From the NCBI GenBank assembly GCA_002702895.1, contig PACX01000005.1, positions 1-64,000 on the forward strand: a DNA stretch of 64,000 nt, written 5' to 3'. Made by a program: the position numbers and the translations under genes. Below, one piece after another: positions 1 through 64,000 of the stretch. Under the pieces are notes generated by a model that saw only the letters and a program-made list of their open reading frames with translations, made no database searches and was not told the DNA's origin. Numbering within the stretch: the stretch's first letter is position 1; every line of letters begins with the position of its first letter. This DNA comes from Flavobacteriaceae bacterium. GTDB lineage: Bacteria; Bacteroidota; Bacteroidia; Flavobacteriales; Flavobacteriaceae.

Positions 1-153
1 GAAGTGGGAGATAGATATTTAGCCTTCAAAGGAGTTAGTGATGGCGCTCATCGCAGTCTCAGTTATCAGCGCTCTGAAGGAGATGTTTTTTCCATACACA
101 TTGAAACCAATGTTGGCGACAGAATTGAAATTAAACTCGCGCCGATAATGTAA
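1..153 (+). CDS. 3' end of an unidentified gene (partial)
   Basis: Frame 1 is open from the first base to a TAA at 151-153 and encodes the last 50 residues of a protein whose start lies outside the window. The tail ends in a hydrophilic, beta-rich stretch (VFSIHIETNVGDRIEIKLAP). I do not recognise the family. By my count it is about 42 % G+C, and it uses CGC, CTC and GCG codons that are rare elsewhere in the window, where Arg is mostly AGA. That is compatible with recent acquisition, but the fragment is too short to be sure. Confidence 0.55.
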   Translation, partial: EVGDRYLAFKGVSDGAHRSLSYQRSEGDVFSIHIETNVGDRIEIKLAPIM

Positions 154-322
154 ATTGTTAGACACCCAGAACCTCACTATTATACATATTTACACAAACA
201 CCTTCCATCAAAAGAAAACTGATATTATTTGAGTAGGGTAGTTGCAATTAAAAATTACTATTGAGATTTTTTGGGTTTTTAGTATTACTGACCGTACAAT
301 AATCCTACAAGTTTTAAAAAGA
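154..322. other. intergenic stretch without recognised features
   Basis: This gap lies between the partial gene and the tRNA terminator. I see no open frame with a credible start, no strong hairpin and no repeat in it. Any attachment-site remnant of an integrated element would be expected near here, but none can be recognised without the sequence to the left. Confidence 0.4.
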
Positions 323-361
323 AAAACCCTAATCACTTGCTTATAAAGTAGTTAGGGTTTT
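323..361 (-). terminator. Rho-independent terminator of tRNA-Ser
   Basis: A 10-bp perfect inverted repeat (AAAACCCTAA at 323-332 pairing with TTAGGGTTTT at 352-361) is followed on the minus strand by a T run. It sits just past the 3' end of the minus-strand tRNA gene, so it most likely ends the tRNA transcript. The stem is nearly symmetrical and could also stop plus-strand transcripts from the left. Confidence 0.75.
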
Positions 362-367
362 ACTATG

Positions 368-451
368 CGGAGAGACGGGGATTCGAACCCCGGCGACAGT
401 TACCCGTCGACAGATTAGCAATCTGCTCCATTACCACTCTGGCACCTCTCC
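368..451 (-). tRNA. tRNA-Ser (anticodon GCT)
   Basis: Read on the minus strand, this has a 7-bp acceptor stem (GGAGAGG with TCTCTCC), an anticodon loop TTGCTAA with anticodon GCT, a long class II variable arm, and a T arm with TTCGAAT between CGGGG and CCCCG. The length of 84 nt fits tRNA-Ser. The discriminator is G; the following bases are CAT, so the CCA end is not encoded and must be added after transcription. It decodes AGC and AGT. Its 3' end faces the higher-G+C segment at the left edge. Confidence 0.95.
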
Positions 452-524
452 TTTGCTAATTTCAATTAAATGAGCGAGCAAATTTAACTTTTCCAAGTCA
501 ATTCGACAAGATTTAAAATGAAAA

Positions 525-1613
525 TTATAGATTCTTGGTTAATTCTTTTACTATTCTATTTTCTGAGAAAAATTCTTTAGCAATGACCTTTATTGCCGTA
601 TAGCTAGGAATAGCAGCTATCATTCCTAGAGGACCAAATAATAAGCCTCCAATAATAATAATTAAAAATATTTCAAGAGGATGAGATTTAACACTATTTG
701 AAAAAATAAATGGTTGGCTAAAAAAGTTATCAACCAGTTGACCAACTATAAAACCAATAGATACGTAAATAGCTTTTGGAAGAATGACTGTACTAAAATC
801 TGCTCCAATGTTACTAGACATCGTTAGAAGTATCATTAATATTCCTCCAATTACAGGGCCAATAAATGGAATTAAATTAAGTAGAGAGCATAAAAATGCT
901 ATTACAAAAGCATTTGGAATACCCAATATTAAAAGAATAATAGTATAAATTATAAAAAGAATAAAAATTTGTAATATTAAACCAGCAAAATATCTGGAAA
1001 GTAATTTTTTAATTGAGCTGTAAGATTTTTGAAATTTCTTAGTAGATTTTTTAGGTATTAAAACAAACAGGCTTTTTTCTAAAATCATAGAGTCTTTTAG
1101 TAAAAAGAAAGAAATAAACATAACCGATAGGATTCCAATGGTTAAATTTCCTAATGTTTTTCCAAATGAATTTAAAATTTCAGGGATAAATCTAAAATCC
1201 ATATTACTTATCCAATCCATGTTGAAAATAGACTTGTCTAAATCAATATTAAAACGACTTAAATAATTAGCTGTTTCTATATATAGAAATTTTAGATTTT
1301 CTTGAAAGGAATCAATATCTAGAAGAGACAGGTTTTTTCCTTGTTCAATAACTAGGGGAATAAAAAGAGAAATAATTCCTACAATAATTGTTAGGAAAAT
1401 TACCATGGTAATTATTGAAGCTGAAGTATTTTTTAGTTTAAGTCTGTTGTTTAAAAAAACAACAATAGGTCTTCCAATTAATGAAATAATAGCAGCAATT
1501 AAAACATATCCAACTAATATTTTGATTTCATATAATAAGTATATACCCAGAATTATTCCACTTAAAACTAGAATAGAATGAATTATTCCTTTTGAAATTT
1601 CATTTTTAAACAT
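525..1613 (-). CDS. AI-2E family transporter (PerM/YdgG-like)
   Basis: A polytopic inner-membrane protein of about 362 residues with roughly seven or eight hydrophobic helices: two at the N-terminus, a soluble loop around residues 70-150, then a C-terminal membrane block rich in Gly and Pro, with LNLIPFIGPVIGGI and GGLLFGPLGMIAAIPSYT as recognisable family segments. The family includes the AI-2 exporter TqsA, but many members have unknown substrates. I place the start at the ATG at 1613 (MFKNEISKG); a longer frame begins at 1655 inside rsmE, adds an unlikely extension and overlaps that gene. It follows rsmE by about 11 bases, so tsaD-rsmE-perM probably form one minus-strand operon. Substrate unknown. 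Confidence 0.85.
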   Translation of the reverse strand: MFKNEISKGIIHSILVLSGIILGIYLLYEIKILVGYVLIAAIISLIGRPIVVFLNNRLKLKNTSASIITMVIFLTIIVGIISLFIPLVIEQGKNLSLLDIDSFQENLKFLYIETANYLSRFNIDLDKSIFNMDWISNMDFRFIPEILNSFGKTLGNLTIGILSVMFISFFLLKDSMILEKSLFVLIPKKSTKKFQKSYSSIKKLLSRYFAGLILQIFILFIIYTIILLILGIPNAFVIAFLCSLLNLIPFIGPVIGGILMILLTMSSNIGADFSTVILPKAIYVSIGFIVGQLVDNFFSQPFIFSNSVKSHPLEIFLIIIIGGLLFGPLGMIAAIPSYTAIKVIAKEFFSENRIVKELTKNL

Positions 1614-1624
1614 ATGCAAATATA

Positions 1625-2329
1625 TTACATATTGGCAATTGAAAAAGTATGGCAAGCGACAATACCAGCAGTTTCTGCTCTTAATCTAGTCTCCCCTAAG
1701 CTGACATTTTTAAAATTTAGCTCTTTACAACTTTCTACTTCTTCCTCTGTGAAATCACCTTCTGGACCGATTAAAATTAAAGAGTCAGATTTAGGTTTTA
1801 TTAATTTCAATAAGGGTTTTTTTTCTGAATCATTACAATGCGCGATAAATAGTTGATCATTTAAATTACCTTTTAGGAAGTTTTTAAGAGAAGAAACAGT
1901 ATTTAGCTTTGGAAAGTGACTCTTCAGAGATTGTTTCATTCCAGAAATTAATATTTTTTTTAATCGATTTTCATTTAAGAATTTTTTTTCAGTTCTATCA
2001 CAAATTATTGGAGTGATTTCAGTTATTCCAATTTCACTAGCTTTTTCTAAGAACCATTCAAACCTTTCATTAGATTTTAGCAAAGAAATTCCAATGTGGA
2101 GAGAATAGGGTAATGGTTTTTGTTTAATAGTTTCTGTAATAGAAACTTGGCAATTATTTTTAGAAATTGATGAAATAGTCCCTTTAAATAAAATGTTTTT
2201 ACCATTTGTAATGTTTATTTCATCTCCAGGTTTTTTTCTTAAAACTTTATATAGGTGCTTACTTTCATCTTTAGTAAAATCAGCAATTTTATCTTCTATA
2301 GATATGTTTGGTAAATAAAATAATTGCAT
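1625..2329 (-). CDS. rsmE: 16S rRNA (uracil1498-N3)-methyltransferase RsmE
   Basis: The 234-residue length is typical for RsmE, a SPOUT-class enzyme that uses SAM to methylate N3 of U1498 in 16S rRNA. The N-terminal PUA-like domain (about residues 1-70, with SKHLYKVLRKKPGDEI) is followed by the SPOUT fold. SKSNERFEW-type and EKASEIGITEITPI segments, GPEGDFTEEE and LGETRLRAETA form the SAM-binding knot near the C-terminus. It lies one base downstream of tsaD and upstream of the PerM-like transporter, an arrangement of translation-related genes suggesting co-transcription. No anomaly seen. Confidence 0.95.
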   Translation of the reverse strand: MQLFYLPNISIEDKIADFTKDESKHLYKVLRKKPGDEINITNGKNILFKGTISSISKNNCQVSITETIKQKPLPYSLHIGISLLKSNERFEWFLEKASEIGITEITPIICDRTEKKFLNENRLKKILISGMKQSLKSHFPKLNTVSSLKNFLKGNLNDQLFIAHCNDSEKKPLLKLIKPKSDSLILIGPEGDFTEEEVESCKELNFKNVSLGETRLRAETAGIVACHTFSIANM

Positions 2330-2330
2330 A

Positions 2331-3335
2331 TTAAATTTTATATCTTGATTTTGCTCCTTTTTTTAAATTAGAAAAGTCTTTATTTAAGTATTTTAAATAT
2401 CCTACCATAGCTATCATTGCAGCATTATCTGTGGTATATTCAAATTTTGGAAAAAAAGTCTTATAATTTTTTTGATCTTGGAATTTTCTAATAATTCCTG
2501 AATTACATGAGACTCCACCACCAAATACAACTCTATTTATGCCAGTTTTATCGACAGCTAAATTTATTTTTTCAAACAAAATTTCAACAATTGTATACTG
2601 AAGTGATGCACATAGATTATTTAGCTCAGATTTAATAAAATCATTTTTAGATTTACTCGCTTTTTCAACAAACCTTAAAAACCCGGTCTTTAATCCACTA
2701 AAACTAAAATTAAGATCTGCAACCTTTGGTTTAGTAAAAGTAAATTTTTTAGGATCTCCCAGTTTAGAATTTTTATCTATTACTGGTCCAGCAGGGTAGG
2801 GAAGTCCAATCATTTTTCCACATTTATCAAATGTTTCTCCAATTGCATCATCTAATGTTTCCCCTATTATTTTCATATCAAAATAATCTTTAACAAGTAC
2901 TATTTGAGTATGTCCACCAGATATTGTCACGCCAATAAAAGGAAATTTAGGTTTTTCTTCCCCACAATCTTCAATGAAATGAGCTAAAAGATGAGCTTGC
3001 ATATGATTTACTTCAATAATTGGAATTCCTAATCCCATTGATAAAGATTTTGAAAATGAAGAACCAACTAAAAGAGATCCTAATAATCCAGGTCCTCTTG
3101 TATAGGCTATAGCATTTAACTGATTTTTTTCGATATTTGCTAAGGATATTGCTTGGTTTACGACAGGAATTATATTTTGTTGATGAGCCCTTGAAGCTAA
3201 CTCAGGAACAACTCCTCCATAGGATTTATGTATCTCTTGGTTTGCCACAAGGTTTGTTAAAACTTTTCCATCACATAAAACTGATGCAGAAGTGTCATCA
3301 CAAGAAGATTCGATTCCTAAAATATAAGTAGGCAC
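2331..3335 (-). CDS. tsaD: tRNA N6-adenosine threonylcarbamoyltransferase TsaD
   Basis: This 334-residue protein is the catalytic subunit that transfers threonylcarbamoyl from TC-AMP to A37 of ANN-decoding tRNAs, working with TsaB and TsaE. It has the ASKHA fold start GIESSCDDTSAS, the metal-binding histidines H111 and H115 in HMQAHLLAH, the segment SGGHTQIV, and VFGGGVSCNSGI with a C-terminal DNAAMIA motif. The start is GTG at 3333-3335. It is transcribed away from tamB, and only a short A/T-rich spacer separates the two. Confidence 0.97.
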   Translation of the reverse strand: MPTYILGIESSCDDTSASVLCDGKVLTNLVANQEIHKSYGGVVPELASRAHQQNIIPVVNQAISLANIEKNQLNAIAYTRGPGLLGSLLVGSSFSKSLSMGLGIPIIEVNHMQAHLLAHFIEDCGEEKPKFPFIGVTISGGHTQIVLVKDYFDMKIIGETLDDAIGETFDKCGKMIGLPYPAGPVIDKNSKLGDPKKFTFTKPKVADLNFSFSGLKTGFLRFVEKASKSKNDFIKSELNNLCASLQYTIVEILFEKINLAVDKTGINRVVFGGGVSCNSGIIRKFQDQKNYKTFFPKFEYTTDNAAMIAMVGYLKYLNKDFSNLKKGAKSRYKI

Positions 3336-3371
3336 AATGTTTGTTTAATAACAAAGATAATATATATAAAT

Positions 3372-6300
3372 ATCAAAAATTTTATAAAAAAATATCGTTT
3401 TGTTATTCTAGTCTTCGCTTCCTTAGTAGTTGTTTTCTTCTCTGTTACTAGTATTCCAAAAGTTCAAACTATTGTAGCCCAAAAGATAGCTAATCAATTT
3501 AACAAACAATATGGAACTGAAGTTAAAATTAGTACAGCTGAATTAAAATTTTCTGGAAATATAGATTTAAATAACTTTTTAGTTATTGATCATAAAAAAG
3601 ATACTCTTATTTATTTTAATAGTTTGAATCTAAGTCCAAGAAGTCTTAAAAAAATGATTTCCAGTGATTTAAATTTCAAATCTATTAAATTTGACGGACT
3701 ACAGTTAAAACTTGTAAAGTATATTTCTGAAGACAAAACTAATTTGGAAATATTTTTAGAAAAGTTAAATAATAATAAGACAAAAGCTAATATTGGTGAT
3801 GATCTAAATTTTGAAATTCAAAATATTATTGGCTTTAATTCTAATATATCATTTAAAGATTTTAATAGTTTTGGAAATAATTTTTTTATTTCAGATTTAA
3901 ATATTGATTTATCACAGATCAAACTATTTGAAAATAATTTAAAATTTGACATTAATAATATCAATTATAAAAATGATTTAGGCTATAGTTTAAAGGATTT
4001 TTCATCTAATTTAATTTTTAATAAGAAAGAATTTTATTTAAATAATATTGACTTTAGATACGAAAAATCAAATATCAAAGGAGATTTATTTCTTGATTTT
4101 TCTAAAATTAATAGTGAGAATTCATTAAATTTTGCAAGTCTTGATTCTGTTTATTTAGATTTTAAAATAGTTGATTCTAAAATTAATCCATCTGACCTGA
4201 CTATCATTTATGATAAAATTGATAAATCATATTCAGATTCATGGAATTTAACGTCGGAAATAAACGGATTTATTAGTAACCTTAATATAAATAAGACTAT
4301 TTTATCAAATAATGATAATATTATCGAATTTGATGCAAATCTTTCTAATATTTTTAAAGGAAAAGACGATTATGTATTAAACTTTCATTTTGATAAAATA
4401 AATACTTCCTCTCAAACAATTAATTCAATTTTCCCTGAAGTTTTTGGAACCATCATTCCTACATCAACTAAAACTTTGGGCGAGTTTAATTTTAATGGAA
4501 ATACACTTATTAATTCCTATGAAGTAAAGTCCAATTTTAATCTTCAAATCGAGGAAGGTACGGTTAATGCATTTTTAAAAATTTCAGATTTATCAAATAT
4601 TGATAATGCAATATATACAGGTTATGTTGAGGGAAAAAATTTAGATATTTCTAAGTTTATAAACTTTAAGTCAATAGGTCGTTCAAATTTTAAATTCGAT
4701 ATTAATGGAAGGGGATTTACATCTGAATATCTTGATTCACAAGTGACAGGAAAAATTGAGGATATTACTTTTAATAATCAAATCTTACAAAAATTAGAAA
4801 TTTTTGGCCAAGTAAAGGATCAAGTTTTTGATGGAAAATTAAGCTTAAATGATCCTAATCTAAACTTAGATTTTAACGGTCTTATTGATTATAGTAATGA
4901 CTTAATTGATTTTGATTTTAATTCTTCTATTAAATATGCTAATCTTTTTAATCTTGGATTTAATGATAATGGAATTTTAAATGGAGATTTTATTGTAAAG
5001 CTGAGGGGTAACAGCATGAAGGATTTGATAGGTGATTTAACTTTACAAAAGATAAAATATAATAATATTGATGATTCTATTGAATTCAAGGATTTATATG
5101 CCCAATTAAGAAATAATGAAGGAAATAGAATTATAAATATTTCCTCAGAAGATATTGTGAGTGGGATATTGATAGGTGAATATGATTTTCTTAATTTAAA
5201 ATACTCTGTTCTTAATAATTTCGGTAAACATTATTCTAATTATAAATTATTAAGTGAGGGAGAATCTCAAAATATTTCCTTTAGCTTAAATTTTAAACCT
5301 AAACTTTTAAAAGTTATTAATAATGATTTGTCAATTGATGAAAATACTTTTATTAGGGGAAAGTTTAGCTCTAATGGTGAATATGAAATTAAATTGGAAT
5401 CTTCATTGTTAAAATTTAAAGATATTACGGCTAATAATATTTACTTAGATGTAAATAATAAAGATGGTTTTATAAAAATAGATAAAATAAAATCTCCTAT
5501 TATTAATGGTAAAGATTTTAATTTAAATACAAATTTTATTAATGATTCCTTAATTGTATCATCTAGTTATAATTCAATTAAAAATAAATTAAATAAACTA
5601 AATTTCTCTCATACAATAAACGAAGAAAATAAATCAGTAATTTCTTTTTCTGACCTTGAATTAATTATAAATGAACAAAATTGGTCTATAAATAAATTAA
5701 AAGACAATAAATTACCAATAGTAACTTTTTCTAGAGATTCAAAAGACTACAGTTTTCAAAACGGAAATTTTAAAAGTAATGATCAATATTTTTCTGTAAA
5801 TATTTCAGAAAATATTAATAATTCAAATTATCTCTTTGATTTTAATAATGTTAGTGTAGAAAATTTTACCTCTTCTTCAGATAAGATTTTTTTTCAGGCA
5901 TTAATTAATGGAAATATAGAATTGATTAAGAAAGATGATATATATAAAGGGGCTTCCTCAATAAAAATAGGTGATTTAAGAGCAAATAATCATTCTTTAG
6001 GTTCGGCAGATTTAGAAATAAATGCAAGTAGTGATTTGAAGAGTTTTGTTATGTCCTTTGATATAATTAAAGACTTTGAAAAAACACTTACCCTAAAGGG
6101 AAATTTTAGTATTGAAGAAGATTTTTATCCACTAGACATGAAATTAAACATGAAAAATTTTGAAATAATGCCATTTTCTAAAATTGGAGATAATGTAATA
6201 ACAAATTTTAATGGCTTATTTAATTCTAATATTTATATTTCAGGAAATTCTAATTCTCCTACTTTTACTGGAGAAATAAGAACTGATAATGTTGAATTCT

Positions 6301-7715
6301 TGATCCCTTATCTAAATGTTAAATATGAACTTTCTAATAATCCTATTTTTAAATTAAAAAATCAATCTTTTGAAATTAATGATTTTAATTTATACAATTC
6401 AAAAACCAATACAATTGGATCTTTAAATGGAATAATTTCTCACAATAAATTTAAAAATTGGCTATTGGATTTAACAATTGATTCTGAAAACTTATTAATT
6501 CTTGATACTGATTCAAAAAATGATCCAGTTTATTTTGGAAAGGGTTTTATAAATGGTTATACTAAAATATTTGGTCCAGGTGAAAATTTACTTATTGATT
6601 TGAATGGTTCAACAAATAAAGGAACGTTTTTAAAAATCCCAATAAAAAAATCTACAAATACAGGGGATTTATCATATTTAAGTTTTGTAGATAATAATGA
6701 AAATAATAATAATACGATAAAACGAAATAGTCTTAAAGTTAATTTAGATTTAGATTTTAATCAAAATGCTAATATTGAAGTAATTTTAGATCCCGAATCA
6801 GATTCTAAGCTTATTGTTGATGGAAATGGAAATTTAAATTTTAAAATAAATACTCTTGGAAACTTTAATATTTTTGGAGATTATACAGTAAATTCAGGCT
6901 CATATTTTTATAATAGTTTAGGAATTGTAGATCGTGAATTTATACTTACTAAGGGATCTACAATTGTATGGAATGGAAACCCATATATGGCTGATTTAAA
7001 TATAAATGCAAATTATGTAATACCAGGTGGAGCTAACCCTGCAATATTAATTCAGAATACAAGTTTTAATAGAAAAATACCTACTAATATTGATGTTAAT
7101 TTTTCTGGAAATTTAATTGAAATGAACACACCAGAATTTAAAATAAACTTTCCCAATACTAGTGGGCCAATTAAATCAGAATTAGATTATTATTTGGTTG
7201 ATAAAGAAAAGACTCAAAAACAAGCTATATCATTACTATATCAAGGAACTTTTATTGATGAAATTTCTCTTTCTTCTGTATCCTCTCAAGCTATAACTAA
7301 TAATTTGTTTCAAAAAGCTTCCGGAATCATTGATGATATCTTTACCAGTTCGGATGATAAGATGAATGTTGGAATAAATTATTTAAAAGGAGATAAAAAT
7401 GCTGCCTCCTCTTTACTTAACAGAGACAGATTAGGTTTAACATTAAAAACAGAAATAAGTGAAAAAATATTAATTAATGGAAAAATTGGAGTTCCTGTTG
7501 GTGGGGTTGAAGAAAATGTTATAATTGGTGATGTTCAGATTGAATTTCTATTAAATGATGAAGGTAATTTAAGGGCAAGAATTTTTAATAAAGAAAATGA
7601 ATATCAATATTTTGCTAACGATATTGGATATACACAAGGAATGGGAATATCATATGAACTAGATTTCGATTCATTTAAAGAATTATTTAAAAAGATATCA
7701 AAAGATAAGAATTAG
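3372..7715 (+). CDS. tamB: TamB-like translocation/assembly module protein (DUF490), start codon uncertain
   Basis: This is a very long beta-helical envelope protein of about 1,450 residues. TamB spans the periplasm and takes part in phospholipid transport and outer-membrane assembly with a BamA-type partner. The C-terminal 400 residues show the family domain: GNLNFKINTLGNFNIFGDY, then YLVDKEKTQKQAISLLYQGTF and the final beta-strands. An inner-membrane anchor (FVILVFASLVVVFFSV) is encoded at about 3399-3446, upstream of the first TTG at 3624, so the gene must begin before 3624. The frame is open from 3321, but no ATG, GTG or TTG occurs between 3321 and 3623. An ATA or ATC at 3357-3372 is the best guess; 3372 is given here as an estimate. 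Asn and Lys are very frequent. Confidence 0.85.
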   Translation: MKNFIKKYRFVILVFASLVVVFFSVTSIPKVQTIVAQKIANQFNKQYGTEVKISTAELKFSGNIDLNNFLVIDHKKDTLIYFNSLNLSPRSLKKMISSDLNFKSIKFDGLQLKLVKYISEDKTNLEIFLEKLNNNKTKANIGDDLNFEIQNIIGFNSNISFKDFNSFGNNFFISDLNIDLSQIKLFENNLKFDINNINYKNDLGYSLKDFSSNLIFNKKEFYLNNIDFRYEKSNIKGDLFLDFSKINSENSLNFASLDSVYLDFKIVDSKINPSDLTIIYDKIDKSYSDSWNLTSEINGFISNLNINKTILSNNDNIIEFDANLSNIFKGKDDYVLNFHFDKINTSSQTINSIFPEVFGTIIPTSTKTLGEFNFNGNTLINSYEVKSNFNLQIEEGTVNAFLKISDLSNIDNAIYTGYVEGKNLDISKFINFKSIGRSNFKFDINGRGFTSEYLDSQVTGKIEDITFNNQILQKLEIFGQVKDQVFDGKLSLNDPNLNLDFNGLIDYSNDLIDFDFNSSIKYANLFNLGFNDNGILNGDFIVKLRGNSMKDLIGDLTLQKIKYNNIDDSIEFKDLYAQLRNNEGNRIINISSEDIVSGILIGEYDFLNLKYSVLNNFGKHYSNYKLLSEGESQNISFSLNFKPKLLKVINNDLSIDENTFIRGKFSSNGEYEIKLESSLLKFKDITANNIYLDVNNKDGFIKIDKIKSPIINGKDFNLNTNFINDSLIVSSSYNSIKNKLNKLNFSHTINEENKSVISFSDLELIINEQNWSINKLKDNKLPIVTFSRDSKDYSFQNGNFKSNDQYFSVNISENINNSNYLFDFNNVSVENFTSSSDKIFFQALINGNIELIKKDDIYKGASSIKIGDLRANNHSLGSADLEINASSDLKSFVMSFDIIKDFEKTLTLKGNFSIEEDFYPLDMKLNMKNFEIMPFSKIGDNVITNFNGLFNSNIYISGNSNSPTFTGEIRTDNVEFLIPYLNVKYELSNNPIFKLKNQSFEINDFNLYNSKTNTIGSLNGIISHNKFKNWLLDLTIDSENLLILDTDSKNDPVYFGKGFINGYTKIFGPGENLLIDLNGSTNKGTFLKIPIKKSTNTGDLSYLSFVDNNENNNNTIKRNSLKVNLDLDFNQNANIEVILDPESDSKLIVDGNGNLNFKINTLGNFNIFGDYTVNSGSYFYNSLGIVDREFILTKGSTIVWNGNPYMADLNINANYVIPGGANPAILIQNTSFNRKIPTNIDVNFSGNLIEMNTPEFKINFPNTSGPIKSELDYYLVDKEKTQKQAISLLYQGTFIDEISLSSVSSQAITNNLFQKASGIIDDIFTSSDDKMNVGINYLKGDKNAASSLLNRDRLGLTLKTEISEKILINGKIGVPVGGVEENVIIGDVQIEFLLNDEGNLRARIFNKENEYQYFANDIGYTQGMGISYELDFDSFKELFKKISKDKN

Positions 7716-7769
7716 AATTTTAAAATGTTTTAAAATTTAGTTTTGTAATTTTATAAAATATTTAAATGC

Positions 7770-8750
7770 ATGAAAATTAAAAAAATTGCAGTTTTGACAT
7801 CTGGTGGAGATTCACCTGGAATGAACACAGCATTAAGAGCTGTAGTTAGAACTTGTGCTTATAATAATATTGAATGCCTAGGAGTTTATAGGGGATTTCA
7901 AGGTTTAATTTATGATGAAATTAAAGTTTTATCTAAAAGAAGCGTTAGAGGAATAATAAATAGAGGAGGAACCATGTTATATTCTGCTCGTTCAAAAGAG
8001 TTTAAAACAAAGGATGGTAGAAAAAAAGCTTATGAAAATGTAAAAAAAAATAATATTGATGCCATAGTAGTTATTGGAGGAGATGGATCTTTTACAGGAA
8101 GTTTAATATTTGAAAAAGAATTTAATATCCCAATTATTGGAATACCTGGTACAATAGATAATGATCTTTTTGGAACTTCCCATACATTAGGTTATGATAC
8201 AGCATTAAATACTGTAATGGAAGCTATAGATAAAATTAGAGATACAGCAATATCACATGATCGACTTTTTTTTGTTGAAGTTATGGGCAGAGATGCCGGT
8301 CATATTGCTTTAAATTCTGGAATTGCAATTGGTGCTCAAGAAATTTTAATTCCTGAATCGAAAATAGGTTTAGATGAGTTAATAATTTCTTTGAAAAAAA
8401 GTAAAAAAGCTGGAAAAACTTCTAGTATTGTTGTAGTTGCTGAAGGAGATAAAACCGGAAAAAATGTTTTTGAATTATCAAAGAGAGTTGAAGATAAATT
8501 TCCAGATTATGAAATAAAAGTTTCTGTATTGGGCCATATGCAAAGAGGAGGTTCTCCAACATGTTTTGATAGAGTTTTAGGAACTAGAATGGGAGTAAAA
8601 GCAGTAGAGACACTTATTAAAGGAGAATCATCAAAGATGATAGGTGTTAAAGAAGGAAAAATTACATTAACACCACTAACATCAGCTATAAAAGGAAATT
8701 CAAAAATTGATCCTGAGTTAATTAGAGTAGCTGAAATTATGAATATTTAA
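7770..8750 (+). CDS. pfkA: ATP-dependent 6-phosphofructokinase
   Basis: This enzyme phosphorylates fructose 6-phosphate to fructose 1,6-bisphosphate in glycolysis. The length of 326 residues matches bacterial PfkA. It starts with the nucleotide-binding loop TSGGDSPGMNTALR, then GGDGSFTG, the catalytic loop GIPGTIDNDLFGTSHTLGYDTA (with the usual TIDND Asp residues), VMGRDAGHIAL and the C-terminal LGHMQRGGSPTCFDR. The Gly at the GGDGS position indicates ATP rather than pyrophosphate as donor. It is followed by a weak terminator and then gap and a GlcNAc-kinase-like gene, so this is a sugar-catabolism cluster. Confidence 0.97.
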   Translation: MKIKKIAVLTSGGDSPGMNTALRAVVRTCAYNNIECLGVYRGFQGLIYDEIKVLSKRSVRGIINRGGTMLYSARSKEFKTKDGRKKAYENVKKNNIDAIVVIGGDGSFTGSLIFEKEFNIPIIGIPGTIDNDLFGTSHTLGYDTALNTVMEAIDKIRDTAISHDRLFFVEVMGRDAGHIALNSGIAIGAQEILIPESKIGLDELIISLKKSKKAGKTSSIVVVAEGDKTGKNVFELSKRVEDKFPDYEIKVSVLGHMQRGGSPTCFDRVLGTRMGVKAVETLIKGESSKMIGVKEGKITLTPLTSAIKGNSKIDPELIRVAEIMNI

Positions 8751-8770
8751 TTTTCAATATTTCATAATTA

Positions 8771-8812
8771 AAAAAAAATCTCTCATTTATATTTTTGTAT
8801 AGATTTTTTTTT
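8771..8812 (+). terminator. A/T-rich hairpin after pfkA
   Basis: AAAAAAAATCT at 8771-8781 can pair with AGATTTTTTTT at 8801-8811 around a 19-base loop, and the right arm runs into a T tract. The position between pfkA and gap suggests a weak intrinsic terminator that would give partial read-through. The stem contains only one G-C pair, so strength is doubtful. Confidence 0.45.
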
Positions 8813-8851
8813 AGGTTTGCTTCCTCAAAATAAATATTAAATAATTAATAA

Positions 8852-9847
8852 ATGATAAAAATTGGAATTAACGGATTTGGACGAATTGGAAGAATGGTTT
8901 TTCGTGCATCTCTTGAAAGAAAAGATGTTAAGGTTGTAGGAATTAATGATCTTCTTGACGTTGAACATTTGGCCTATTTATTAAGATATGATTCTGTTCA
9001 TGGAAATTGTAAAGCAGAAATTAAAATTAATAATGGAAATTTAATTGTTGATGGAGAGGTTATAAGAATTACCTATGAAAAGGATCCTAAACAAATTAGT
9101 TGGGATTCAATTGATGTAGATGTTGCTTTGGAATGTACGGGTATTTTTACTTCTGTTGAAAAGGCACAATCTCACATTGATGGGGGTGCTAAAAAAGTAG
9201 TTATTTCTGCCCCATCACCTGATGCTCCAATGTTTGTTATGGGTGTTAATCACAATGATGTAAAAGAGAATCAAACTATTGTTTCTAATGCATCATGTAC
9301 AACAAATTGTTTAGCTCCCCTTATAAAGGTTTTAAATGATAAATTTGGCGTGGCTGAGGCTCTTATGACTACAGTACATGCTACAACTGCTACACAATTA
9401 ACTGTTGATGGTCCTACTAAGAAAGATTATAGAGGTGGAAGAAGTTCTCTTCTTAACATTATGCCTGCTTCAACTGGAGCTGCTAAAGCAGTTACTAAGG
9501 TTATACCTAGTTTAAAAGGTAAAATAACTGGAATGGCATTTAGAGTTCCTACAGCTAATGTTTCCGTTGTAGATTTAACAGTTAAACTTGAATCTAAAAC
9601 AACTTATAATGATTTAATGATGGCTTTAAAAGAAGCTTCAGAAAATGATTTAAAAAATATTTTAGGTTTCACTGAAGATTTAGTTGTTTCCCAAGATTTT
9701 ATTGGTGATCCCAGGACATCTATAGTTGATTCTAAAGCTGGGATTGAATTAAATGAAAGTTTTTATAAGATTGTTTCATGGTATGATAATGAAGCAGGGT
9801 ATTCTTATAAATTAATCGATTTAGCTCTTCATATAAATTCGTTGTAA
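8852..9847 (+). CDS. gap: Glyceraldehyde-3-phosphate dehydrogenase, type I
   Basis: This NAD-dependent glycolytic enzyme oxidises glyceraldehyde 3-phosphate to 1,3-bisphosphoglycerate. It has the Rossmann start [16 protein letters not shown], the catalytic Cys in [13 protein letters not shown] (about residue 149), the catalytic His in [10 protein letters not shown], and the C-terminal [13 protein letters not shown]. At 331 residues it is full length. The Asp of GINDLLD after the second strand is the NAD-type residue. Codon use is slightly G+C richer than in the neighbours, as expected for a highly expressed gene. Confidence 0.97.
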
Positions 9848-9855
9848 ATTATTTT

Positions 9856-10707
9856 ATGAAACTGATTGTTGATAGTGGGTCTACAAAAACTGATTGGATA
9901 TCAATTAATGATAATGGAGAAACATTATTTAAAACCCAAACATTAGGTTTAAATCCACAGGTTCTTTCTGAACATATTTTGGAAGAAAGGATAATAAATA
10001 ATTATGAGATTTATCAATCAAGAAAAGATGTTTCAGATATATATTTCTATGGTGCTGGGTGCGGAACAGAACCTCCAAAAACATTAATAAAAAAAGTATT
10101 CTCTCCAATATTTAAAAATGCAAATTTTATAATTAAAGAAGATACTTATGCTGCTGTTTATGCTTGCTGCAAACCTAATGAAAAAGCAATAGTATCCATT
10201 CTTGGAACCGGTTCTAATTGTAGTTATTTTGACGGAAAAAATATTCATCAAAAAGTTACCTCTCTTGGTTATATTTTAATGGATGATGCTAGTGGAAATT
10301 ATTTTGGAAGACAACTTTTGAGAGATTATTATTTTAATCATATGCCTAAGGAATTACAATTTATGTTTAAAAATGAATTTAATCTTGAGGCAGAGTTAAT
10401 AAAAGACCATTTGTATAAAAAACCAAATCCAAATACTTATTTGGCAAAATTCGCAAAATTTTTAGTTGAAAATAAAGATTTAAAATATTCAAAAGATTTA
10501 ATTAAAAAAGGCTTTAATCTTTTTATTAATAATCAAATTCTTCAATTTGAAAATTCATCTGAAATTCCTTTGCATTTTGTTGGTTCAATAGGTTTTCATT
10601 TAAAAGAAGATCTAAGATCTTCTCTTAAAAATAATGGATTAACTTGTGGAAATATTCTTAAAAAACCAATAGATGGATTGGTTGCGTTCCACAAAAATTA
10701 CCTTTAA
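9856..10707 (+). CDS. N-acetylglucosamine kinase-like protein (BadF/BadG/BcrA/BcrD ATPase family)
   Basis: A 283-residue ASKHA-fold sugar kinase. The N-terminal phosphate-1 loop VDSGSTKTDWI, the adenosine or phosphate-2 loop SILGTGSNCSYFDG (about residues 115-128), and GYILMDDASGNYFGRQLL (about 138-155) are characteristic of Bacteroidota GlcNAc-kinase homologues. It starts 8 bases after gap and probably shares its transcript. Likely substrate is GlcNAc or a related amino sugar from wall recycling, feeding into glycolysis through the neighbouring enzymes; the substrate is inferred, not shown. Its 3' end overlaps ridA by 4 bases on the opposite strand. Confidence 0.8.
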   Translation: MKLIVDSGSTKTDWISINDNGETLFKTQTLGLNPQVLSEHILEERIINNYEIYQSRKDVSDIYFYGAGCGTEPPKTLIKKVFSPIFKNANFIIKEDTYAAVYACCKPNEKAIVSILGTGSNCSYFDGKNIHQKVTSLGYILMDDASGNYFGRQLLRDYYFNHMPKELQFMFKNEFNLEAELIKDHLYKKPNPNTYLAKFAKFLVENKDLKYSKDLIKKGFNLFINNQILQFENSSEIPLHFVGSIGFHLKEDLRSSLKNNGLTCGNILKKPIDGLVAFHKNYL

Positions 10708-11090
10708 TTCATTTTTTTTGCAATTACTGATATTTCTACTTTTGCTCCTAACGGTAATTCAGATACTCCCACAGTTTCTCTTGCTGGTGCTGTTTTTTTA
10801 TTAAAAAATTTACCATAGGTTTTATTGATCCTGTCAAAGCTTTTCATGTCTGTTGTAAAAATTGTTGATTTAATAATATTTTTGAAGTTTAAACCAACTT
10901 CATCAAGAATTGATTTAATATTATCCATTATTTTTTCTGTTTCTTCCTCAATTGTCCCTTTTATCAATTGTTTTTTTTTAACATCTATTGCTATTTGTCC
11001 TGACATATATAATGTTTTGTCAACTAAAATTGCTTGATTATAAGGTCCAACAGGATGAGGTGCATTTGAAGTATTTACAACTTTTTTCAT
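10704..11090 (-). CDS. ridA: RidA family protein (reactive enamine/imine deaminase)
   Basis: A 128-residue single-domain protein of the YjgF/YER057c/UK114 family, which hydrolyses reactive 2-aminoacrylate and related enamines produced by PLP enzymes. NAPHPVGPYNQAI near the start, YMSGQIAID, and the C-terminal signature PARETVGVSELPLGAKVEI are typical; the Arg in PAR is the conserved substrate-carboxylate ligand. It lies downstream of lptD on the same strand with about 30 bases between them. It could be co-transcribed. Confidence 0.95.
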   Translation of the reverse strand: MKKVVNTSNAPHPVGPYNQAILVDKTLYMSGQIAIDVKKKQLIKGTIEEETEKIMDNIKSILDEVGLNFKNIIKSTIFTTDMKSFDRINKTYGKFFNKKTAPARETVGVSELPLGAKVEISVIAKKMN

Positions 11091-11120
11091 TTTAAATTTA
11101 TTTATTATTTTTTCTTTTTA

Positions 11121-13274
11121 TTATAACCTTTTGTCTGGTAATCTCCTCTTATCATATTTTAAATCCTTTAAAAGATCTGATTTAATTCCTATAAAAAAAT
11201 ACCAAGAAGCTCTCGTACTAAAAGGTACCCAGTTAAAGTTCATTTTCCAGCTATCTAAATCTCTTTCAAATCTTAATTGTGTATATGTGAAACCAGTATT
11301 TTTAAAATCATAACCAGAAGATCCCCCAATTTTCCATTTTCTTGACAATGAAACATTTCCAGAAAACATTAATGAATTGTTAGAAATTTCTTTTTGACCT
11401 TGATTATTATTATAAGTAAGTGAATGAGCAAACCTAATATCCCAAGGCATTTTATTGTTATAAAAAGAAGAATCGGTTATTTCTTCCTCATTATTATTTT
11501 TATCATTTTCATTATCATCAAAAGAACTATCTGCAAAATCATCTACTCTACCAAATAAATCATCAGTTCTTCCTCCACTTCTGCTGTTATCTCTTTCTTT
11601 TGGTTTTTCTTTAGAGTTTTTACTTGTAAAGGTAAATCCCATATTTATATTAGCACTTGTCATCCTAAATCCTCCATCATGAAACTTATTGATTCTTCTT
11701 CCTTTATCATTTATTGCATAAGGATCAAAAGTTGCTCCTACATTAATATTTAATTTGTCTTCAAATAGAGTCATTCCAGAAGTCATTCTGACAGGACTCC
11801 AATTTAATGAATCAGCTGCAATATTATAGCTAGTATTAAAATTTAAATTATTCAATAATTTTATTTTTTTTGGCTCAATTGCTGTACTATCTTTATCTGT
11901 TACTTTTGCCTCCAAAACATTATTAATTGAGATTCCAATACTACTAGAAAAGTTATTACCAGGGACTCCAAAAAAACCACCTTCAAATCTTGAATATTCT
12001 GAGGTGTTGCCATCAGCATCAATAATATATTCATCATAATATTTTTCAAAGCTTGGATTTATACCATAATTTACTGATGGTCTAATGACATGTCTTATTG
12101 TTTGAAACTTTTTACCCTCTTTAAAATTAAAAACACCATATATCGTAGTTCCAATATTTGCACTAAAATTGTATTTATTGAATCTATCAAACCCTTTAAT
12201 TGTGTCTGTTTTACCTATCGTTTGGTTTATAACATCATAATTATTTCTTTTGATAGTTTGTCCTGTCCAAACTTCTTCATAACTTCCTCCAACACTTACA
12301 CTAAGATGCTTTAATACTTTGAAATTCGTGCTAAGAGGAATTGAGTGTTTCATTCCATAGATAGCATCATCAAACATTTCTTTTTTTAAAAATAAAGAAT
12401 CGCTTGTTTCTATTCTGTTTTCTCCTCTCAATGAATATTGAAAATTTATATTTTTAAAGAAACCTTTTTTTTGTCCATTACGTTTTACAAAAGGATAAAT
12501 TCTTTCCATACTTGCATTAAGAGTTGGTAAACTCATATTAACTTTTTTTGTCCTTGTATTTTGTGAATGTGAGGCAGTCAAAGACATATTAACTGAGGGA
12601 TATCCTCTAAATGTTTTAGAATAGGATACAGAAGAATTCATTGTGTTATTTAAAAAGTTTGGGGTATTTAATTGATTAACAGATTCTCTAAAATAGTTGC
12701 TACTTCCTAAATTAACAGAAGCTGAAAATCTGCTATTAGGATTTGATTTAGAATCCTGACTATGAGACCATCTAAAATTATAAATATTACTTTTAGAATA
12801 TCCAGCTAATCCTCTTTCTCCATTTATAAGATTTTCAAACCTAATACTCAGAGAACCATTATATCTATATCTTTTTCTATAATTTGATTCATTTCTAAAG
12901 CCATAACTACCATTAGTATAGTAATCTCCAAGCAAAGTAATATCAAAATAATCGTTGAAAGCAAAATAATATCCTCCATTTTGAAAAAAGTAACCTCTTT
13001 GGTTATTTTGACCAATACTTGGAAAAATAAAACCTGTTTTTCTATTTTCTGTTAAAGGAAAGTAAGCAAATGGTAAAAAAATTGGAGTTGGAACGTCTTC
13101 AATATATAGATTACTTAATCCAGCAATAATTTTATTTTTTGGAATAAATTTTCCTTTTCTTACCCTTATATAATACTCAGGATCTTCAACATTTTTAGAT
13201 GTTGTAACTTTTGCATCTTTAATAAAATAAACAGAATCATTTTCTTTTTTTGTTGCTAGAGCAGTAACATTCAT
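11121..13274 (-). CDS. lptD: LptD-like LPS assembly outer-membrane protein, C-terminal fragment (frameshifted gene)
   Basis: This is the beta-barrel part of the Bacteroidota LptD homologue, which inserts lipopolysaccharide into the outer membrane. It shows many alternating beta-strands, and the segment DVPTPIFLPFAYFPLTE followed by GYFFQNGGYYFAFNDYFDITLLGDYYTNGSYG is typical for the family. The frame continues upstream of 13274 without a stop to about 13448 and encodes NEVTAGRIKDSTGQLTQPP and NPDSIRFNFDTKKAIIWNS, which belong to the same protein. The missing N-terminus is in another frame at 13445-13729. Restoring one T near 13445-13450 would give a continuous protein of about 869 residues. 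Confidence 0.9.
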   Translation of the reverse strand: MNVTALATKKENDSVYFIKDAKVTTSKNVEDPEYYIRVRKGKFIPKNKIIAGLSNLYIEDVPTPIFLPFAYFPLTENRKTGFIFPSIGQNNQRGYFFQNGGYYFAFNDYFDITLLGDYYTNGSYGFRNESNYRKRYRYNGSLSIRFENLINGERGLAGYSKSNIYNFRWSHSQDSKSNPNSRFSASVNLGSSNYFRESVNQLNTPNFLNNTMNSSVSYSKTFRGYPSVNMSLTASHSQNTRTKKVNMSLPTLNASMERIYPFVKRNGQKKGFFKNINFQYSLRGENRIETSDSLFLKKEMFDDAIYGMKHSIPLSTNFKVLKHLSVSVGGSYEEVWTGQTIKRNNYDVINQTIGKTDTIKGFDRFNKYNFSANIGTTIYGVFNFKEGKKFQTIRHVIRPSVNYGINPSFEKYYDEYIIDADGNTSEYSRFEGGFFGVPGNNFSSSIGISINNVLEAKVTDKDSTAIEPKKIKLLNNLNFNTSYNIAADSLNWSPVRMTSGMTLFEDKLNINVGATFDPYAINDKGRRINKFHDGGFRMTSANINMGFTFTSKNSKEKPKERDNSRSGGRTDDLFGRVDDFADSSFDDNENDKNNNEEEITDSSFYNNKMPWDIRFAHSLTYNNNQGQKEISNNSLMFSGNVSLSRKWKIGGSSGYDFKNTGFTYTQLRFERDLDSWKMNFNWVPFSTRASWYFFIGIKSDLLKDLKYDKRRLPDKRL

Positions 13275-13444
13275 TCCATTTTGTTCACTTTTTGAATTCC
13301 AAATTATAGCTTTTTTAGTATCAAAGTTGAATCTTATTGAATCAGGATTTACTTCATTTCCAGCTTGTTTAAAGAATGGAGGTTGAGTTAATTGCCCTGT
13401 TGAATCTTTTATTCTTCCTGCTGTAACTTCATTATTATTATAGT

Positions 13445-13729
13445 CTAATAAATTATACCAGATTTAAGTTCAGTATCTAAATAATATAATTCAGCTTGGT
13501 CATATAAATATAATTTACCCTCTGTTTTATCAATTTTCATATATCCCTTCGCATTTCTTTTGATTTTTCCAAGTAAAAGACCTTTTTTAGTTATAGTATC
13601 ATTTTGAATAATAGAATCATTTTCCTTAATATCTTGTGAATAATTTATTTTTATCCCAAAAAATATTACATAAATAAAAATTAATTTAACTAAGTGAAAA
13701 TTATATGATTTTTTTGTTTGCAAGAACAA
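13445..13729 (-). CDS. lptD: N-terminal fragment of the frameshifted lptD gene
   Basis: The 94 residues comprise a hydrophobic signal-like segment (LVKLIFIYVIFFGIKINYSQ) and the beginning of the OstA/LptA-like periplasmic domain, with EGKLYLYDQAELYYLDTELKSGIIY. It ends at a TAG, whereas the next expected residues (LDYNNNEVTAGRI) are encoded one frame over. The join is at the bases read on the minus strand as TTTATTAGAC; TTTATTTAGAC would keep the frame. LptD is normally essential in LPS-producing bacteria, so a sequencing or assembly error is the simplest explanation; a real null allele is possible. Confidence 0.8.
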   Translation of the reverse strand: MFLQTKKSYNFHLVKLIFIYVIFFGIKINYSQDIKENDSIIQNDTITKKGLLLGKIKRNAKGYMKIDKTEGKLYLYDQAELYYLDTELKSGIIY

Positions 13730-13774
13730 TAATATTAAGAAGTAAAATTACATTTATTTTAAAGATAATTTTAT

Positions 13775-14863
13775 ATGTATACTAACCTTAACCTTCTTTT
13801 AAGAAAAATTTCTTTTTTAATTATACTATTTTGTTCCAATCTTTTTTTTTCTCAATATAACAATGATGTCTTTACTGTAGTAATTGATGCAGGACATGGA
13901 GGAAAAGATCCTGGAAATAGAGGAAATGGTTATTTTGAAAAAAACATAGTTCTTAATATTGCGTTAGGGATAGGAGAAAGGTTAGAAAAGAATAAAAATT
14001 TTAAAATTATTTATACTCGAAAGAGTGATAAATTTGTTAATTTATTTCAAAGAGCTAAAATAGCAAATGATGCTAATGCTGATTTATTCATTTCTATTCA
14101 TTGTGATGCTCATAGTTCAAATGCTTATGGAGCAGGAACTTTTGTATTAGGTTTGCATGCAAATGAAAGAAATTTTCAAATAGCAAAAAAAGAAAATTCT
14201 GTTATTTTTTTAGAAGAAAATTATACTCAAAAGTATGATGGTTTTGATCCTGAAAACCCTGAATCAGTCATAAGTTTGGTCTTGATGCAAGAAGAATATC
14301 TAGATCAAAGTATTAATGCAGCAAATTTTATTCAGGATTCTTTTGTAAAAAATCTAAAAAGAAAAAATAGAACTGTAAAACAGGCAGGATTTATAGTTCT
14401 TAAATATACATATATGCCAAGTGTTCTTATAGAAACAGGCTTTTTAACCAATAAAAATGAAGGAAAATATTTAAACTCAAAAAGGGGTCAAAATGAAATG
14501 TCAAAAAGTATTGCAGATGCAATTATAGATTATAAAAAAAGTATATTAAATACATCAATAGAACCATATCAAAATTATATTGTTGAAGATGATCCAAATA
14601 ATACCTTTTTAAAGATTCAAATTGCTTCTGGATCTAAATTTCTTCCTCTAAAATCTTATAATTTTAAAGGTTTATTTCAGTTAAGTTATAGTAAAATTGG
14701 AAAAAATTATAAATATTATTATGAAAATACAAACAATTATGAAAAGGCAAAAGAATTTTTGTTAAAAGCAAAAAAGGTAGGGTTTAAAGATGCAATTATA
14801 GTCCCTTTTAATAATGGTAAAAGAATTTCCTTAGATGATTTTTTTACAATAAACCCTAATTAA
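13775..14863 (+). CDS. N-acetylmuramoyl-L-alanine amidase (Amidase_3) with SPOR-like C-terminus
   Basis: A zinc amidase that cleaves the bond between MurNAc and the peptide stem of peptidoglycan, likely during cell separation. A signal peptide (about residues 1-26, ending LFFSQ) directs export. Zinc ligands H41 (DAGHGG), E55 (YFEKN) and H109 (ISIHCDAH) and the catalytic E220 (VLIETGFLTN) are all present. Residues about 270-350 (FLKIQIASGSKFL... AIIVPFNNGKRI) resemble a SPOR-type septal-peptidoglycan binding domain. It is divergent from lptD and 46 bases upstream of the MCE gene, an arrangement I know from flavobacteria. Confidence 0.9.
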   Translation: MYTNLNLLLRKISFLIILFCSNLFFSQYNNDVFTVVIDAGHGGKDPGNRGNGYFEKNIVLNIALGIGERLEKNKNFKIIYTRKSDKFVNLFQRAKIANDANADLFISIHCDAHSSNAYGAGTFVLGLHANERNFQIAKKENSVIFLEENYTQKYDGFDPENPESVISLVLMQEEYLDQSINAANFIQDSFVKNLKRKNRTVKQAGFIVLKYTYMPSVLIETGFLTNKNEGKYLNSKRGQNEMSKSIADAIIDYKKSILNTSIEPYQNYIVEDDPNNTFLKIQIASGSKFLPLKSYNFKGLFQLSYSKIGKNYKYYYENTNNYEKAKEFLLKAKKVGFKDAIIVPFNNGKRISLDDFFTINPN

Positions 14864-14909
14864 TTAACATGAATAAATAATTCATAACTTTGATTAGAAA
14901 AAAAATGTT

Positions 14910-15842
14910 TTGAAAATAAATAATGAAATTAAAACGGGAATTTTAGCTATATTTTCCATTGGTTTATTTGTTTTTGGATTTAGCTATCTAAAATCTAATG
15001 ATATTTTTGTTAGCGATAGAACGTTCTATGCTATATATTCAGATGTTGAAGGTGTTGTTAATGGAACTCCAGTTACTGTAAATGGATTTCCTGTTGGTAG
15101 TATTCAAAAGATATCTTTTTACAATAATAATAATTTATTAATAAAATTTAGAGTAGAAAATAATATTAAGTTTTCAAAAAATAGTTTAGCTCAAATTTAT
15201 GAAACAGGACTCATTGGAGGTAAAGCTCTTGCCATTATTCCAGCCAATGATAATGCAAGATTTGCTGTTACAAATGATACTTTAAAATCTTCAATTGCTC
15301 CTGGTTTAACAGATCTTGTTAACAAAAAAATAACCAATTTACAAGACAAGATTGAGTCTATGATTATGAGTGCAGACTCAGTCCTTCACAAAATAAATAG
15401 AGTTTTTGATGATTCAACAAGGATTAGTCTTAGAAATAGTGTTTCAGGTTTTAATCAAACCATTGAAGATTTAAAGACCACTTCATCATTGATCAAGTCA
15501 ATTATTGAATTAAACAAGTCTGATATTGATATAACACTAAAAAATGTCACAGAAATTTCCAAAGATTTATCTGATTTTTCCTCAAACTTAAATAATTCTG
15601 GTTTTGACCAAACTTTGATTAATTTTAAAAAATCTTCAGAGGATCTTTCTAGTATTTTAAATGAAATAAATAGAGGTGAAGGAACAATAACAAAATTAAT
15701 AAGTAATGATTCATTATTTAATAATTTAAATGATGCATCTAAGTCAATTGATTTATTACTTGAAGATATTAGATTAAATCCAAATAGATACATTCATTTT
15801 TCAATTTTTGGAAGAAAAAACAAAACATATAAATCTCCATAA
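14910..15842 (+). CDS. MlaD family (MCE domain) lipid-transport protein
   Basis: A 310-residue protein with one N-terminal membrane helix (TGILAIFSIGLFVFGFSYL), an MCE domain at about 35-110 (FYAIYSDVEGVVNGTPVTVNGFPVGSI, then YETGLIGGKALAII), and a long helical C-terminal region. MCE proteins form hexameric rings that carry phospholipids between membranes. The start is TTG at 14910 (KINNEIKTG follows). The permease and ATPase expected for an Mla system are not in this window. It is followed by a strong palindrome that may end the transcript. Confidence 0.88.
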   Translation: MKINNEIKTGILAIFSIGLFVFGFSYLKSNDIFVSDRTFYAIYSDVEGVVNGTPVTVNGFPVGSIQKISFYNNNNLLIKFRVENNIKFSKNSLAQIYETGLIGGKALAIIPANDNARFAVTNDTLKSSIAPGLTDLVNKKITNLQDKIESMIMSADSVLHKINRVFDDSTRISLRNSVSGFNQTIEDLKTTSSLIKSIIELNKSDIDITLKNVTEISKDLSDFSSNLNNSGFDQTLINFKKSSEDLSSILNEINRGEGTITKLISNDSLFNNLNDASKSIDLLLEDIRLNPNRYIHFSIFGRKNKTYKSP

Positions 15843-15867
15843 TTAAATTAGAGTATTATTTATTTGC

Positions 15868-15893
15868 AATTTATTATGCGTGCATAATAAATT
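15868..15893 (+). terminator. 12-bp perfect hairpin after the MCE gene
   Basis: AATTTATTATGC (15868-15879) and GCATAATAAATT (15882-15893) are perfectly complementary, separated by GT, and followed by TTTAATATTTTTG. The position just past the MCE stop suggests an intrinsic terminator. Because it is an almost perfect 26-bp palindrome in front of a redox gene cluster, an operator role is an alternative. Confidence 0.5.
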
Positions 15894-15941
15894 TTTAATA
15901 TTTTTGAAATAAATTGTTTAATAAAGTAATGATTTAAAATT

Positions 15942-17273
15942 TTGTCAACTTATATTCCAAATATAATTTTTTCTGGTTTTTTTATCATTTCAATATATTT
16001 TTTTATCAATAATATTAAAAAAATATATAGGAATATTAATTTAGGTATTCCTATTGATAGAAATGATAATAAGAAACAAAGATGGATACAAATGTTTAGA
16101 ATAGCATTTGGTCAATCTAAAATGATAGATAAACCTGTTGTAGGAGTATTGCATTTAGTTGTGTATCTAGGTTTTTTAATAATTAATATTGAATTATTAG
16201 AAATTTTAGTTGATGGTTTTCTAGGTACACATAGAGTTTTTGCACCTTATTTAGGATCTTTTTATAATTTTTTAATAGGCTTTTTTGAAATTTTTGCAAT
16301 TCTTGTTTTAATTTCTGTAATATTCTTTTTGGTAAGAAGAAATATTATTAAAATTAAACGATTTTGGAATGATGAAATGAAGGGATGGCCAAAAAATGAT
16401 GCCAATTTAATCTTATATATAGAAATAGCTTTAATGACTTTATTTTTAACTATGAATGCTTCTGATTTATGGTTACAAACAAATAGTAATAACCCAATAT
16501 ACATTTCAGCAGGTTCTTTTCCAATCAGTCAATTTTTACTTCCCCTATTTGATAATTTTTCAATAAGTTCAGTTATATTAATTGAAAGATCAGCTTGGTG
16601 GCTACATATTATAGGTATTTTTCTTTTTTTAAATTATCTATATTATTCTAAACATCTCCATATTTTATTAGCATTTCCTAATACATATTATGCTAATCTT
16701 GAATCTAAAGGAAAGTTTTCAAATTTGAAATCAGTTACAAATGAGGTTAGAATGATGTTAGATCCTAATGCTGATCCATTTTCTAATCCATCTAACGATC
16801 AAGACATTTCAAAATTTGGAGCATCTGATGTTTTTGATCTTTCTAAAATTCAACTATTAAACTCCTATACTTGTACTGAATGTGGAAGATGCACAAGTGA
16901 ATGTCCTGCTAATCAAACTGGAAAGAAATTGTCTCCAAGAAAAGTTATGATGGATACAAGAGATAGAATTGAAGAAGTAGGAAGAAATATAGATAAAAAT
17001 AAAGGGAAATTTAAACCTGATGGTAAAGAATTGTTGAATAATTATATTAGTTCTGAAGAACTTTGGGCATGTACATCATGTAATGCTTGTGTAGAAGCCT
17101 GTCCTATAGGAATTGATCCATTATCAATTATAATTGATATGAGACGCTATTTAGTTATGGAAAAATCCGCTGCCCCATCTGAGTTAAATAATATGATGAC
17201 TAATATTGAAAATAATGGAGCTCCATGGCCATTTAATCAAATGGATAAGTTAAATTGGAAAAATGAATTATAA
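15942..17273 (+). CDS. Membrane-bound 4Fe-4S ferredoxin-like protein (heterodisulfide reductase-related)
   Basis: About five N-terminal membrane helices (residues 7-25, 65-85, 108-130, 158-172, 220-245) carry His residues (H71, H222, H238, H240) that could hold haem or face a quinone. They are followed by a cytoplasmic domain with two 4Fe-4S motifs: C311, C314, C317, C321-P and C377, C380, C383, C387-P. The CCG-domain protein encoded at 17737 is the expected soluble partner, so the pair resembles an HdrDE- or GlpC-like membrane electron-transfer module. The start is TTG at 15942. Electron donor and acceptor are unknown. Confidence 0.85.
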   Translation: MSTYIPNIIFSGFFIISIYFFINNIKKIYRNINLGIPIDRNDNKKQRWIQMFRIAFGQSKMIDKPVVGVLHLVVYLGFLIINIELLEILVDGFLGTHRVFAPYLGSFYNFLIGFFEIFAILVLISVIFFLVRRNIIKIKRFWNDEMKGWPKNDANLILYIEIALMTLFLTMNASDLWLQTNSNNPIYISAGSFPISQFLLPLFDNFSISSVILIERSAWWLHIIGIFLFLNYLYYSKHLHILLAFPNTYYANLESKGKFSNLKSVTNEVRMMLDPNADPFSNPSNDQDISKFGASDVFDLSKIQLLNSYTCTECGRCTSECPANQTGKKLSPRKVMMDTRDRIEEVGRNIDKNKGKFKPDGKELLNNYISSEELWACTSCNACVEACPIGIDPLSIIIDMRRYLVMEKSAAPSELNNMMTNIENNGAPWPFNQMDKLNWKNEL

Positions 17274-17287
17274 ATTAAATTTTTAAA

Positions 17288-17734
17288 ATGAAAAAAGAAG
17301 AAGTAGAAAAAATTTTAAGTAAAAAAATTAAAGATGGTGAACATATAAGTCCAGTTTTACCTAAAGGAATTAAAAATTATTTGATTGATATTGATGGTAC
17401 AATTTGTGATGATATTCCAAATGAAGAACCAGAAAGAATGCTTACAGCAAAGATTTATCCTGATGCTTTAGTTACACTTAATAAATGGTATGATGAAGGA
17501 CATGTAATTTGTTTCTTTACTTCCAGAACTGAAGATCATCGTAATGTTACTGAACAATGGTTAAACAAACATGGGTTTAAGTACCATAGTATGGTAATGG
17601 GCAAACCAAGAGGGGGAAATTATCATTGGGTAGATAATCACTTAGTAAAGGCTACTAGATACAATGGGAAATTTACAGATTTAATTGATAAAAAAGTTAC
17701 TATTCAAGTTTTTGATGATGGTAAATATGATTAA
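17288..17734 (+). CDS. HAD-like (LNS2-type) phosphatase domain protein
   Basis: This 148-residue protein has the HAD motif I as D34-I-D36-G-T, motif II in FFTSRTEDH with T and S, and a small cap-less fold ending WVDNHLVKATRYNG and VFDDGKYD. The residues required for phosphotransfer at D34 and D36 are present. Related flavobacterial proteins are often labelled phosphoheptose isomerase, which the sequence does not support. It sits between two subunits of a putative Fe-S electron-transfer module, 14 bases after one and 2 bases before the other, so it is very likely co-transcribed; the link to redox chemistry is unexplained. Confidence 0.75.
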   Translation: MKKEEVEKILSKKIKDGEHISPVLPKGIKNYLIDIDGTICDDIPNEEPERMLTAKIYPDALVTLNKWYDEGHVICFFTSRTEDHRNVTEQWLNKHGFKYHSMVMGKPRGGNYHWVDNHLVKATRYNGKFTDLIDKKVTIQVFDDGKYD

Positions 17735-17736
17735 TA

Positions 17737-18525
17737 ATGAATAAAATAGAAATTAATACTTTTTCTGAGCTACTTTCTCAAGGTAAAACTCCTGAAATAC
17801 TTTTCTGGGTTGGTTGTGCAGGTAGTTTTGATGAACGTGCAAAAAAAATAACAAAAGCATTTGCTAATATACTTAATCAAGCAAATGTTTCCTTTGCAGT
17901 TCTTGGATCAGAAGAAGGCTGTACTGGAGACCCCGCTAAAAGAGCTGGAAATGAATTTCTATTTCAAATGCAAGCATTAACTAATATAGAAGTCTTAAAT
18001 GGATATAATATAAAAAAGATTGTAACGGCTTGCCCACACTGTTTTAATACATTAAAAAATGAATATCCTGATTTGGGAGGCCAATATGATGTTATGCATC
18101 ACACTCAGTTTATTAAATCATTATTAAATGATGGGAAGCTCACTGTAAATGGAGGATCATTTAAGGGGAAAAAAATTACATTTCATGATCCTTGTTATTT
18201 AGGGAGAGCAAATAATATTTATGAAACCCCTAGAGAAGTATTAAAAAAACTAGATGCTGAACTTTCAGAAATGAAAAGTTGTAAACAAAAAGGTATGTGT
18301 TGTGGTGCTGGTGGTGCTCAGATGTTTAAAGAATCTGAACCTGGTAACAAAGAGGTTAATATTAAAAGAACAGAAGAAGCATTAGAAACTAAACCTGATA
18401 TAATTGCATCAGGATGCCCTTTTTGTAATACTATGTTAACTGATGGTATTAAAAATAAAAAGAAAGATCAGGAGATAAAAGTTTTAGATATTGCTGAACT
18501 AATTAATCAAGCATCTGATTTATGA
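17737..18525 (+). CDS. CCG-domain (Fe-S)-binding protein, heterodisulfide reductase subunit B/GlpC-like
   Basis: The 262-residue soluble protein has two cysteine-rich CCG domains. The first has C27, C62, C99 and C102 (TACPHC); the second has C153 (DPCYLGR), C182, C188-C189-G (MCCGAGG), C227 and C230 (GCPFC). In Hdr-type proteins these motifs bind an unusual iron-sulfur centre that handles disulfide or two-electron chemistry. It should pair with the membrane Fe-S protein encoded at 15942-17273. Its stop overlaps the next start by 4 bases. Confidence 0.88.
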   Translation: MNKIEINTFSELLSQGKTPEILFWVGCAGSFDERAKKITKAFANILNQANVSFAVLGSEEGCTGDPAKRAGNEFLFQMQALTNIEVLNGYNIKKIVTACPHCFNTLKNEYPDLGGQYDVMHHTQFIKSLLNDGKLTVNGGSFKGKKITFHDPCYLGRANNIYETPREVLKKLDAELSEMKSCKQKGMCCGAGGAQMFKESEPGNKEVNIKRTEEALETKPDIIASGCPFCNTMLTDGIKNKKKDQEIKVLDIAELINQASDL

Positions 18526-19007
18526 TACCATTTTCAAAAATGCCAAAAGATTCTAGAATTTGGATATATCAATCAAATCGAAAATTTCTAGACATAGAAT
18601 TGAATGAAATTAATCATTCCATTAGTAATTTTTTAAAATCCTGGACAGCTCACGGTAATGAACTTCTTTCATCATATGAAATTAAATATGGTAGATTTAT
18701 TATTATAGCTTTAAATGAATTTGTTCATTCTGCTTCAGGTTGTTCTATTGATTCATGTATTCATTTCATTCAAGATTTAGAAAAAAAATATAAAATTGAT
18801 TTATTAGACAAGATGAATGTAGCATTTAAACAGGGAGAATATGTTACATACAAATCAATCAATGAATTTAAAGAATTAATTAAAAACAACTCTGTTTCTA
18901 AAAAAACTATAGTTTTTAATAATTTGGTTGTTGATATTTCTGATTATTTAGAAAATTGGGAAATTCCTGCAGAAAAAAGTTGGCACTCAAGATTCTTTAA
19001 TAAATGA
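18522..19007 (+). CDS. Conserved Bacteroidota protein of unknown function
   Basis: A 161-residue soluble protein without signal peptide or membrane segment. Recognisable conserved parts are RIWIYQSNRKF, SWTAHGNELLSSYEIKYGRFIIIALNE, and ASGCSIDSCIHFIQDLEKKY; it ends in ESWHSRFF-like residues. Homologues in flavobacteria are frequently called ABC transporter ATPase, but no Walker A, signature or Walker B motif is present, so I do not accept that name. It overlaps the CCG gene by 4 bases and so is translationally coupled to the redox module. Confidence 0.75.
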   Translation: MIPFSKMPKDSRIWIYQSNRKFLDIELNEINHSISNFLKSWTAHGNELLSSYEIKYGRFIIIALNEFVHSASGCSIDSCIHFIQDLEKKYKIDLLDKMNVAFKQGEYVTYKSINEFKELIKNNSVSKKTIVFNNLVVDISDYLENWEIPAEKSWHSRFFNK

Positions 19008-19064
19008 TTAATACACTTAATCTTAATTTTATTCAATAAATTAGGAATATAAATAAACTTATAA

Positions 19065-21971
19065 ATGAAATATTTTTTATCATTTTTTTCTCTATTCTTT
19101 TTATTATTTTCTACATACTCCCAAAGCCCCTTGTCAACTTTAGATTCAGATAATCAAAAAAAATGGGTTGATAGTGTTTACAATAGCTTAACAATTGATC
19201 AAAAAATAGGACAATTATTTACAATATGGGTAGCAAGTAAAGAGGGTAGTGAAAAAATGAATGAGATTTCAGAAATAATAAAAAAGAATCATCTTGGAGG
19301 TTTAATTTTTTCCTTAGGTAATTTAAAAGACCAAGCCATAGCAGCAAATAAATTTCAATCTGTTTCAAAAGTTCCTCTTTTAATAGGTATGGATGCAGAG
19401 TGGGGTATAGGTATGCGCTTAGATGATGCTTTTTCTTTTCCTTTTAACATGACTTTAGGGGCAATTGAAGATGACTCTTTAGTCTATGAAGTTGGTAAAA
19501 GAATAGGTTTACATGCTAAAAGGTTAGGAGTTCATATAAATTTTGCACCTGTAACTGATATAAATACGAATCCACAAAACCCAATAATTGGAAGTAGATC
19601 ATTTGGGGAAGACAAACTTAATGTTACTAAAAAATCATTGGCATATTTAAAAGGAATGCAATCTGAAGGTATAATGGGTTCAGCAAAGCATTTTCCAGGC
19701 CATGGAGATACTTCTAAAGACTCCCATAAAACACTTCCAATTATTAATTTTTCTTCAAAAAGAATACATGATATTGAACTTTATCCATACAAGGAATTAA
19801 TAAAGAATAATTTATCAGCTGTTATGGTAGCTCATATGGAAGTTCCTTCTTTAGAAAGATTACCTAAATTACCTTCTACTCTCTCTAAGAATATTGTAAC
19901 AAAAATTTTAAAAAAGAAATTGAAATTTAAAGGATTAGTGATTACTGATGCAATGGACATGAAAGGAGTTGTAGATTTCAATAAAGATGAATCAGCAGAT
20001 GTTAGTGCACTATTAGCAGGAAATGATATTTTATTGATGCCAGATAATTTAGATCAAAGTACAACAAGTATAAAAAAAGCTTTAAATACGGGTAAATTAA
20101 CTGAAAAGAGATTGGCAATTTCTGTAAAGAAAATCTTGATGGCAAAATATAAAGCAGGTTTAAATAAATTAAATGATATTAAACTTAAAAATCTAACTTC
20201 TGATCTTAACAATGAAGAAGACAAATTGTTGTTCGAAAAACTTGCTAAAAATTCAATAACTATAATTAAAAATGAAAATCAATTACTTCCATTAAAAGAT
20301 TTATCAAAAAAAATTGCTTACATAAAAATGGGTGATTCAAATTCAGATGAATTTTTTAAGATGTTAAATCATTATACTAAAGTAGAAAATATTGGAACTG
20401 ATGATTATGAATTAGATAAAATGATAAAAATATTAGACCCTTATGACTTAGTTATTATTGGTTTTCATAAGTCATACAAAAGTCCATTTGAAGATTACAG
20501 ATTTTCAAAGGAAGAAATTAGAGCTATTGAATTAATATCTCAGAAAAAAAATGTAGTCTTGGATGTATTTACTAAACCATATGCTTTAATAGATTTAGAT
20601 TTAAAAAACATCAAATCTATAGTTGTATCTTATCAAAATAATAATGTATTTCAAAGTATATCTTCTCAAATTATTTTTGGTGCTCTTTCTTCTAAAGGAA
20701 TTCTTCCAGTTTCAATTGGAAAAAACTTTCCTGTAAATTCACATATTAAAACTAATGTTTTAAATAGATTAAGTTATTCTAGTCCTAAGAATCAAGGTTT
20801 CGACACTTTTAAATTAAATAAAATAGATTCTATTGCTCGTTTTGCAATAAAAAAAAAAATGATTCCTGGAGCTCAAATTTTGGTAGCAAAGAATGGGGAT
20901 GTTATTTATAACAAATCTTTTGGATATAAAAAATACGAATCATCTAATAAGGTAAAATGGGATGATATATATGACTTAGCTTCATTGACTAAAATATTAT
21001 CTTCTGTTCCTCTTTTAATGAATGAGTATGAATTAGAGAATATTAATTTAGAAACTACTCTGTCAGATTTATTTCCAAATATGGATTTAAAAGACAAAAA
21101 AAGTATATCCATAAAAGAAATGCTTTCTCATCAAGCAGGTTTATTTCCTTGGATTCCATTTTATAAAAAAACAATTGATAGTTTAACAAATAAACCACTA
21201 TCAAATTGGTATAAATCGTCAAAAAAAGATGGTTACTCTATTAAATTAACTGACGAATTATTTTTAAAAGATGTTTTCCTTGACACTATTAATTCAAATA
21301 TTATAAATAGTGATCTTTCAGCTGATAAATTTTATGTGTATAGTGATTTGCCATATTATTTTATTAAAAATTTTTTAGAAAATAAAAACAAAAATAATTT
21401 AGATGATCAATTGAAGAAAATACTTTTATTAGATTTAGGTGCTAATAGAACTACTTATAACCCAACTCTTTCTTTTTCTAAAAGTAAAATAGTTCCATCC
21501 GAAATTGATAATTATTTTAGAAATACAACGCTGCATGGGTATGTACATGATATGGGTGCTGCTATGCAGGGTGGAATAGGTGGGCATGCAGGTTTATTTT
21601 CAAATTCTAATGATGTCGCTAAAATTATGCAAATGTACCTTCAGGGTGGGTATTATGGTGGTAAAAGGTTTTTTAAGACCTCGACAATAAATGATTTTAA
21701 TACTTGTTATTTTTGTGAAAATAATAATAGAAGAGGAATTGGGTTTGATAAACCTCAGTTAGATAATAGTAAACCTACTTGTGGATGCGTTCCTATGTCT
21801 AGTTTTGGACATTCTGGTTTTACTGGTACATATACATGGGCTGATCCTGAAAATAAAATTGTGTATGTTTTTTTATCTAACAGGACTTTTCCAACTATGG
21901 AAAATAAAATGTTATATAAATATAATATTAGAACTGAAATACAAAGGGTTATATATGAATCATTTAATTAA
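19065..21971 (+). CDS. NagZ-type glycoside hydrolase family 3 fused to a serine hydrolase (beta-lactamase fold)
   Basis: A signal peptide (to about residue 20) precedes a GH3 N-terminal domain. That domain has the NagZ signature KHFPGHGDTSKDSH (208-221) and the nucleophile D295 in VITDAMDMKG, which indicates beta-N-acetylglucosaminidase activity on wall muropeptides. The GH3 C-terminal region continues to about 560. From about 580 a class C beta-lactamase/transpeptidase-like domain follows, with S640-x-x-K643 (SLTK), a YSD segment in YVYSDLPYYF and HSGFTGT near the C-terminus. Such two-domain proteins are known in Bacteroidota; the second domain may be an esterase or peptidase. It is 10 bases upstream of bshA. 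Confidence 0.88.
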   Translation: MKYFLSFFSLFFLLFSTYSQSPLSTLDSDNQKKWVDSVYNSLTIDQKIGQLFTIWVASKEGSEKMNEISEIIKKNHLGGLIFSLGNLKDQAIAANKFQSVSKVPLLIGMDAEWGIGMRLDDAFSFPFNMTLGAIEDDSLVYEVGKRIGLHAKRLGVHINFAPVTDINTNPQNPIIGSRSFGEDKLNVTKKSLAYLKGMQSEGIMGSAKHFPGHGDTSKDSHKTLPIINFSSKRIHDIELYPYKELIKNNLSAVMVAHMEVPSLERLPKLPSTLSKNIVTKILKKKLKFKGLVITDAMDMKGVVDFNKDESADVSALLAGNDILLMPDNLDQSTTSIKKALNTGKLTEKRLAISVKKILMAKYKAGLNKLNDIKLKNLTSDLNNEEDKLLFEKLAKNSITIIKNENQLLPLKDLSKKIAYIKMGDSNSDEFFKMLNHYTKVENIGTDDYELDKMIKILDPYDLVIIGFHKSYKSPFEDYRFSKEEIRAIELISQKKNVVLDVFTKPYALIDLDLKNIKSIVVSYQNNNVFQSISSQIIFGALSSKGILPVSIGKNFPVNSHIKTNVLNRLSYSSPKNQGFDTFKLNKIDSIARFAIKKKMIPGAQILVAKNGDVIYNKSFGYKKYESSNKVKWDDIYDLASLTKILSSVPLLMNEYELENINLETTLSDLFPNMDLKDKKSISIKEMLSHQAGLFPWIPFYKKTIDSLTNKPLSNWYKSSKKDGYSIKLTDELFLKDVFLDTINSNIINSDLSADKFYVYSDLPYYFIKNFLENKNKNNLDDQLKKILLLDLGANRTTYNPTLSFSKSKIVPSEIDNYFRNTTLHGYVHDMGAAMQGGIGGHAGLFSNSNDVAKIMQMYLQGGYYGGKRFFKTSTINDFNTCYFCENNNRRGIGFDKPQLDNSKPTCGCVPMSSFGHSGFTGTYTWADPENKIVYVFLSNRTFPTMENKMLYKYNIRTEIQRVIYESFN

Positions 21972-21980
21972 TATCTATAA

Positions 21981-23111
21981 ATGAAAATAGCAATAGTTTG
22001 TTATCCGACTTTTGGTGGTAGTGGAGTTCTTGCTACTGAACTTGGAATGTCTTTAGCTGATCATGGTCATGAACTTCATTTTATTGCTTACAAGAAACCT
22101 GTGAGATTAAAGGATTCAGAAGAAAACATTTTTTTTCATGAAGTTAAAGTTCCAGAGTATCCTCTTTTTAATTTTCAACCCTATGAATTAGCATTATCAA
22201 CAAAATTAGTTGAAGTTATAAAATTTTATTCTATTGACTTGATGCATGTTCATTATGCTATTCCTCATGCGTATGCAGCTTATATGGCTAAGAAGATGTT
22301 AAAGGATCAAGGTCTTAAAATACCTATTGTAACAACTTTACATGGTACTGATATAACTCTAGTTGGAAATCATCCTTTTTACAAGACAGCAGTTAATTTT
22401 AGCATTAACAAATCAGATATAGTTACTTGTGTTTCTGAAAGTTTAAAAAAAGATACTTTAGATCAATTTGAGATTTACAAAAATATTGATGTAGTACCTA
22501 ATTTTATTGATATTTCAAAATATAAGATACAACAAAAATTATGTCATGTAGAAAATCCAGCTCCCAGTAAAGAACTTATAATCACTCATATAAGTAACTT
22601 TAGGCCAGTAAAAAATGTAAAGAATGTCATTCAGATTTTTTATAATGTTCAACAAAAAATATCTGCAAAACTTATGATGATTGGAGAGGGTCCAGATAAA
22701 GAAATGGCAGAAAATCTTTGTAGAGATCTATCTATTGAAAATAAAGTTCATTTTTTGGGTAATACTAATCAAGTAGAAAAAAACTTATGTCACTCAGATT
22801 TATTTTTACTTCCATCCACAACAGAAAGTTTTGGTTTAGCTGCACTTGAAGCTATGGCAAGTAAGGTGCCTGTTATATCATCAAATGCTGGTGGTCTACC
22901 AGAAATTAATATTCATGGTAAAACAGGTTATATAAGTGATGCAAATGATATCAAATCCATGTCTGATTATGCTATTTCTATAATAGAAGATCCTAAGGTG
23001 CTAGAAGAATTTAAAATCAGGGCATTTAATAAAGCAGAATTATACGATATTAATAAAGTTGTGCCTATTTATGAGAAGATCTATTCAAAGGCTTTAAAAC
23101 AGCTCAAATAG
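21981..23111 (+). CDS. bshA: N-acetyl-alpha-D-glucosaminyl L-malate synthase BshA
   Basis: A GT4-family glycosyltransferase that joins UDP-GlcNAc and L-malate in the first step of bacillithiol synthesis. The start KIAIVCYPTFGGSGVLATELG is diagnostic for BshA, followed by HVHYAIPHA, TTLHGTDITLVG, ISNFRPVKN and the donor-binding PSTTESFGLAALEAMA and NAGGLPEIN. The length of 376 residues is normal. BshB and BshC, the later steps, are not in the window. Its end overlaps the convergent Dabb gene by 8 bases. Confidence 0.93.
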   Translation: MKIAIVCYPTFGGSGVLATELGMSLADHGHELHFIAYKKPVRLKDSEENIFFHEVKVPEYPLFNFQPYELALSTKLVEVIKFYSIDLMHVHYAIPHAYAAYMAKKMLKDQGLKIPIVTTLHGTDITLVGNHPFYKTAVNFSINKSDIVTCVSESLKKDTLDQFEIYKNIDVVPNFIDISKYKIQQKLCHVENPAPSKELIITHISNFRPVKNVKNVIQIFYNVQQKISAKLMMIGEGPDKEMAENLCRDLSIENKVHFLGNTNQVEKNLCHSDLFLLPSTTESFGLAALEAMASKVPVISSNAGGLPEINIHGKTGYISDANDIKSMSDYAISIIEDPKVLEEFKIRAFNKAELYDINKVVPIYEKIYSKALKQLK

Positions 23112-23508
23112 GCTCCTTCATTGAATCATAAACTCTAACTTTCTTCCAAAGGTGTTTTGCTTGATCTATAAATATAAGATGGGTTGGATCATCTTGATAC
23201 AGTCTCTGTGCCTCCAATGATGGAAATGTTAATATCATACAATAATCATAAGAATTATCAATTACATCTCTTTTTGCTGTATTGCCAGGTTTTCCTAAGT
23301 GTTTTTTTACTGCAAGTTTATTAGTGGAAATCAATCTCTTTATGGCTTTTTCAAAAACTTTTTTATCATCTTCACTTTCAGGATTATTTAACCAAAAATA
23401 AACGGAATGAATTAGTACACCCTCAATCATTTCAGATTTTTTTTCCGAAGGATTACAACTAGTAATAAATATTAGTAGTATTATTAGAAGTGAATTTTGT
23501 ATTTTCAT
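23104..23508 (-). CDS. Dabb (stress-responsive A/B barrel) domain lipoprotein
   Basis: From the ATG at 23508, a short lipoprotein signal ends in LLIFITSC, followed by a dimeric alpha/beta-barrel Dabb domain. Typical parts are LIHSVYFWLNNPESEDDKKVFEKAI, NSYDYCMILTFPSLEAQRLYQDDPTHLIFID. Dabb proteins vary in function; a lipid-anchored version is common in Bacteroidota but its role is unknown. A longer frame starts at 23529, but the internal Met gives the better lipoprotein signal. Confidence 0.8.
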   Translation of the reverse strand: MKIQNSLLIILLIFITSCNPSEKKSEMIEGVLIHSVYFWLNNPESEDDKKVFEKAIKRLISTNKLAVKKHLGKPGNTAKRDVIDNSYDYCMILTFPSLEAQRLYQDDPTHLIFIDQAKHLWKKVRVYDSMKEPI

Positions 23509-23550
23509 AATTAAAGATTTATATAACACTAAATTAATATTTAAAATTTT

Positions 23551-24528
23551 ATGATGAAATTAAATAAAAATCCTAGCAATATTATATACATAATTTTTTT
23601 ATTATTCTTTCAGTTATTCTTTTCACAAAATCAAACAAGAGAACCTATTAATATTAATGGAACTACAGCCGACTATGTGAACGAAACCTATGGACATCAT
23701 CAAAGAAATAAATTTGATATTTGGCTGGCTAAATCAGACAAACCAACTCCATTAGTTATTTACATTCATGGTGGAGGTTTTGGTTCAGGTGACAAATCAA
23801 AATTTTATAAATCAAAAGAATTAGTAAAGTTTCTTGAGAAAGGAATTTCTGTTGCTACAATTAATTACAGATTTCAAAAACACAAACCATATGGGATTTT
23901 AGCTAGTTTAAACGATTCGAAAAGATGCCTTCAGTTTATAAGGTATCATGCTGACAAGTACAATATTGATAAAAGTAGGATAGGAATCTACGGATCCTCA
24001 GCGGGTGCTGGCACTTCGCTCTGGATAGCTTTTTCCAATGATATGGCAGATTTAGATAATTCAGATCCTATTCTGCGAGAATCCACAAGAATATCATGTG
24101 TGGGTGCCCTTGCTACTCAAGCAACTTATGATTTTTTTAAATGGCCAGAAATATTAAATCTTCCTGAGGAATTAATGTTAATCGCTAATACTGAAAGAAG
24201 AATTGCAAAAGCTTTTGGACTAAAACATGAGGAAGGAATGGACTTGAAAAGTTATAAGAAAATTATTGAAGAATTAGATTTTTTAGAAAAAATTGATAAG
24301 AATGACCCACCTATGTTTGTTTTTAATAATCAAAAAGGAGGAATTCCTGTGACTAATGGTCAGATGAATCATCATCCTTTACATGCAAAAGCTTTAAAAG
24401 ACAAAGCAGATAGTGAAGGTTTGGAGTCTATTGTATATGCTCCAAAAATTCAAATTAAAGATCCTTCAGGAATTACGTTAGTAGATTTTTTTATAAAAAA
24501 ATTAAAATATTCTTATAAAGGATTATAA
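23551..24528 (+). CDS. Secreted alpha/beta hydrolase (carboxylesterase-like)
   Basis: The protein has a signal peptide (about residues 1-25, ending LFFSQ) and an alpha/beta-hydrolase fold. The oxyanion-hole motif HGGGFGSGDKS and the nucleophile in GIYGSSAGAGTSLW (GxSxG) are clear. The HxxxH-like MNHHPLHAKAL at the C-terminus may hold the catalytic His. The family (BD-FAE/esterase-lipase) cleaves small esters, sometimes sugar acetyl or feruloyl groups. Its 3' end overlaps the convergent penicillin acylase gene by 16 bases. Confidence 0.82.
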   Translation: MMKLNKNPSNIIYIIFLLFFQLFFSQNQTREPININGTTADYVNETYGHHQRNKFDIWLAKSDKPTPLVIYIHGGGFGSGDKSKFYKSKELVKFLEKGISVATINYRFQKHKPYGILASLNDSKRCLQFIRYHADKYNIDKSRIGIYGSSAGAGTSLWIAFSNDMADLDNSDPILRESTRISCVGALATQATYDFFKWPEILNLPEELMLIANTERRIAKAFGLKHEEGMDLKSYKKIIEELDFLEKIDKNDPPMFVFNNQKGGIPVTNGQMNHHPLHAKALKDKADSEGLESIVYAPKIQIKDPSGITLVDFFIKKLKYSYKGL

Positions 24529-26573
24529 ATTCTTTTTGATTTTGAATAAATTTCATCTTTATCAAATGTCATTTTTTTTGTTTTAAAACTAGAAAGAAGT
24601 TCCATTTGATCATTGTAATGTGGAGATTTTGGATCATCACTTGTCCCATATGGTGAAACAGATTCATATTCAGGTCCATTTTCTGTAAACCTTACTAATC
24701 CCACATATGATTCTCCGTGACTAATTTTTATTTTACCATTTTCATGTTTTACTCCCCTCATTGCAGTTATAACATCTGGAAGTCCAAAAATCGGAATTTC
24801 TTTATTTCCTCTTACCAATTTCTGAAAATCACCTAATTTAATTTTTGTGGTACCAAAATTTTTAATCATATCAATTTTTACATTTTTTAAACACTCATAT
24901 AATATTTCTTTTGAAACTAATTTTCCTTTAACAGCTTTTTTATAATTTTTACTTAAATTATAATACATCATACCAAAAGTTCCAGCTCCAAAAGAATCAG
25001 CATCAGCTTTTCTATCCCAATTTTGAATAGATTTCAATAATTCTGAAACTTCAGAATAATTTTCAGGATTCATTTTAAAGACGTTATTAATATCAACATA
25101 ATTATAATTCATTGGAGTTGGAAAAGTCCTGTCGTTTTTAATTTTTTTAAATGTTTCGTAGTCTATTTTTTCATATGATTCAATCAATTCCAAAAGTCTT
25201 GTGCTTCTATTATTATCATAAAGTTCATAACCCATTGTTTTTGAAAAGTTTTCAGCTTTTGGATTTTCACTTTTTTCGGTTGATTTAAATGGAGAATGAT
25301 TTGCATTATAAACAAAACCAGATTTAGGGTTCAATACTTGAGGAAGTTCCTCAACTTTGTAATATTCATTCCATAGAGTTTTTTTTGTATTTCCAGGAAC
25401 TACTTTTTTCCAATTATAATTTTCATTTCTTTTGGGAATAATTCCGTTTGATATATAAAAAATTGTATCGTTTTTGTCTGCGTATCCAATATTATAACCA
25501 GGCAAATTTCTTGTTTTAAGTATATTATAGAATTCTGAAAATGATTTTGCTTTATTCATTTTCCACCATTGCTCAAGAGATTTTATATTGTATAAAGAGG
25601 GAGTTCTCACTGAATAATATCCAGTATCATTTTTTAATGTAGGTCCATAAAGACTCTTATAAAATTTGCGACGAATTTTAATAGAAACTCCTAAAATATT
25701 TATATATGCTTTAGCTTTTTTTATTTCTAATTTAAATTCCTGTCCATCAATTATGTATATATTTTTTTTTCTTGAATGCATTTGAAGTTTAAAAATATCA
25801 GCTTTATCTGGTAAATTCACCGTATGTGTCCATGCAAGATTTTTATTAACTCCAATTAAAATACATGGCGCCCCTGCGAAAGTTGCACCAATTATATTTG
25901 TTCCTTCCTCACTAATTAGATGTGCTTCGTACCATGATGTAGGACCATCAAATGGTTGATGAGGATTAATTGCAAGAAATGTTTCTTTTTTTCCAATTTT
26001 ATTAGAATTTAATGCAATGGCATTTGATCCATTCATATTGTTTTCAAAAACAAAGTCAGAATTAACCTTGTTTTCAAATATGTTTCTAACTAATTTATCT
26101 GCGCCATTAGCTATAAATAACTGTAAAAATGAATATCTAGCCATTTTTTTAGGCGTTATTGGAAAAAGTTTTTTTACCAAAATCTTTTCTGGATAAGTCT
26201 TAGCATATTTATTAATCCCTTCACAGTAGGCTTCTAAAATTTTAATAAACTCAGGGCTTAATGTATTATATAATCTATCTACAGTTTCTTTAGATTCGAT
26301 TACTTGTGTAATAAGATCTGCTCCTGCACCTTTTATACCTATATATTTACTTAACAATCCATTCCCCGCTAAGTAGCCTTCTTGGATTGTTTTAAAATCA
26401 TCCTCACTATGTGCCCAGGCTAAACCATATGCTACATCAGCATCTGTTTTACCATAGATGTGAGGAACACCATAATTATCTCTAACGATATCAATATTTT
26501 TAGGATTGATTTGCGATAGGATAGAGGCTGAGTTTATAAATAAAATAAATAAAAATAAATAGTTTTTTTTCAT
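24513..26573 (-). CDS. Penicillin acylase family protein (Ntn hydrolase)
   Basis: A 686-residue exported protein (signal to about residue 21) of the penicillin/acyl-homoserine-lactone/choloylglycine acylase group, which is cleaved autocatalytically into two chains. The new N-terminal Ser is S183 in NGSNAIAL. IVRDNYGVPHIYGKTDADVAYGLAWAHSEDDF is the typical chain-alpha start, and FAGAPCILIGVNKNLAWTHTVN follows in chain beta. The substrate may be acyl amides such as N-acyl amino acids, AHLs or acylated peptides; the sequence does not tell which. It is divergent from dgkA and convergent with the esterase. Confidence 0.88.
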   Translation of the reverse strand: MKKNYLFLFILFINSASILSQINPKNIDIVRDNYGVPHIYGKTDADVAYGLAWAHSEDDFKTIQEGYLAGNGLLSKYIGIKGAGADLITQVIESKETVDRLYNTLSPEFIKILEAYCEGINKYAKTYPEKILVKKLFPITPKKMARYSFLQLFIANGADKLVRNIFENKVNSDFVFENNMNGSNAIALNSNKIGKKETFLAINPHQPFDGPTSWYEAHLISEEGTNIIGATFAGAPCILIGVNKNLAWTHTVNLPDKADIFKLQMHSRKKNIYIIDGQEFKLEIKKAKAYINILGVSIKIRRKFYKSLYGPTLKNDTGYYSVRTPSLYNIKSLEQWWKMNKAKSFSEFYNILKTRNLPGYNIGYADKNDTIFYISNGIIPKRNENYNWKKVVPGNTKKTLWNEYYKVEELPQVLNPKSGFVYNANHSPFKSTEKSENPKAENFSKTMGYELYDNNRSTRLLELIESYEKIDYETFKKIKNDRTFPTPMNYNYVDINNVFKMNPENYSEVSELLKSIQNWDRKADADSFGAGTFGMMYYNLSKNYKKAVKGKLVSKEILYECLKNVKIDMIKNFGTTKIKLGDFQKLVRGNKEIPIFGLPDVITAMRGVKHENGKIKISHGESYVGLVRFTENGPEYESVSPYGTSDDPKSPHYNDQMELLSSFKTKKMTFDKDEIYSKSKRIYNPL

Positions 26574-26661
26574 AACAATATTATTATCAACAACTATACC
26601 ATATTCATATAATTTTTGGCTTAATTTCTTGTATAAAAATAATCATATATTAGTAATACAA

Positions 26662-27036
26662 ATGAAAAAGTTTATTTTAGGAAGATTTAAAGCTATATGC
26701 TATTCAATTACTGGAGCATTACATTTAATTAAAACAGAAAATGCTATTCAAGCTCAGTTGTTTTTTTCGCTTTGTTTTGTAGTTGCTGGTTTTTATTTTG
26801 AAATTTCTAAAATTGAATGGATGTTTCAAATACTTGCAATAGGAATGATTTTATTTTCTGAAGCTTTAAATACTGCAATAGAAAAAATTTCTGATTTCAT
26901 TCACCCAGATTACAATAAAAAAATTGGATTAATTAAAGATATTTCTGCAGGCTCAGTTTTCTTTTCAGTTGTTTTTGGATTGATAGTTGCTTTGCTGATA
27001 TACTATCCTAAAATTTCCTTATTTATATTATTTTAG
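26662..27036 (+). CDS. dgkA: Diacylglycerol kinase (DgkA-like)
   Basis: A small integral-membrane lipid kinase of about 124 residues with three helices. The conserved Glu-rich core is SEALNTAIEKISDFI with the Asn/Glu/Asp residues of the active site, and the N-terminal amphipathic RFKAICYSITGALHLIKTENAIQAQLF fits the family. In many bacteria outside Proteobacteria such proteins phosphorylate undecaprenol; which lipid is used here is not known. I choose the ATG at 26662 over an upstream one at 26629. The 3' end overlaps the next gene by 14 bases, convergently. Confidence 0.88.
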   Translation: MKKFILGRFKAICYSITGALHLIKTENAIQAQLFFSLCFVVAGFYFEISKIEWMFQILAIGMILFSEALNTAIEKISDFIHPDYNKKIGLIKDISAGSVFFSVVFGLIVALLIYYPKISLFILF

Positions 27037-27763
27037 GAATAATAGCTTTCCTGTTCAGTGGGTAGTCTTTAAAATTATCTTTATACCATTTGTGATGTGA
27101 AATTGCTCTTGGAACTAGATTTATAAAAGTCCATATAAAAAATGATAAGCTACCAAGATTTAATGTAATAATCGCAAATCCTAACCATTCTATTATTTCA
27201 CCAAAAAAATTTGGACAGGAAATATAATTAAATAATCCTCCATTTGGTATTACATATTTATTATCCATATTTTCCTCTCTTAAACTGATTAATTTATTAT
27301 CTGATTTTATGTTTATTACTAATCCAACAAAGAAAATTACAAGTCCAAATATTAAAATGTAGTAATTGATTTCTAAATAGTTTGTGTTAGAAAGAAAATA
27401 TCCATTAATTAATCCATTAATGATATTAAAAAATAATGCTGAAGCAGCAATTATTAATGGCATTCTCTTTCCCTTAGTTTTAATTTTTAATGGATAAATT
27501 ATTGTTCTATTAAAATAATGTAATATCCATAATAAAATAAATATGGTATTTATTGTGTAAATGTTTGAACTAAAAATAAAGTAATACAAGGGACAAACTA
27601 TTAATGCAGGAAATTCCATTAATATCCATCCAATCTTATTGCTTATTGTTATTCCCCATTTTAAAGAAGTATGTCTTCCATATGGAGCTTTTATTTTAAT
27701 TAAAATTGGAAATAATAGAATTCCGATAAGAATCCAAATTAATGTTAATGTACTTATTTCCAT
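27023..27763 (-). CDS. Steroid 5-alpha-reductase C-terminal-like membrane protein
   Basis: This is a roughly 246-residue protein with six to seven membrane helices. The C-terminal half has the family signature: YVIPNGGLFNYISCPNFFGEIIEWLGFAI, then ISHHKWYKDNFKDYPLNRKAIIPKII. The same fold is used by 5-alpha reductases and related NADPH-dependent enoyl or sterol reductases. The natural substrate in bacteria is unclear. The start is the ATG at 27763; a GTG at 27784 lies inside the terminator of the susCD operon and is unlikely. No space is left for a separate promoter beyond the terminator, so expression may depend on read-through. Confidence 0.78.
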   Translation of the reverse strand: MEISTLTLIWILIGILLFPILIKIKAPYGRHTSLKWGITISNKIGWILMEFPALIVCPLYYFIFSSNIYTINTIFILLWILHYFNRTIIYPLKIKTKGKRMPLIIAASALFFNIINGLINGYFLSNTNYLEINYYILIFGLVIFFVGLVINIKSDNKLISLREENMDNKYVIPNGGLFNYISCPNFFGEIIEWLGFAIITLNLGSLSFFIWTFINLVPRAISHHKWYKDNFKDYPLNRKAIIPKII

Positions 27764-27769
27764 AATAAA

Positions 27770-27804
27770 TAAAAAAAAACCCACTAACTAAAGTGGGCTT
27801 TTTT
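27770..27804 (-). terminator. Intrinsic terminator of the susCD operon
   Basis: The stem CCCACT (27780-27785) with AGTGGG (27792-27797), extended by flanking A/T pairs, is followed on the minus strand by a run of nine Ts. It lies 26 bases past the susD stop and is the strongest terminator-like hairpin I see in the window. The A-run/T-run symmetry makes it potentially bidirectional. Confidence 0.8.
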
Positions 27805-27829
27805 AGAATATCTTGGTTAGATTAAGATA

Positions 27830-29269
27830 TTAATAACCGTAGTTCTCTACCATATTAGGGTTAGCATTTAATTCTCCCGTACCAATTGGGTAGGCAGTAT
27901 TATAGTCACCATATGCTGGAGGAGATCCAGTTTTATCATCATTCATTTGTTTTAATGCATCAATCAAAGGCATTCCTTTACCCATTCTTAGCAAATCATC
28001 ATAACGCATACCTTCAAAATAGAATTCTTTTCTTCTTTCTAAAAGAATATTATCTAAGGTTGCAGAAGCATAGTAGTCAGCTCCTAGTCCTCTTATAGCA
28101 GGAATGTTATTAAGATATGTTTTCGCAGTAGCAGCATCACCACCTCTTAGCATTGCTTCAGCATATATTAAATGCATTTCTTCAATTCTAAAAAGAGTAA
28201 TGTTATCGGAACCATTCATTGTTGGATATTTACCCAATACTGTTGGATATCCTTGTGCAGTACCAATCATATTTGCTGCAAATCTAACATCAGCTGCATC
28301 AGCTATATCCAATAGGTCAAGATTACTACTTGCTGTAGCATCTCCTGTAAGAATTCTTACATCTCCATAAGATGTTCCTCTTAAGATATAAGCTACTCCA
28401 TTAATTCCTCTATTATCTGTTCCTGTGAAAGAAAGCTCAAAAATAGCATTGCTAGCATAGTCAGTTTTAAAAGAAGCATTAAATCCTGCAGCACTTACTG
28501 GTGTTTTTCCTGAGTTGTCAATAACCCATTTTGCCATAGTACCAGCAGTTGAATATAAACCACTGTCTACAGAACCTGCATATAATAAAGCTCTTGCACC
28601 AATTGCATAGGCACCAGCTACAGTCATGTAAGCAGGTGAACTATCTAGTGATGCACTCATCATAGAGATTGCAGTTGTTATATCAGCTGTAATATCACCA
28701 ACATTTGATCCAACTGTATCTCTAGCAGGTGTCAAATTATCAGGATTCTTATATGTTTTAACATAAGGTACACCTAAAGATCCTGCTCCACCTTGGCCAG
28801 TAATAAAATGTTGGCCATACATTCTAAGTAGATCAAAATGAGCTAATGCTCTCAGTGCATAAGCTTGACCCTGTGTATGAGAAATAGCAGCTTGTGACCC
28901 AGTTAGTGAAGCCCCATCTGCTCCTATAACTATATTAGTAATAGCAATAACTCCATAGATTGTTGCCCATGGTCCATAACCCTGTGCGGTGTGATCCATA
29001 TTGGATGCAGCAAATCTACCAGAGTTCATGTTTGAATAAGCATTGTCTGTTCTAACATCTCCCATTATAATGGTATTTCTACCCCAATGTCCAGAACTTG
29101 TCATACGATCGTATGCACTATTTAAAACAGATGCTAAGTCAGCAGCAGAATTAATACCTGTTGCTAAATCTTTATCTTGAGCCAGTGTTGGTTCAAGATC
29201 TTCTTCATTACAAGAAACAATTAATGCTGTTGCAACGAATAATAGTAAGTATTTATATATATTTTTCAT
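27830..29269 (-). CDS. SusD/RagB family nutrient-binding lipoprotein
   Basis: A 479-residue outer-membrane lipoprotein; the signal ends LFVATALIVSCNEED with the lipidated C20. It has the SusD helical TPR-like fold: LASVLNSAYDRMTSSGHWGRN, the segment AHFDLLRMYGQHFI, and the C-terminal LFRIEEMHLIYAEAMLRGGDAATAKTYLNNI and LLERRKEFYFEGMRYDDLLRMGKGM. SusD caps the SusC channel and passes ligands to it. It is 4 bases downstream of susC and followed by a strong terminator. No glycanase lies beside the pair, so the ligand cannot be inferred. Confidence 0.95.
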   Translation of the reverse strand: MKNIYKYLLLFVATALIVSCNEEDLEPTLAQDKDLATGINSAADLASVLNSAYDRMTSSGHWGRNTIIMGDVRTDNAYSNMNSGRFAASNMDHTAQGYGPWATIYGVIAITNIVIGADGASLTGSQAAISHTQGQAYALRALAHFDLLRMYGQHFITGQGGAGSLGVPYVKTYKNPDNLTPARDTVGSNVGDITADITTAISMMSASLDSSPAYMTVAGAYAIGARALLYAGSVDSGLYSTAGTMAKWVIDNSGKTPVSAAGFNASFKTDYASNAIFELSFTGTDNRGINGVAYILRGTSYGDVRILTGDATASSNLDLLDIADAADVRFAANMIGTAQGYPTVLGKYPTMNGSDNITLFRIEEMHLIYAEAMLRGGDAATAKTYLNNIPAIRGLGADYYASATLDNILLERRKEFYFEGMRYDDLLRMGKGMPLIDALKQMNDDKTGSPPAYGDYNTAYPIGTGELNANPNMVENYGY

Positions 29270-29273
29270 ATTC

Positions 29274-32200
29274 TTAGAATTTTAAGTTTACACCAACAGA
29301 AACTGATTTAAGTATAGGAGTATAAATCTCCCATGATCCATTGTTTCTGACTTCTGGATCTACTTTAAGATTATCATCTTTAACCCAAGTAAATAAATTA
29401 AGACCTCTTAGGGTTAATCCTACAGCATCCAATCCTGCTTTTTCAATCCATTTTTGTGGCAGGTTATATCCAACAACAACATCTCTTAATCTTACATAAT
29501 CACCATCATATAAGAACCTTGATGTAGTTCCTGAACCTGTAGAAGCAGTACTAGTTGTCCACTCCATTTTAGGGACATTAGTTACATCACCTGGTTTTTG
29601 CCATCTTGCCAATAAATCTTGTGATCCTTGATAGTATCTAGTAGACAACAAGTTACTTGAATGAGTATACCAGTTCCATCTTTCAAAAATCTTATTACCA
29701 CCTTGGAAATATAAGTTAGCATCAAGATAAAAACCTTTGTATGTTAATCTAGTTCCTAAACCTCCTGAATAGTCAGGCATTCTATTTCCTTGAACCATTT
29801 GTGAAGCAGCACTGTAGCTATTCACTATCTCCATACTTGGATCAGTAGCTCCTCCTTTATAATACATAGCTCTACCAGTATCAGCATTTACACCAGCCCA
29901 ACCTCTAATATACCAAACATTTAAAGGCTCACCGACTCTAGTTCTTTGATAGAATCCGTCTAGGTTGATATCAGAACCATCTGCTTTTTGAGCTAATTTT
30001 GTTACCTCATTATCATTGGTTGCATAGTTTGAATAAATGTTCCATGTGAAATCACCCCATTTAACAACGTCTGCTGATAATTCAATTTCGATACCTTTAT
30101 TTTCTACTTCACCTACGTTTTGCGTTTGTGAACTGTGTCCACTAGTTGTAGATAAAGGTACACTTTGAAGTAAGTCATTAGTTTGTCTGTTATAGTAACC
30201 AACAGATCCCGTAATTCTATTATCTAAAATAGTAAAGTCAAGACCTATATCATATAGTGTTTGCTTTTCCCAAGATAATAATAGGTTACCAAATGAAGAT
30301 GGAAAGATTGCTCCATTATCATCATAACTTGCGCTATATCCAAACAGTGATTGGTATTGGTTTAATCCAACACTATTACTACCTGTTTGACCAATAGAAG
30401 CTCTAAACTTTAAATTGTTTACTATATTACTTCCTTCTAGCCAGTTTTCTTTATGGATATTCCAAGCTAAACCAGCTGACCAAAAGTTACCAAATCTGTA
30501 ACCTGCTGCAAACCTCGAAGATCCTTCATACTTGTATGAAAAATCAGCAACATACTTATCAGCATAAGTATAATTAAGAAGTCCTAGGTATGAAAGTGAC
30601 TTCCAGTCACTAAATCCACCACCTGCTGATTGATTAGTTCCAAAACTATTAACATAATACAATCCATCAGCTGCAACATTTTGACCACCTGAAGAGTTGA
30701 AAGTGTTTTTATTTTTTTGAAACTCCTGTTGAACTAAAGCACTAATATTATGAACATCATTAATAGTTTTGTTATAATCTAAAGTATTAGTTGAAGACCA
30801 TGTAAATGCTCTATTAGTGTTTTGATAAGAAGTACCATTACTTCCTGCACCATCACCGTGGTGAGGGTTTCTATATTCATGAGAAACACCTAAAGTAAAG
30901 TCAATAGCATATCTAGTACTAAATTTAATATCATCTGTTATTCTATAAGTAACAGTTGTGTTAGATAATGCTCTAGTTCCATCATTTCGTTGAATATTCA
31001 TTTCAGCAAGATATGGAGTGTTGAAAACAGATGTGGATAAATTAATATTCCAAGATCCATCTGGATTCTTTGGTTGTTGAAATGGACTCATAAATAATCT
31101 TGTCATCTGAGGAGCTCCAAAATAAGAACTACCTTCATGAATACCATTTTGAATAGCGTTACTAACTCTGTTACTTGTCGTAATATCAACTCTTCCAGAT
31201 TTTCTTTTGTAAGTAAAAGTTCCCGTTACACTTTCAAAATTGGTACCAATAGATGTACCATCAGTACTCTTATAACCAACAGATAGTCTGAAGTTTTCTT
31301 GAGCAGAACCTCCAGAAGCAGATAAGTCATAAGATTGGTAAGGAGCATCTTTTACTCTAACAAGTTCTTCCCAGTTACCATCAACTCTTCCTCCTGCATC
31401 CCACGCTGCAGCACCAGCAAAATTAGCAAGTGCATAAGTTGTAGACTGAGCTTTACTCCATCCATATGAGTTAATTAAAGTTTCGGCACCAAGTTCGAGT
31501 CTTTGTTCACCGGTTAACATAGGTCTATCATCTATTGCATAGTTTTGAAAACCGTACTGAGTTGTTAAATTGTATTGAACTTCACCAGCAGAACCAGTTT
31601 TTGTTGTTATTACAATAACACCATTAGAACCTCTCGCACCATAAGGAGCGGTTGCAGAAGCATCTTTAAGAACTGTAATACTTTCGATATCGGAAGCATT
31701 AATCATAGATAAAATACCCATGTCAGTTAAAAGAGGACTAATAGATCCATTATTAACTGGAACACCGTCAATTACAAATAAAGGTCTGTTAGATCCTGAA
31801 ATAGAACCTTCACCTCTAATTCGAATGTCTGTAGGTGCACCAGGTGTACCTGAGGTTGTAACAACTCTTAATCCAGCAACACGCCCTGAAAGAGCTTGAT
31901 CTGGAGAACTAAGTGCTACACCTTCAATAAGTTCAGCTCCAACAACAACAGCACTAGAAGTTAATCTTCTACGATCCCTACTAGTAATACCTGTTACAAC
32001 AACTTCTTCAAGTTCATTGCTCGAGTTTAATTGAACATTTATCTTAGTTGAGTTTCCAATGGTAACTGATTTACTATCAAAACCAACAAAGCTGAAGACA
32101 AGTACGTCTCCAACAGAAGCTGAAATAGTATAATTACCATCAAAATCAGAAGTAACACCATTACTAGTGCCTTCAACAATTATTGTAGCACCAGGAAGAG

Positions 32201-32309
32201 CTAAGCTGTTATCATCTGAAACATTTCCAGTAATAGTAACATCTTGAGCAAATCCTAAATACGACACTATCAACAGAGATAATGTGATAAATAATTTGAA
32301 TTTTTTCAT
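29274..32309 (-). CDS. SusC/RagA family TonB-dependent outer-membrane transporter
   Basis: A 1,011-residue protein with a signal peptide ending about residue 21. A carboxypeptidase-D-like domain (about 22-100, VTITGNVSDDNSLALPGATII) is followed by the plug: EEVVVTGI as a TonB-box-like segment, GRVAGLRVVTTSGTPGAPTDIRIRGEGSI, and LFVIDGVPVNNG, SITVLKDASATAPYGARGSNGVIVITTK. The rest is a 22-strand barrel. It imports large ligands using TonB-ExbBD energy. Codon use is slightly richer in G+C than average for the window, as expected for an abundant envelope protein. A promoter-like pair lies just upstream. Confidence 0.96.
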   Translation of the reverse strand: MKKFKLFITLSLLIVSYLGFAQDVTITGNVSDDNSLALPGATIIVEGTSNGVTSDFDGNYTISASVGDVLVFSFVGFDSKSVTIGNSTKINVQLNSSNELEEVVVTGITSRDRRRLTSSAVVVGAELIEGVALSSPDQALSGRVAGLRVVTTSGTPGAPTDIRIRGEGSISGSNRPLFVIDGVPVNNGSISPLLTDMGILSMINASDIESITVLKDASATAPYGARGSNGVIVITTKTGSAGEVQYNLTTQYGFQNYAIDDRPMLTGEQRLELGAETLINSYGWSKAQSTTYALANFAGAAAWDAGGRVDGNWEELVRVKDAPYQSYDLSASGGSAQENFRLSVGYKSTDGTSIGTNFESVTGTFTYKRKSGRVDITTSNRVSNAIQNGIHEGSSYFGAPQMTRLFMSPFQQPKNPDGSWNINLSTSVFNTPYLAEMNIQRNDGTRALSNTTVTYRITDDIKFSTRYAIDFTLGVSHEYRNPHHGDGAGSNGTSYQNTNRAFTWSSTNTLDYNKTINDVHNISALVQQEFQKNKNTFNSSGGQNVAADGLYYVNSFGTNQSAGGGFSDWKSLSYLGLLNYTYADKYVADFSYKYEGSSRFAAGYRFGNFWSAGLAWNIHKENWLEGSNIVNNLKFRASIGQTGSNSVGLNQYQSLFGYSASYDDNGAIFPSSFGNLLLSWEKQTLYDIGLDFTILDNRITGSVGYYNRQTNDLLQSVPLSTTSGHSSQTQNVGEVENKGIEIELSADVVKWGDFTWNIYSNYATNDNEVTKLAQKADGSDINLDGFYQRTRVGEPLNVWYIRGWAGVNADTGRAMYYKGGATDPSMEIVNSYSAASQMVQGNRMPDYSGGLGTRLTYKGFYLDANLYFQGGNKIFERWNWYTHSSNLLSTRYYQGSQDLLARWQKPGDVTNVPKMEWTTSTASTGSGTTSRFLYDGDYVRLRDVVVGYNLPQKWIEKAGLDAVGLTLRGLNLFTWVKDDNLKVDPEVRNNGSWEIYTPILKSVSVGVNLKF

Positions 32310-32331
32310 AATTAGATTTTTGATTATATAA

Positions 32332-32360
32332 CAAATATGTTAAAATTAAGTTAATTACAA
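32332..32360 (-). promoter_or_regulatory. Candidate promoter of susC
   Basis: On the minus strand, CATATTTG (32332-32339) matches the Bacteroidota -7 consensus TAnnTTTG except the first base. TTG (32358-32360) lies 18 bases further upstream at the position of the -33 element. The -7 box is about 23 bases from the susC start. Good spacing, but found by eye only. Confidence 0.4.
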
Positions 32361-32420
32361 AAGTTTTTAATGAAAAAAAACTCTTTTAATTACTGAATTA
32401 GAAAGTTTTTTTATGATTTA

Positions 32421-32909
32421 TTGAAATTTATTGCGAAATTCATATCGATTTTTGTGATATTATTAAATAATCAGCCTATTAAAACTGCTAATTTTAACAT
32501 ATTAAAAAATAAAGAAATTCCAGGTGCAATTTCTATTGACCTATTTCCATCTAATTTTTCTCAAGTAAAATTTGAGTACAAGGGCTTAGCCCCTAATTAT
32601 AAACTATTAAACTCCTTTAAAAAGAAAAAAATCTCTGAAGAAAAGTTTATTTCACTATTTAATGACCAATTAAACGAATTAAATCCTAAAAATGTATTAG
32701 ACCATTTAGAGTCAATTACTGGAGATTTTGAACCTGTTATTATGTGTCATGGACCCAAGACCAAATTTTGTTATAGACATTTAGTAGCAGATTGGATTGT
32801 AAATAATCTTGATATAAAAGTAGAAGAGTTTAATAGTCCAGATTTTGAAAGAAAAGATGGTTATTTAGTAAAGAAAAAAAACCCTTCCTTATTTAGCTTG
32901 GAAGATTAA
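32421..32909 (+). CDS. DUF488-like protein
   Basis: A 162-residue soluble protein. The C-terminal part FEPVIMCHGPKTKFCYRHLVADWIV matches the DUF488 pattern in which a cytoplasmic Cys and a CxR/H-type segment (FCYRHL) occur in front of a helix. The N-terminal half is divergent and lacks the usual TIGHS-like start. The start is a TTG at 32421 after an A/T-rich leader. The family function is unknown. Its stop overlaps the stop of the small minus-strand gene that follows by three bases. Confidence 0.6.
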   Translation: MKFIAKFISIFVILLNNQPIKTANFNILKNKEIPGAISIDLFPSNFSQVKFEYKGLAPNYKLLNSFKKKKISEEKFISLFNDQLNELNPKNVLDHLESITGDFEPVIMCHGPKTKFCYRHLVADWIVNNLDIKVEEFNSPDFERKDGYLVKKKNPSLFSLED

Positions 32910-33037
32910 AAGCAATAATAAACAATTATCCCACCAATAATCAATCCTTTTACAAAGGAGATCCACATTCCTTGGTAGTTAGACATCCCACAAAGTTTTA
33001 AAACTTTATCTACATATTTTTTATGCCACTCTATCAT
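32906..33037 (-). CDS. Small single-pass membrane protein (43 aa)
   Basis: A minus-strand frame starting at ATG 33037 gives 43 residues: a basic amphipathic N-terminus (MIEWHKKYVDKVLKLCG), then MSNYQGMWISFVKG, then a hydrophobic helix IGGIIVYYC. It directly follows the gene at 33044-33715 by only 6 bases, so it looks like the distal gene of a two-gene operon. Small conserved proteins with this pattern, a soluble basic helix then one helix, are common in flavobacteria, but I cannot name it. Confidence 0.55.
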   Translation of the reverse strand: MIEWHKKYVDKVLKLCGMSNYQGMWISFVKGLIIGGIIVYYCF

Positions 33038-33043
33038 AAATAT

Positions 33044-33715
33044 TTATTTTAAGTTATCTTGAAAAGCATCAAATAATAGTTTTAAATCTGCATCATCCCT
33101 AATAGAAATTTTATTTGCTTTAAAAAACTTTTTTATTTCTCCTTGTTTTGAATCTACAAATAATCTATAGATATATTTTTTGTTGACTTTTATTGCTGAT
33201 TTTTTATCACCAATTTGTATATATAATACGTCAGCCTTCTTATATCTCAAATTTGGCTTGTCTTGAATTCCTGGTTGATAATCAGGTTCAACAGCAATTA
33301 ATAATATAGATTTAATAATAGAAAAACTTTTTGTTTTAGTTATAAGCTTATAAAAATTTCCTTGATATACAATGAAATTTGCATCATTAAACGTAATAGA
33401 ATTAACTTTATCTGGTCTTAAATTAAGGATACCATCTTCAGATTCAATCTCAAAAGTTTCTTTAATAATATTGTAATTTGTTTTAACACGAATTGGTTTA
33501 TAGCCATCGTTTAAATTTATTACAGCTTCTTGGGATTTTTTGTACAAATACTTGTTTCCATCAATTTCAGTATTCTTATCAACCTTCCCATATGCAACAT
33601 CCTTAAGTATTTTTTGAAATTGTGAATTTGCAGCATCGTTTCCTAAATATTGTGTTTGAGCAATTAAAACTAAACTAGAAAATAAAAACAGAATAAAAGT
33701 TAAAAATTTTTTCAT
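33044..33715 (-). CDS. Secreted protein of unknown function
   Basis: A 223-residue protein with a clear signal peptide (KKFLTFILFLFSSLVLIAQ, cleavage near residue 20) and no further membrane helix. The mature part is rich in Lys, Asn and Ile with beta-strand character: YKPIRVKTNYNIIKETFEI, DGILNLRPDKVNSITFND. A conserved-looking centre is YLYKKSQEAVINL. No catalytic motif is visible. Position next to a small membrane protein suggests a periplasmic or outer-membrane role. Confidence 0.7.
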   Translation of the reverse strand: MKKFLTFILFLFSSLVLIAQTQYLGNDAANSQFQKILKDVAYGKVDKNTEIDGNKYLYKKSQEAVINLNDGYKPIRVKTNYNIIKETFEIESEDGILNLRPDKVNSITFNDANFIVYQGNFYKLITKTKSFSIIKSILLIAVEPDYQPGIQDKPNLRYKKADVLYIQIGDKKSAIKVNKKYIYRLFVDSKQGEIKKFFKANKISIRDDADLKLLFDAFQDNLK

Positions 33716-33757
33716 ATAGATTTAGAATTATTTTTTTATTAAAGTTAAGATATAATT

Positions 33758-34672
33758 TTATTTTAAAATATTTTCAAAAAGCAAGTTTTCAAACTCAGTT
33801 GTATTTTCTTTATTTGGCAGATGTCCTGATTGAGATATAAAGTATTCTTTCCTTCTAGGCATTATTTTGTTTAATTTATCCTTAAAATCATTATAAATCA
33901 CTGCTGAATCACTATCTCCCCAAATAGTAAAAAAGGGAATTTTGGTATTGTTTATATAAGTATTTTCTTTATCAAGATTTATATGGTTTTTTCTAGTTGA
34001 AATTAATGCTCTTGCAAATCCTTTATATTTTAACAAATCTTCATACTTTTTATCCCAACCCTTGAAATTTTCAGGATATTTAAAATCCAATAGTTGTCCC
34101 TTTGAAATAGTTGGATAATTATTTTTAATAAATTCATTTATTTCTTTTCCACTTACAGATTTATCTCTGGAGTTTTGGTGATCCATAAAACTATTTGCAG
34201 AAACATATATTAATTTTTTGACTAAATTAGGTTTCAAATAAGCAATTTTAGAAATAACTCTTCCACCATTTGACAAACCTAAGAAATCAGCATTTTTTAT
34301 ATTCAATTCCTTCATTAATTCTATAACTTGTTCAGCAAAAAGTTTATCTGTATAGTCAGTATTTAAGTTTGAAGAATAACCTCTACCATATAAATCTAAT
34401 CTTATTACCCCAAATCCTCTATCAATTGCTGAATAATAAGTTTCATCCCATATGTAAGATGGAACTGAAAAGCCATGAATAAAAACCAAGATTTTTTCAG
34501 AATCAAGATTTTTTATTTCATAATAAGTGTAACCTTCATTTAGTTTAACAAAATTTCCTGTTTTTATTTGGTCTCTAAAACGTTTGTTTTTATCTACCGT
34601 TTCATAATTATTAAACTGACATGAAACTACAAAAACAAGTAAAAAAATAGTGTTAAAAAATATTTTTTTCAT
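33758..34672 (-). CDS. Lipoprotein alpha/beta hydrolase
   Basis: A signal with lipobox VFVVSC precedes an alpha/beta hydrolase of about 285 residues. The oxyanion turn HGFSVPSYIWDE, nucleophile motif GLSNGGRV (GxSxG), the late acid region TIWGDSDSAVIY and the catalytic His in SQSGHLPNKEN are all present and in the right order. Enzymes of this type cleave esters, lactones or C-C bonds; the substrate is unknown. The location is probably periplasmic face of the outer membrane. Confidence 0.82.
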   Translation of the reverse strand: MKKIFFNTIFLLVFVVSCQFNNYETVDKNKRFRDQIKTGNFVKLNEGYTYYEIKNLDSEKILVFIHGFSVPSYIWDETYYSAIDRGFGVIRLDLYGRGYSSNLNTDYTDKLFAEQVIELMKELNIKNADFLGLSNGGRVISKIAYLKPNLVKKLIYVSANSFMDHQNSRDKSVSGKEINEFIKNNYPTISKGQLLDFKYPENFKGWDKKYEDLLKYKGFARALISTRKNHINLDKENTYINNTKIPFFTIWGDSDSAVIYNDFKDKLNKIMPRRKEYFISQSGHLPNKENTTEFENLLFENILK

Positions 34673-34736
34673 TAATGAGATATCTAATTATTAAACTTAG
34701 ATTTGTTCCGCAAAATTCTTTGTAAATATAACACTA

Positions 34737-35627
34737 ATGAATAAAAGAAATTTAGCTTTATTAGCTGCATTAGGAGCTACTATAATTTATGGTTTTAATC
34801 ATACTATAGCTAAAAATGTAATGCCTATACATATTGAAGCATTTGGGTTCGTTTTATTAAGAGTATTAGGTGCTACAATTTTATTTTGGTTTTTAAGTTT
34901 ATTTATAAATAATAAAAAAATTGATAAAAAAGATTGGCCTAGAATTTTTCTGTGTTCGTTTTTAGGAATGTTTATAAATAAACTTGCTTTTTTTAAAGGA
35001 TTAGAACTTTCAACTCCAATAAACAGTTCTGTTTTAATAACTGCGGTACCCATTTTAGTTTTTGTTTTTTCTGCTATTATTTTAAAAGAAAAGTTAAGAT
35101 TAGGCAGAGCATTTGGAATAATTTCAGGATTTGTTGGCGCCTTAATTTTAATTCTTTACAGTCCAATGTCATCTTTCAATGCACCAAATATTCCTCTTGG
35201 AAATATATTATTTATTTTAAATTCCTCTACCTATGGTCTTTATTTAATTTTTGTAAAAAATCTTGTTGAAAAATATAATATAATAACGCTATTTAGATGG
35301 TTGTTTTTAATTGCATTAGTAATGAATTTCCCAGTCGGCATTCAAGAGTTTAGTACTGTTAAATGGGGGAGTCTTCCTTTTTTAGATGCTATTCTTCCAA
35401 TGATTTATGTTGTTTTAGGCACGACGTTTTTTACATATATGTTTAATGCCTATGCCTTATCTAAACTGACTGCTTCAACTGTAAGTTCTTTTGTCTATTT
35501 ACAGCCAATAGTTGGAATTTTTTACGCTCTAACAACAAAAAATGATCATTTAACATTAATAAATGTTATTGGAATGTTTTTGATTTTTATAGGTGTATAT
35601 TTAGTAACTAAAAAGTTAGAAGCTTAA
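34737..35627 (+). CDS. EamA/DMT family transporter
   Basis: A 296-residue inner-membrane protein with two EamA repeats and about ten membrane helices. The first repeat includes FGFVLLRVLGATILFWFLS and LSTPINSSVLITAVPILVFVFSAIILKEKL; the second repeat ends YLQPIVGIFYALTTKND and NVIGMFLIFIGVYLVTKK. The family exports amino acids, metabolites or drugs; the substrate cannot be deduced. It is divergent from the hydrolase and 26 bases upstream of the aquaporin gene. Confidence 0.88.
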   Translation: MNKRNLALLAALGATIIYGFNHTIAKNVMPIHIEAFGFVLLRVLGATILFWFLSLFINNKKIDKKDWPRIFLCSFLGMFINKLAFFKGLELSTPINSSVLITAVPILVFVFSAIILKEKLRLGRAFGIISGFVGALILILYSPMSSFNAPNIPLGNILFILNSSTYGLYLIFVKNLVEKYNIITLFRWLFLIALVMNFPVGIQEFSTVKWGSLPFLDAILPMIYVVLGTTFFTYMFNAYALSKLTASTVSSFVYLQPIVGIFYALTTKNDHLTLINVIGMFLIFIGVYLVTKKLEA

Positions 35628-35653
35628 ATTTAAATTTTTATTATTTTTAAAAT

Positions 35654-36271
35654 ATGAAAAATTATATTACAGAATTAGTAGGTACTTTTTTTTTAGTCCT
35701 AATTATTGGAGTTAGTGGAAACCCATTAGCAATTGGTTTTGGATTGACTGTTCTTGTTTATATGGGAGCTCATATTTCTGGAGCCCATTATAATCCAGTA
35801 GTAACTTTAGCAATGTTTTTAAGAAAAGAAATTGATCTTACAGATTCTATTTATTATTTTATTTCTCAAACCATTGGTGCAACTTTGGCATCCCTTGTTG
35901 TTTTCTTTTTGAGCTCAAGCCCAATGGAGACTCAACCTAATCTTTCCGCATCTATTTATCAAATTTTAGCTTGTGAAATTATATTTACTTACTTACTCGT
36001 ATATGTAATTTTGAATGTCGCTACCCATCCTAATTTAAAAGGTAATTCGTTCTATGGATTATCCATTGGATTAACTGTTATGGCGGGAGCATTTAGTGTA
36101 GGACCAACATCTGGTGGTGTTTTTAATCCTGCCGTTTCTTTAGGACCTACTCTTAGTCATTATATAATTGGAGATGGTATTTCAAAGTATTATCTGTGGT
36201 ACTATTTGCTAGGACCAATAATTGGATCTTTGTTAGCGACTTTTCATTTTAACTATCTAGTTAAGAAATAG
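35654..36271 (+). CDS. Aquaporin-like protein (MIP family) with altered selectivity filter
   Basis: A 205-residue channel with six helices and the two half-helix motifs NPV (N47-P48-V49 in SGAHYNPVV) and NPA (N158-P159-A160 in SGGVFNPAV). The residue after NPA is Val161; in water and glycerol channels it is Arg, the key of the selectivity filter. The loss of that Arg suggests a wider or less polar pore than in classical aquaporins. Such channels may pass water, glycerol, ammonia or other small solutes. The gene shares its 3' end with a small minus-strand frame (19-base overlap). Confidence 0.82.
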   Translation: MKNYITELVGTFFLVLIIGVSGNPLAIGFGLTVLVYMGAHISGAHYNPVVTLAMFLRKEIDLTDSIYYFISQTIGATLASLVVFFLSSSPMETQPNLSASIYQILACEIIFTYLLVYVILNVATHPNLKGNSFYGLSIGLTVMAGAFSVGPTSGGVFNPAVSLGPTLSHYIIGDGISKYYLWYYLLGPIIGSLLATFHFNYLVKK

Positions 36272-36441
36272 AAATATTTAATTAATCTTGAGCTTAGTCC
36301 AATAATTATAATACATATTAAAAATTTAACGGCTACTTCAAATAAAACAAAAGCAAGTAATAAGATACAGACTGTTCTTATTATTTTTCTAAATTTAATT
36401 GGAAAATAGCCGAAAAAATAAGTGTTAAAAAATTCTATCAT
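36253..36441 (-). CDS. Possible small membrane protein (62 aa)
   Basis: The 62 codons give a basic N-terminus (FFGYFPIKFRKIIRT) followed by one long hydrophobic segment, FVLFEVAVKFLICIIIIGLSS. The composition is more protein-like than the usual antisense frames here, and it fills the gap between the aquaporin and cold-shock genes on the same strand as the latter. No family is recognised, and it could be a chance frame in A/T-rich DNA. Confidence 0.4.
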   Translation of the reverse strand: MIEFFNTYFFGYFPIKFRKIIRTVCILLLAFVLFEVAVKFLICIIIIGLSSRLIKYFYFLTR

Positions 36442-36476
36442 ATGTAGAATATTAACAAAATTAGTGCCGTAAGAAA

Positions 36477-36671
36477 CTAGTCTATTTTCTTAACATTAAT
36501 TGCACTCAATCCCTTTGGACCTTCCTCAAGTTCAAATTCAACTTTATCATCTTGATCGATTCTGTCAATTAGTCCTGACACGTGTACAAAGTGGTCTTTT
36601 TCAACACCTTCTTCTTTAATAAAACCATAACCTTTGGATCCGTTAAAGAATTTTACAATTCCATTTTTCAT
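36477..36671 (-). CDS. Cold-shock domain protein (CspA family)
   Basis: From ATG 36671 the protein is 64 residues, a single OB-fold. RNP1 is KGYGFI in FFNGSKGYGFIKEEG, and RNP2 is HFVHVSGL; the tail GPKGLSAINVKKI is typical of the flavobacterial subgroup. It binds single-stranded RNA and DNA. A frame extends to 36692, but a promoter-like TACATTCG (36694-36701, minus strand) would place the transcript start just downstream, favouring the shorter form. Many csp genes in related bacteria are induced by cold; nothing in the sequence proves this. Confidence 0.9.
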   Translation of the reverse strand: MKNGIVKFFNGSKGYGFIKEEGVEKDHFVHVSGLIDRIDQDDKVEFELEEGPKGLSAINVKKID

Positions 36672-36757
36672 AATATATTTATTAAATTTCACGCGAATGT
36701 AAGTTAAATTTTTTTAGTCGAATACTTTTTAACTAATTTTTATTTTTATTTTTAATT

Positions 36758-37378
36758 ATGATTAATAATCAATTAGAGAATCATTGGGAAAATGTTCACT
36801 CTAAAAAAAAAGAAAACGAAGTAAGCTGGTTTCAAATTTATCCTAAAATTTCTTTAGAAATAGTTAATTCGCTAAATCTTAATAATAGTGCCAAAATTAT
36901 TGATGTTGGCGGGGGTGAAAGTCGATTTGTAGATAACCTTTTAGAGATGGGTTTTTACAATATTGATGTTTTAGATATTTCAAAAAGTGCAATTGATAAA
37001 GCTAAAAAAAGACTTGGAGATAAATCTTCAACAATAAATTGGATTATTTCAGATATAAATGATTTTAAGCCTGAAAAGAAATATGATTTATGGCATGATA
37101 GAGCAGCATTTCATTTTTTAAGAAATCAAATAGAAATCAATAATTATGTAGACTTAGCCGCTGATTCTATTTCAAGAAATGGAAAAATAATCATTGGAAC
37201 GTTTTCATCAAATGGACCAGAAAAATGTAGTGGATTAGAAGTTTCTAGATACAATTTAAAATCAATAAAAAAGGAGTTTAAAAAACATTTTACATTAAAC
37301 AGCCATCTAATAAGTAATCATTCAACTCCATTTAATACTTTTCAAGAGTTTCTTTTTACTTGTTTTAATAAAAAATAA
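36758..37378 (+). CDS. Class I SAM-dependent methyltransferase
   Basis: A 206-residue single-domain methyltransferase. Motif I is DVGGGESRFVDNL, the acidic loop after strand 2 is VLDISKSAI, and strand 4 has DLWHDRAAFHFL; the start HWENVHSKKKENEVSWFQ is typical of a TPMT/UbiE-like subgroup annotated broadly in marine bacteria. The substrate is unknown, possibly a small thiol or oxyanion. It is divergent from the csp gene. No restriction-modification partner is seen. Confidence 0.8.
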   Translation: MINNQLENHWENVHSKKKENEVSWFQIYPKISLEIVNSLNLNNSAKIIDVGGGESRFVDNLLEMGFYNIDVLDISKSAIDKAKKRLGDKSSTINWIISDINDFKPEKKYDLWHDRAAFHFLRNQIEINNYVDLAADSISRNGKIIIGTFSSNGPEKCSGLEVSRYNLKSIKKEFKKHFTLNSHLISNHSTPFNTFQEFLFTCFNKK

Positions 37379-37494
37379 AAATATAATACTATAATTAATT
37401 TTATTTCAATTTTAAAATTTAAAATCAGGTTTTTTTTTTTAATTTTATTTTTTAAAATATTACTGTCCAAAATATCTTAATAAATCTTATAACT
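37379..37494. other. A/T-rich intergenic region
   Basis: A 116-base spacer with T runs and AAAATTT blocks between the methyltransferase and the TPR lipoprotein gene. No convincing hairpin or open frame is visible; it presumably contains the promoter of the following operon. Confidence 0.35.
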
Positions 37495-39207
37495 ATGAAT
37501 CATTTAAATAAACTAATATTAGTCTTTAGTATTTTTCTTTTTTTGACATCTTGTAACAATAAAAAATCAACTTCCTTAAAACTCTCAAATTTTCCCGAAT
37601 TGGAACTAAACAGAGGTGATTTATTGTTATGTGGAGATCCAAATTTTGGAGAAGTAAGCTTTGCACTTTCTTGTAGCTATGACTTAAGAGATGCTTTTAA
37701 CCTTGGATTAACCCTTATGCATTCTTTTGAATATGCTGAAGCAGAGAAAGCATTTGTTAGTGTTTTAGATCAGGATTCAGAATGTTTAATGGCTTATTGG
37801 GGAACAGCTATGAGTATTTTAAATCATCCCTTATCTTTTAGACAAAATCCTGAATCTCTTAAACGTGGTGAAGAACTTTTAAAAGTAGCCAAAACGTTAA
37901 CTCCCAATAATGAACGAGAAAAAGATTATATAGATGCTGTAAGTATTTACTTTAAAGATTGGCAAACTGTTGATACTAAAACTAGAAAGTTAAACTATGA
38001 AAGTAAAATGGAAGAATTATATATAAAGTATCCAAACGATGTAGAAACAGCTGTTTTTTATTCTCTTTCAGTCTTAGCTACTGCTGATTTAAATGACAAG
38101 ACTTATAGTAAACAAAAAAAATCAGGAAAAATTTTAGAGAAATTATTTGAGACATATCCAAATCATCCTGGAATTGCACATTATATAATACATAATTACG
38201 ATTCTCCTGAACTTGCCCATTTGGCTCTCAATACTGCTCGAAAATATGCAGATATTGCTCCATCATCAGCACATGCACAACACATGCCTTCACACATTTT
38301 TACAAGATTAGGATTATGGAAAGAATCCATAAAATCAAACATTGATTCAGCTAACTCTGCAGTTTGTTATGCAGAATCTGTAAATCCAAATGCTAATTGG
38401 GTTAGTGAAATACATGCTTTAGACTATCTTGTATATGCATACCTACAACTTGGAGATAATGAAAATGCTCAATTAGAAATGGATAAAATGGAACAAATTA
38501 AAGAGGTTTTTCCTGCTGATCATTTCGCATCTGCATATGCTTTAATTGCTGTACCATCTAGATTAGCAATAGAAAACAAAAACTGGGAATTAGCAACTCA
38601 GCTTGAATTACCAAAAACTAAATTGGATTGGGATAAGGCACATTGGCCAAAAGCAATGCTTCATTTTTCTAGAGCTTTAGGGTTTTCAAACACAGGTGAT
38701 TCTTCTGCTGCAGAAAATGAATTAAAATCCTTAATGATTCTTAGAGATAAATTAATCGAAGCTAAAAATACTTATGAAACTGGTCAGGTTAACATTCAAA
38801 TTGAAGCTATTAGAGGATGGATAGAATACTCCAAAGGAAATTCTGAAAAAGCTATTGAGTATATGAAATTAGCCTCTAAACTAGAGAGTGAAACTTCAAA
38901 AGCAGCTGTTACACCAGGAGAAATAATTCCAGCTGATGAACTTTTAGCTGACCTCTATTTAGCTTTAAACAAGCCTAAAAAAGCTCTTGAGATGTATAAA
39001 CTAAATTTAGAGGGACATCCTTTTAGATTTAATGGTATATATGGAGCAGCAAAAGCTGCCGAAAAACTTAATGATATAAAATTGGCTATTTATTATTTTG
39101 ATCAATTAGTTAAGTTAAGCTCAGGAACTAATAGTTCACGTCAAGAAATTAGTGAAGCAATAGAATTTATAATGATTAATTCAACTGCAATTGCAAATAA
39201 TGTATAA
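37495..39207 (+). CDS. TPR-repeat lipoprotein
   Basis: The signal ends at SIFLFLTSCNNKK, so it is probably lipid-anchored (C20). The rest of the 570 residues is mostly helical with TPR-like pairs, such as AFNLGLTLMHSFEYAEAEKAFVSVLDQDSECLMAYWGTAMS and EAIRGWIEYSKGNSEKAIEYMKLASKL. A central segment IAHYIIHNYDSPELAHLALNTARKYADIAPSSAHAQHMPSHIFTRLG contains several His residues and is highly conserved in this group; it might bind metal. Its stop overlaps the start of the SCO1-like gene by 8 bases, suggesting a role in copper or respiratory assembly. Confidence 0.82.
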   Translation: MNHLNKLILVFSIFLFLTSCNNKKSTSLKLSNFPELELNRGDLLLCGDPNFGEVSFALSCSYDLRDAFNLGLTLMHSFEYAEAEKAFVSVLDQDSECLMAYWGTAMSILNHPLSFRQNPESLKRGEELLKVAKTLTPNNEREKDYIDAVSIYFKDWQTVDTKTRKLNYESKMEELYIKYPNDVETAVFYSLSVLATADLNDKTYSKQKKSGKILEKLFETYPNHPGIAHYIIHNYDSPELAHLALNTARKYADIAPSSAHAQHMPSHIFTRLGLWKESIKSNIDSANSAVCYAESVNPNANWVSEIHALDYLVYAYLQLGDNENAQLEMDKMEQIKEVFPADHFASAYALIAVPSRLAIENKNWELATQLELPKTKLDWDKAHWPKAMLHFSRALGFSNTGDSSAAENELKSLMILRDKLIEAKNTYETGQVNIQIEAIRGWIEYSKGNSEKAIEYMKLASKLESETSKAAVTPGEIIPADELLADLYLALNKPKKALEMYKLNLEGHPFRFNGIYGAAKAAEKLNDIKLAIYYFDQLVKLSSGTNSSRQEISEAIEFIMINSTAIANNV

Positions 39208-39829
39208 TCTAATCTATATTTTTGTTTTATCAATTACATTTAGTTCATGTAATCAAATTTCAAAAAAACAACTTCCAATATATAACCCTGTTGATATTAA
39301 CCCCAAATTGGTTGATAAGAGTGTTCGAAATATAAATGAAAATCATAGAGTAAAGGATTTTAATTTAACAAATCAAAATGGAATTAACATAACATCAAAG
39401 GATTATGAAAATAAAATTTATGTAGTTGATTTTTTCTTTACTCGCTGTCCAAGTATTTGTCCAATTATGACAAATAATATGTTAAAAGTTCAAGAGGAAT
39501 TTATTAAAAATGATGATATAATGTTATTGTCAATGTCTGTAACTCCTGAAATTGACACTGTTGAGATTCTTAAAAATTATGCTATTGAAAAGGGGGTAAA
39601 TGATTCAAAATGGAATATTACAACTGGATCAAAAAAACATATATATGAATTAGCTAGAAAAAGTTATTTTGCAGTTGTTGAACAGGGTGACGGAGGTCTT
39701 CAAGACTTTATTCATACACCTAATTTTATTTTAGTGGATACTAAAAAACAAATTCGTGGAATATATGATGGAACTCAAGAAAATGAAATAGATAGATTAA
39801 TTGAAGATATTTATATTTTGGTAGATTAA
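39200..39829 (+). CDS. SCO1/SenC family copper-binding thioredoxin-like protein
   Basis: A thioredoxin-fold protein with the copper motif CPSIC in FFTRCPSICPIMT and the distal His in DFIHTPNFILVD; together these bind Cu(I)/Cu(II). SCO proteins deliver copper to the CuA site of cytochrome c oxidase or act as thiol reductants. The lipobox ITFSSC points to membrane anchoring. I use the ATG at 39200; a TTG at 39191 is possible but would overlap further. It overlaps the TPR lipoprotein gene by 8 bases and is likely co-transcribed with it. Confidence 0.9.
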   Translation: MYNLIYIFVLSITFSSCNQISKKQLPIYNPVDINPKLVDKSVRNINENHRVKDFNLTNQNGINITSKDYENKIYVVDFFFTRCPSICPIMTNNMLKVQEEFIKNDDIMLLSMSVTPEIDTVEILKNYAIEKGVNDSKWNITTGSKKHIYELARKSYFAVVEQGDGGLQDFIHTPNFILVDTKKQIRGIYDGTQENEIDRLIEDIYILVD

Positions 39830-39834
39830 TAAAA

Positions 39835-40167
39835 TTATTTTTCTACATAGACCCAACCACTTTTTCCTGATTGAAATTTTAAATTAATTCTTTTATAATT
39901 ACAAGCTTCATATTTATCAGATAATATAATTTCTTCTTTGTAAACCTTGAATAGTATTCCTTTTATGAAATCACTTTTATTTTCAGTTTTATAAATTATT
40001 GGGTGATTTTCCTCTCCACTTGTGTTAATTACATCTTGATTTTTAATTTTCAATTCCTTTAACTTATATCCAATTAAAATATCATTTGTTCCATTTAGAA
40101 TTCTTCCAAATGTTTCTATTTGAACTTTTCTATACTGAAGCGTTCCATAGGAAAAAAGGCTTTCCAT
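39835..40167 (-). CDS. Gamma-glutamylcyclotransferase (AIG2-like) family protein
   Basis: The 110-residue protein has the family start FSYGTLQYRKVQIETFG with the substrate-binding YGTL loop, the central NGTNDILIGYKL, and SDKYEACNYKRI with the acidic residue near the expected catalytic position. The family releases 5-oxoproline from gamma-glutamyl compounds. It abuts the M81 peptidase gene on the same strand (shared boundary) and lies about 4 kb from a 5-oxoprolinase operon. Confidence 0.75.
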   Translation of the reverse strand: MESLFSYGTLQYRKVQIETFGRILNGTNDILIGYKLKELKIKNQDVINTSGEENHPIIYKTENKSDFIKGILFKVYKEEIILSDKYEACNYKRINLKFQSGKSGWVYVEK

Positions 40168-41720
40168 TAATTCATTTTAGATATATCTATCATTTTTGCA
40201 CTTAAATCAGGTTTTTTCTCAAAGTTATCTAATGGGTACATAGGTCGTTTAATTCTTTTATAATCAAGCCTAAATAAATCTTGATCAACTCCACCAGGTG
40301 TGAGAGCCATGATCCACCCTTTTTTTATACTATAAAGTTCAGGAACTAAATATCCAATTTTAACAATTAAAATATTTGTTTTTGTTGGTTCTAAATCAAG
40401 CTCAGTAAAATCAGAAATATAATGGTACGGTTTTCTTTTTTTAGTAACAATAATATTTAAACTTCCAGATTTTATTACTACTTCTGTTTTGGCATTAATA
40501 TCACCATGTTTAATTGAAATAATTTTTCCTTTAATTTTAATTGGAGGAGAGAATCGATCATCAATTTCTGCACCTACATATTCTTCAATAGTATTGCCAA
40601 CTCCTAATTTTACAGCTTTTTCAACTAATTTTGGACCTGGAATTGATGCATAGATAACACTTGGTCCATTCTTTTTCTTAAATTCAGATCTTTTTAATAA
40701 CTCATTAAGTGTCCATGTAACATCACCAGCTCCTCCAGCTGTAGGGTTATCACCAGTATCGCTAATTATATAAGGAAATTCTTTACTATTTAAAGCTTTA
40801 TTTAAACTCTCTTCTAATGTAGCTACAGGTCCAACAAAATCAAAATCATCCTTTACTTTCCAAAAACTTTCTGCTAAGTATTCGGAAGCTTGTTTGACAG
40901 ATTTTTTTATATCTCCTGTCACCATTATAACAGCATGATTTCTAGGTTCATCTGCCCAAGGATATCCAACCCAAATACCCGCATCAATTATACCTGGACT
41001 TTTAGTTACAGGGTCAACTTTTGCGTATAAGCTTTTTCCAGGTTCAACTCGTGTACTTGTTTTTTCTCCTGGAAGTAAAATTGGAACCTCTATTCTTGCT
41101 TTATATTTTGGTTTACCTTCTCTTAACTCTAATCTTTCTAGAAGGTTGTCAACCGCTCTTTTTTTTGACTCAATAGCATCTTCATGAGGCGCTAATCTGT
41201 AACACGTAATTAAGTCAGTTTCTCTTGCTAAATCTTCAGTTACATTACCATGTAAATCCATTGAGGTCGAAATAATTGTTTCATAGCCAATTAATTTTCT
41301 AATACGTTTAATAAAATCTCCTTCAGGATCATCAAGATCCTCAACACTCATAGCACCATGAATATCAAAAAATAAACCATCAAGTGGTAATTCTTTTTCA
41401 AGCATATTTAATGTTTTATTTACTAAAGATTCATAAGTTTTTCTAGTCACAATTCCGCCAGGTAGAGCATGACCTCTGAGTGTTGGAATCCAATTAGCTC
41501 TATTTCGATTTACAGAATCTTTTGATAAAAATGGATAATATGAAAACACATCATCTCCAATTCTTGATTTAAAATCTATTTCATAGGTTTTTGCTGGTGA
41601 AAATGTGCTAGATTCAATAGCTAATCCAGCAATTGCAATCCTAGGTTTTTTAGAATCTTTTTTACATCCAATTGTAAAAATTATAATAAAAATCAATAAA
41701 AATTTAAATATTTTTTTCAT
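40167..41720 (-). CDS. M81 family metallopeptidase (MlrC-like) lipoprotein
   Basis: A lipobox (LIFIIIFTIGC) is followed by two MlrC domains. IAGLAIESSTFSP, DIHGAMSVEDLDDPEGD, SMDLHGNVTEDLARETDLITCYRLAPHEDA and DTGDNPTAGGAGDVT are diagnostic, the Asp/His residues being the metal ligands. The family is named after the last step of microcystin breakdown in sphingomonads; other members act on linear peptides or amides. A secreted lipoprotein form suggests peptide scavenging at the cell surface. I start at ATG 41720 rather than TTG 41726. Confidence 0.85.
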   Translation of the reverse strand: MKKIFKFLLIFIIIFTIGCKKDSKKPRIAIAGLAIESSTFSPAKTYEIDFKSRIGDDVFSYYPFLSKDSVNRNRANWIPTLRGHALPGGIVTRKTYESLVNKTLNMLEKELPLDGLFFDIHGAMSVEDLDDPEGDFIKRIRKLIGYETIISTSMDLHGNVTEDLARETDLITCYRLAPHEDAIESKKRAVDNLLERLELREGKPKYKARIEVPILLPGEKTSTRVEPGKSLYAKVDPVTKSPGIIDAGIWVGYPWADEPRNHAVIMVTGDIKKSVKQASEYLAESFWKVKDDFDFVGPVATLEESLNKALNSKEFPYIISDTGDNPTAGGAGDVTWTLNELLKRSEFKKKNGPSVIYASIPGPKLVEKAVKLGVGNTIEEYVGAEIDDRFSPPIKIKGKIISIKHGDINAKTEVVIKSGSLNIIVTKKRKPYHYISDFTELDLEPTKTNILIVKIGYLVPELYSIKKGWIMALTPGGVDQDLFRLDYKRIKRPMYPLDNFEKKPDLSAKMIDISKMN

Positions 41721-41765
41721 TCTCAATAATTAGATTAATAATCTTAAATTTAAATATAAATCCTT

Positions 41766-42836
41766 ATGGATATGTATTCTAAACCAATTCTTTTTAATAA
41801 TTTTTTTTTAGTATTAGTCTTTTTCTATTTTTTTATAAGCTGTCAATTTAATTTTTCAGAAAAGAATTTGTCTTTTACAAAAGTTGATATATCTCATATT
41901 TTGCTGGATTCATCATTAAATATTAGAGCCCTAGAGATTCATAATAATAAAGTTTATAATGCAACTTCAAAAGGTGAAATATATTCTTTTGACACAAAAA
42001 AACCAGATTTGCTAAGTTTAGATCAGTATAGCTCTAAGGTTGATTCAGTTTTATTTCCCAATTTTAGATCAATGGCTGTTATTAATGAAGATGTTTTTGC
42101 TATTACAATTGGAAATCCTGCACTCCTTTTTAAAAACGGAAAGTTAGTTTACAGAGAAGTGAATAAAAATGTTTTTTATGATTCCATGGATTTTTGGAAT
42201 GCAAAAGAGGGTTTAGTTGTAGGAGATTTTATGGACGGATGTATTAGTGTTTTAATAACTAGAAACGGAGGAGATAAATGGGAAAAGTTAGATTGTAGTA
42301 ATTTCGATAACCCATTACCAGATGAAGGCTTTTTTGCTGCAAGTGACACAAATATATCTATAGTTGATAACAGAGTATGGGTTGCTAGTGGAGGAATAAA
42401 CAGTAGAGTATATTATTCAGATGATAAAGGAAAAAACTGGGAAATAATAAATACACCTATGATTCAGGGTGAATCAACCAAAGGAATTTTTAGTATCGAC
42501 TTTTATGATAATAAAAATGGATTTGCTATTGGAGGAGATTACACAAAACCATTAGAAAATATATCAAATAAAATTATTACAAATGATGGCGGTAAAACTT
42601 GGAAAACACTTGCTGATAATCAAAGTCCTGGTTACAGAAGCTGTGTTAAATATTTTCCAAACAGTAACGGTAAATCTTTAGTTGCAGTTGGTTTTAACGG
42701 AATAGATATTTCAAATGATGGAGGTTATTCCTGGAATCACATTAGTGATGAGGGATATTATACTTTAAGGTTTCTAGATAACTATACAGCCTATGCAGCT
42801 GGAAAAGGTAAAATATCAAAACTTCTTTTTAAATAA
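41766..42836 (+). CDS. Lipoprotein with BNR/YCF48-like beta-propeller
   Basis: A lipoprotein signal ends YFFISCQ. The 330-residue mature part has repeated blades, each with a strand-turn pattern ending in W: FWNAKEGLVVGDFMDGC, ITRNGGDKWEKLDC, YSDDKGKNWEIINT, TNDGGKTWKTLADN, SNDGGYSWNHIS. Such Asp-box (SxDxGxxW) repeats occur in sialidases and photosystem II assembly factors; no sialidase active-site residues are seen. Function unknown. It is divergent from the M81 gene. Confidence 0.8.
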   Translation: MDMYSKPILFNNFFLVLVFFYFFISCQFNFSEKNLSFTKVDISHILLDSSLNIRALEIHNNKVYNATSKGEIYSFDTKKPDLLSLDQYSSKVDSVLFPNFRSMAVINEDVFAITIGNPALLFKNGKLVYREVNKNVFYDSMDFWNAKEGLVVGDFMDGCISVLITRNGGDKWEKLDCSNFDNPLPDEGFFAASDTNISIVDNRVWVASGGINSRVYYSDDKGKNWEIINTPMIQGESTKGIFSIDFYDNKNGFAIGGDYTKPLENISNKIITNDGGKTWKTLADNQSPGYRSCVKYFPNSNGKSLVAVGFNGIDISNDGGYSWNHISDEGYYTLRFLDNYTAYAAGKGKISKLLFK

Positions 42837-42899
42837 ACATTATTATTTAAATCCATCTTTAAACTTCTAAACAACAATCATGGAGTTTTTTTTAAATTT

Positions 42900-43868
42900 T
42901 TAATTTAATAATGTTTTTCTCATAAACTCTTTACTAAAATTATATGATTTTACTCTAGCTTCTGGATTGCCTCCGAAATCAGCTCCCCTAGAAACACACA
43001 TCATAAATCCAATTTTTTGTAAAAAGGGATTTGACATTGGAATATTAACATAATTCATCAAAACATTACCTTTTTCATCAAGTTTAAAAATACATTCACT
43101 AAAATTATAGGCGTTTTCATTTCTTATTACTGGACCTTTCTTATCAAATGAATGATATGAATCTTTATATATTGTGAGTTCAATATTTGTTTTAGGCTTT
43201 AATTTATTAATAAAATCTTTACAAGGCGATGAAGGCGTCCAATTGTCCAATTCACCTATTAAAATATGAATTGGAGAATTAGAAAAATCAACATTATCAG
43301 GATCTATAAAACAAGGAGGATAATATGCTAAGTGAGATGCAAAATCTAATTCTTTATTAATTGCATTTTTAAGTGGAAGCCAGGCAGAGAATAAAGTAAC
43401 CCCACCTCCTAAACTCCATCCAGTTATAGAAACCTTATTCTTGTCAATATTTGGATGTTTTGATAATACTTCAAAAGCCCTATATGCATCAAGAATCATG
43501 GCAGCCATAGTTATTTCAGTTTGAGTTCCAACAGTAGAGTTAATATTTCTACTTTTAAAACTGTTTAGCTCAAAGGTAGCAATACCCATTTCTTGATACA
43601 TTTTTAAGTACTCATAATGATGATCTGACCACCCTAAACTTCCTGCAACTCCAATAACTAATGGATATTTTTTATCATTATTAATAGAATTTTTAGGAAA
43701 AACAAGTTTACCAAATACTATTTGTTTTTCTTGATTTTCTAAATCTGTAATTACATCATTAAATGTGTAAGGATTTGCACTATTAAATTGAATATTTTCA
43801 ATCTTTAGCTGTCCATAGATAATAAATGTATTTAGAAAAAAAGAAATTAATAGAAATAGCTTATTCAA
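42900..43868 (-). CDS. Secreted dienelactone hydrolase-like alpha/beta hydrolase
   Basis: The 322-residue protein has a signal peptide (to about residue 19). The nucleophile motif TGWSLGGGVTLF, an Asp in HILIGELDNWTP and a His in IYKDSYHSFD fit the alpha/beta hydrolase triad. The pattern GSLGWSDHHYEYLKMYQEMGIATFELNSFKSR is typical of the dienelactone hydrolase family. It may act on lactones, esters or peptides. It lies 6 bases from the following lipoprotein gene on the same strand. Confidence 0.83.
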   Translation of the reverse strand: MNKLFLLISFFLNTFIIYGQLKIENIQFNSANPYTFNDVITDLENQEKQIVFGKLVFPKNSINNDKKYPLVIGVAGSLGWSDHHYEYLKMYQEMGIATFELNSFKSRNINSTVGTQTEITMAAMILDAYRAFEVLSKHPNIDKNKVSITGWSLGGGVTLFSAWLPLKNAINKELDFASHLAYYPPCFIDPDNVDFSNSPIHILIGELDNWTPSSPCKDFINKLKPKTNIELTIYKDSYHSFDKKGPVIRNENAYNFSECIFKLDEKGNVLMNYVNIPMSNPFLQKIGFMMCVSRGADFGGNPEARVKSYNFSKEFMRKTLLN

Positions 43869-43874
43869 AACATT

Positions 43875-44378
43875 TTATTCCTGAGTTCCTGGATTTTTTG
43901 CAGAAAACCATGATACTAGTTTTCCATCAACTATTTGATACCACTCAATATATACTCCATCTTGACCAGTAAATTGAGCATTAACCCATTCGCCATCTTG
44001 ATTTGTCGCAGCAGGGTCATCAGAACCTCTTGGCTTGACTGAAAATGCATAATCAATATTCCAACCCCATTCTTGTCCATCATCTAAAGATTTTTGATAG
44101 TCTTCCTCTACTTTAGAAGCAAATTCTTCACCTGTATTAACTACTAAGCCATCACTAAAAGTAAAGTTTCCTCCGTCTGAAATTAGTGCTTTCAAAGCAT
44201 CGTAATCTCTTTTAACCCAAGCAGCATCAATTTCTTTAACAACATCAACTGATGAATCCGAACCCATAAAAACAGTCTGACCTTCATAAGGACCAAAACC
44301 ATTAGTTGCAACTTCGCAATTAGGAGCACATGAAATAAATAGTCCAATTAGGCTAAATAATAAAATATAATTTTTCAT
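43875..44378 (-). CDS. SnoaL/NTF2-like lipoprotein
   Basis: A short lipoprotein (lipobox LIGLFISC) of 167 residues. The fold is of the NTF2/SnoaL type: VVKEIDAAWVKRDYDALKALISDGGNFTFSDG, then a cone-like beta-sheet with WVNAQFTGQDGVYIEWYQIVDGKLVSWF. Members bind small ligands or act as isomerases; none of the catalytic residues can be assigned. It probably belongs to the same operon as the hydrolase downstream. Confidence 0.75.
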   Translation of the reverse strand: MKNYILLFSLIGLFISCAPNCEVATNGFGPYEGQTVFMGSDSSVDVVKEIDAAWVKRDYDALKALISDGGNFTFSDGLVVNTGEEFASKVEEDYQKSLDDGQEWGWNIDYAFSVKPRGSDDPAATNQDGEWVNAQFTGQDGVYIEWYQIVDGKLVSWFSAKNPGTQE

Positions 44379-44458
44379 AACATAGTTTTAAATTAACTTT
44401 CAAGATAGTGAAATTATTAATAGAAAAATTATAATTTTCTTGGGGCTAATCAAGTATT

Positions 44459-45310
44459 TTAGGATTCAATTAATTTAAACTTTATTCTATTTCCCATGTG
44501 TTTTTGAGATAGTTTGTTTATAGATTTTTTTGATAATTGAAGTATTCTTGGATAACCTCCACATGTTTGACTATCTCTCATTAGAATTATTATTTTACCA
44601 GAGGGAGTTAATTGCACTGTTCCTTGCAATACTAGTGAAGTAATTATTGAATTAAGTATATTATCAAATGATTCATTTAATTGATAAGCCATTCTATCAT
44701 TATTATTTGAAATTGAAAATGTTTTATTTAATAAAACTTGCTTTTGTTTTTTTGTTAACTCATTGTATTCTGGGCCTTTAAAAACTTCAATTATATTACT
44801 CTTGAAATGTTCTAAATAATTGATATTAATTTTAGTTCTCTTAGTATTTATATTTTTTAAAGTTTTAATCTTTAAACTATCTCCTTTATTTATTCTACTA
44901 TATTTAGTAATATTCAAATACATGCTTCTGCTATTCATTATTTTTTTCGATAAAAATCCTCCAGAAACACTTAAATATGAACGTAATCCATATTTTAATT
45001 TTCCAAATTTTAAAATATCACCCTTTTTTATTTGATATATGCTATTAACATCAATTGACTTGTCATTTATTGATGGACTAATATCTGCACCTGTAATACA
45101 TATTCTAGTTTCTTTCAAGAATTTTAAAATAGGCCCAACCATTGTTATTTCCATTACAGCATCATTATCCATGTTTCCTAATAATTTATTTGAAAGAACT
45201 GATGAAAATTGATCCATTGATCCAGAAACAGGAACCCCATAATTTTCATATTCAAATCTTCCAAGATCTTGTATTGAAGAATAAAGTCCTGATTTTATAA
45301 TTTCAATCAT
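44459..45310 (-). CDS. pxpC: 5-oxoprolinase subunit PxpC (biotin-dependent carboxylase-like domain)
   Basis: The third subunit of the prokaryotic ATP-dependent 5-oxoprolinase PxpABC, also called KipA/allophanate hydrolase subunit 2. IIKSGLYSSIQDLGRFEYENYGVPVSGSMDQFS at the start and SIITSLVLQGTVQLTPSGKIIILMRDSQTCGGYPRI near the end are the family signatures. At 283 residues it is a little shorter than common homologues. Its start overlaps pxpB by 8 bases, as expected for a tightly co-translated complex. Confidence 0.93.
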   Translation of the reverse strand: MIEIIKSGLYSSIQDLGRFEYENYGVPVSGSMDQFSSVLSNKLLGNMDNDAVMEITMVGPILKFLKETRICITGADISPSINDKSIDVNSIYQIKKGDILKFGKLKYGLRSYLSVSGGFLSKKIMNSRSMYLNITKYSRINKGDSLKIKTLKNINTKRTKININYLEHFKSNIIEVFKGPEYNELTKKQKQVLLNKTFSISNNNDRMAYQLNESFDNILNSIITSLVLQGTVQLTPSGKIIILMRDSQTCGGYPRILQLSKKSINKLSQKHMGNRIKFKLIES

Positions 45311-46034
45311 TTATTTTGGTCTTTATTGGTTTATAAATATTGGATTCAACTTGTATTTTAATTAGTTCATGTTCTTTTAATGATATTGGATTAAATTTTA
45401 TTTTATCTCCTGGTTTAATAAAGCATGGAGAGGTCTTATTTATATTGAATAAATTAATTGGTGAGTTTCCAATGATATGCCATCCTCCCGGACTAGTATT
45501 TGGATAAATTCCTGTTTGTGATCCTCCAATTCCAACAGATCCCTTTGGAACATTTAAAACGGGTTTTTCTTTACGAGGATGATGAATCTTTTTATCTAAT
45601 CCACCTAAATATAAAAAACCAGGAAGAAATCCTATATTATAGACTCTATATTCTTTAGAGTTATGTAAATAAATAATATCATCTTTATTCATTGAAAGAT
45701 TTTTCTCTAAATTAATTAGGTCACTTCCAAATTGATTGTCATAACATACAGGTATTTCCCATGTATTGAAATCCTGCTTTTTTACTGGCCCAATTTTTTT
45801 ATAGCTATTATTTAATTCAGATATTTTAGTATTATAATTTATTTTTTTTTCATATGAAATAAGTAAAGAATTATAGGAATTTTTTAAATAAACCTTTTTG
45901 TTAATATATTTTTTCTCAATTTCTGATTTAAATAATAAAATATTTTCTAAAATAGATTCATCAATTTTTGAGGGCCATTCCACTAAAACAGAATATTCAC
46001 CAAACCTTTTATATTTTAACTTATAGAATTTCAA
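45303..46034 (-). CDS. pxpB: 5-oxoprolinase subunit PxpB (KipI-like)
   Basis: A 243-residue KipI/allophanate-hydrolase-subunit-1 protein. The C-terminal cyclophilin-like domain has NIGFLPGFLYLGGLD, HPRKEKPVLNVPKGSVGIGGSQTGIYPNTSPGGWHIIG and SPCFIKPGDKI, which are diagnostic. Together with PxpC it is thought to activate 5-oxoproline with ATP. It starts 2 bases past pxpA and overlaps pxpC by 8 bases. Confidence 0.94.
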   Translation of the reverse strand: MKFYKLKYKRFGEYSVLVEWPSKIDESILENILLFKSEIEKKYINKKVYLKNSYNSLLISYEKKINYNTKISELNNSYKKIGPVKKQDFNTWEIPVCYDNQFGSDLINLEKNLSMNKDDIIYLHNSKEYRVYNIGFLPGFLYLGGLDKKIHHPRKEKPVLNVPKGSVGIGGSQTGIYPNTSPGGWHIIGNSPINLFNINKTSPCFIKPGDKIKFNPISLKEHELIKIQVESNIYKPIKTKIND

Positions 46035-46036
46035 TT

Positions 46037-46768
46037 CTAAATAATTTTTATTCCAATTTTCTTTAATTTTAAATGTAAATCTTTTAATAATTCAATAACA
46101 TTTGGATTATCACCATGTATGCATAACGTGTCAAACTCAACATTTGTTTCTTTTTTATTAATACATATAATTTTATTATTAATTATATTATGAACGTGTG
46201 TAAACATTTCGTTAGAACTTTCTATTAATGCATTAGAATTTTCTCTAGATACAAGTGTTAAGTTTGAATTATAGTTTCTATCAATAAATAATTCATTACA
46301 CGTTTTAACTCCTTCTTCTATAGCCATTTTAGAAATAAGAGAAGAATAGGGGACATATAATTTTGTTTTCATCTCTTTTGTTATATTTATTATAACTCTG
46401 GCAGTTTCTTTATCATTTGACGCAAAATTATAAAGTGCTCCATGAGGTTTTATATGATTTAAATCCATATTTTCTTTATTCAATATATTTTTTAAGGATT
46501 CTATTTGATTTTTCAAAGATTTTTCTAAATTAATATTTGAAATCTTCATTATTTTCCTTCCAAAATTTTTTCTATCGGGAAAAGATGGATGAGCACCAAT
46601 TTTTAAATTATTCTTTTTAGCTAATCTAACAACTGACAACATAGTCTCTAAATTGCCAGCATGTCCTCCGCAAGCAATATTACATGAAGAAATTAATGGG
46701 AAAAGCTGATCTTCATTACCAATTCCTTCACCAACATCTGAATTAATATCAATCTTAAGATTTTTCAT
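46037..46768 (-). CDS. pxpA: 5-oxoprolinase subunit PxpA (LamB/YcsF family)
   Basis: A 243-residue deacetylase-like TIM-barrel protein that hydrolyses the activated 5-oxoproline ring to glutamate. KIDINSDVGEGIGNEDQLFPLISSCNIACGGHAGN, GAHPSFPDRKNFGR and HIKPHGALYN hold the conserved Asp and His residues of the active site; CIHGDNPNVIELL closes the barrel. Length is typical. It directly abuts the Nramp-like gene, with no space between stop and start. Confidence 0.94.
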   Translation of the reverse strand: MKNLKIDINSDVGEGIGNEDQLFPLISSCNIACGGHAGNLETMLSVVRLAKKNNLKIGAHPSFPDRKNFGRKIMKISNINLEKSLKNQIESLKNILNKENMDLNHIKPHGALYNFASNDKETARVIINITKEMKTKLYVPYSSLISKMAIEEGVKTCNELFIDRNYNSNLTLVSRENSNALIESSNEMFTHVHNIINNKIICINKKETNVEFDTLCIHGDNPNVIELLKDLHLKLKKIGIKII

Positions 46769-47992
46769 TTATAATAATTCAAAAACTTTTAAAATACTTT
46801 TTAAACCTAAAAAAATTGTAATAACAAGAATAGATAATCCAATAAAATTTTGCCATTTTGAATTTTTATATTTTCCTAGAATAGATTCCTTATTTACAAT
46901 CCATATTAAAAAACCAGCAATTACAGGCAATAATATTCCGTTAGCCACTTGTGCAAATTTTATTATCTCTATGGATTTATATCCCGAAGATGAAGATATA
47001 ACTCCAGCCAATAAAATAAACATCCAAACGCTTCTAAACTTTAATCCTTTCATATTAAATGACCAACCCAAACATCCAGAAGCTACAAAAGATGCAGCTA
47101 GGGGGGCGGTTATTGCACTTGTAATCCCAGCTGAAAATAATCCAATAGCTAAGATATATTTAGAATAAATACCATAAAGTGGCTCAATCCCCTTAGCTAA
47201 ATCAGCAGCATTATTAATATTATCAATATTTAATGAAGCACTAGAAATAATAATACACATAGATACTATTCCACCAAGGACAATAGAAACTATCGTGTCA
47301 TTTCTGGCAAATTTTAAATCACTTTTATTCTTCCATTTTTCTTTAACTAATGAAGCATGAAGAAAAAGATTATATGGAACTACAGTTGTACCAATTAATC
47401 CAATAATTATTAAAAAACTTCCTTTTGGGAATTTAGGCACAAATAAACCATTAAATAAATCAGTTATATCCGGTTTAGTTATAATAGCAGTTATAATGAA
47501 CGATAAACTCATTATTATTACTAAAAAAATCAGACATCTTTCAAGAATTTTATAATTTCCTATGTACAGCAAAAAAAATGCTATTAATCCTAAAATAATA
47601 CTATAAAAATTGATATTTATATTTAGAATAGTTAAATCTTTTTCTCCAAAGACAGCTTCTAATCCTAATAAGCCTCCACTAATATTTCCTGCTTCGTAGG
47701 CTGCATTTCCTATCACTATGGCAGATAGTATTAATGTTATTACAATATTTCTAAAACCAGGGTTTTTAATTTCTTCTCTAATAACTTGAGAAAGTCCTTT
47801 GTTTGATACTATGCCAACACGGGCAGACATTTCTTGAAGAACTATTGTAGCAATTATTGATAGAACTAAAGTCCATAAAAGAGAAAAACCAAAATCAAGT
47901 CCAGCTATACTACATAAAGTAACAGTTCCTGGACCAATAAACGCAGCAGCAACTAATGGTCCTGGTCCAATATTATTAATCCATTTTTTCAT
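46769..47992 (-). CDS. Nramp-like transporter without the canonical metal-binding motifs (YcsG-like)
   Basis: A 407-residue inner-membrane carrier with the LeuT-like Nramp fold and about 11 helices. In canonical Nramp proteins helix 1 has DPGN and helix 6 has MPH, which coordinate Mn2+ or Fe2+. Here these are G20-P-G-T23 (FIGPGTV) and V205-P-Y207 (TTVVPYNLFLHASLV), so metal ligands are absent. It is the first gene of the operon with pxpA, pxpB and pxpC, as for ycsG in Bacillus. The likely cargo is therefore not a divalent metal; 5-oxoproline or a related organic acid is a reasonable hypothesis, not shown. Confidence 0.85.
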   Translation of the reverse strand: MKKWINNIGPGPLVAAAFIGPGTVTLCSIAGLDFGFSLLWTLVLSIIATIVLQEMSARVGIVSNKGLSQVIREEIKNPGFRNIVITLILSAIVIGNAAYEAGNISGGLLGLEAVFGEKDLTILNININFYSIILGLIAFFLLYIGNYKILERCLIFLVIIMSLSFIITAIITKPDITDLFNGLFVPKFPKGSFLIIIGLIGTTVVPYNLFLHASLVKEKWKNKSDLKFARNDTIVSIVLGGIVSMCIIISSASLNIDNINNAADLAKGIEPLYGIYSKYILAIGLFSAGITSAITAPLAASFVASGCLGWSFNMKGLKFRSVWMFILLAGVISSSSGYKSIEIIKFAQVANGILLPVIAGFLIWIVNKESILGKYKNSKWQNFIGLSILVITIFLGLKSILKVFELL

Positions 47993-48028
47993 TTATAAAA
48001 TTAAATTTAAATACAATTTAATAACTTT

Positions 48029-48667
48029 ATGATATTATTCATGTTTTATTTAAAAGTTAAAAAATATCTTTTATTATTCTTCTTCATTATTCTTTTTTCA
48101 TGTGGTGAAAGTGGAGGAGAAGACACTATTTCTGCTCTAAGATCTAATGTCATGATAGATAAGGGAATCTATAAGGTTTCTTATAATGAAAAGTTTGAAC
48201 AACCAAATTGGATAGAGTATACTGTTTCAAATCGCCCAAAAAATGTAGATAGAGGAAATAAAGATTTTTACTTGGAAGAAGGGGTGGTAACATCTGATAA
48301 TGCTGATTATTATAAAAACGAATGGGATAAAGGACATTTAGCTCCAGCAGCTACTTTTAGTGATTCTGAAGAGAACTTGAATAAAACTTTCTCATTTATT
48401 AACTGTGCTATGCAAATAGATAATTTAAATAGAGGAGAATGGGCTCAATTGGAACAACAAGTTAGAGATTGGTCAGTAAATGGAAATATTAAGGTTAAAA
48501 TTGATTTAGTATTTGCTGCTAATCATGAAATTAGAAGTACTGGTGTTCATGTGCCAACTGGATTTTGGAAAAATTTAACATTCTCTAATGGGAATCAAAC
48601 ATGTTATTATTTTCCTAATTCATCTACTGATAAAAATTGGGATAAATATGAAACGACATGTAATTAA
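48029..48667 (+). CDS. DNA/RNA non-specific endonuclease (NUC1-like) lipoprotein
   Basis: A short lipoprotein signal ending ILFSCGES precedes a beta-beta-alpha metal nuclease of about 180 residues. The catalytic DRGH motif appears as D100-K-G-H103 (DKGHLAPAA), and the metal Asn region as FSFINCAMQIDNLNRGEWAQLE (N125, N134). Enzymes of this family degrade extracellular DNA and RNA, likely for nutrient gain. Arg to Lys in the motif is seen in some homologues. Divergent from the Nramp gene. Confidence 0.82.
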   Translation: MILFMFYLKVKKYLLLFFFIILFSCGESGGEDTISALRSNVMIDKGIYKVSYNEKFEQPNWIEYTVSNRPKNVDRGNKDFYLEEGVVTSDNADYYKNEWDKGHLAPAATFSDSEENLNKTFSFINCAMQIDNLNRGEWAQLEQQVRDWSVNGNIKVKIDLVFAANHEIRSTGVHVPTGFWKNLTFSNGNQTCYYFPNSSTDKNWDKYETTCN

Positions 48668-48721
48668 TATTTTAATAAGAATTAATTATCCTTACACTTT
48701 TCTATTTTTAATAATTTTATA

Positions 48722-48946
48722 TTAACTAACTAACAATACTCCGGTATTTCCATCCCAAGAGTCACTTACTTTGAAATTATGTTTTTCACACTGTTCTTTC
48801 ACTATTTTCTTCATTTTTTCACTATTTCCAGTTATTATTTTTATTGGAATATTTCCTCTATTATAATGAAGAATAACTTTATTCATTAATACTTCTTCTA
48901 CCTGATTATAAGTTAGTCCGTGTAAATCAATCTCAATATTATCCAT
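48722..48946 (-). CDS. Smr domain protein
   Basis: A 74-residue protein made only of a Smr (small MutS-related) domain: IEIDLHGLTYNQVEEVLMNKVI at the start with the DLHG motif and IPIKIITGNSEKMKKIVKE in the middle, the latter matching the HGxG/TGxG strand. Smr domains nick or bind nucleic acids and act in mRNA quality control or recombination. Stand-alone copies of this size exist; function in this strain unknown. Confidence 0.78.
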   Translation of the reverse strand: MDNIEIDLHGLTYNQVEEVLMNKVILHYNRGNIPIKIITGNSEKMKKIVKEQCEKHNFKVSDSWDGNTGVLLVS

Positions 48947-49003
48947 ATTACTAAAATTAGTAAAATTCAGCTACTATCTTGCGATTTTAGTAGTTTTGTA
49001 TAA

Positions 49004-49774
49004 ATGAAAACAAAAAAAGAAATAGTAAAAGATTGGATTTCTAGATATACAGGAGTTGACTTAGAATCCTTTGGAGATTTTATTTTACTTACAAATTTTC
49101 AAAAATATGTAGAAGAATTTGCAATGCTTAATGATGTTGATATTTCTGGAATTGATAAAAATATGCCTTCAGCTACTTTTCAAAATATGACAATAATAAA
49201 TTTTGGAATGGGCAGTCCAAATGCAGCAACAGTAATGGATTTATTATTTTCTATTAAACCTAAAGCAGTACTTTTTTTAGGAAAATGTGGAGGATTGAAA
49301 AAGAGGATAAATATTGGAGACTTTATTTTACCAATCGGAGCTATAAGAGGAGAAGGTACCTCAAATGATTATTTTCCAATTGAAGTTCCTGCAATGCCTT
49401 CTTTCTCTCTACAAAGAGCTATTTCTTCGTCATTAAAATATCAAAAGGTTGATTATTGGACAGGAACTGTTTTTACTACTAACAGAAGAGTTTGGGAATT
49501 CGATAATAAATTCAAGAATTATTTAAAAAAAGTTAGAGCTTATTCTATTGATATGGAAACAGCAACATTATTTACTGTTGGATTTCACAATAGAATACCA
49601 ACCGGAGCTTTATTGTTAGTAACCGATCAACCAATGATTCCTGATGGAGTTAAAACTCAAGCTAAAGATGATGTAAATGCTGAATTATTTGATAAAAAAC
49701 ATCTTTTAATTGGAATTGAGTCTTTAAAACAAATTATTAATCATGAAGATACCGTAAGGCATTTAAAATTTTAG
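49004..49774 (+). CDS. amn: AMP nucleosidase (short Bacteroidota type)
   Basis: A 256-residue protein of the PNP/UDP phosphorylase superfamily that hydrolyses AMP to adenine and ribose 5-phosphate. Conserved parts are INFGMGSPNAATVMDLL (phosphate loop), KPKAVLFLGKCGGLKKRINIGDFILPIGAIRGEGTSNDYFP, the purine-binding region and SIDMETATLF with the catalytic acidic residue, then LLLVTDQPMIPDGVK. It lacks the extra N-terminal domain of the E. coli enzyme, as usual for Bacteroidota. Confidence 0.9.
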   Translation: MKTKKEIVKDWISRYTGVDLESFGDFILLTNFQKYVEEFAMLNDVDISGIDKNMPSATFQNMTIINFGMGSPNAATVMDLLFSIKPKAVLFLGKCGGLKKRINIGDFILPIGAIRGEGTSNDYFPIEVPAMPSFSLQRAISSSLKYQKVDYWTGTVFTTNRRVWEFDNKFKNYLKKVRAYSIDMETATLFTVGFHNRIPTGALLLVTDQPMIPDGVKTQAKDDVNAELFDKKHLLIGIESLKQIINHEDTVRHLKF

Positions 49775-49799
49775 AATTAATATTTTAAGTTCGAAAAAT

Positions 49800-51401
49800 T
49801 TATTTCTTTCTTTTCCACACTTCTTCAACATCTATGTTATTATTTGCTTCATCAGTAATTGTATAATTTACAGTAAAATAATTGGCATCTTTAGTATATG
49901 TTAGATTATAAACACTAAGACTTTGTTGATTAGGGCCTACTTTTACTTGGTTGTTAGTACCATTATAAGTCCATACTCCATCTTCCATCTCAGTTTTCAT
50001 AGTTGATCCATCTGTATAACATATATAGGTTGTCATTTTATAAGTTCCATAATCATCTTTTCCTCCATTTATCGTAAGGGCATTAGATGGGTAATTATCA
50101 CATTTCTTTTCCCCTGTTCCAAATTGAGTATGATCAGTACCTGATTTATTAGTCCAACTTTCAAGTTCCCAATCTCCAATTAGTGGACACTCAGGCCAAG
50201 TTCCCCAAACGGGTTTTTTATCATCATTATCACAAGCAGAACCAGTAAGAAAATTAGTTGGCTCAGTTGTTAAGTTTACAACACACCATTTAGATAAATC
50301 TTGATTGAATTTTGTACAGGATTTGAACATTTTGTCCATATTAGTAACTTTATTTGTATCCCATTTACTTATATCCTGATTAAATGAACTTGCACCTTCA
50401 AACATACCTTCCATTGTTGTAACATTACTTACATCCCAAGAAGAAATATTTCCATTAAAAGTAGAATTATTTTTAAAAAGTTCTTTCATATCAGTAACAA
50501 GTGTTGTTACAGCTTTTGAAAGATCTTTCCCTGTACTTATCCAACTCTTAAGCATTGCATTGTCAACTACAGTATATGAAATTCCATTTATCTGACAAGT
50601 GGTTCCTGCAGTAGCATCAGCCTTAGCTTTTAAAGTAATCCCATCATTATCTAAAACGACATGTGAAAGATTTTTATAGACAGCAATAACTGTTGTGTTT
50701 GAATTTATTGTAACCTGTACAGGATTATTTGTTCCACCTGCTCCTCCAGACCATTTTTCAAATTGCCATCCTGAAAGCGGTGTTGCAGTAAGTTCAATTA
50801 TAGATCCATCAGTATATTTAGCTGCAGTTCCAGCTTTTATTACTTTTTTAGCTACTGATCCTTGTCCATCATTGACGATTTTTAGTTCAAATTCATTTTT
50901 TTCTGTAAATGTTGCAGTTACACTTTTTGCTTTATCAAGGGTAATTTGCTGAGGATTTGTTGTTCCTATCATTGATCCACTCCATTCTTTAAAAATCCAA
51001 CCTGCTTTTGGACTTGCTGTAAGTTCAACTATTGTTCCAGTATCATATTTAGTTGCTCCTCCAGCTTTTATTACTTTTTGATCAACAGTTCCTTGACCAA
51101 CTACTGAAACAGTAAGTTCAAATTGTATTTTGACAAAATTTCCTACTACAGTTTTATCACCATCTATAACTAAAGTAGTTGTAGCATCTCCACTAGCACC
51201 AGTCCATTTGTCAAATACGTATCCTTCTGCTGGACTTGCAATTAATGTTGCAGTATCCCCTGTATTATATTGTCTAGTTGATGGAAGGACAATTCCAGCT
51301 TCTTCAGGATTAGCTGATGTTGTTAATAAGTATTTAACTGTTTCGTCTTTTTCACATGAAAACAAAATAAAAACTGAAATAATGATAAAGATCTTTTTCA
51401 T
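49800..51401 (-). CDS. InlB B-repeat/BspA-like lipoprotein with lipocalin-like C-terminus
   Basis: A lipoprotein (C16 in FILFSCEKD) built of three InlB B-repeats at residues 24-91, 93-168 and 170-244, each ending in a W-S/T-G and a strand such as TVTATF. Next comes a BspA/DUF285 region, with MKELFKNNSTFNGNISSWDVSNVTTMEGMFEGASSFNQDISKWDTNKVTNMDKMFKSCTKFNQDLSKWCV, which is a leucine-rich-like adhesive repeat. The last 130 residues (LIGDWELESWTNKSG) resemble a lipocalin-like domain. Such surface proteins often mediate binding; the ligand is unknown. Confidence 0.82.
   Translation of the reverse strand: MKKIFIIISVFILFSCEKDETVKYLLTTSANPEEAGIVLPSTRQYNTGDTATLIASPAEGYVFDKWTGASGDATTTLVIDGDKTVVGNFVKIQFELTVSVVGQGTVDQKVIKAGGATKYDTGTIVELTASPKAGWIFKEWSGSMIGTTNPQQITLDKAKSVTATFTEKNEFELKIVNDGQGSVAKKVIKAGTAAKYTDGSIIELTATPLSGWQFEKWSGGAGGTNNPVQVTINSNTTVIAVYKNLSHVVLDNDGITLKAKADATAGTTCQINGISYTVVDNAMLKSWISTGKDLSKAVTTLVTDMKELFKNNSTFNGNISSWDVSNVTTMEGMFEGASSFNQDISKWDTNKVTNMDKMFKSCTKFNQDLSKWCVVNLTTEPTNFLTGSACDNDDKKPVWGTWPECPLIGDWELESWTNKSGTDHTQFGTGEKKCDNYPSNALTINGGKDDYGTYKMTTYICYTDGSTMKTEMEDGVWTYNGTNNQVKVGPNQQSLSVYNLTYTKDANYFTVNYTITDEANNNIDVEEVWKRKK
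50670..51332 (-). repeat. Three InlB B-repeats within the lipoprotein gene
   Basis: Three protein-level repeats of about 70-75 residues share the motif TxxLxAxPxxGxxFxxWxG and a following V-x-x-x-F/Y strand. Copies 2 and 3 also share VIKAG and KY near the start and look recently duplicated relative to copy 1. DNA identity between copies was not calculated. Confidence 0.75.
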
Positions 51402-51456
51402 AAGGCTGTAGTTTGATTATAAAGATATGAAACAACTTAATCAATTAAAAAAAGTT

Positions 51457-51882
51457 TTATTCTAAAGTATATTCGGACTTTATTAATACTACAGTATGCA
51501 TGAGTGTTGTAGCTAATTTACCATCAGAGTTATATAATTCTCCTTTAATTGTGGCTATGTTTTTTCCTTTTTTAATAACTTCTGCTACAGCTATTACCTT
51601 TCCTTTAAATAAAGGTCTGTGATGAAGACTGTGAAGGTTAGTTGAGTTTGGATAAACAGTTCCTTTACTTTCATAAATTATTAATAAACTCGTTATATCA
51701 TCTAGCATTGAGGTCATCATACCACCCTGTACGCTTCCATTTGGATTTAGAGTTTCTGATGGAAATTCAGCTTCTAGCTTTAAAAAACTTTCTTTATACT
51801 CAAGAAATTTAAAATTAAATATTTTTCCAGTTCCCCCTTTAGTTTTATGAAAATCTAAAATTTCATTAAATTTTTTTTCCAT
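51457..51882 (-). CDS. PaaI-type hotdog thioesterase
   Basis: A 141-residue hotdog-fold protein. NGSVQGGMMTSMLDDITSLL is the conserved segment in which Gly-Gly and the Asp/Glu residues line the active site between two protomers. It hydrolyses acyl-CoA or related thioesters. HSLHHRPLFKGKVIAVAEVIKKGKNIATIKGELY is the second half. The Asn/His variation and substrate cannot be assigned. Confidence 0.83.
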   Translation of the reverse strand: MEKKFNEILDFHKTKGGTGKIFNFKFLEYKESFLKLEAEFPSETLNPNGSVQGGMMTSMLDDITSLLIIYESKGTVYPNSTNLHSLHHRPLFKGKVIAVAEVIKKGKNIATIKGELYNSDGKLATTLMHTVVLIKSEYTLE

Positions 51883-51976
51883 AATTAATATGTTTTTTTA
51901 AATATATAAAATGTTCAAATGATTTTTGTAATAATATAAAATCTACTAATTAATTTTTTTTTTGTAAATTAAAGGG

Positions 51977-52444
51977 ATGTCAGTAATAAGTTTTAAGGGT
52001 AATACGATTAAAGAAACTAAAAAAACTATTCAAAATATTCTTGTAAAAGATTATATGAGTAGAGATATTATCACTTTTCGTAAATCGGATTCTATTTATT
52101 TTGTAATGCAGGAATTACTAAATAATAAAATTTCAGGAGCTCCAGTAATTAATAAATTTGGAAAGTTAGTTGGTATTATTTCTGAAACTGATATAATGAA
52201 AAATATAGTTGATAGTCAATATTATAATATGCCAATTTCAAAAACTAACGTTTCCAAATACATGAAAAAATCAGTGGATTGTATTTCGCCAAATGAAACA
52301 ATTTTTGGAGCTGCTTCTGAGTTTATAAAATTAAATAGAAAAAGATTTCCTGTTATGATTTCTGATAAAATTGTAGGAATTATTAGTAGGGTAGATATTA
52401 TATCTGCTGCTGTAAATATTAGAAGTCAAATGTGGGGAGATTAA
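51977..52444 (+). CDS. Tandem CBS-domain protein
   Basis: Residues about 25-80 (VKDYMSRDIITFRKSDSIYFVMQELLNNKISGAPVINKFGKLVGIISETDIM) and 90-150 (VSKYMKKSVDCISPNETIFGAASEFIKLNRKRFPVMISDKIVGIISRVDII) form a Bateman pair that binds adenine nucleotides. No fused enzyme or channel domain is present, so it may act as a partner-regulated sensor. A poly-T tract and A-rich leader precede it. Confidence 0.85.
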   Translation: MSVISFKGNTIKETKKTIQNILVKDYMSRDIITFRKSDSIYFVMQELLNNKISGAPVINKFGKLVGIISETDIMKNIVDSQYYNMPISKTNVSKYMKKSVDCISPNETIFGAASEFIKLNRKRFPVMISDKIVGIISRVDIISAAVNIRSQMWGD

Positions 52445-52494
52445 TTATATCTAAAAATAATAATCTTATTTTCAATTGAAATTAAATAATTTTT

Positions 52495-52926
52495 TTAGTT
52501 TCTTTTTGCATTAAAAGTGCCATTTGGTTGAATAAATGATATTTCAGTTACTTCATCCTTTTTATTAACTTCAAATTTAACTTTATAGCCCTTTAATTTT
52601 TTAAATGCAAAAACATTTTCTTCAATTGGATATAATTCATATTCTGGTTGACCTGAAATAAAAACATAAAGTACATTATCTTTTAAATAAGTTTTACATC
52701 CAGAGCTGGAATTAAATTTATAGTCACCAACATATTTTTCTAAATTTTCTTTATCTATTTTAATTTCTTTTGCTTTTTTATTAAAAAATATAGGATCATC
52801 AAGGGCCTGTTCAAATTTTGATGTTAAGGTTACTATATTTCCTTGATTATCGTTATAAAATGTAATCAAAAAATTATCATATGATGCTTCCATATCAATT
52901 TTTCCATTAACTATTTCATATGGCAA
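52495..52926 (-). CDS. DUF3471-type C-terminal fragment of a frameshifted serine hydrolase
   Basis: This frame encodes the end of the serine hydrolase that begins at 54283. Reading upstream of 52926 without a stop gives DYIGYYENLGYGTLEI and LWLSHYHYDTFLP, the signature of the DUF3471 domain that follows class C beta-lactamase-like domains in Bacteroidota. The open frame reaches about 53124, where it meets the A tract at 53123-53131. With one A more or fewer there the two parts would join into a protein of about 595 residues. The assigned start (TTG) is probably not used. Confidence 0.75.
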   Translation of the reverse strand: MPYEIVNGKIDMEASYDNFLITFYNDNQGNIVTLTSKFEQALDDPIFFNKKAKEIKIDKENLEKYVGDYKFNSSSGCKTYLKDNVLYVFISGQPEYELYPIEENVFAFKKLKGYKVKFEVNKKDEVTEISFIQPNGTFNAKRN

Positions 52927-53119
52927 AAAGGTATCATAATGATAATGACTTAGCCATAATTTTTTATAAGGAGATTTTAAAAATAAAGAATCAGCTTTGG
53001 TTGATATTTCTAAAGTTCCGTATCCTAAGTTTTCATAATATCCAATATAATCTTCTATTGCATGAGAAGGCTTAGTTCCTTCCTTTTTATTAGAAACTCT
53101 ATTCTTTTGAACTTCTTTT

Positions 53120-54283
53120 TCATTTTTTTTTAGCTTGTTTAATTTGTTCTAGTCCTTGTTTTATCCAGTCTGTTTCTTCTAATCCAAGCATTTTGTCATA
53201 AATAATGTTTTGTACTATTGAAGGAATAATTGATTTATCTTGATTAGCTAATACTACTACACCAACATTATCAGATGGCATAAAACTTGTACTAGCTGAA
53301 AACCCATCAATATTACCTCCATGAAGAACTCTATAGTGACCTTTGTAAGAAGTAATCATCCATCCAAAACCATAATTTGCTATATGTAAACCTGGATTTT
53401 CAACAGATGGCAAATTTGGACCTGCTACATTTTGAGAACTAATAGCTTCTTCAATATAAGCTTGAGGCAAAATCTCCTTATTATTATACTTACCATCATT
53501 TAACCAAGTTATAAGCCATTTAGACATATCATTTACACTACTATTAATACTTCCAGCGGGACTCATTCCAGCTATTTTATAATAATCTGTTATTTTATAA
53601 TTTTCTAAATAACCAAGAGCTGAATTCTCTGCTTGTTCCATATCTTCAATTGAAATATTTGAACGTTCCATTTCTAATGGTTTGAATATAGATTCTTTAA
53701 CATTTTCTTCCCATGATTTATCAGTAATTCTTTCAGCTACTACACCTTGAAGCATAAACATAAAATTGTTGTAAAAGAATTCCTTTCTGATTGTTGTGAC
53801 AGGCTCATGATATTTAATCCTTGACACCAAACTATCTTTAGAGAAAGTAGGGAAGAAGTACCATGATAGATCATGTCTGGGGATTCCAGTCTTATGCGAC
53901 ATTAAATCCCTTATTGTTATTAATTCATTTAAAGTAGAATTATTAAACCTCAATTCATCTATATAATCAATTGGGCTATCGTCAAAATTGAGTTTTCCTT
54001 TATTTTTCAATAGACCTATTATAGATGAAGTAAATGCTTTGGTACATGATCCAATAGCAAATAATGTATTAGAATCTACTTTAAGTTTGTTTTCGTAATC
54101 TCTATATCCGAAACCTTTTGAATATATAACTTGGTCATTTTCAACAACTGCTACAGCAAATCCTGTTTGTTTAAATGATTTTAGAGCTTTTTCAAGTGTT
54201 TTGTCTATTCCTTTAAGTCTTTTATCAATCTGCCCAAAAGAAACAAGTGGAATAAATAGTAATAGTAGAATTAGTTTTTTCAT
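53120..54283 (-). CDS. Serine hydrolase (class C beta-lactamase-like), frameshifted at a poly-A tract
   Basis: A signal peptide (residues 1-17) precedes a class C beta-lactamase/DD-peptidase fold. The catalytic S-x-x-K is SCTK in FAIGSCTKAFTS, the Y-x-N is YNN in FYNNFMFML, and HGGNIDGFS replaces the KTG strand. At residue 387 the frame ends in KKK-TGA right at a run of nine A. Upstream of the stop, EQIKQAKKK is the linker to the DUF3471 part at 52495-53124. Function may be a peptidase or esterase. The run-length suggests slippage or sequence error. Confidence 0.88.
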   Translation of the reverse strand: MKKLILLLLFIPLVSFGQIDKRLKGIDKTLEKALKSFKQTGFAVAVVENDQVIYSKGFGYRDYENKLKVDSNTLFAIGSCTKAFTSSIIGLLKNKGKLNFDDSPIDYIDELRFNNSTLNELITIRDLMSHKTGIPRHDLSWYFFPTFSKDSLVSRIKYHEPVTTIRKEFFYNNFMFMLQGVVAERITDKSWEENVKESIFKPLEMERSNISIEDMEQAENSALGYLENYKITDYYKIAGMSPAGSINSSVNDMSKWLITWLNDGKYNNKEILPQAYIEEAISSQNVAGPNLPSVENPGLHIANYGFGWMITSYKGHYRVLHGGNIDGFSASTSFMPSDNVGVVVLANQDKSIIPSIVQNIIYDKMLGLEETDWIKQGLEQIKQAKKK

Positions 54284-54340
54284 AAACTAAATATAATAAT
54301 TATCTAATCCTTATTTATCTAGTATTATTATTGATGTATA

Positions 54341-55621
54341 TTGCGAATCAATAACTTTAAATTGAAAGATCAGCAAACTAAAAAAGGTTCTGCCTTAAGT
54401 ATAACTCTACTAATACTTTCAGGTGAATTAATTTTTTTATTACCATATGTTTTAGCTAGAATATTTAGACCCACATTTTTAGAAGTATTCAATTTAAATA
54501 ATCTTCAATTAGGTAGCTTATTTTCAGTTTATGGAATAATAGCTCTATTATCCTATGTTTATGGGGGTATAATTTCTGATAAATTTCAACCCAAGAAGTT
54601 AATTTCATATTCTCTTTTTTTTACATCTTTTGGGGGATTAGTTTTAGCATTATACCCTTCTTATTTTGTTTTACAAATTTTATATGGATATTGGGGATTT
54701 ACTACTGTGTTTTTATTTTGGGGAGCTATGATAAAGGCAACTCGTATTTGGGGCGGAACTGATAATCAGGGTCAGGCATTTGGTTTTTTAGATGGTGGAA
54801 GAGGATTAGTTGCTGCTTCAATGGGTAGTTTAGGGGTTTTAATTTTTTCTATGTTTTTGACTAATGATATAGAATTATCTAGCCTAATTGATCGTAAAGA
54901 AGCATTTAGATATGTCATTTTGTTCTCATCATTTATGGTGTTTTTAACTGGATTTTTAGTTCTCTTTTTTATGGATTCAAATTTAAAAGATGAAAAAGAT
55001 GATGTTATATCTAACAATTCATTATCCAATATTAAGACTGTATTAAAAATTGAATCAGTATGGCTTATTATGATTATTATAATATCTGCATATATAGGTT
55101 ATAAGGTGACAGATATTTATTCTTTATATGCTTCTGATGTTATGCTTTTTGATCAAATAGAAGCTGCTAATGTTAGTTCTTTACAACTATATCTTCGCCC
55201 ATTAGTTTGTATACTAATTGCACTGCTGGCAAAGAAATCAAGTTATATCCATTTTATCATAATTGGTTTTCTTACAATGTTAATTGGATCAACAATCTTT
55301 GCATTTGGAATTGTTCAATTAGATATGAATTTTATTTTTTACTTATCTTTAATTATTGTTGCTACTGGAACATATGCTATTCGTGCTCTGTATTTTTCTA
55401 TCATGCAGGAGGGGCGGATTCCATTAATGCTTACAGGAACTGCAGTTGGCTTAATTTCTGTTATAGGCTATACACCCGATATTTTTGCTACACCTATATT
55501 TGGATATTTCTTAGATAAATACCCTGGAATACTCGGTCATCAATATGTATTCTCAATTTTAGTTGTTTTTTCAATTTTAGGATTATTAGCTTCAATAAAG
55601 TTTTCGAGCCTAAAGAAATAA
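54341..55621 (+). CDS. MFS transporter
   Basis: A 12-helix major-facilitator protein of about 420 residues. The family signature after helix 2 is YGGIISDKFQPKKLI, and the first half carries GFLDGGRGLVAASMG in helix 5. RPTFLEVFNLNNLQLGSLFSVYGI shows the first loop; the second half ends YFLDKYPGILGHQYVF. It resembles sugar-phosphate or nitrate-type carriers, but the substrate is uncertain. The start is either TTG 54341 or TTG 54362; both give a usable N-terminus. Confidence 0.8.
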   Translation: MRINNFKLKDQQTKKGSALSITLLILSGELIFLLPYVLARIFRPTFLEVFNLNNLQLGSLFSVYGIIALLSYVYGGIISDKFQPKKLISYSLFFTSFGGLVLALYPSYFVLQILYGYWGFTTVFLFWGAMIKATRIWGGTDNQGQAFGFLDGGRGLVAASMGSLGVLIFSMFLTNDIELSSLIDRKEAFRYVILFSSFMVFLTGFLVLFFMDSNLKDEKDDVISNNSLSNIKTVLKIESVWLIMIIIISAYIGYKVTDIYSLYASDVMLFDQIEAANVSSLQLYLRPLVCILIALLAKKSSYIHFIIIGFLTMLIGSTIFAFGIVQLDMNFIFYLSLIIVATGTYAIRALYFSIMQEGRIPLMLTGTAVGLISVIGYTPDIFATPIFGYFLDKYPGILGHQYVFSILVVFSILGLLASIKFSSLKK

Positions 55622-55635
55622 TGATTTTAAAAGTG

Positions 55636-55806
55636 TTATTTCACTATTGACATAAACCTGCCTTTTTTGCCACGCCTTTTTTCAAGCTCTACAGTTTGTA
55701 GAAAATCTTTCTTAGTAAATCTTTTTCCATTAACAAACATATGTTTTACACCAGATGGAAATTTAATATTTAAAACATTCCTTTTCATTTTTATTAAATT
55801 GGACAT
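55636..55806 (-). CDS. Possible small basic protein (56 aa)
   Basis: A minus-strand frame from ATG 55806 gives 56 residues rich in Lys and Arg (MKRNVLNIKFPSGVKHMFVNGKRFTKKDFLQ, then VELEKRRGKKGRF). The segment GVKHMFVNGKRF resembles the C-terminal strand of amidohydrolases (GIxxVFVNG), so it could be a remnant of such an enzyme. It lies convergent to the MFS gene. No start signal or homologue is certain. Confidence 0.45.
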   Translation of the reverse strand: MSNLIKMKRNVLNIKFPSGVKHMFVNGKRFTKKDFLQTVELEKRRGKKGRFMSIVK

Positions 55807-55967
55807 TTAATTTATGAAATTTTTTTAATATTTAAATAAAATGTTTTTTTTTTTTTTAACTATTAGTTTATGTTTAAAAATCTAAAATTAAATAGAGGAA
55901 TATATATTTGTCTAAATTTACCTACCTTTCATCAATATTTTAATCGCTTAAACCAAACTATTCTATT
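55807..55967. other. A/T-rich intergenic region with poly-T tract
   Basis: This spacer contains a T run at about 55844-55858 and the promoter-like box TATATTTG (55903-55910). No open frame of note is visible. Confidence 0.4.
55903..55910 (+). promoter_or_regulatory. Candidate -7 element of the M28 peptidase gene
   Basis: TATATTTG matches the Bacteroidota -7 consensus TAnnTTTG exactly and lies 57 bases before the start codon. A clear TTG at the -33 position is not seen; only TTTA is present upstream, so the assignment is weak. Confidence 0.35.
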
Positions 55968-57260
55968 ATGAAAAAAGTATTATTATTAGCTTCTCTATTA
56001 TTTTTTTCAATTAACTCTTTTTCTCAGTTAAATAAAGCTAAAAAGTTTGCTAAAACAATTACTGCTGATGATCTTAAAGAACATTTATACATATATGCTT
56101 CTGATGAATTTGAAGGCAGAAATACTGGAGAGGAAGGTCAGAAAAAAGCTGTAGAATATTTAAAAAACTTTTATATAAAAAATAATATTGAACCTGGTGA
56201 TCCTGAAGGTGATTATTTTCAAAAAATGAAACTTAATATAAGAAGAGGAAATGTAGGAGAGGTTGATACAGAAAATGTTATAGCAATAATAAAAGGAACT
56301 GAAAAGCCAGATGAATATGTGATACTTACTGCACATTTAGATCATGTAGGCTATGGAAGAACTGGATCAAGAGCGGGTAATAATGTTAATCAAATACATA
56401 ATGGAGCTGATGATGATGGATCTGGTACTGTAGCTGTATTAGAAATTGCTCAGGCATTTAAAAAAGCGGTTAAAAAGGGTAAAGGTCCTAAAAGATCAAT
56501 TGTTTTCTTACACGTAACAGGTGAAGAAAAAGGATTATTAGGTTCAAAATATTATAGTGAAAACCCCATTTATCCTTTAGAGAATACAGTTGTAAACCTT
56601 AATCTAGATATGATTGGCAGAATAGATCCAACTAGAAAAAAGAAAAACAGAGACTATATTTATATAATTGGATCAGACCATGATAGTCAAGACCTTCATA
56701 ATGTTTCAGAACAAACAAATATTGAAACAATAAATTTAGATTTAGATTATAGGTATAACGATAAAGATGATCCAAATAGATTTTACTATAGAAGTGACCA
56801 TTATAATTTTGCAAAGTATGGCATTCCGATTATATTTTATTTCTCTGGAACTCACGAGGATTATCATATGCCAACAGATGATCCAGATAAAATAGAGTAT
56901 GATTTATTAGAATTAAGAAGTAAATTAATTTTTTATACAGCCTGGAATATTGCAAATAGAGATCAAAGAATAATAGTTGATCCAAAACCCGAAATAAAAA
57001 AGTTTGAAGTTGATAAGAATAAATTAAATAGTTATGCAGGTACTTATGGAGCAGAGGGATTTCCCATTAAATTGAAAATTTATGTTAAAGATGACAAACT
57101 TTTTATAGATGTAATGGGTAGAGGATCATTTGAACTTAATGCATTTGAAAAAGATAAGTTTAAGCTAGAGGAGGCTGGAATCGAATTAACTTTTGATACT
57201 GATAATAATTCAATGGAATTTAAACAAGGGCCTTTTAATAGAACACTAAGTAAGGAGTAG
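55968..57260 (+). CDS. M28 family zinc aminopeptidase, secreted
   Basis: A signal peptide (about 1-20) is followed by an M28 catalytic domain. Zinc ligands and catalytic residues are visible: His in TAHLDHVG, Asp in HNGADDDGSGTVAVLE, Glu-Glu in TGEEKGLLG, Asp in LNLDMIGRID, and the His in DYHMPTDDPDKI. A C-terminal small domain (about 345-430) ends the protein. It probably releases amino acids from peptides in the periplasm or outside. It is convergent with the ABC module. Confidence 0.92.
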   Translation: MKKVLLLASLLFFSINSFSQLNKAKKFAKTITADDLKEHLYIYASDEFEGRNTGEEGQKKAVEYLKNFYIKNNIEPGDPEGDYFQKMKLNIRRGNVGEVDTENVIAIIKGTEKPDEYVILTAHLDHVGYGRTGSRAGNNVNQIHNGADDDGSGTVAVLEIAQAFKKAVKKGKGPKRSIVFLHVTGEEKGLLGSKYYSENPIYPLENTVVNLNLDMIGRIDPTRKKKNRDYIYIIGSDHDSQDLHNVSEQTNIETINLDLDYRYNDKDDPNRFYYRSDHYNFAKYGIPIIFYFSGTHEDYHMPTDDPDKIEYDLLELRSKLIFYTAWNIANRDQRIIVDPKPEIKKFEVDKNKLNSYAGTYGAEGFPIKLKIYVKDDKLFIDVMGRGSFELNAFEKDKFKLEEAGIELTFDTDNNSMEFKQGPFNRTLSKE

Positions 57261-57265
57261 AGGAT

Positions 57266-57703
57266 TTAAATTTCTTCTTTAGTGGCAACAGCATTATCCA
57301 TTACATAAACACCGCTACTTACATCGACCCTATTTAATCTAAGAATTCCAGTGACTGTTACAAGTTCATCCATTAAAAAACTATCGTAACCTGGCTTTAA
57401 TCTCAATTCTATTGCTGATTCGGGACCTCCATATCCACAGAAAAAACAATCAGCATAAGGGTTTTGAGACAAAACAAATATACCTTCATCTGGCGAAAGG
57501 GTTAGCATGTAGCCAGTAATTTTCACCTCTTTATTGTTTAGAGCTTCAACTTCTTGACCAAAATATGGAGTTTGAGTATAACCATACTCACCTTGGTATT
57601 CTGATTTATAGTAAACATCTCGTAATTTTAACCAGTCAATTTCAATCTGCGAAAAGATATTGTTTGAAATAAAAAAAACTATTATTAAAATAATTTTATT
57701 CAT
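57266..57703 (-). CDS. Exported DUF3299-like protein of the ABC module
   Basis: A signal peptide (about 1-18, ending NIFSQ) precedes a 125-residue OB-like beta domain. LNNKEVKITGYMLTL and LVTVTGILRLNRVDVSSGVYVMDNA frame a CFFCGYGGPES segment whose C-x-x-C might bind metal. This resembles DUF3299-type proteins, which occur next to metal-related ABC genes in other bacteria. It overlaps the permease gene by 8 bases and so belongs to the same operon. Confidence 0.65.
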   Translation of the reverse strand: MNKIILIIVFFISNNIFSQIEIDWLKLRDVYYKSEYQGEYGYTQTPYFGQEVEALNNKEVKITGYMLTLSPDEGIFVLSQNPYADCFFCGYGGPESAIELRLKPGYDSFLMDELVTVTGILRLNRVDVSSGVYVMDNAVATKEEI

Positions 57704-58910
57704 CTGCTAATATTTTTGATATATTCATTTGATAAACTCTTATAGCTGGGATTAACGAGCATATTAAACCTATTGAAACTGATAATCCTAAAAGCCAATA
57801 TTCTTCAATTAAAATTTTAAATGAATTTAAATTATAATTTAAGCTTTCTTCCATTAGTGAAGATACAAACATAACGCCAAATCTGCTAAACAATAGTCCT
57901 AAGATAAATCCTAAGGTTGTAAGAATTAAGCTTTCAAAAATTATCATTCTTGATAATTGAAATCTGGAGGCACCTAAAGTTCTAATTAATGCCATTTCAT
58001 ATTTTCTTTCATTCATCGAATTAAATAAGTTTATAAATAAACTAAATCCGGAAACAATTATTATTATATATGCTAAATAGCTTAAAGTTTCAATACCAAA
58101 TCCAAATAGTTTAAATAATCTTGAAATTTCATAAGATGGAACTGCTGCTTGAAGATTGGTATTTTCATTGATTTGTCTTGGAAATTGAATAATATTCATA
58201 GGACTTTTAAACTTTATTAGCATTGCTGTTATTTCTTTATCATCCTCATCATGATCATGGTCATGATCCTCATCATGATCCTCGTTATGATCATGTGTAT
58301 CATGAATATCCCAAACACTTTCTGGGGAGGTAATAATGAGTTGATCAATTACAGAGTTTGAGGGTTCTAATAAACCTACTACTTTAAAGGGTTCACCATC
58401 ATGTGATTCTCCAGTTTCTCTTAATCCATGTAAGCTAACTAACTCATCTCCTATATTAATGTTTAATTTTTTATGAACTTTATAACCAACTATAACCTCA
58501 TATGAACTATCCCATTCTTTTCCTTCTTTAATTTTAGCCTTGTATAATTCAATGAATTTTTTTTCTGTACCTACAATTCTATATCCTTTATAATTATCTC
58601 CATAAAGAAGTTTAATGCTTGAACCAACCATCCTGTTTTTACTAATCTTTTCGGCTTCTCCTAGAGAAATATTTCCTGTAGGAGAATCTATGTGATAAAC
58701 CGATGAAAGTATTAATTGAAGAGGACTCCCTTTTGCCCCAACTACCATATCTATTCCTTTTAAATTATTGTCCATTTGATCTTTAATCAATGAATTTAAT
58801 TGAAGAAGAAGGGATATTATTCCAATACCAAGAATTAGCAAGGCTAAACTAATAGTAGAGCTTAAAGGCTTATTAAAAATATTTTTTATACTAAGTTTAA
58901 ATATATTCAC
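57696..58910 (-). CDS. FtsX/MacB-type ABC permease with a His/Asp-rich loop
   Basis: A 404-residue membrane protein with one N-terminal helix (LALLILGIGIISLLL), a large periplasmic domain, and three C-terminal helices, the FtsX/MacB topology. NMVVGAKGSPLQLILSSVYHIDSPTGNIS is a recognisable segment. Residues 201-225 form an acidic loop with nine His and many Asp residues (for example DHDEDHDHDHDEDD), typical of metal-binding loops in zinc and copper proteins. It overlaps the ATPase gene by 4 bases. It may move a metal-bound cargo or lipoprotein; unlike LolC/E it has no partner permease here. Confidence 0.85.
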   Translation of the reverse strand: MNIFKLSIKNIFNKPLSSTISLALLILGIGIISLLLQLNSLIKDQMDNNLKGIDMVVGAKGSPLQLILSSVYHIDSPTGNISLGEAEKISKNRMVGSSIKLLYGDNYKGYRIVGTEKKFIELYKAKIKEGKEWDSSYEVIVGYKVHKKLNINIGDELVSLHGLRETGESHDGEPFKVVGLLEPSNSVIDQLIITSPESVWDIHDTHDHNEDHDEDHDHDHDEDDKEITAMLIKFKSPMNIIQFPRQINENTNLQAAVPSYEISRLFKLFGFGIETLSYLAYIIIIVSGFSLFINLFNSMNERKYEMALIRTLGASRFQLSRMIIFESLILTTLGFILGLLFSRFGVMFVSSLMEESLNYNLNSFKILIEEYWLLGLSVSIGLICSLIPAIRVYQMNISKILADE

Positions 58911-59530
58911 AATTCAACTGATTTTTTAAAATATTTTTTTACTCTGCTATCATGAGTTATAACTACTAATTGTGCTCCGAATTCTGTAGCTTGTTTTTGT
59001 AGAAGATTAATAACATTAGTGCAATTATTATCATCTAAACTTGATGTAGGCTCATCTGCCAAAATTAATTTAGGAGAATTTACAATTGCCAAAGCTATAG
59101 AAGCTCTTTGTTTTTCTCCCTGACTTAACTGATTTGTTTTTTTATTTGCTTTATCAGAAATATTCAAGTTTTTTAAAATGCTTTCTATTCTATTATTATC
59201 TTTTTTCTTTGCTATATATTGAGCAAGCTGTAAGTTTTCCTTTACTGTGAGTGAATTAACAAAATGAGGTCTTTGGAATACAATTCCAATATTATTTTTC
59301 CTAAATCTATCTAATTGATGTGAGGATAATAGGCTTATTTCATTTCCAAATAATTCAATGGATCCAGATTCTGATTTAAGAAGACCTGCAAGAAGATGTA
59401 ATAGAGTAGTTTTTCCAATTCCTGAACTACCTATAATTAATAAATTTTCTCCACTTATTAAATTTATATCTGGAAACTCAAAAAAAACCTGATTATCATA
59501 ATTAAACTTAAGGCCTTTAGTCTTAATCAT
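58907..59530 (-). CDS. ABC transporter ATP-binding protein (LolD/MacB-like)
   Basis: The 207-residue ATPase has Walker A GSSGIGKTTL, Q-loop region VFQRPHFVNSLTV, signature LSQGEKQRASIALAI, Walker B LILADEPTSSLDD and the switch His in VITHDSRV. It matches the small MacB/LolD subgroup that works with FtsX-like permeases. It is the first gene of the three-gene unit and overlaps the permease gene by 4 bases. Confidence 0.93.
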   Translation of the reverse strand: MIKTKGLKFNYDNQVFFEFPDINLISGENLLIIGSSGIGKTTLLHLLAGLLKSESGSIELFGNEISLLSSHQLDRFRKNNIGIVFQRPHFVNSLTVKENLQLAQYIAKKKDNNRIESILKNLNISDKANKKTNQLSQGEKQRASIALAIVNSPKLILADEPTSSLDDNNCTNVINLLQKQATEFGAQLVVITHDSRVKKYFKKSVEL

Positions 59531-59618
59531 ATGCCAAAGATATTACTAGTTTTTAAAACAAAAATAATCTCCAATATTAAAATTATTTTTCATTGATTCC
59601 AATTCTATTGAAATATAA

Positions 59619-60926
59619 TTAATTTACCTTAGAGTAATTGTTTTTCAAACCATATAATGCTATGAAAATAAAACATATAACAGGTAAAATAAATGAAAAA
59701 TTTATTTCAGACATTCCTAGAATAATAACATCATTCACATCATACCCACCAATGTCTATTATCATTCCTTGAAGCTTTGGCATCAAAGCTCCTCCAACAA
59801 TTGCCATAACTAAACCAGCAGAACCGATTTTACTTTCTTCCTCATTTAAATTACCAAGTGCTATTCCATAAATTGTAGGAAACATTAGTGACATAAAGAA
59901 AGAGATACCTACTAAACAATAAAGACCAATAAAATTATTAAAAAGCATAGCGCCAAGATTTGAAGCTATAGCAAATAGGGCAAAAATCATAAGAAGCCAT
60001 CCTGGGTTGAAAAAACGGAATAAATAAGTGCCAATTGCTCTTCCAAATACAAATAGAATAAAGGCTGCCATTTGATAATATCCTGCAGTCACATTATCAA
60101 TTCCTATTCCCTCAGCATATTGATAAATATAAGTCCAACACATAATTTGGGCGCCTACATAAAAGATTTGTGATGCTACTCCCTGACTATATGTTTTATT
60201 TTTAGCAAGCTTTTTGAATATTATCCCAACATTTTTATTCGAAGTTTTATCATTAGAGTTTGGCATTTTGCTGAAAACAAATAGTAAAAAAACCCCCAGA
60301 ATCACTAGTCCTAAAATTACATAAGGATCACGAATTACCATCAGATCAGATGTTTTAATAAGTATTTTTGATGCCTCGTCTAATGCATTGAAATCAGAAA
60401 TATCATCTGATTGAAGCTCTTTCAAAACATATTGCTGAGCTACAAATAAACCTAAAATTAATCCAACAGGATTAAATGCTTGAGCAAGATTCAGTCTTTG
60501 GGTGGCAGTTTCTTTTGGACCCATGGCAAGCGCATAGGGGTTAGCTGCTGTTTCCAAAAAAGCTAAACCAAAAGTCAAAATATATAAACCAATACAAAAA
60601 AACCAAAATTCTTCTGAGATAGCTGCAGGATAAAACAATAAAGCTCCTGTTGCATATAAACCTAACCCAATCAAAATTCCAACTTTATAGGAATATTTTC
60701 GCATAAATAATGCTGCAGGAAGGGCCATACAAAAATATCCTCCATAAAAAGCCATTTGTACCCATGCTGCTTGAGAGTTTGAGAGCTCTAATACCTTTTT
60801 AAATGCTTGAACCATTGGGTCTGTAACTGCATTTGCAAAACCCCAAAGAGCAAACAAGGAAGTAAGTAAAATAAAAGGAACAATTAATTCTTTTGGAACA
60901 ATAGGAATTTTATTTGATTTTTTCAT
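59619..60926 (-). CDS. FucP-type sugar MFS permease
   Basis: A 435-residue, 12-helix carrier of the fucose/glucose/galactose:H+ symporter family. The motif LLTSLFALWGFANAVTDPMV in helix 1, the conserved acidic residue in FLETAANPYALAMGP, and ATQRLNLAQAFNPVGLILG in the following loop are diagnostic. I start at ATG 60926; a longer frame from 60974 would overlap the dehydratase gene. It lies 10 bases past the stop of the UxaA-like gene, so it probably imports that enzyme's precursor sugar or acid. Confidence 0.88.
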   Translation of the reverse strand: MKKSNKIPIVPKELIVPFILLTSLFALWGFANAVTDPMVQAFKKVLELSNSQAAWVQMAFYGGYFCMALPAALFMRKYSYKVGILIGLGLYATGALLFYPAAISEEFWFFCIGLYILTFGLAFLETAANPYALAMGPKETATQRLNLAQAFNPVGLILGLFVAQQYVLKELQSDDISDFNALDEASKILIKTSDLMVIRDPYVILGLVILGVFLLFVFSKMPNSNDKTSNKNVGIIFKKLAKNKTYSQGVASQIFYVGAQIMCWTYIYQYAEGIGIDNVTAGYYQMAAFILFVFGRAIGTYLFRFFNPGWLLMIFALFAIASNLGAMLFNNFIGLYCLVGISFFMSLMFPTIYGIALGNLNEEESKIGSAGLVMAIVGGALMPKLQGMIIDIGGYDVNDVIILGMSEINFSFILPVICFIFIALYGLKNNYSKVN

Positions 60927-60936
60927 TTTATATATT

Positions 60937-62598
60937 TTAAAGTGACAATCCTCTTTTCCAGGGTATAAAATCATCTTGCCCTAATCTACGGGCATTTACT
61001 TCTGTTTTTCCACTTGCAACATTAATTATGAAAGATAAAAGTTTTTCTCCACAACTTTGAATTGTTTCTTTTCCATCAATAATTTCTCCAGTATTAAAAT
61101 CAATGATATCATCCATTTTTTTGAAAAGAGAGGTGTTTGAAGAAACCTTTATAACTGGAACAGTAGGATTACCTGTTGGCGTTCCTAGTCCTGTTGTAAA
61201 CAAAATAATATTAGCACCAGATCCTGCAAGACCAGTAGTAGATTCCACATCGTTTCCAGGTGTGCATAACAAATTTAGCCCTGGTAAAACTAACTGCTCT
61301 GTATAATCTAAAACATCTACAATAGGTGATGTGCCTCCTTTTTTTGCAGCTCCTGCTGATTTTATAGCATCTGTAATAAGTCCATCTTTAATATTTCCTG
61401 GGGATGGATTATCAAAAAAACCCGCTCCTAATGCAGTTGCTTTTTTATTATAAGTATTCATAATTTGAGCAAATTTATTTGCTTTTTTGACATCAACACA
61501 TCTATTTATAAGTTCTTGTTCAACACCATTGAGTTCTGGAAACTCTGAAAGAATAGCAGAACCTCCAAGACCTACTATAATATCAGAAACATAACCAAGT
61601 GTTGGATTTGCTGAAATACCAGAAAAACCATCAGATCCTCCACATTCTAAGCCAATGGTAAGCATTTTTAAAGGATTTGGAGTTCTCGAAATTTTATTGG
61701 CTTGGATAAGACCAACAAATGTTTGTTTAATTGCTTGTGCAATATATTCGTTTTCTGAATTACTTTTTTGTTGTTCCAGGAAGAATAATGGTTTTGTTAA
61801 GTTTGGAGAAATACGTTTAAGTGCCCTTTCCAATAAACTAATTTGCGCATGTTGACAACCTAAACTAAGTATAGTTGCTCCAGCTACATTAGGATTATTG
61901 ATATAACCAGCTAATAAATTACACAGGGTCTTAGAGTCATTTGTTGATCCTCCACAACCTCCTTCATGAGTCAAAAAATAGATTCCATCTACATTAGGAA
62001 ACAAAGGATTCTTTTTCTTTTTATTATTTGCAATAAGGTTTACTTTTAATAGCTCATTTTCAGATGCGCCACTCTTGAATTTACTAACAAGCTCTTTTAA
62101 GTCAAATATTTGTTTACTAAAATTTTCATAACCTAGTTCCTTTAACATGGTATTTTTAATTACGTCAATATTTCTGTTTTGACAAAAAACTAGGGGGATT
62201 ACAAGCCAATTGTTTTCGGTTCCAACACTACCATCATCTCTCTTATAGCCTAAAAATGTTTTATTTGAAAATGTGTCTAAGTTTGGTGGTGACCATTTAG
62301 ATAGTTTTGATGATTTTGGAACAGAATATTCCTCAGTATCATGAGTAATATTCATCATTGTTATTGGCTCTCCTTTACAAACTTCTTTTTTAGCCATACC
62401 CACAATTACTCCATACATATATACCTTGTCACCAGTTTTTAAATTATGCATACTAAACTTGTGTTTGGCCTTAATATTATGAGTTAACTCAAAGGGTTTA
62501 TTTTCAAAAAAAACTTTTTCACCTTTTTTTAAATCAACCAAAGCAACGATCAGATTATCTTTAGGATGTATTTTTAAAGTTTTAGTTTTATAACTCAT
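60937..62598 (-). CDS. uxaA: UxaA family altronate/galactarate-type dehydratase
   Basis: A 553-residue protein combining an N-terminal SAF-like domain (about 1-95: DNLIVALVDLKKGEKV, KTGDKVYMYGVIVGMAKKEVCKGE) and the C-terminal GARD domain. Typical Fe-binding residues occur in THEGGCGGSTNDSKTLCNLLAGY, GCQHAQ, LECGGSDGFSGISANP, and GNDVESTTGLAGSGANIILFTTG. UxaA turns altronate into 2-keto-3-deoxygluconate in hexuronate breakdown. It is transcribed with the FucP-type permease and diverges from prpB. Confidence 0.9.
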   Translation of the reverse strand: MSYKTKTLKIHPKDNLIVALVDLKKGEKVFFENKPFELTHNIKAKHKFSMHNLKTGDKVYMYGVIVGMAKKEVCKGEPITMMNITHDTEEYSVPKSSKLSKWSPPNLDTFSNKTFLGYKRDDGSVGTENNWLVIPLVFCQNRNIDVIKNTMLKELGYENFSKQIFDLKELVSKFKSGASENELLKVNLIANNKKKKNPLFPNVDGIYFLTHEGGCGGSTNDSKTLCNLLAGYINNPNVAGATILSLGCQHAQISLLERALKRISPNLTKPLFFLEQQKSNSENEYIAQAIKQTFVGLIQANKISRTPNPLKMLTIGLECGGSDGFSGISANPTLGYVSDIIVGLGGSAILSEFPELNGVEQELINRCVDVKKANKFAQIMNTYNKKATALGAGFFDNPSPGNIKDGLITDAIKSAGAAKKGGTSPIVDVLDYTEQLVLPGLNLLCTPGNDVESTTGLAGSGANIILFTTGLGTPTGNPTVPVIKVSSNTSLFKKMDDIIDFNTGEIIDGKETIQSCGEKLLSFIINVASGKTEVNARRLGQDDFIPWKRGLSL

Positions 62599-62822
62599 TT
62601 AAAAAGAAAATTTTTCAAACTCTAATATACATTTATGTAACTAGAAATTAAAGTAGGATGTCAAATTAGATAGTAAATCCTTTTATTATAAAAATATTTT
62701 TACTAAACTGTTTTATATACATAATCAATTAATCAAAGTACTCTTTTTGACTAACAAATATTTGTCAGTTAATGGGTAAATAATTAAGTTTAATGTATTA
62801 TAATGCTCTTTTAGTTTGATAA
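62599..62822. other. Divergent intergenic region between uxaA and prpB
   Basis: A 224-base A/T-rich spacer that must contain the promoters of both transcription units. It holds the palindrome described separately at 62750-62769. I see no other open frame or hairpin. Confidence 0.5.
62750..62769. promoter_or_regulatory. Candidate operator palindrome
   Basis: ACTAACAAATATTTGTCAGT is a 20-bp inverted repeat with one mismatched pair and a perfect 12-bp core ACAAATATTTGT. It lies 53 bases before the prpB start and 152 bases before the uxaA start, and could be a regulator site for either or both. The regulator is not in the window. Confidence 0.45.
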
Positions 62823-63728
62823 ATGATAATTAGTAAAAAAACTCCTCAACAAAAAAGAATTGATCTTAGATCAGCTCTTAAATCTGGAAAACTTTTAGAA
62901 TTTCCAGGCGCATACAATCCAATGGTAGCTATGTTGATCGAAAAATATGGTTATGATGGAGTTTATTGCTCAGGGGCAGTAATGGCAAACTCTTTAGGCT
63001 TGGCAGATATTGGATTAACAACATTGACTGAAGTAACTCAATTCGCAGGAAATGTAGCTAAAGTTACTTCTTTACCAACTATAATGGATGTGGATACTGG
63101 TTTTGGGGAAGTTATGAATGTTGTCAGAACCATTCAAGAAGTTGAGAATATTGGAGTTGTTGGTTGTCACTTAGAAGATCAGGTCAATCCGAAAAGATGT
63201 GGTCATTTAGATGGTGTTCAACTTGTAAGTAGAGATGAAATGGTTATTAAATTAAAAGCCGCAGTAGATTCAAGAAATGATGACAACTTTTTGGTAATTG
63301 CAAGAACAGATTCAAGAGGATTAGAAGGTTTTGATGCAGCAGTTGATAGAGCTAAAGCCTATGTTGATGCAGGAGCAGACATGATTTTTCCCGAAGCCAT
63401 GAAAACTGAAAAGGAATTTGAAGCTTTTAGAAAAGCAGTAAATGTTCCTTTATTAGCTAATATGACAGAATTTGGAAAATCAAAATTATTAACTAGAAAA
63501 GAATTAGAAAATCAAGGCTATAATTTGGTGATTTACCCTGTTACAACCCAAAGGTTAGCTATGTATGGTGTGGAAAAAGGACTTAAATCAATTAAAGAAA
63601 ATGGAAGTGTAAATGCTGTTCTAGAAATCATGCAAACTAGATCAAGGTTATATGAAATATTAAACTATCCTTCATATAATAAATTTGATGATAACTTGTA
63701 TAATTTTAAATTAAATATCAAAGATTAA
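62823..63728 (+). CDS. prpB: Methylisocitrate lyase-like protein (isocitrate lyase/PEP mutase superfamily)
   Basis: A 301-residue TIM-barrel lyase. The metal-binding Asp residues are in MDVDTGFG (D89, D91), and the catalytic loop is K124-R-C126-G-H128 (the KKCGH motif of isocitrate and methylisocitrate lyases). IARTDSR and MIFPEAM are also typical. Its neighbour downstream starts like a methylcitrate synthase, which favours methylisocitrate lyase of the propionate (2-methylcitrate) cycle over other superfamily members such as oxaloacetate decarboxylase. Confidence 0.9.
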   Translation: MIISKKTPQQKRIDLRSALKSGKLLEFPGAYNPMVAMLIEKYGYDGVYCSGAVMANSLGLADIGLTTLTEVTQFAGNVAKVTSLPTIMDVDTGFGEVMNVVRTIQEVENIGVVGCHLEDQVNPKRCGHLDGVQLVSRDEMVIKLKAAVDSRNDDNFLVIARTDSRGLEGFDAAVDRAKAYVDAGADMIFPEAMKTEKEFEAFRKAVNVPLLANMTEFGKSKLLTRKELENQGYNLVIYPVTTQRLAMYGVEKGLKSIKENGSVNAVLEIMQTRSRLYEILNYPSYNKFDDNLYNFKLNIKD

Positions 63729-63858
63729 ATTTAATACTAAGGTCAATACAGAATCATTCGTTTTAAGATTGATTGAATGGTTTATTCCATTATTATAAAA
63801 AGTTTAAAAAATATTCTTTTTAAAATATTTTAACTTAAGTAAAATTAAAACCTTACAC

Positions 63859-64000
63859 ATGGCAGAGAATATTAAAGTTCCAAAGGGTTTAGCAGGAGTT
63901 ATAACTGATGATACTTCTATTTCAAAAGTAATGCCTGAATCGAATTCATTAACATACAGAGGCTATGCTGTACAAGACTTATGCGAAAAATGTACCTTTG
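63859..64000 (+). CDS. prpC: Citrate/2-methylcitrate synthase, N-terminal part (runs off window)
   Basis: Only the first 47 residues are visible, from ATG 63859 after a 130-base spacer. KGLAGVITDDTSISKVMPESNSLTYRGYAVQDL is the usual start of citrate synthases of the methylcitrate-synthase subtype. Placed after prpB, it is most likely PrpC, which condenses propionyl-CoA with oxaloacetate. The rest of the gene and PrpD would be expected beyond the edge. Confidence 0.85.
   Translation, partial: MAENIKVPKGLAGVITDDTSISKVMPESNSLTYRGYAVQDLCEKCTF

Follow-up and report, generated by a model that had tools for sequence, protein, structure and literature searches.

The first gene of a 5-oxoprolinase operon in a marine Flavobacteriaceae bacterium encodes an Nramp-fold carrier, annotated as a metal importer, that most likely imports 5-oxoproline (pyroglutamate) or a closely related cyclic amide, because the usual metal-binding residues are absent from it and it shares its operon with PxpABC, the pyroglutamate-degrading enzyme that opens 5-oxoproline.

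Apart from NRMT and MntG, the groups of Nramp-related proteins have been termed "entirely uncharacterized" in a structural and phylogenetic study (PMC12873925). For the single pxp-linked group that has been studied, published findings conflict. In a 2026 report, Corynebacterium glutamicum required PxpT to grow on 5-oxoproline, and growth returned when the gene was supplied on a plasmid (PMC13274462). In contrast, YcsG/MntG and MumT, which are carriers in pxp-type operons, have been reported as Mn2+ importers that raise cell Mn2+; hence, the 5-oxoproline role of the PxpT type is contested (PMC10448178, PMC5050338). PxpT/YcsG has been proposed as a 5-oxoproline carrier from genetics only, and for YcsG polarity was not excluded (PMC13274462, PMC10448178). 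A second lineage, with a fixed and apparently metal-free site and positioned beside two unrelated cyclic-amide hydrolases, makes this dispute testable and has consequences for the question of whether the fold originally served metal transport.

Organization of the operon

The analysed DNA, hereafter the window, comprised 64,000 nt of contig PACX01000005.1 (assembly GCA_002702895.1). Four genes are encoded on its minus strand in the order carrier-pxpA-pxpB-pxpC, and the open reading frames in the sequence confirmed the positions reported earlier. The carrier gene (46769..47992) leads the operon and encodes 407 amino acids (Pfam PF01566, 6.7e-92). It is followed by pxpA (46037..46768; 5-oxoprolinase subunit A, LamB/YcsF; 243 amino acids; Pfam LamB_YcsF, 2.9e-75), pxpB (45303..46034; subunit B; 243 amino acids, TTG start; Pfam CT_C_D, 9e-61), and pxpC (44459..45310; subunit C; 283 amino acids; Pfam CT_A_B, 7.7e-68). 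The carrier gene abuts pxpA with a 0-bp gap, pxpA and pxpB are separated by 2 bp, and pxpB overlaps pxpC by 8 bp. Coordinates and Pfam matches thus agree with the sequence-only reading, in which genes abutting or overlapping by 0 to 8 bases were assigned to pxpA, pxpB, and pxpC.

PxpA and PxpB exceeded their curated cut-offs (NCBIfam NF003814, 229.4 bits against 226; TIGR00370, 160.9 bits against 145.55). PxpC fell just short of TIGR00724 (226.1 against 230.2 bits) and below the PxpC equivalog model NF045499 (180 against 500); it scored far above the Pfam CT_A_B cut-off.

A 36-bp gap (47993..48028, minus strand) separates the carrier gene from a divergent endonuclease gene, and the operon promoter must lie either within this gap or inside the endonuclease gene. 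A consensus promoter scan was uninformative in this AT-rich DNA (47 sigma-70-like sites against 30 expected), and no terminator was found in the promoter and terminator scan. Two downstream reading frames (43875-44378 and 42900-43868) were not counted as an extension of the operon, as they are present only in close relatives. An origin from foreign DNA was also considered and dropped, the G+C content being 25.9% in the operon and 28.0% in the window.

Fold and family assignment of the carrier

The AlphaFold2 model of the carrier had a pLDDT of 89.2 and a pTM of 0.89. In a Foldseek search with this model, the closest structure was EleNRMT (TM 0.88/0.90), and BfraNramp was matched with TM 0.85/0.93; the nearest matches after the Nramps included the amino acid carriers ApcT, AdiC, and MhsT. 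As modelled, the carrier is a LeuT/Nramp-fold protein without the Nramp metal site. Of the features that define a canonical Nramp, the fold and the PF01566 match were found, and DPGN, MPH, and the TM3 glutamate were not. The cut-offs for canonical MntH were missed (NCBIfam MntH, 162.5 against 430 bits; TIGR01197, 104.5 against 272.5 bits), and the broad NF037982 was the only NCBIfam model passed among the Nramp models compared. A search for viral relatives found none.

Replacement of the metal-binding residues

Site equivalence was assigned by sequence alignment to BfraNramp and DraNramp. The unwound segment of TM1 (AAFIGPGTVT) has G20-P21-G22-T23 (47924..47935, minus strand) in place of D-P-G-N, in 120/120 clade members in which the segment is present. 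That of TM6 (GTTVVPYNLF) has V205-P206-Y207 (47372..47380, minus strand) in place of M-P-H, and each of the three residues is found in 121/121 sequences. The change of DPGN to GPGT and of MPH to VPY, on which the sequence-only reading was built, was therefore borne out by the alignment.

A further ligand change, which that reading had not listed, is located in TM3. Within the segment Y99-E-A-G-N103 (47684..47698, minus strand; Y99 and N103 in 121/121), N103 occupies the position of the canonical metal/proton glutamate, which is E134 of DraNramp and E116 of BfraNramp, a Mn2+ ligand in the latter.

Thus, all five canonical ligand positions are changed (D to G20, N to T23, M to V205, H to Y207, and TM3 E to N103), and about 120 relatives (120-121 sequences) all have the same replacements. 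No acidic residue is found at the TM1 or the TM3 ligand position in the alignment of carrier relatives; the TM10 Gln of canonical Nramps is retained. Judged from these alignments, the canonical metal site of the carrier is dismantled.

Linkage of the carrier to 5-oxoprolinase

The link between the carrier and 5-oxoprolinase is very strong and wide. PxpA adjoins a carrier relative on 65 of 67 contigs, normally in the order carrier-A-B-C; one of the two exceptions has a transposase and a contig end at that place, and the other is cut. In the family, the carrier is present in 156 of 251 genomes, and PxpA is present in all of these (156/156). Where the pair could be located, pxpA was adjacent, on the same strand, and directly downstream in 117 of 121 family genomes; the median gap was 26 nt, of which about 15-20 nt belong to pxpA. 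Unlinked carriers were L149, L150, L153, and four others. Fisher's test on the family counts was set aside as a measure of probability because it takes no account of shared ancestry. The replaced motifs are not a product of chance, since about 120 relatives have GPGT, V205, Y207, and N103 without exception and pxpA lies directly downstream in nearly all located pairs.

PxpA occurs without the carrier in 34 family genomes, and few of the pxpABC loci inspected in these genomes adjoin any carrier; therefore, pxpABC also acts on 5-oxoproline formed internally. Other pxp operons fill the same slot with an unrelated protein family, as in Leisingera, where a TRAP organic-acid carrier lies next to pxpBCA.

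Relatives adjacent to HyuAB

Haloarchaeal relatives of the carrier (47-51% identity) have the same GPGT and lie in a CopG-carrier-HyuA-HyuB operon. Carrier-HyuA-HyuB operons with gaps of 0-1 bp were found in Haladaptatus, Halocatena, Haloferax, Haloarcula, and Halorussus, and in Halobellus HyuA likewise directly follows the carrier. Bacteroidota relatives at greater distance also adjoin HyuAB, and some relatives adjoin a 2-oxoacid:ferredoxin oxidoreductase. HyuAB is a hydantoinase/oxoprolinase; by sequence, it is related to N-methylhydantoinase and caprolactamase, which are ATP-dependent openers of cyclic amides and unrelated to PxpABC. A single carrier lineage thus has two unrelated kinds of cyclic-amide hydrolase as neighbours, which suggests that it takes up 5-oxoproline or a similar cyclic amide. 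The substrate of HyuAB could be a hydantoin or another lactam instead of 5-oxoproline.

Comparison with other Nramp-fold carriers

The carrier and the YcsG-type proteins ("G-motif 3" Nramp-related proteins) are both Nramp-fold carriers in a pxpABC operon, and share G20-P21-G22, TM3 N103, and TM6 Y207. The YcsG-type relatives examined likewise have no canonical ligands. However, the carrier is only about 25% identical to the YcsG-type sequences compared, which were relatives from Bacillus badius, Lactiplantibacillus, and Acinetobacter standing in for B. subtilis YcsG. GPG is followed by Thr in the carrier and by Phe in the YcsG type, and TM6 has Val-Pro-Tyr in the former and Gly-Gly-Tyr in the latter. 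In a tree calculated without row L002, the carrier clade was placed on a separate long branch (length 4.7) from the YcsG type. This divergence does not favour orthology with Bacillus ycsG. In AU tests of common clades, p was 0.057 for pxp with YcsG and 0.48 for GPGT with YcsG, and neither was firmly rejected. The supposed identity of gene order with Bacillus ycsG-ycsF-kipI-kipA also had to be revised: B. subtilis ycsG lies downstream (3') of pxpA, whereas the pxpT-pxpA-pxpB-pxpC order of C. glutamicum is identical to that in the window (PMC13274462).

The canonical BfraNramp and DraNramp (clades B and A, respectively) share the fold and the TM10 Gln with the carrier, at 20-28% identity over the full length; unlike them, the carrier has neither the D, N, M, and H ligands nor the TM3 Glu, and sits in an oxoprolinase operon. 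EleNRMT, an Nramp-related Mg2+ transporter, is closest in fold and also has neither DPGN nor MPH. EleNRMT-like proteins retain the TM1 Asp (DAGG) and the TM3 Glu and have no oxoprolinase linkage, whereas the carrier has GPGT. EleNRMT reportedly moves a divalent metal without DPGN/MPH, with an acidic residue retained at the site.

Proposed function and alternative explanations

The data show the layout of the operon, the fixed absence of every canonical metal ligand, the fold, and the linkage of the lineage to PxpABC and, in archaea, to an unrelated cyclic-amide hydrolase; the substrate, transport direction, coupling ion, and binding mode of the carrier are inferences from them. In the proposed pathway, 5-oxoproline or a close cyclic amide would cross the inner membrane via the carrier, and PxpABC would convert 5-oxoproline to glutamate with ATP, giving carbon and nitrogen. 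The carboxylate of 5-oxoproline may rest on backbone amides where TM1 unwinds at its Gly-Pro-Gly turn, in the manner of amino acids at the glycine-rich TM1 turn of AdiC, ApcT, and other APC carriers, and the lactam may be held by fixed polar residues in TM3 (Y99 and N103), TM6 (Y207 and N208), and TM10 (Q348 and N351).

The carrier might instead move another organic solute, such as hydantoin, another lactam, glutamate/glutamine, or a 2-oxoacid, with the PxpABC linkage reflecting downstream metabolism. Relatives adjoin HyuAB, for which hydantoins or caprolactam are possible substrates, or the 2-oxoacid:ferredoxin oxidoreductase; therefore, solutes vary in the wider clade. The pxp-linked branch, however, has a near-invariant site and an almost strict linkage to pxpABC, for which we know of no substrate besides 5-oxoproline, and for this branch we consider another solute unlikely. 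In our judgement, the carrier is also quite unlikely to import a divalent metal through a different site and provide PxpABC or nitrogen metabolism with Mn2+ or Mg2+, the role claimed for MntG and MumT. In vivo data have been published for YcsG/MntG (PMC10448178) and MumT (PMC5050338), and the search of this genome yielded neither a canonical Nramp nor a ZnuA-type binding protein. Nevertheless, a ZIP transporter is present, all five ligand positions hold fixed replacements, none of them acidic at TM1 or at the TM3 ligand position, and the neighbourhood is marked by unrelated lactam-opening enzymes with no common metalloenzyme. Movement of metal and 5-oxoproline together, or of a metal-carboxylate chelate, would bring the Mn2+ and 5-oxoproline findings into agreement, since each activity has been described for YcsG-type carriers, in different organisms; with no metal ligand set visible in the alignments, we regard it as highly improbable.

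The preferred reading is thus that the carrier takes up 5-oxoproline or a similar cyclic amide, and the PxpT precedent, the amino acid carriers among the nearest folds, and the TRAP carrier in the same slot of other pxp operons also speak for it. Counting against it are the Mn2+ reports for YcsG/MntG and MumT, metal transport by EleNRMT, the genomes with PxpA and no carrier, the unlinked carriers, the possible other substrates of HyuAB, and the PxpC scores below the curated cut-offs. The overall interpretation given in the sequence-only reading is upheld in part: the dismantled metal site, the strong 5-oxoprolinase link, and the HyuAB neighbours favour it. Motif loss and ycsG orthology and gene order are not supported, and a change of substrate class would not be new.

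Evolution and annotation of the GPGT clade

In a rooted published phylogeny, Nramp-related proteins are paraphyletic and basal to canonical Nramps, which makes the description of DPGN and MPH as "lost" doubtful (PMC12873925); these motifs may never have been present in the ancestry of the carrier. A change of substrate class has a precedent in C. glutamicum PxpT (PMC13274462). The idea of 5-oxoproline transport is accordingly already known from PxpT/YcsG, and what is new is this variant, given its low identity to that type.

We tentatively suggest, at somewhat less than even chances, that the GPGT clade, which spans Bacteria and Archaea, forms a family of its own, distinct from YcsG/PxpT, whose Nramp-fold members carry cyclic amides and other small organic acids. 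If so, organic-solute transport would be common or even ancestral among Nramp-related proteins, and metal transport a later specialisation. A large group of such proteins is probably mislabelled in genomes as "divalent metal transporter".

The operon and its host genome

The carrier, pxpA, pxpB and pxpC form a four-gene operon from 47992 to 44459 on the minus strand. The carrier gene (407 aa) abuts pxpA (0 bp), a 2-bp gap separates pxpA and pxpB, and pxpB and pxpC overlap by 8 bp. In gene order, the products match the Nramp, LamB_YcsF, CT_C_D and CT_A_B profiles. PxpA and PxpB exceed the NCBI curated cut-offs. PxpC scores slightly under the cut-off of one NCBI curated model and far under that of a narrow model; hence, it is a divergent yet recognisable PxpC. 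The gene at 49800-51401 codes for what looks by eye like a surface protein, in which InlB-like segments recur and one stretch is BspA/DUF285-like. A lipoprotein-like M81/MlrC family protein (40167-41726; Pfam DUF1485 and MlrC_C) resembles microcystinase MlrC and scores far under the MlrC cut-off.

The host assembly is a small Flavobacteriaceae genome (1.87 Mb, 93.9% complete), in which no canonical Nramp was found. Besides the carrier, it has one more Nramp-family gene, of a different type (locus L002, G000:C13, 1420-2631; TM1, IGVSHLVQST). Its flanking genes were judged by eye to be sigma-factor-like and lipoyl-synthase-like, and proteins of this type were found again in many genomes of the genus.

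Site residues and predicted fold of the carrier

Site positions were assigned by alignment to BfraNramp and DraNramp. The canonical Asp and Asn of TM1 correspond to G20 and T23 (GPGT at the place of DPGN), Met and His of TM6 to V205 and Y207 (VPY at the place of MPH), and Glu of TM3 to N103. All five residues are fixed in the pxp-linked clade (n=120-121 members), as is N351, where canonical Nramps have Leu; the TM10 Gln of canonical Nramps is retained as Q348. The AlphaFold2 model (pLDDT 89.2, pTM 0.89) best matches the Mg2+ transporter EleNRMT and canonical Nramps, followed by carriers of the same superfamily, including the amino acid carriers ApcT, AdiC, and MhsT. Together, the site alignment and the fold matches indicate a predicted Nramp fold that, judged by its aligned residues, has no canonical metal site. 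The carrier has neither the residues that define canonical Nramps nor those that define EleNRMT.

The sequence-only reading described DPGN and MPH as lost, which was not borne out. In a published rooted tree, Nramp-related proteins without the two motifs are paraphyletic to canonical Nramps, and the metal site was gained later (PMC12873925). Our trees were rooted on canonical rows for drawing only and have no bearing on loss versus original absence; "lacks" is the safe wording.

Linkage to oxoprolinase

In the genome collection, PxpA adjoins a carrier relative on 65 of 67 contigs, usually in the order carrier-pxpA-pxpB-pxpC. The remaining two are L084 (a transposase, then the contig end) and L089, where the contig stops within the carrier gene. 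Among 251 evenly sampled genomes of the family, the carrier occurs in 156 and PxpA in 190. Every carrier-bearing genome has PxpA (156/156), which lies immediately downstream in 117 of the 121 pairs with both positions listed. PxpA occurs without the carrier in 34 genomes, where pxpABC mostly has no adjoining carrier; this fits a repair role on 5-oxoproline formed inside the cell. The link runs in one direction, with the carrier dependent on oxoprolinase and oxoprolinase able to occur alone.

Unlinked pxp-clade carriers (L149, L150, L153) keep pxpA elsewhere in their genomes. The L153 carrier (4100-5206) overlaps an upstream DUF2891 gene by 4 bp, a possible clue to DUF2891 function. In two Flavobacteriaceae (L209, 5132-8933; L210, 5064-8854), the carrier lies apart from pxpABC, directly against a long gene. 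The long gene of L210 encodes an M1-family aminopeptidase, and an FKBP-type isomerase flanks the carrier there on the opposite side.

Relatives beside other enzymes and the nature of the solute

Haloarchaeal plasmid proteins, 47-51% identical to the carrier and with the same GPGT, head a different operon: a CopG regulator (in most), carrier, HyuA and HyuB; in many cases an Asp/Glu-racemase-family or maleate-isomerase-like protein comes next. The carrier-HyuA gap is 0-1 bp in Haladaptatus, Halocatena, Haloferax, Haloarcula, and Halorussus; HyuA likewise directly follows the carrier in Halobellus, and Natrononativus departs from the arrangement. Bacteroidota carriers about 35-38% identical also adjoin HyuAB (L137, L142, L143, L144), and the association needs at least two separate changes on a careful tree. 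Clade members in Qipengyuania and Pseudoalteromonas adjoin neither PxpABC nor HyuAB. HyuAB is unrelated to PxpABC and comes closest, among named families, to caprolactamase, acetophenone carboxylase and N-methylhydantoinase (NCBIfam matches under curated cut-offs); from these matches, its probable reaction is ring opening of a cyclic amide or imide, for which 5-oxoproline is one candidate. One carrier lineage thus stands beside two unrelated ATP-dependent cyclic-amide hydrolases, and this enzyme exchange is our strongest argument for a cyclic amide over a metal as the solute. No paper connecting Nramp with hydantoinase was found in a literature search.

Relatives about 36% identical follow a 2-oxoacid:ferredoxin oxidoreductase (L131-L134, L139), so the wider clade may transport other organic acids. 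These five carriers have GPGT and a TM6 of VVTYN or VVAYN, and lie directly 3' of the two-gene oxidoreductase (POR_N and TPP_enzyme_C in L132 and L139; TPP_enzyme_C in L131), which suggests a different organic acid as their solute. HyuAB and the oxidoreductases are also metal users; therefore, gene context alone would leave room for metal supply, and the case against it draws mostly on the apparently missing ligands. The host genome has a ZIP transporter as an alternative metal route; no ZnuA-type protein was found there. The likely solute of the window's carrier is 5-oxoproline or else a cyclic amide very similar to it. It would be imported by alternating access within the LeuT fold and then hydrolysed to glutamate by PxpABC. 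The solute carboxylate may sit on backbone amides of the TM1 Gly-Pro-Gly, for which the glycine-rich TM1 turn of AdiC and ApcT offers a comparison, and side chains of TM3, TM6 and TM10 would hold the lactam.

Comparison with known carriers

Corynebacterium glutamicum needs pxpT to grow on 5-oxoproline and regains this growth on complementation (PMC13274462). By analogy, the carrier would work like PxpT. Bacillus subtilis YcsG was initially linked to 5-oxoproline use and was renamed MntG since its over-expression increased cell Mn2+; the earlier ycsG deletion was suspected of polarity (PMC10448178). Gly-Pro-Gly, N103 and Y207 are common to the carrier and the YcsG type, but YcsG-type carriers are only about 25% identical to it and branch separately, on a very long branch. 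AU tests gave no firm rejection of a common clade (p 0.057 with YcsG joined to the pxp clade; 0.48 with YcsG joined to all GPGT carriers). For Acinetobacter baumannii MumT, also of the YcsG type, Mn2+ import has been reported (PMC5050338). The A. baumannii locus L174 (4701-9163), apparently the mum locus, has PxpA-, hydro-lyase-, PxpB- and PxpC-like genes beside MumT. Given its PxpA-, PxpB- and PxpC-like genes, the operon described in the literature as one of "manganese and urea metabolism" is possibly a 5-oxoprolinase operon.
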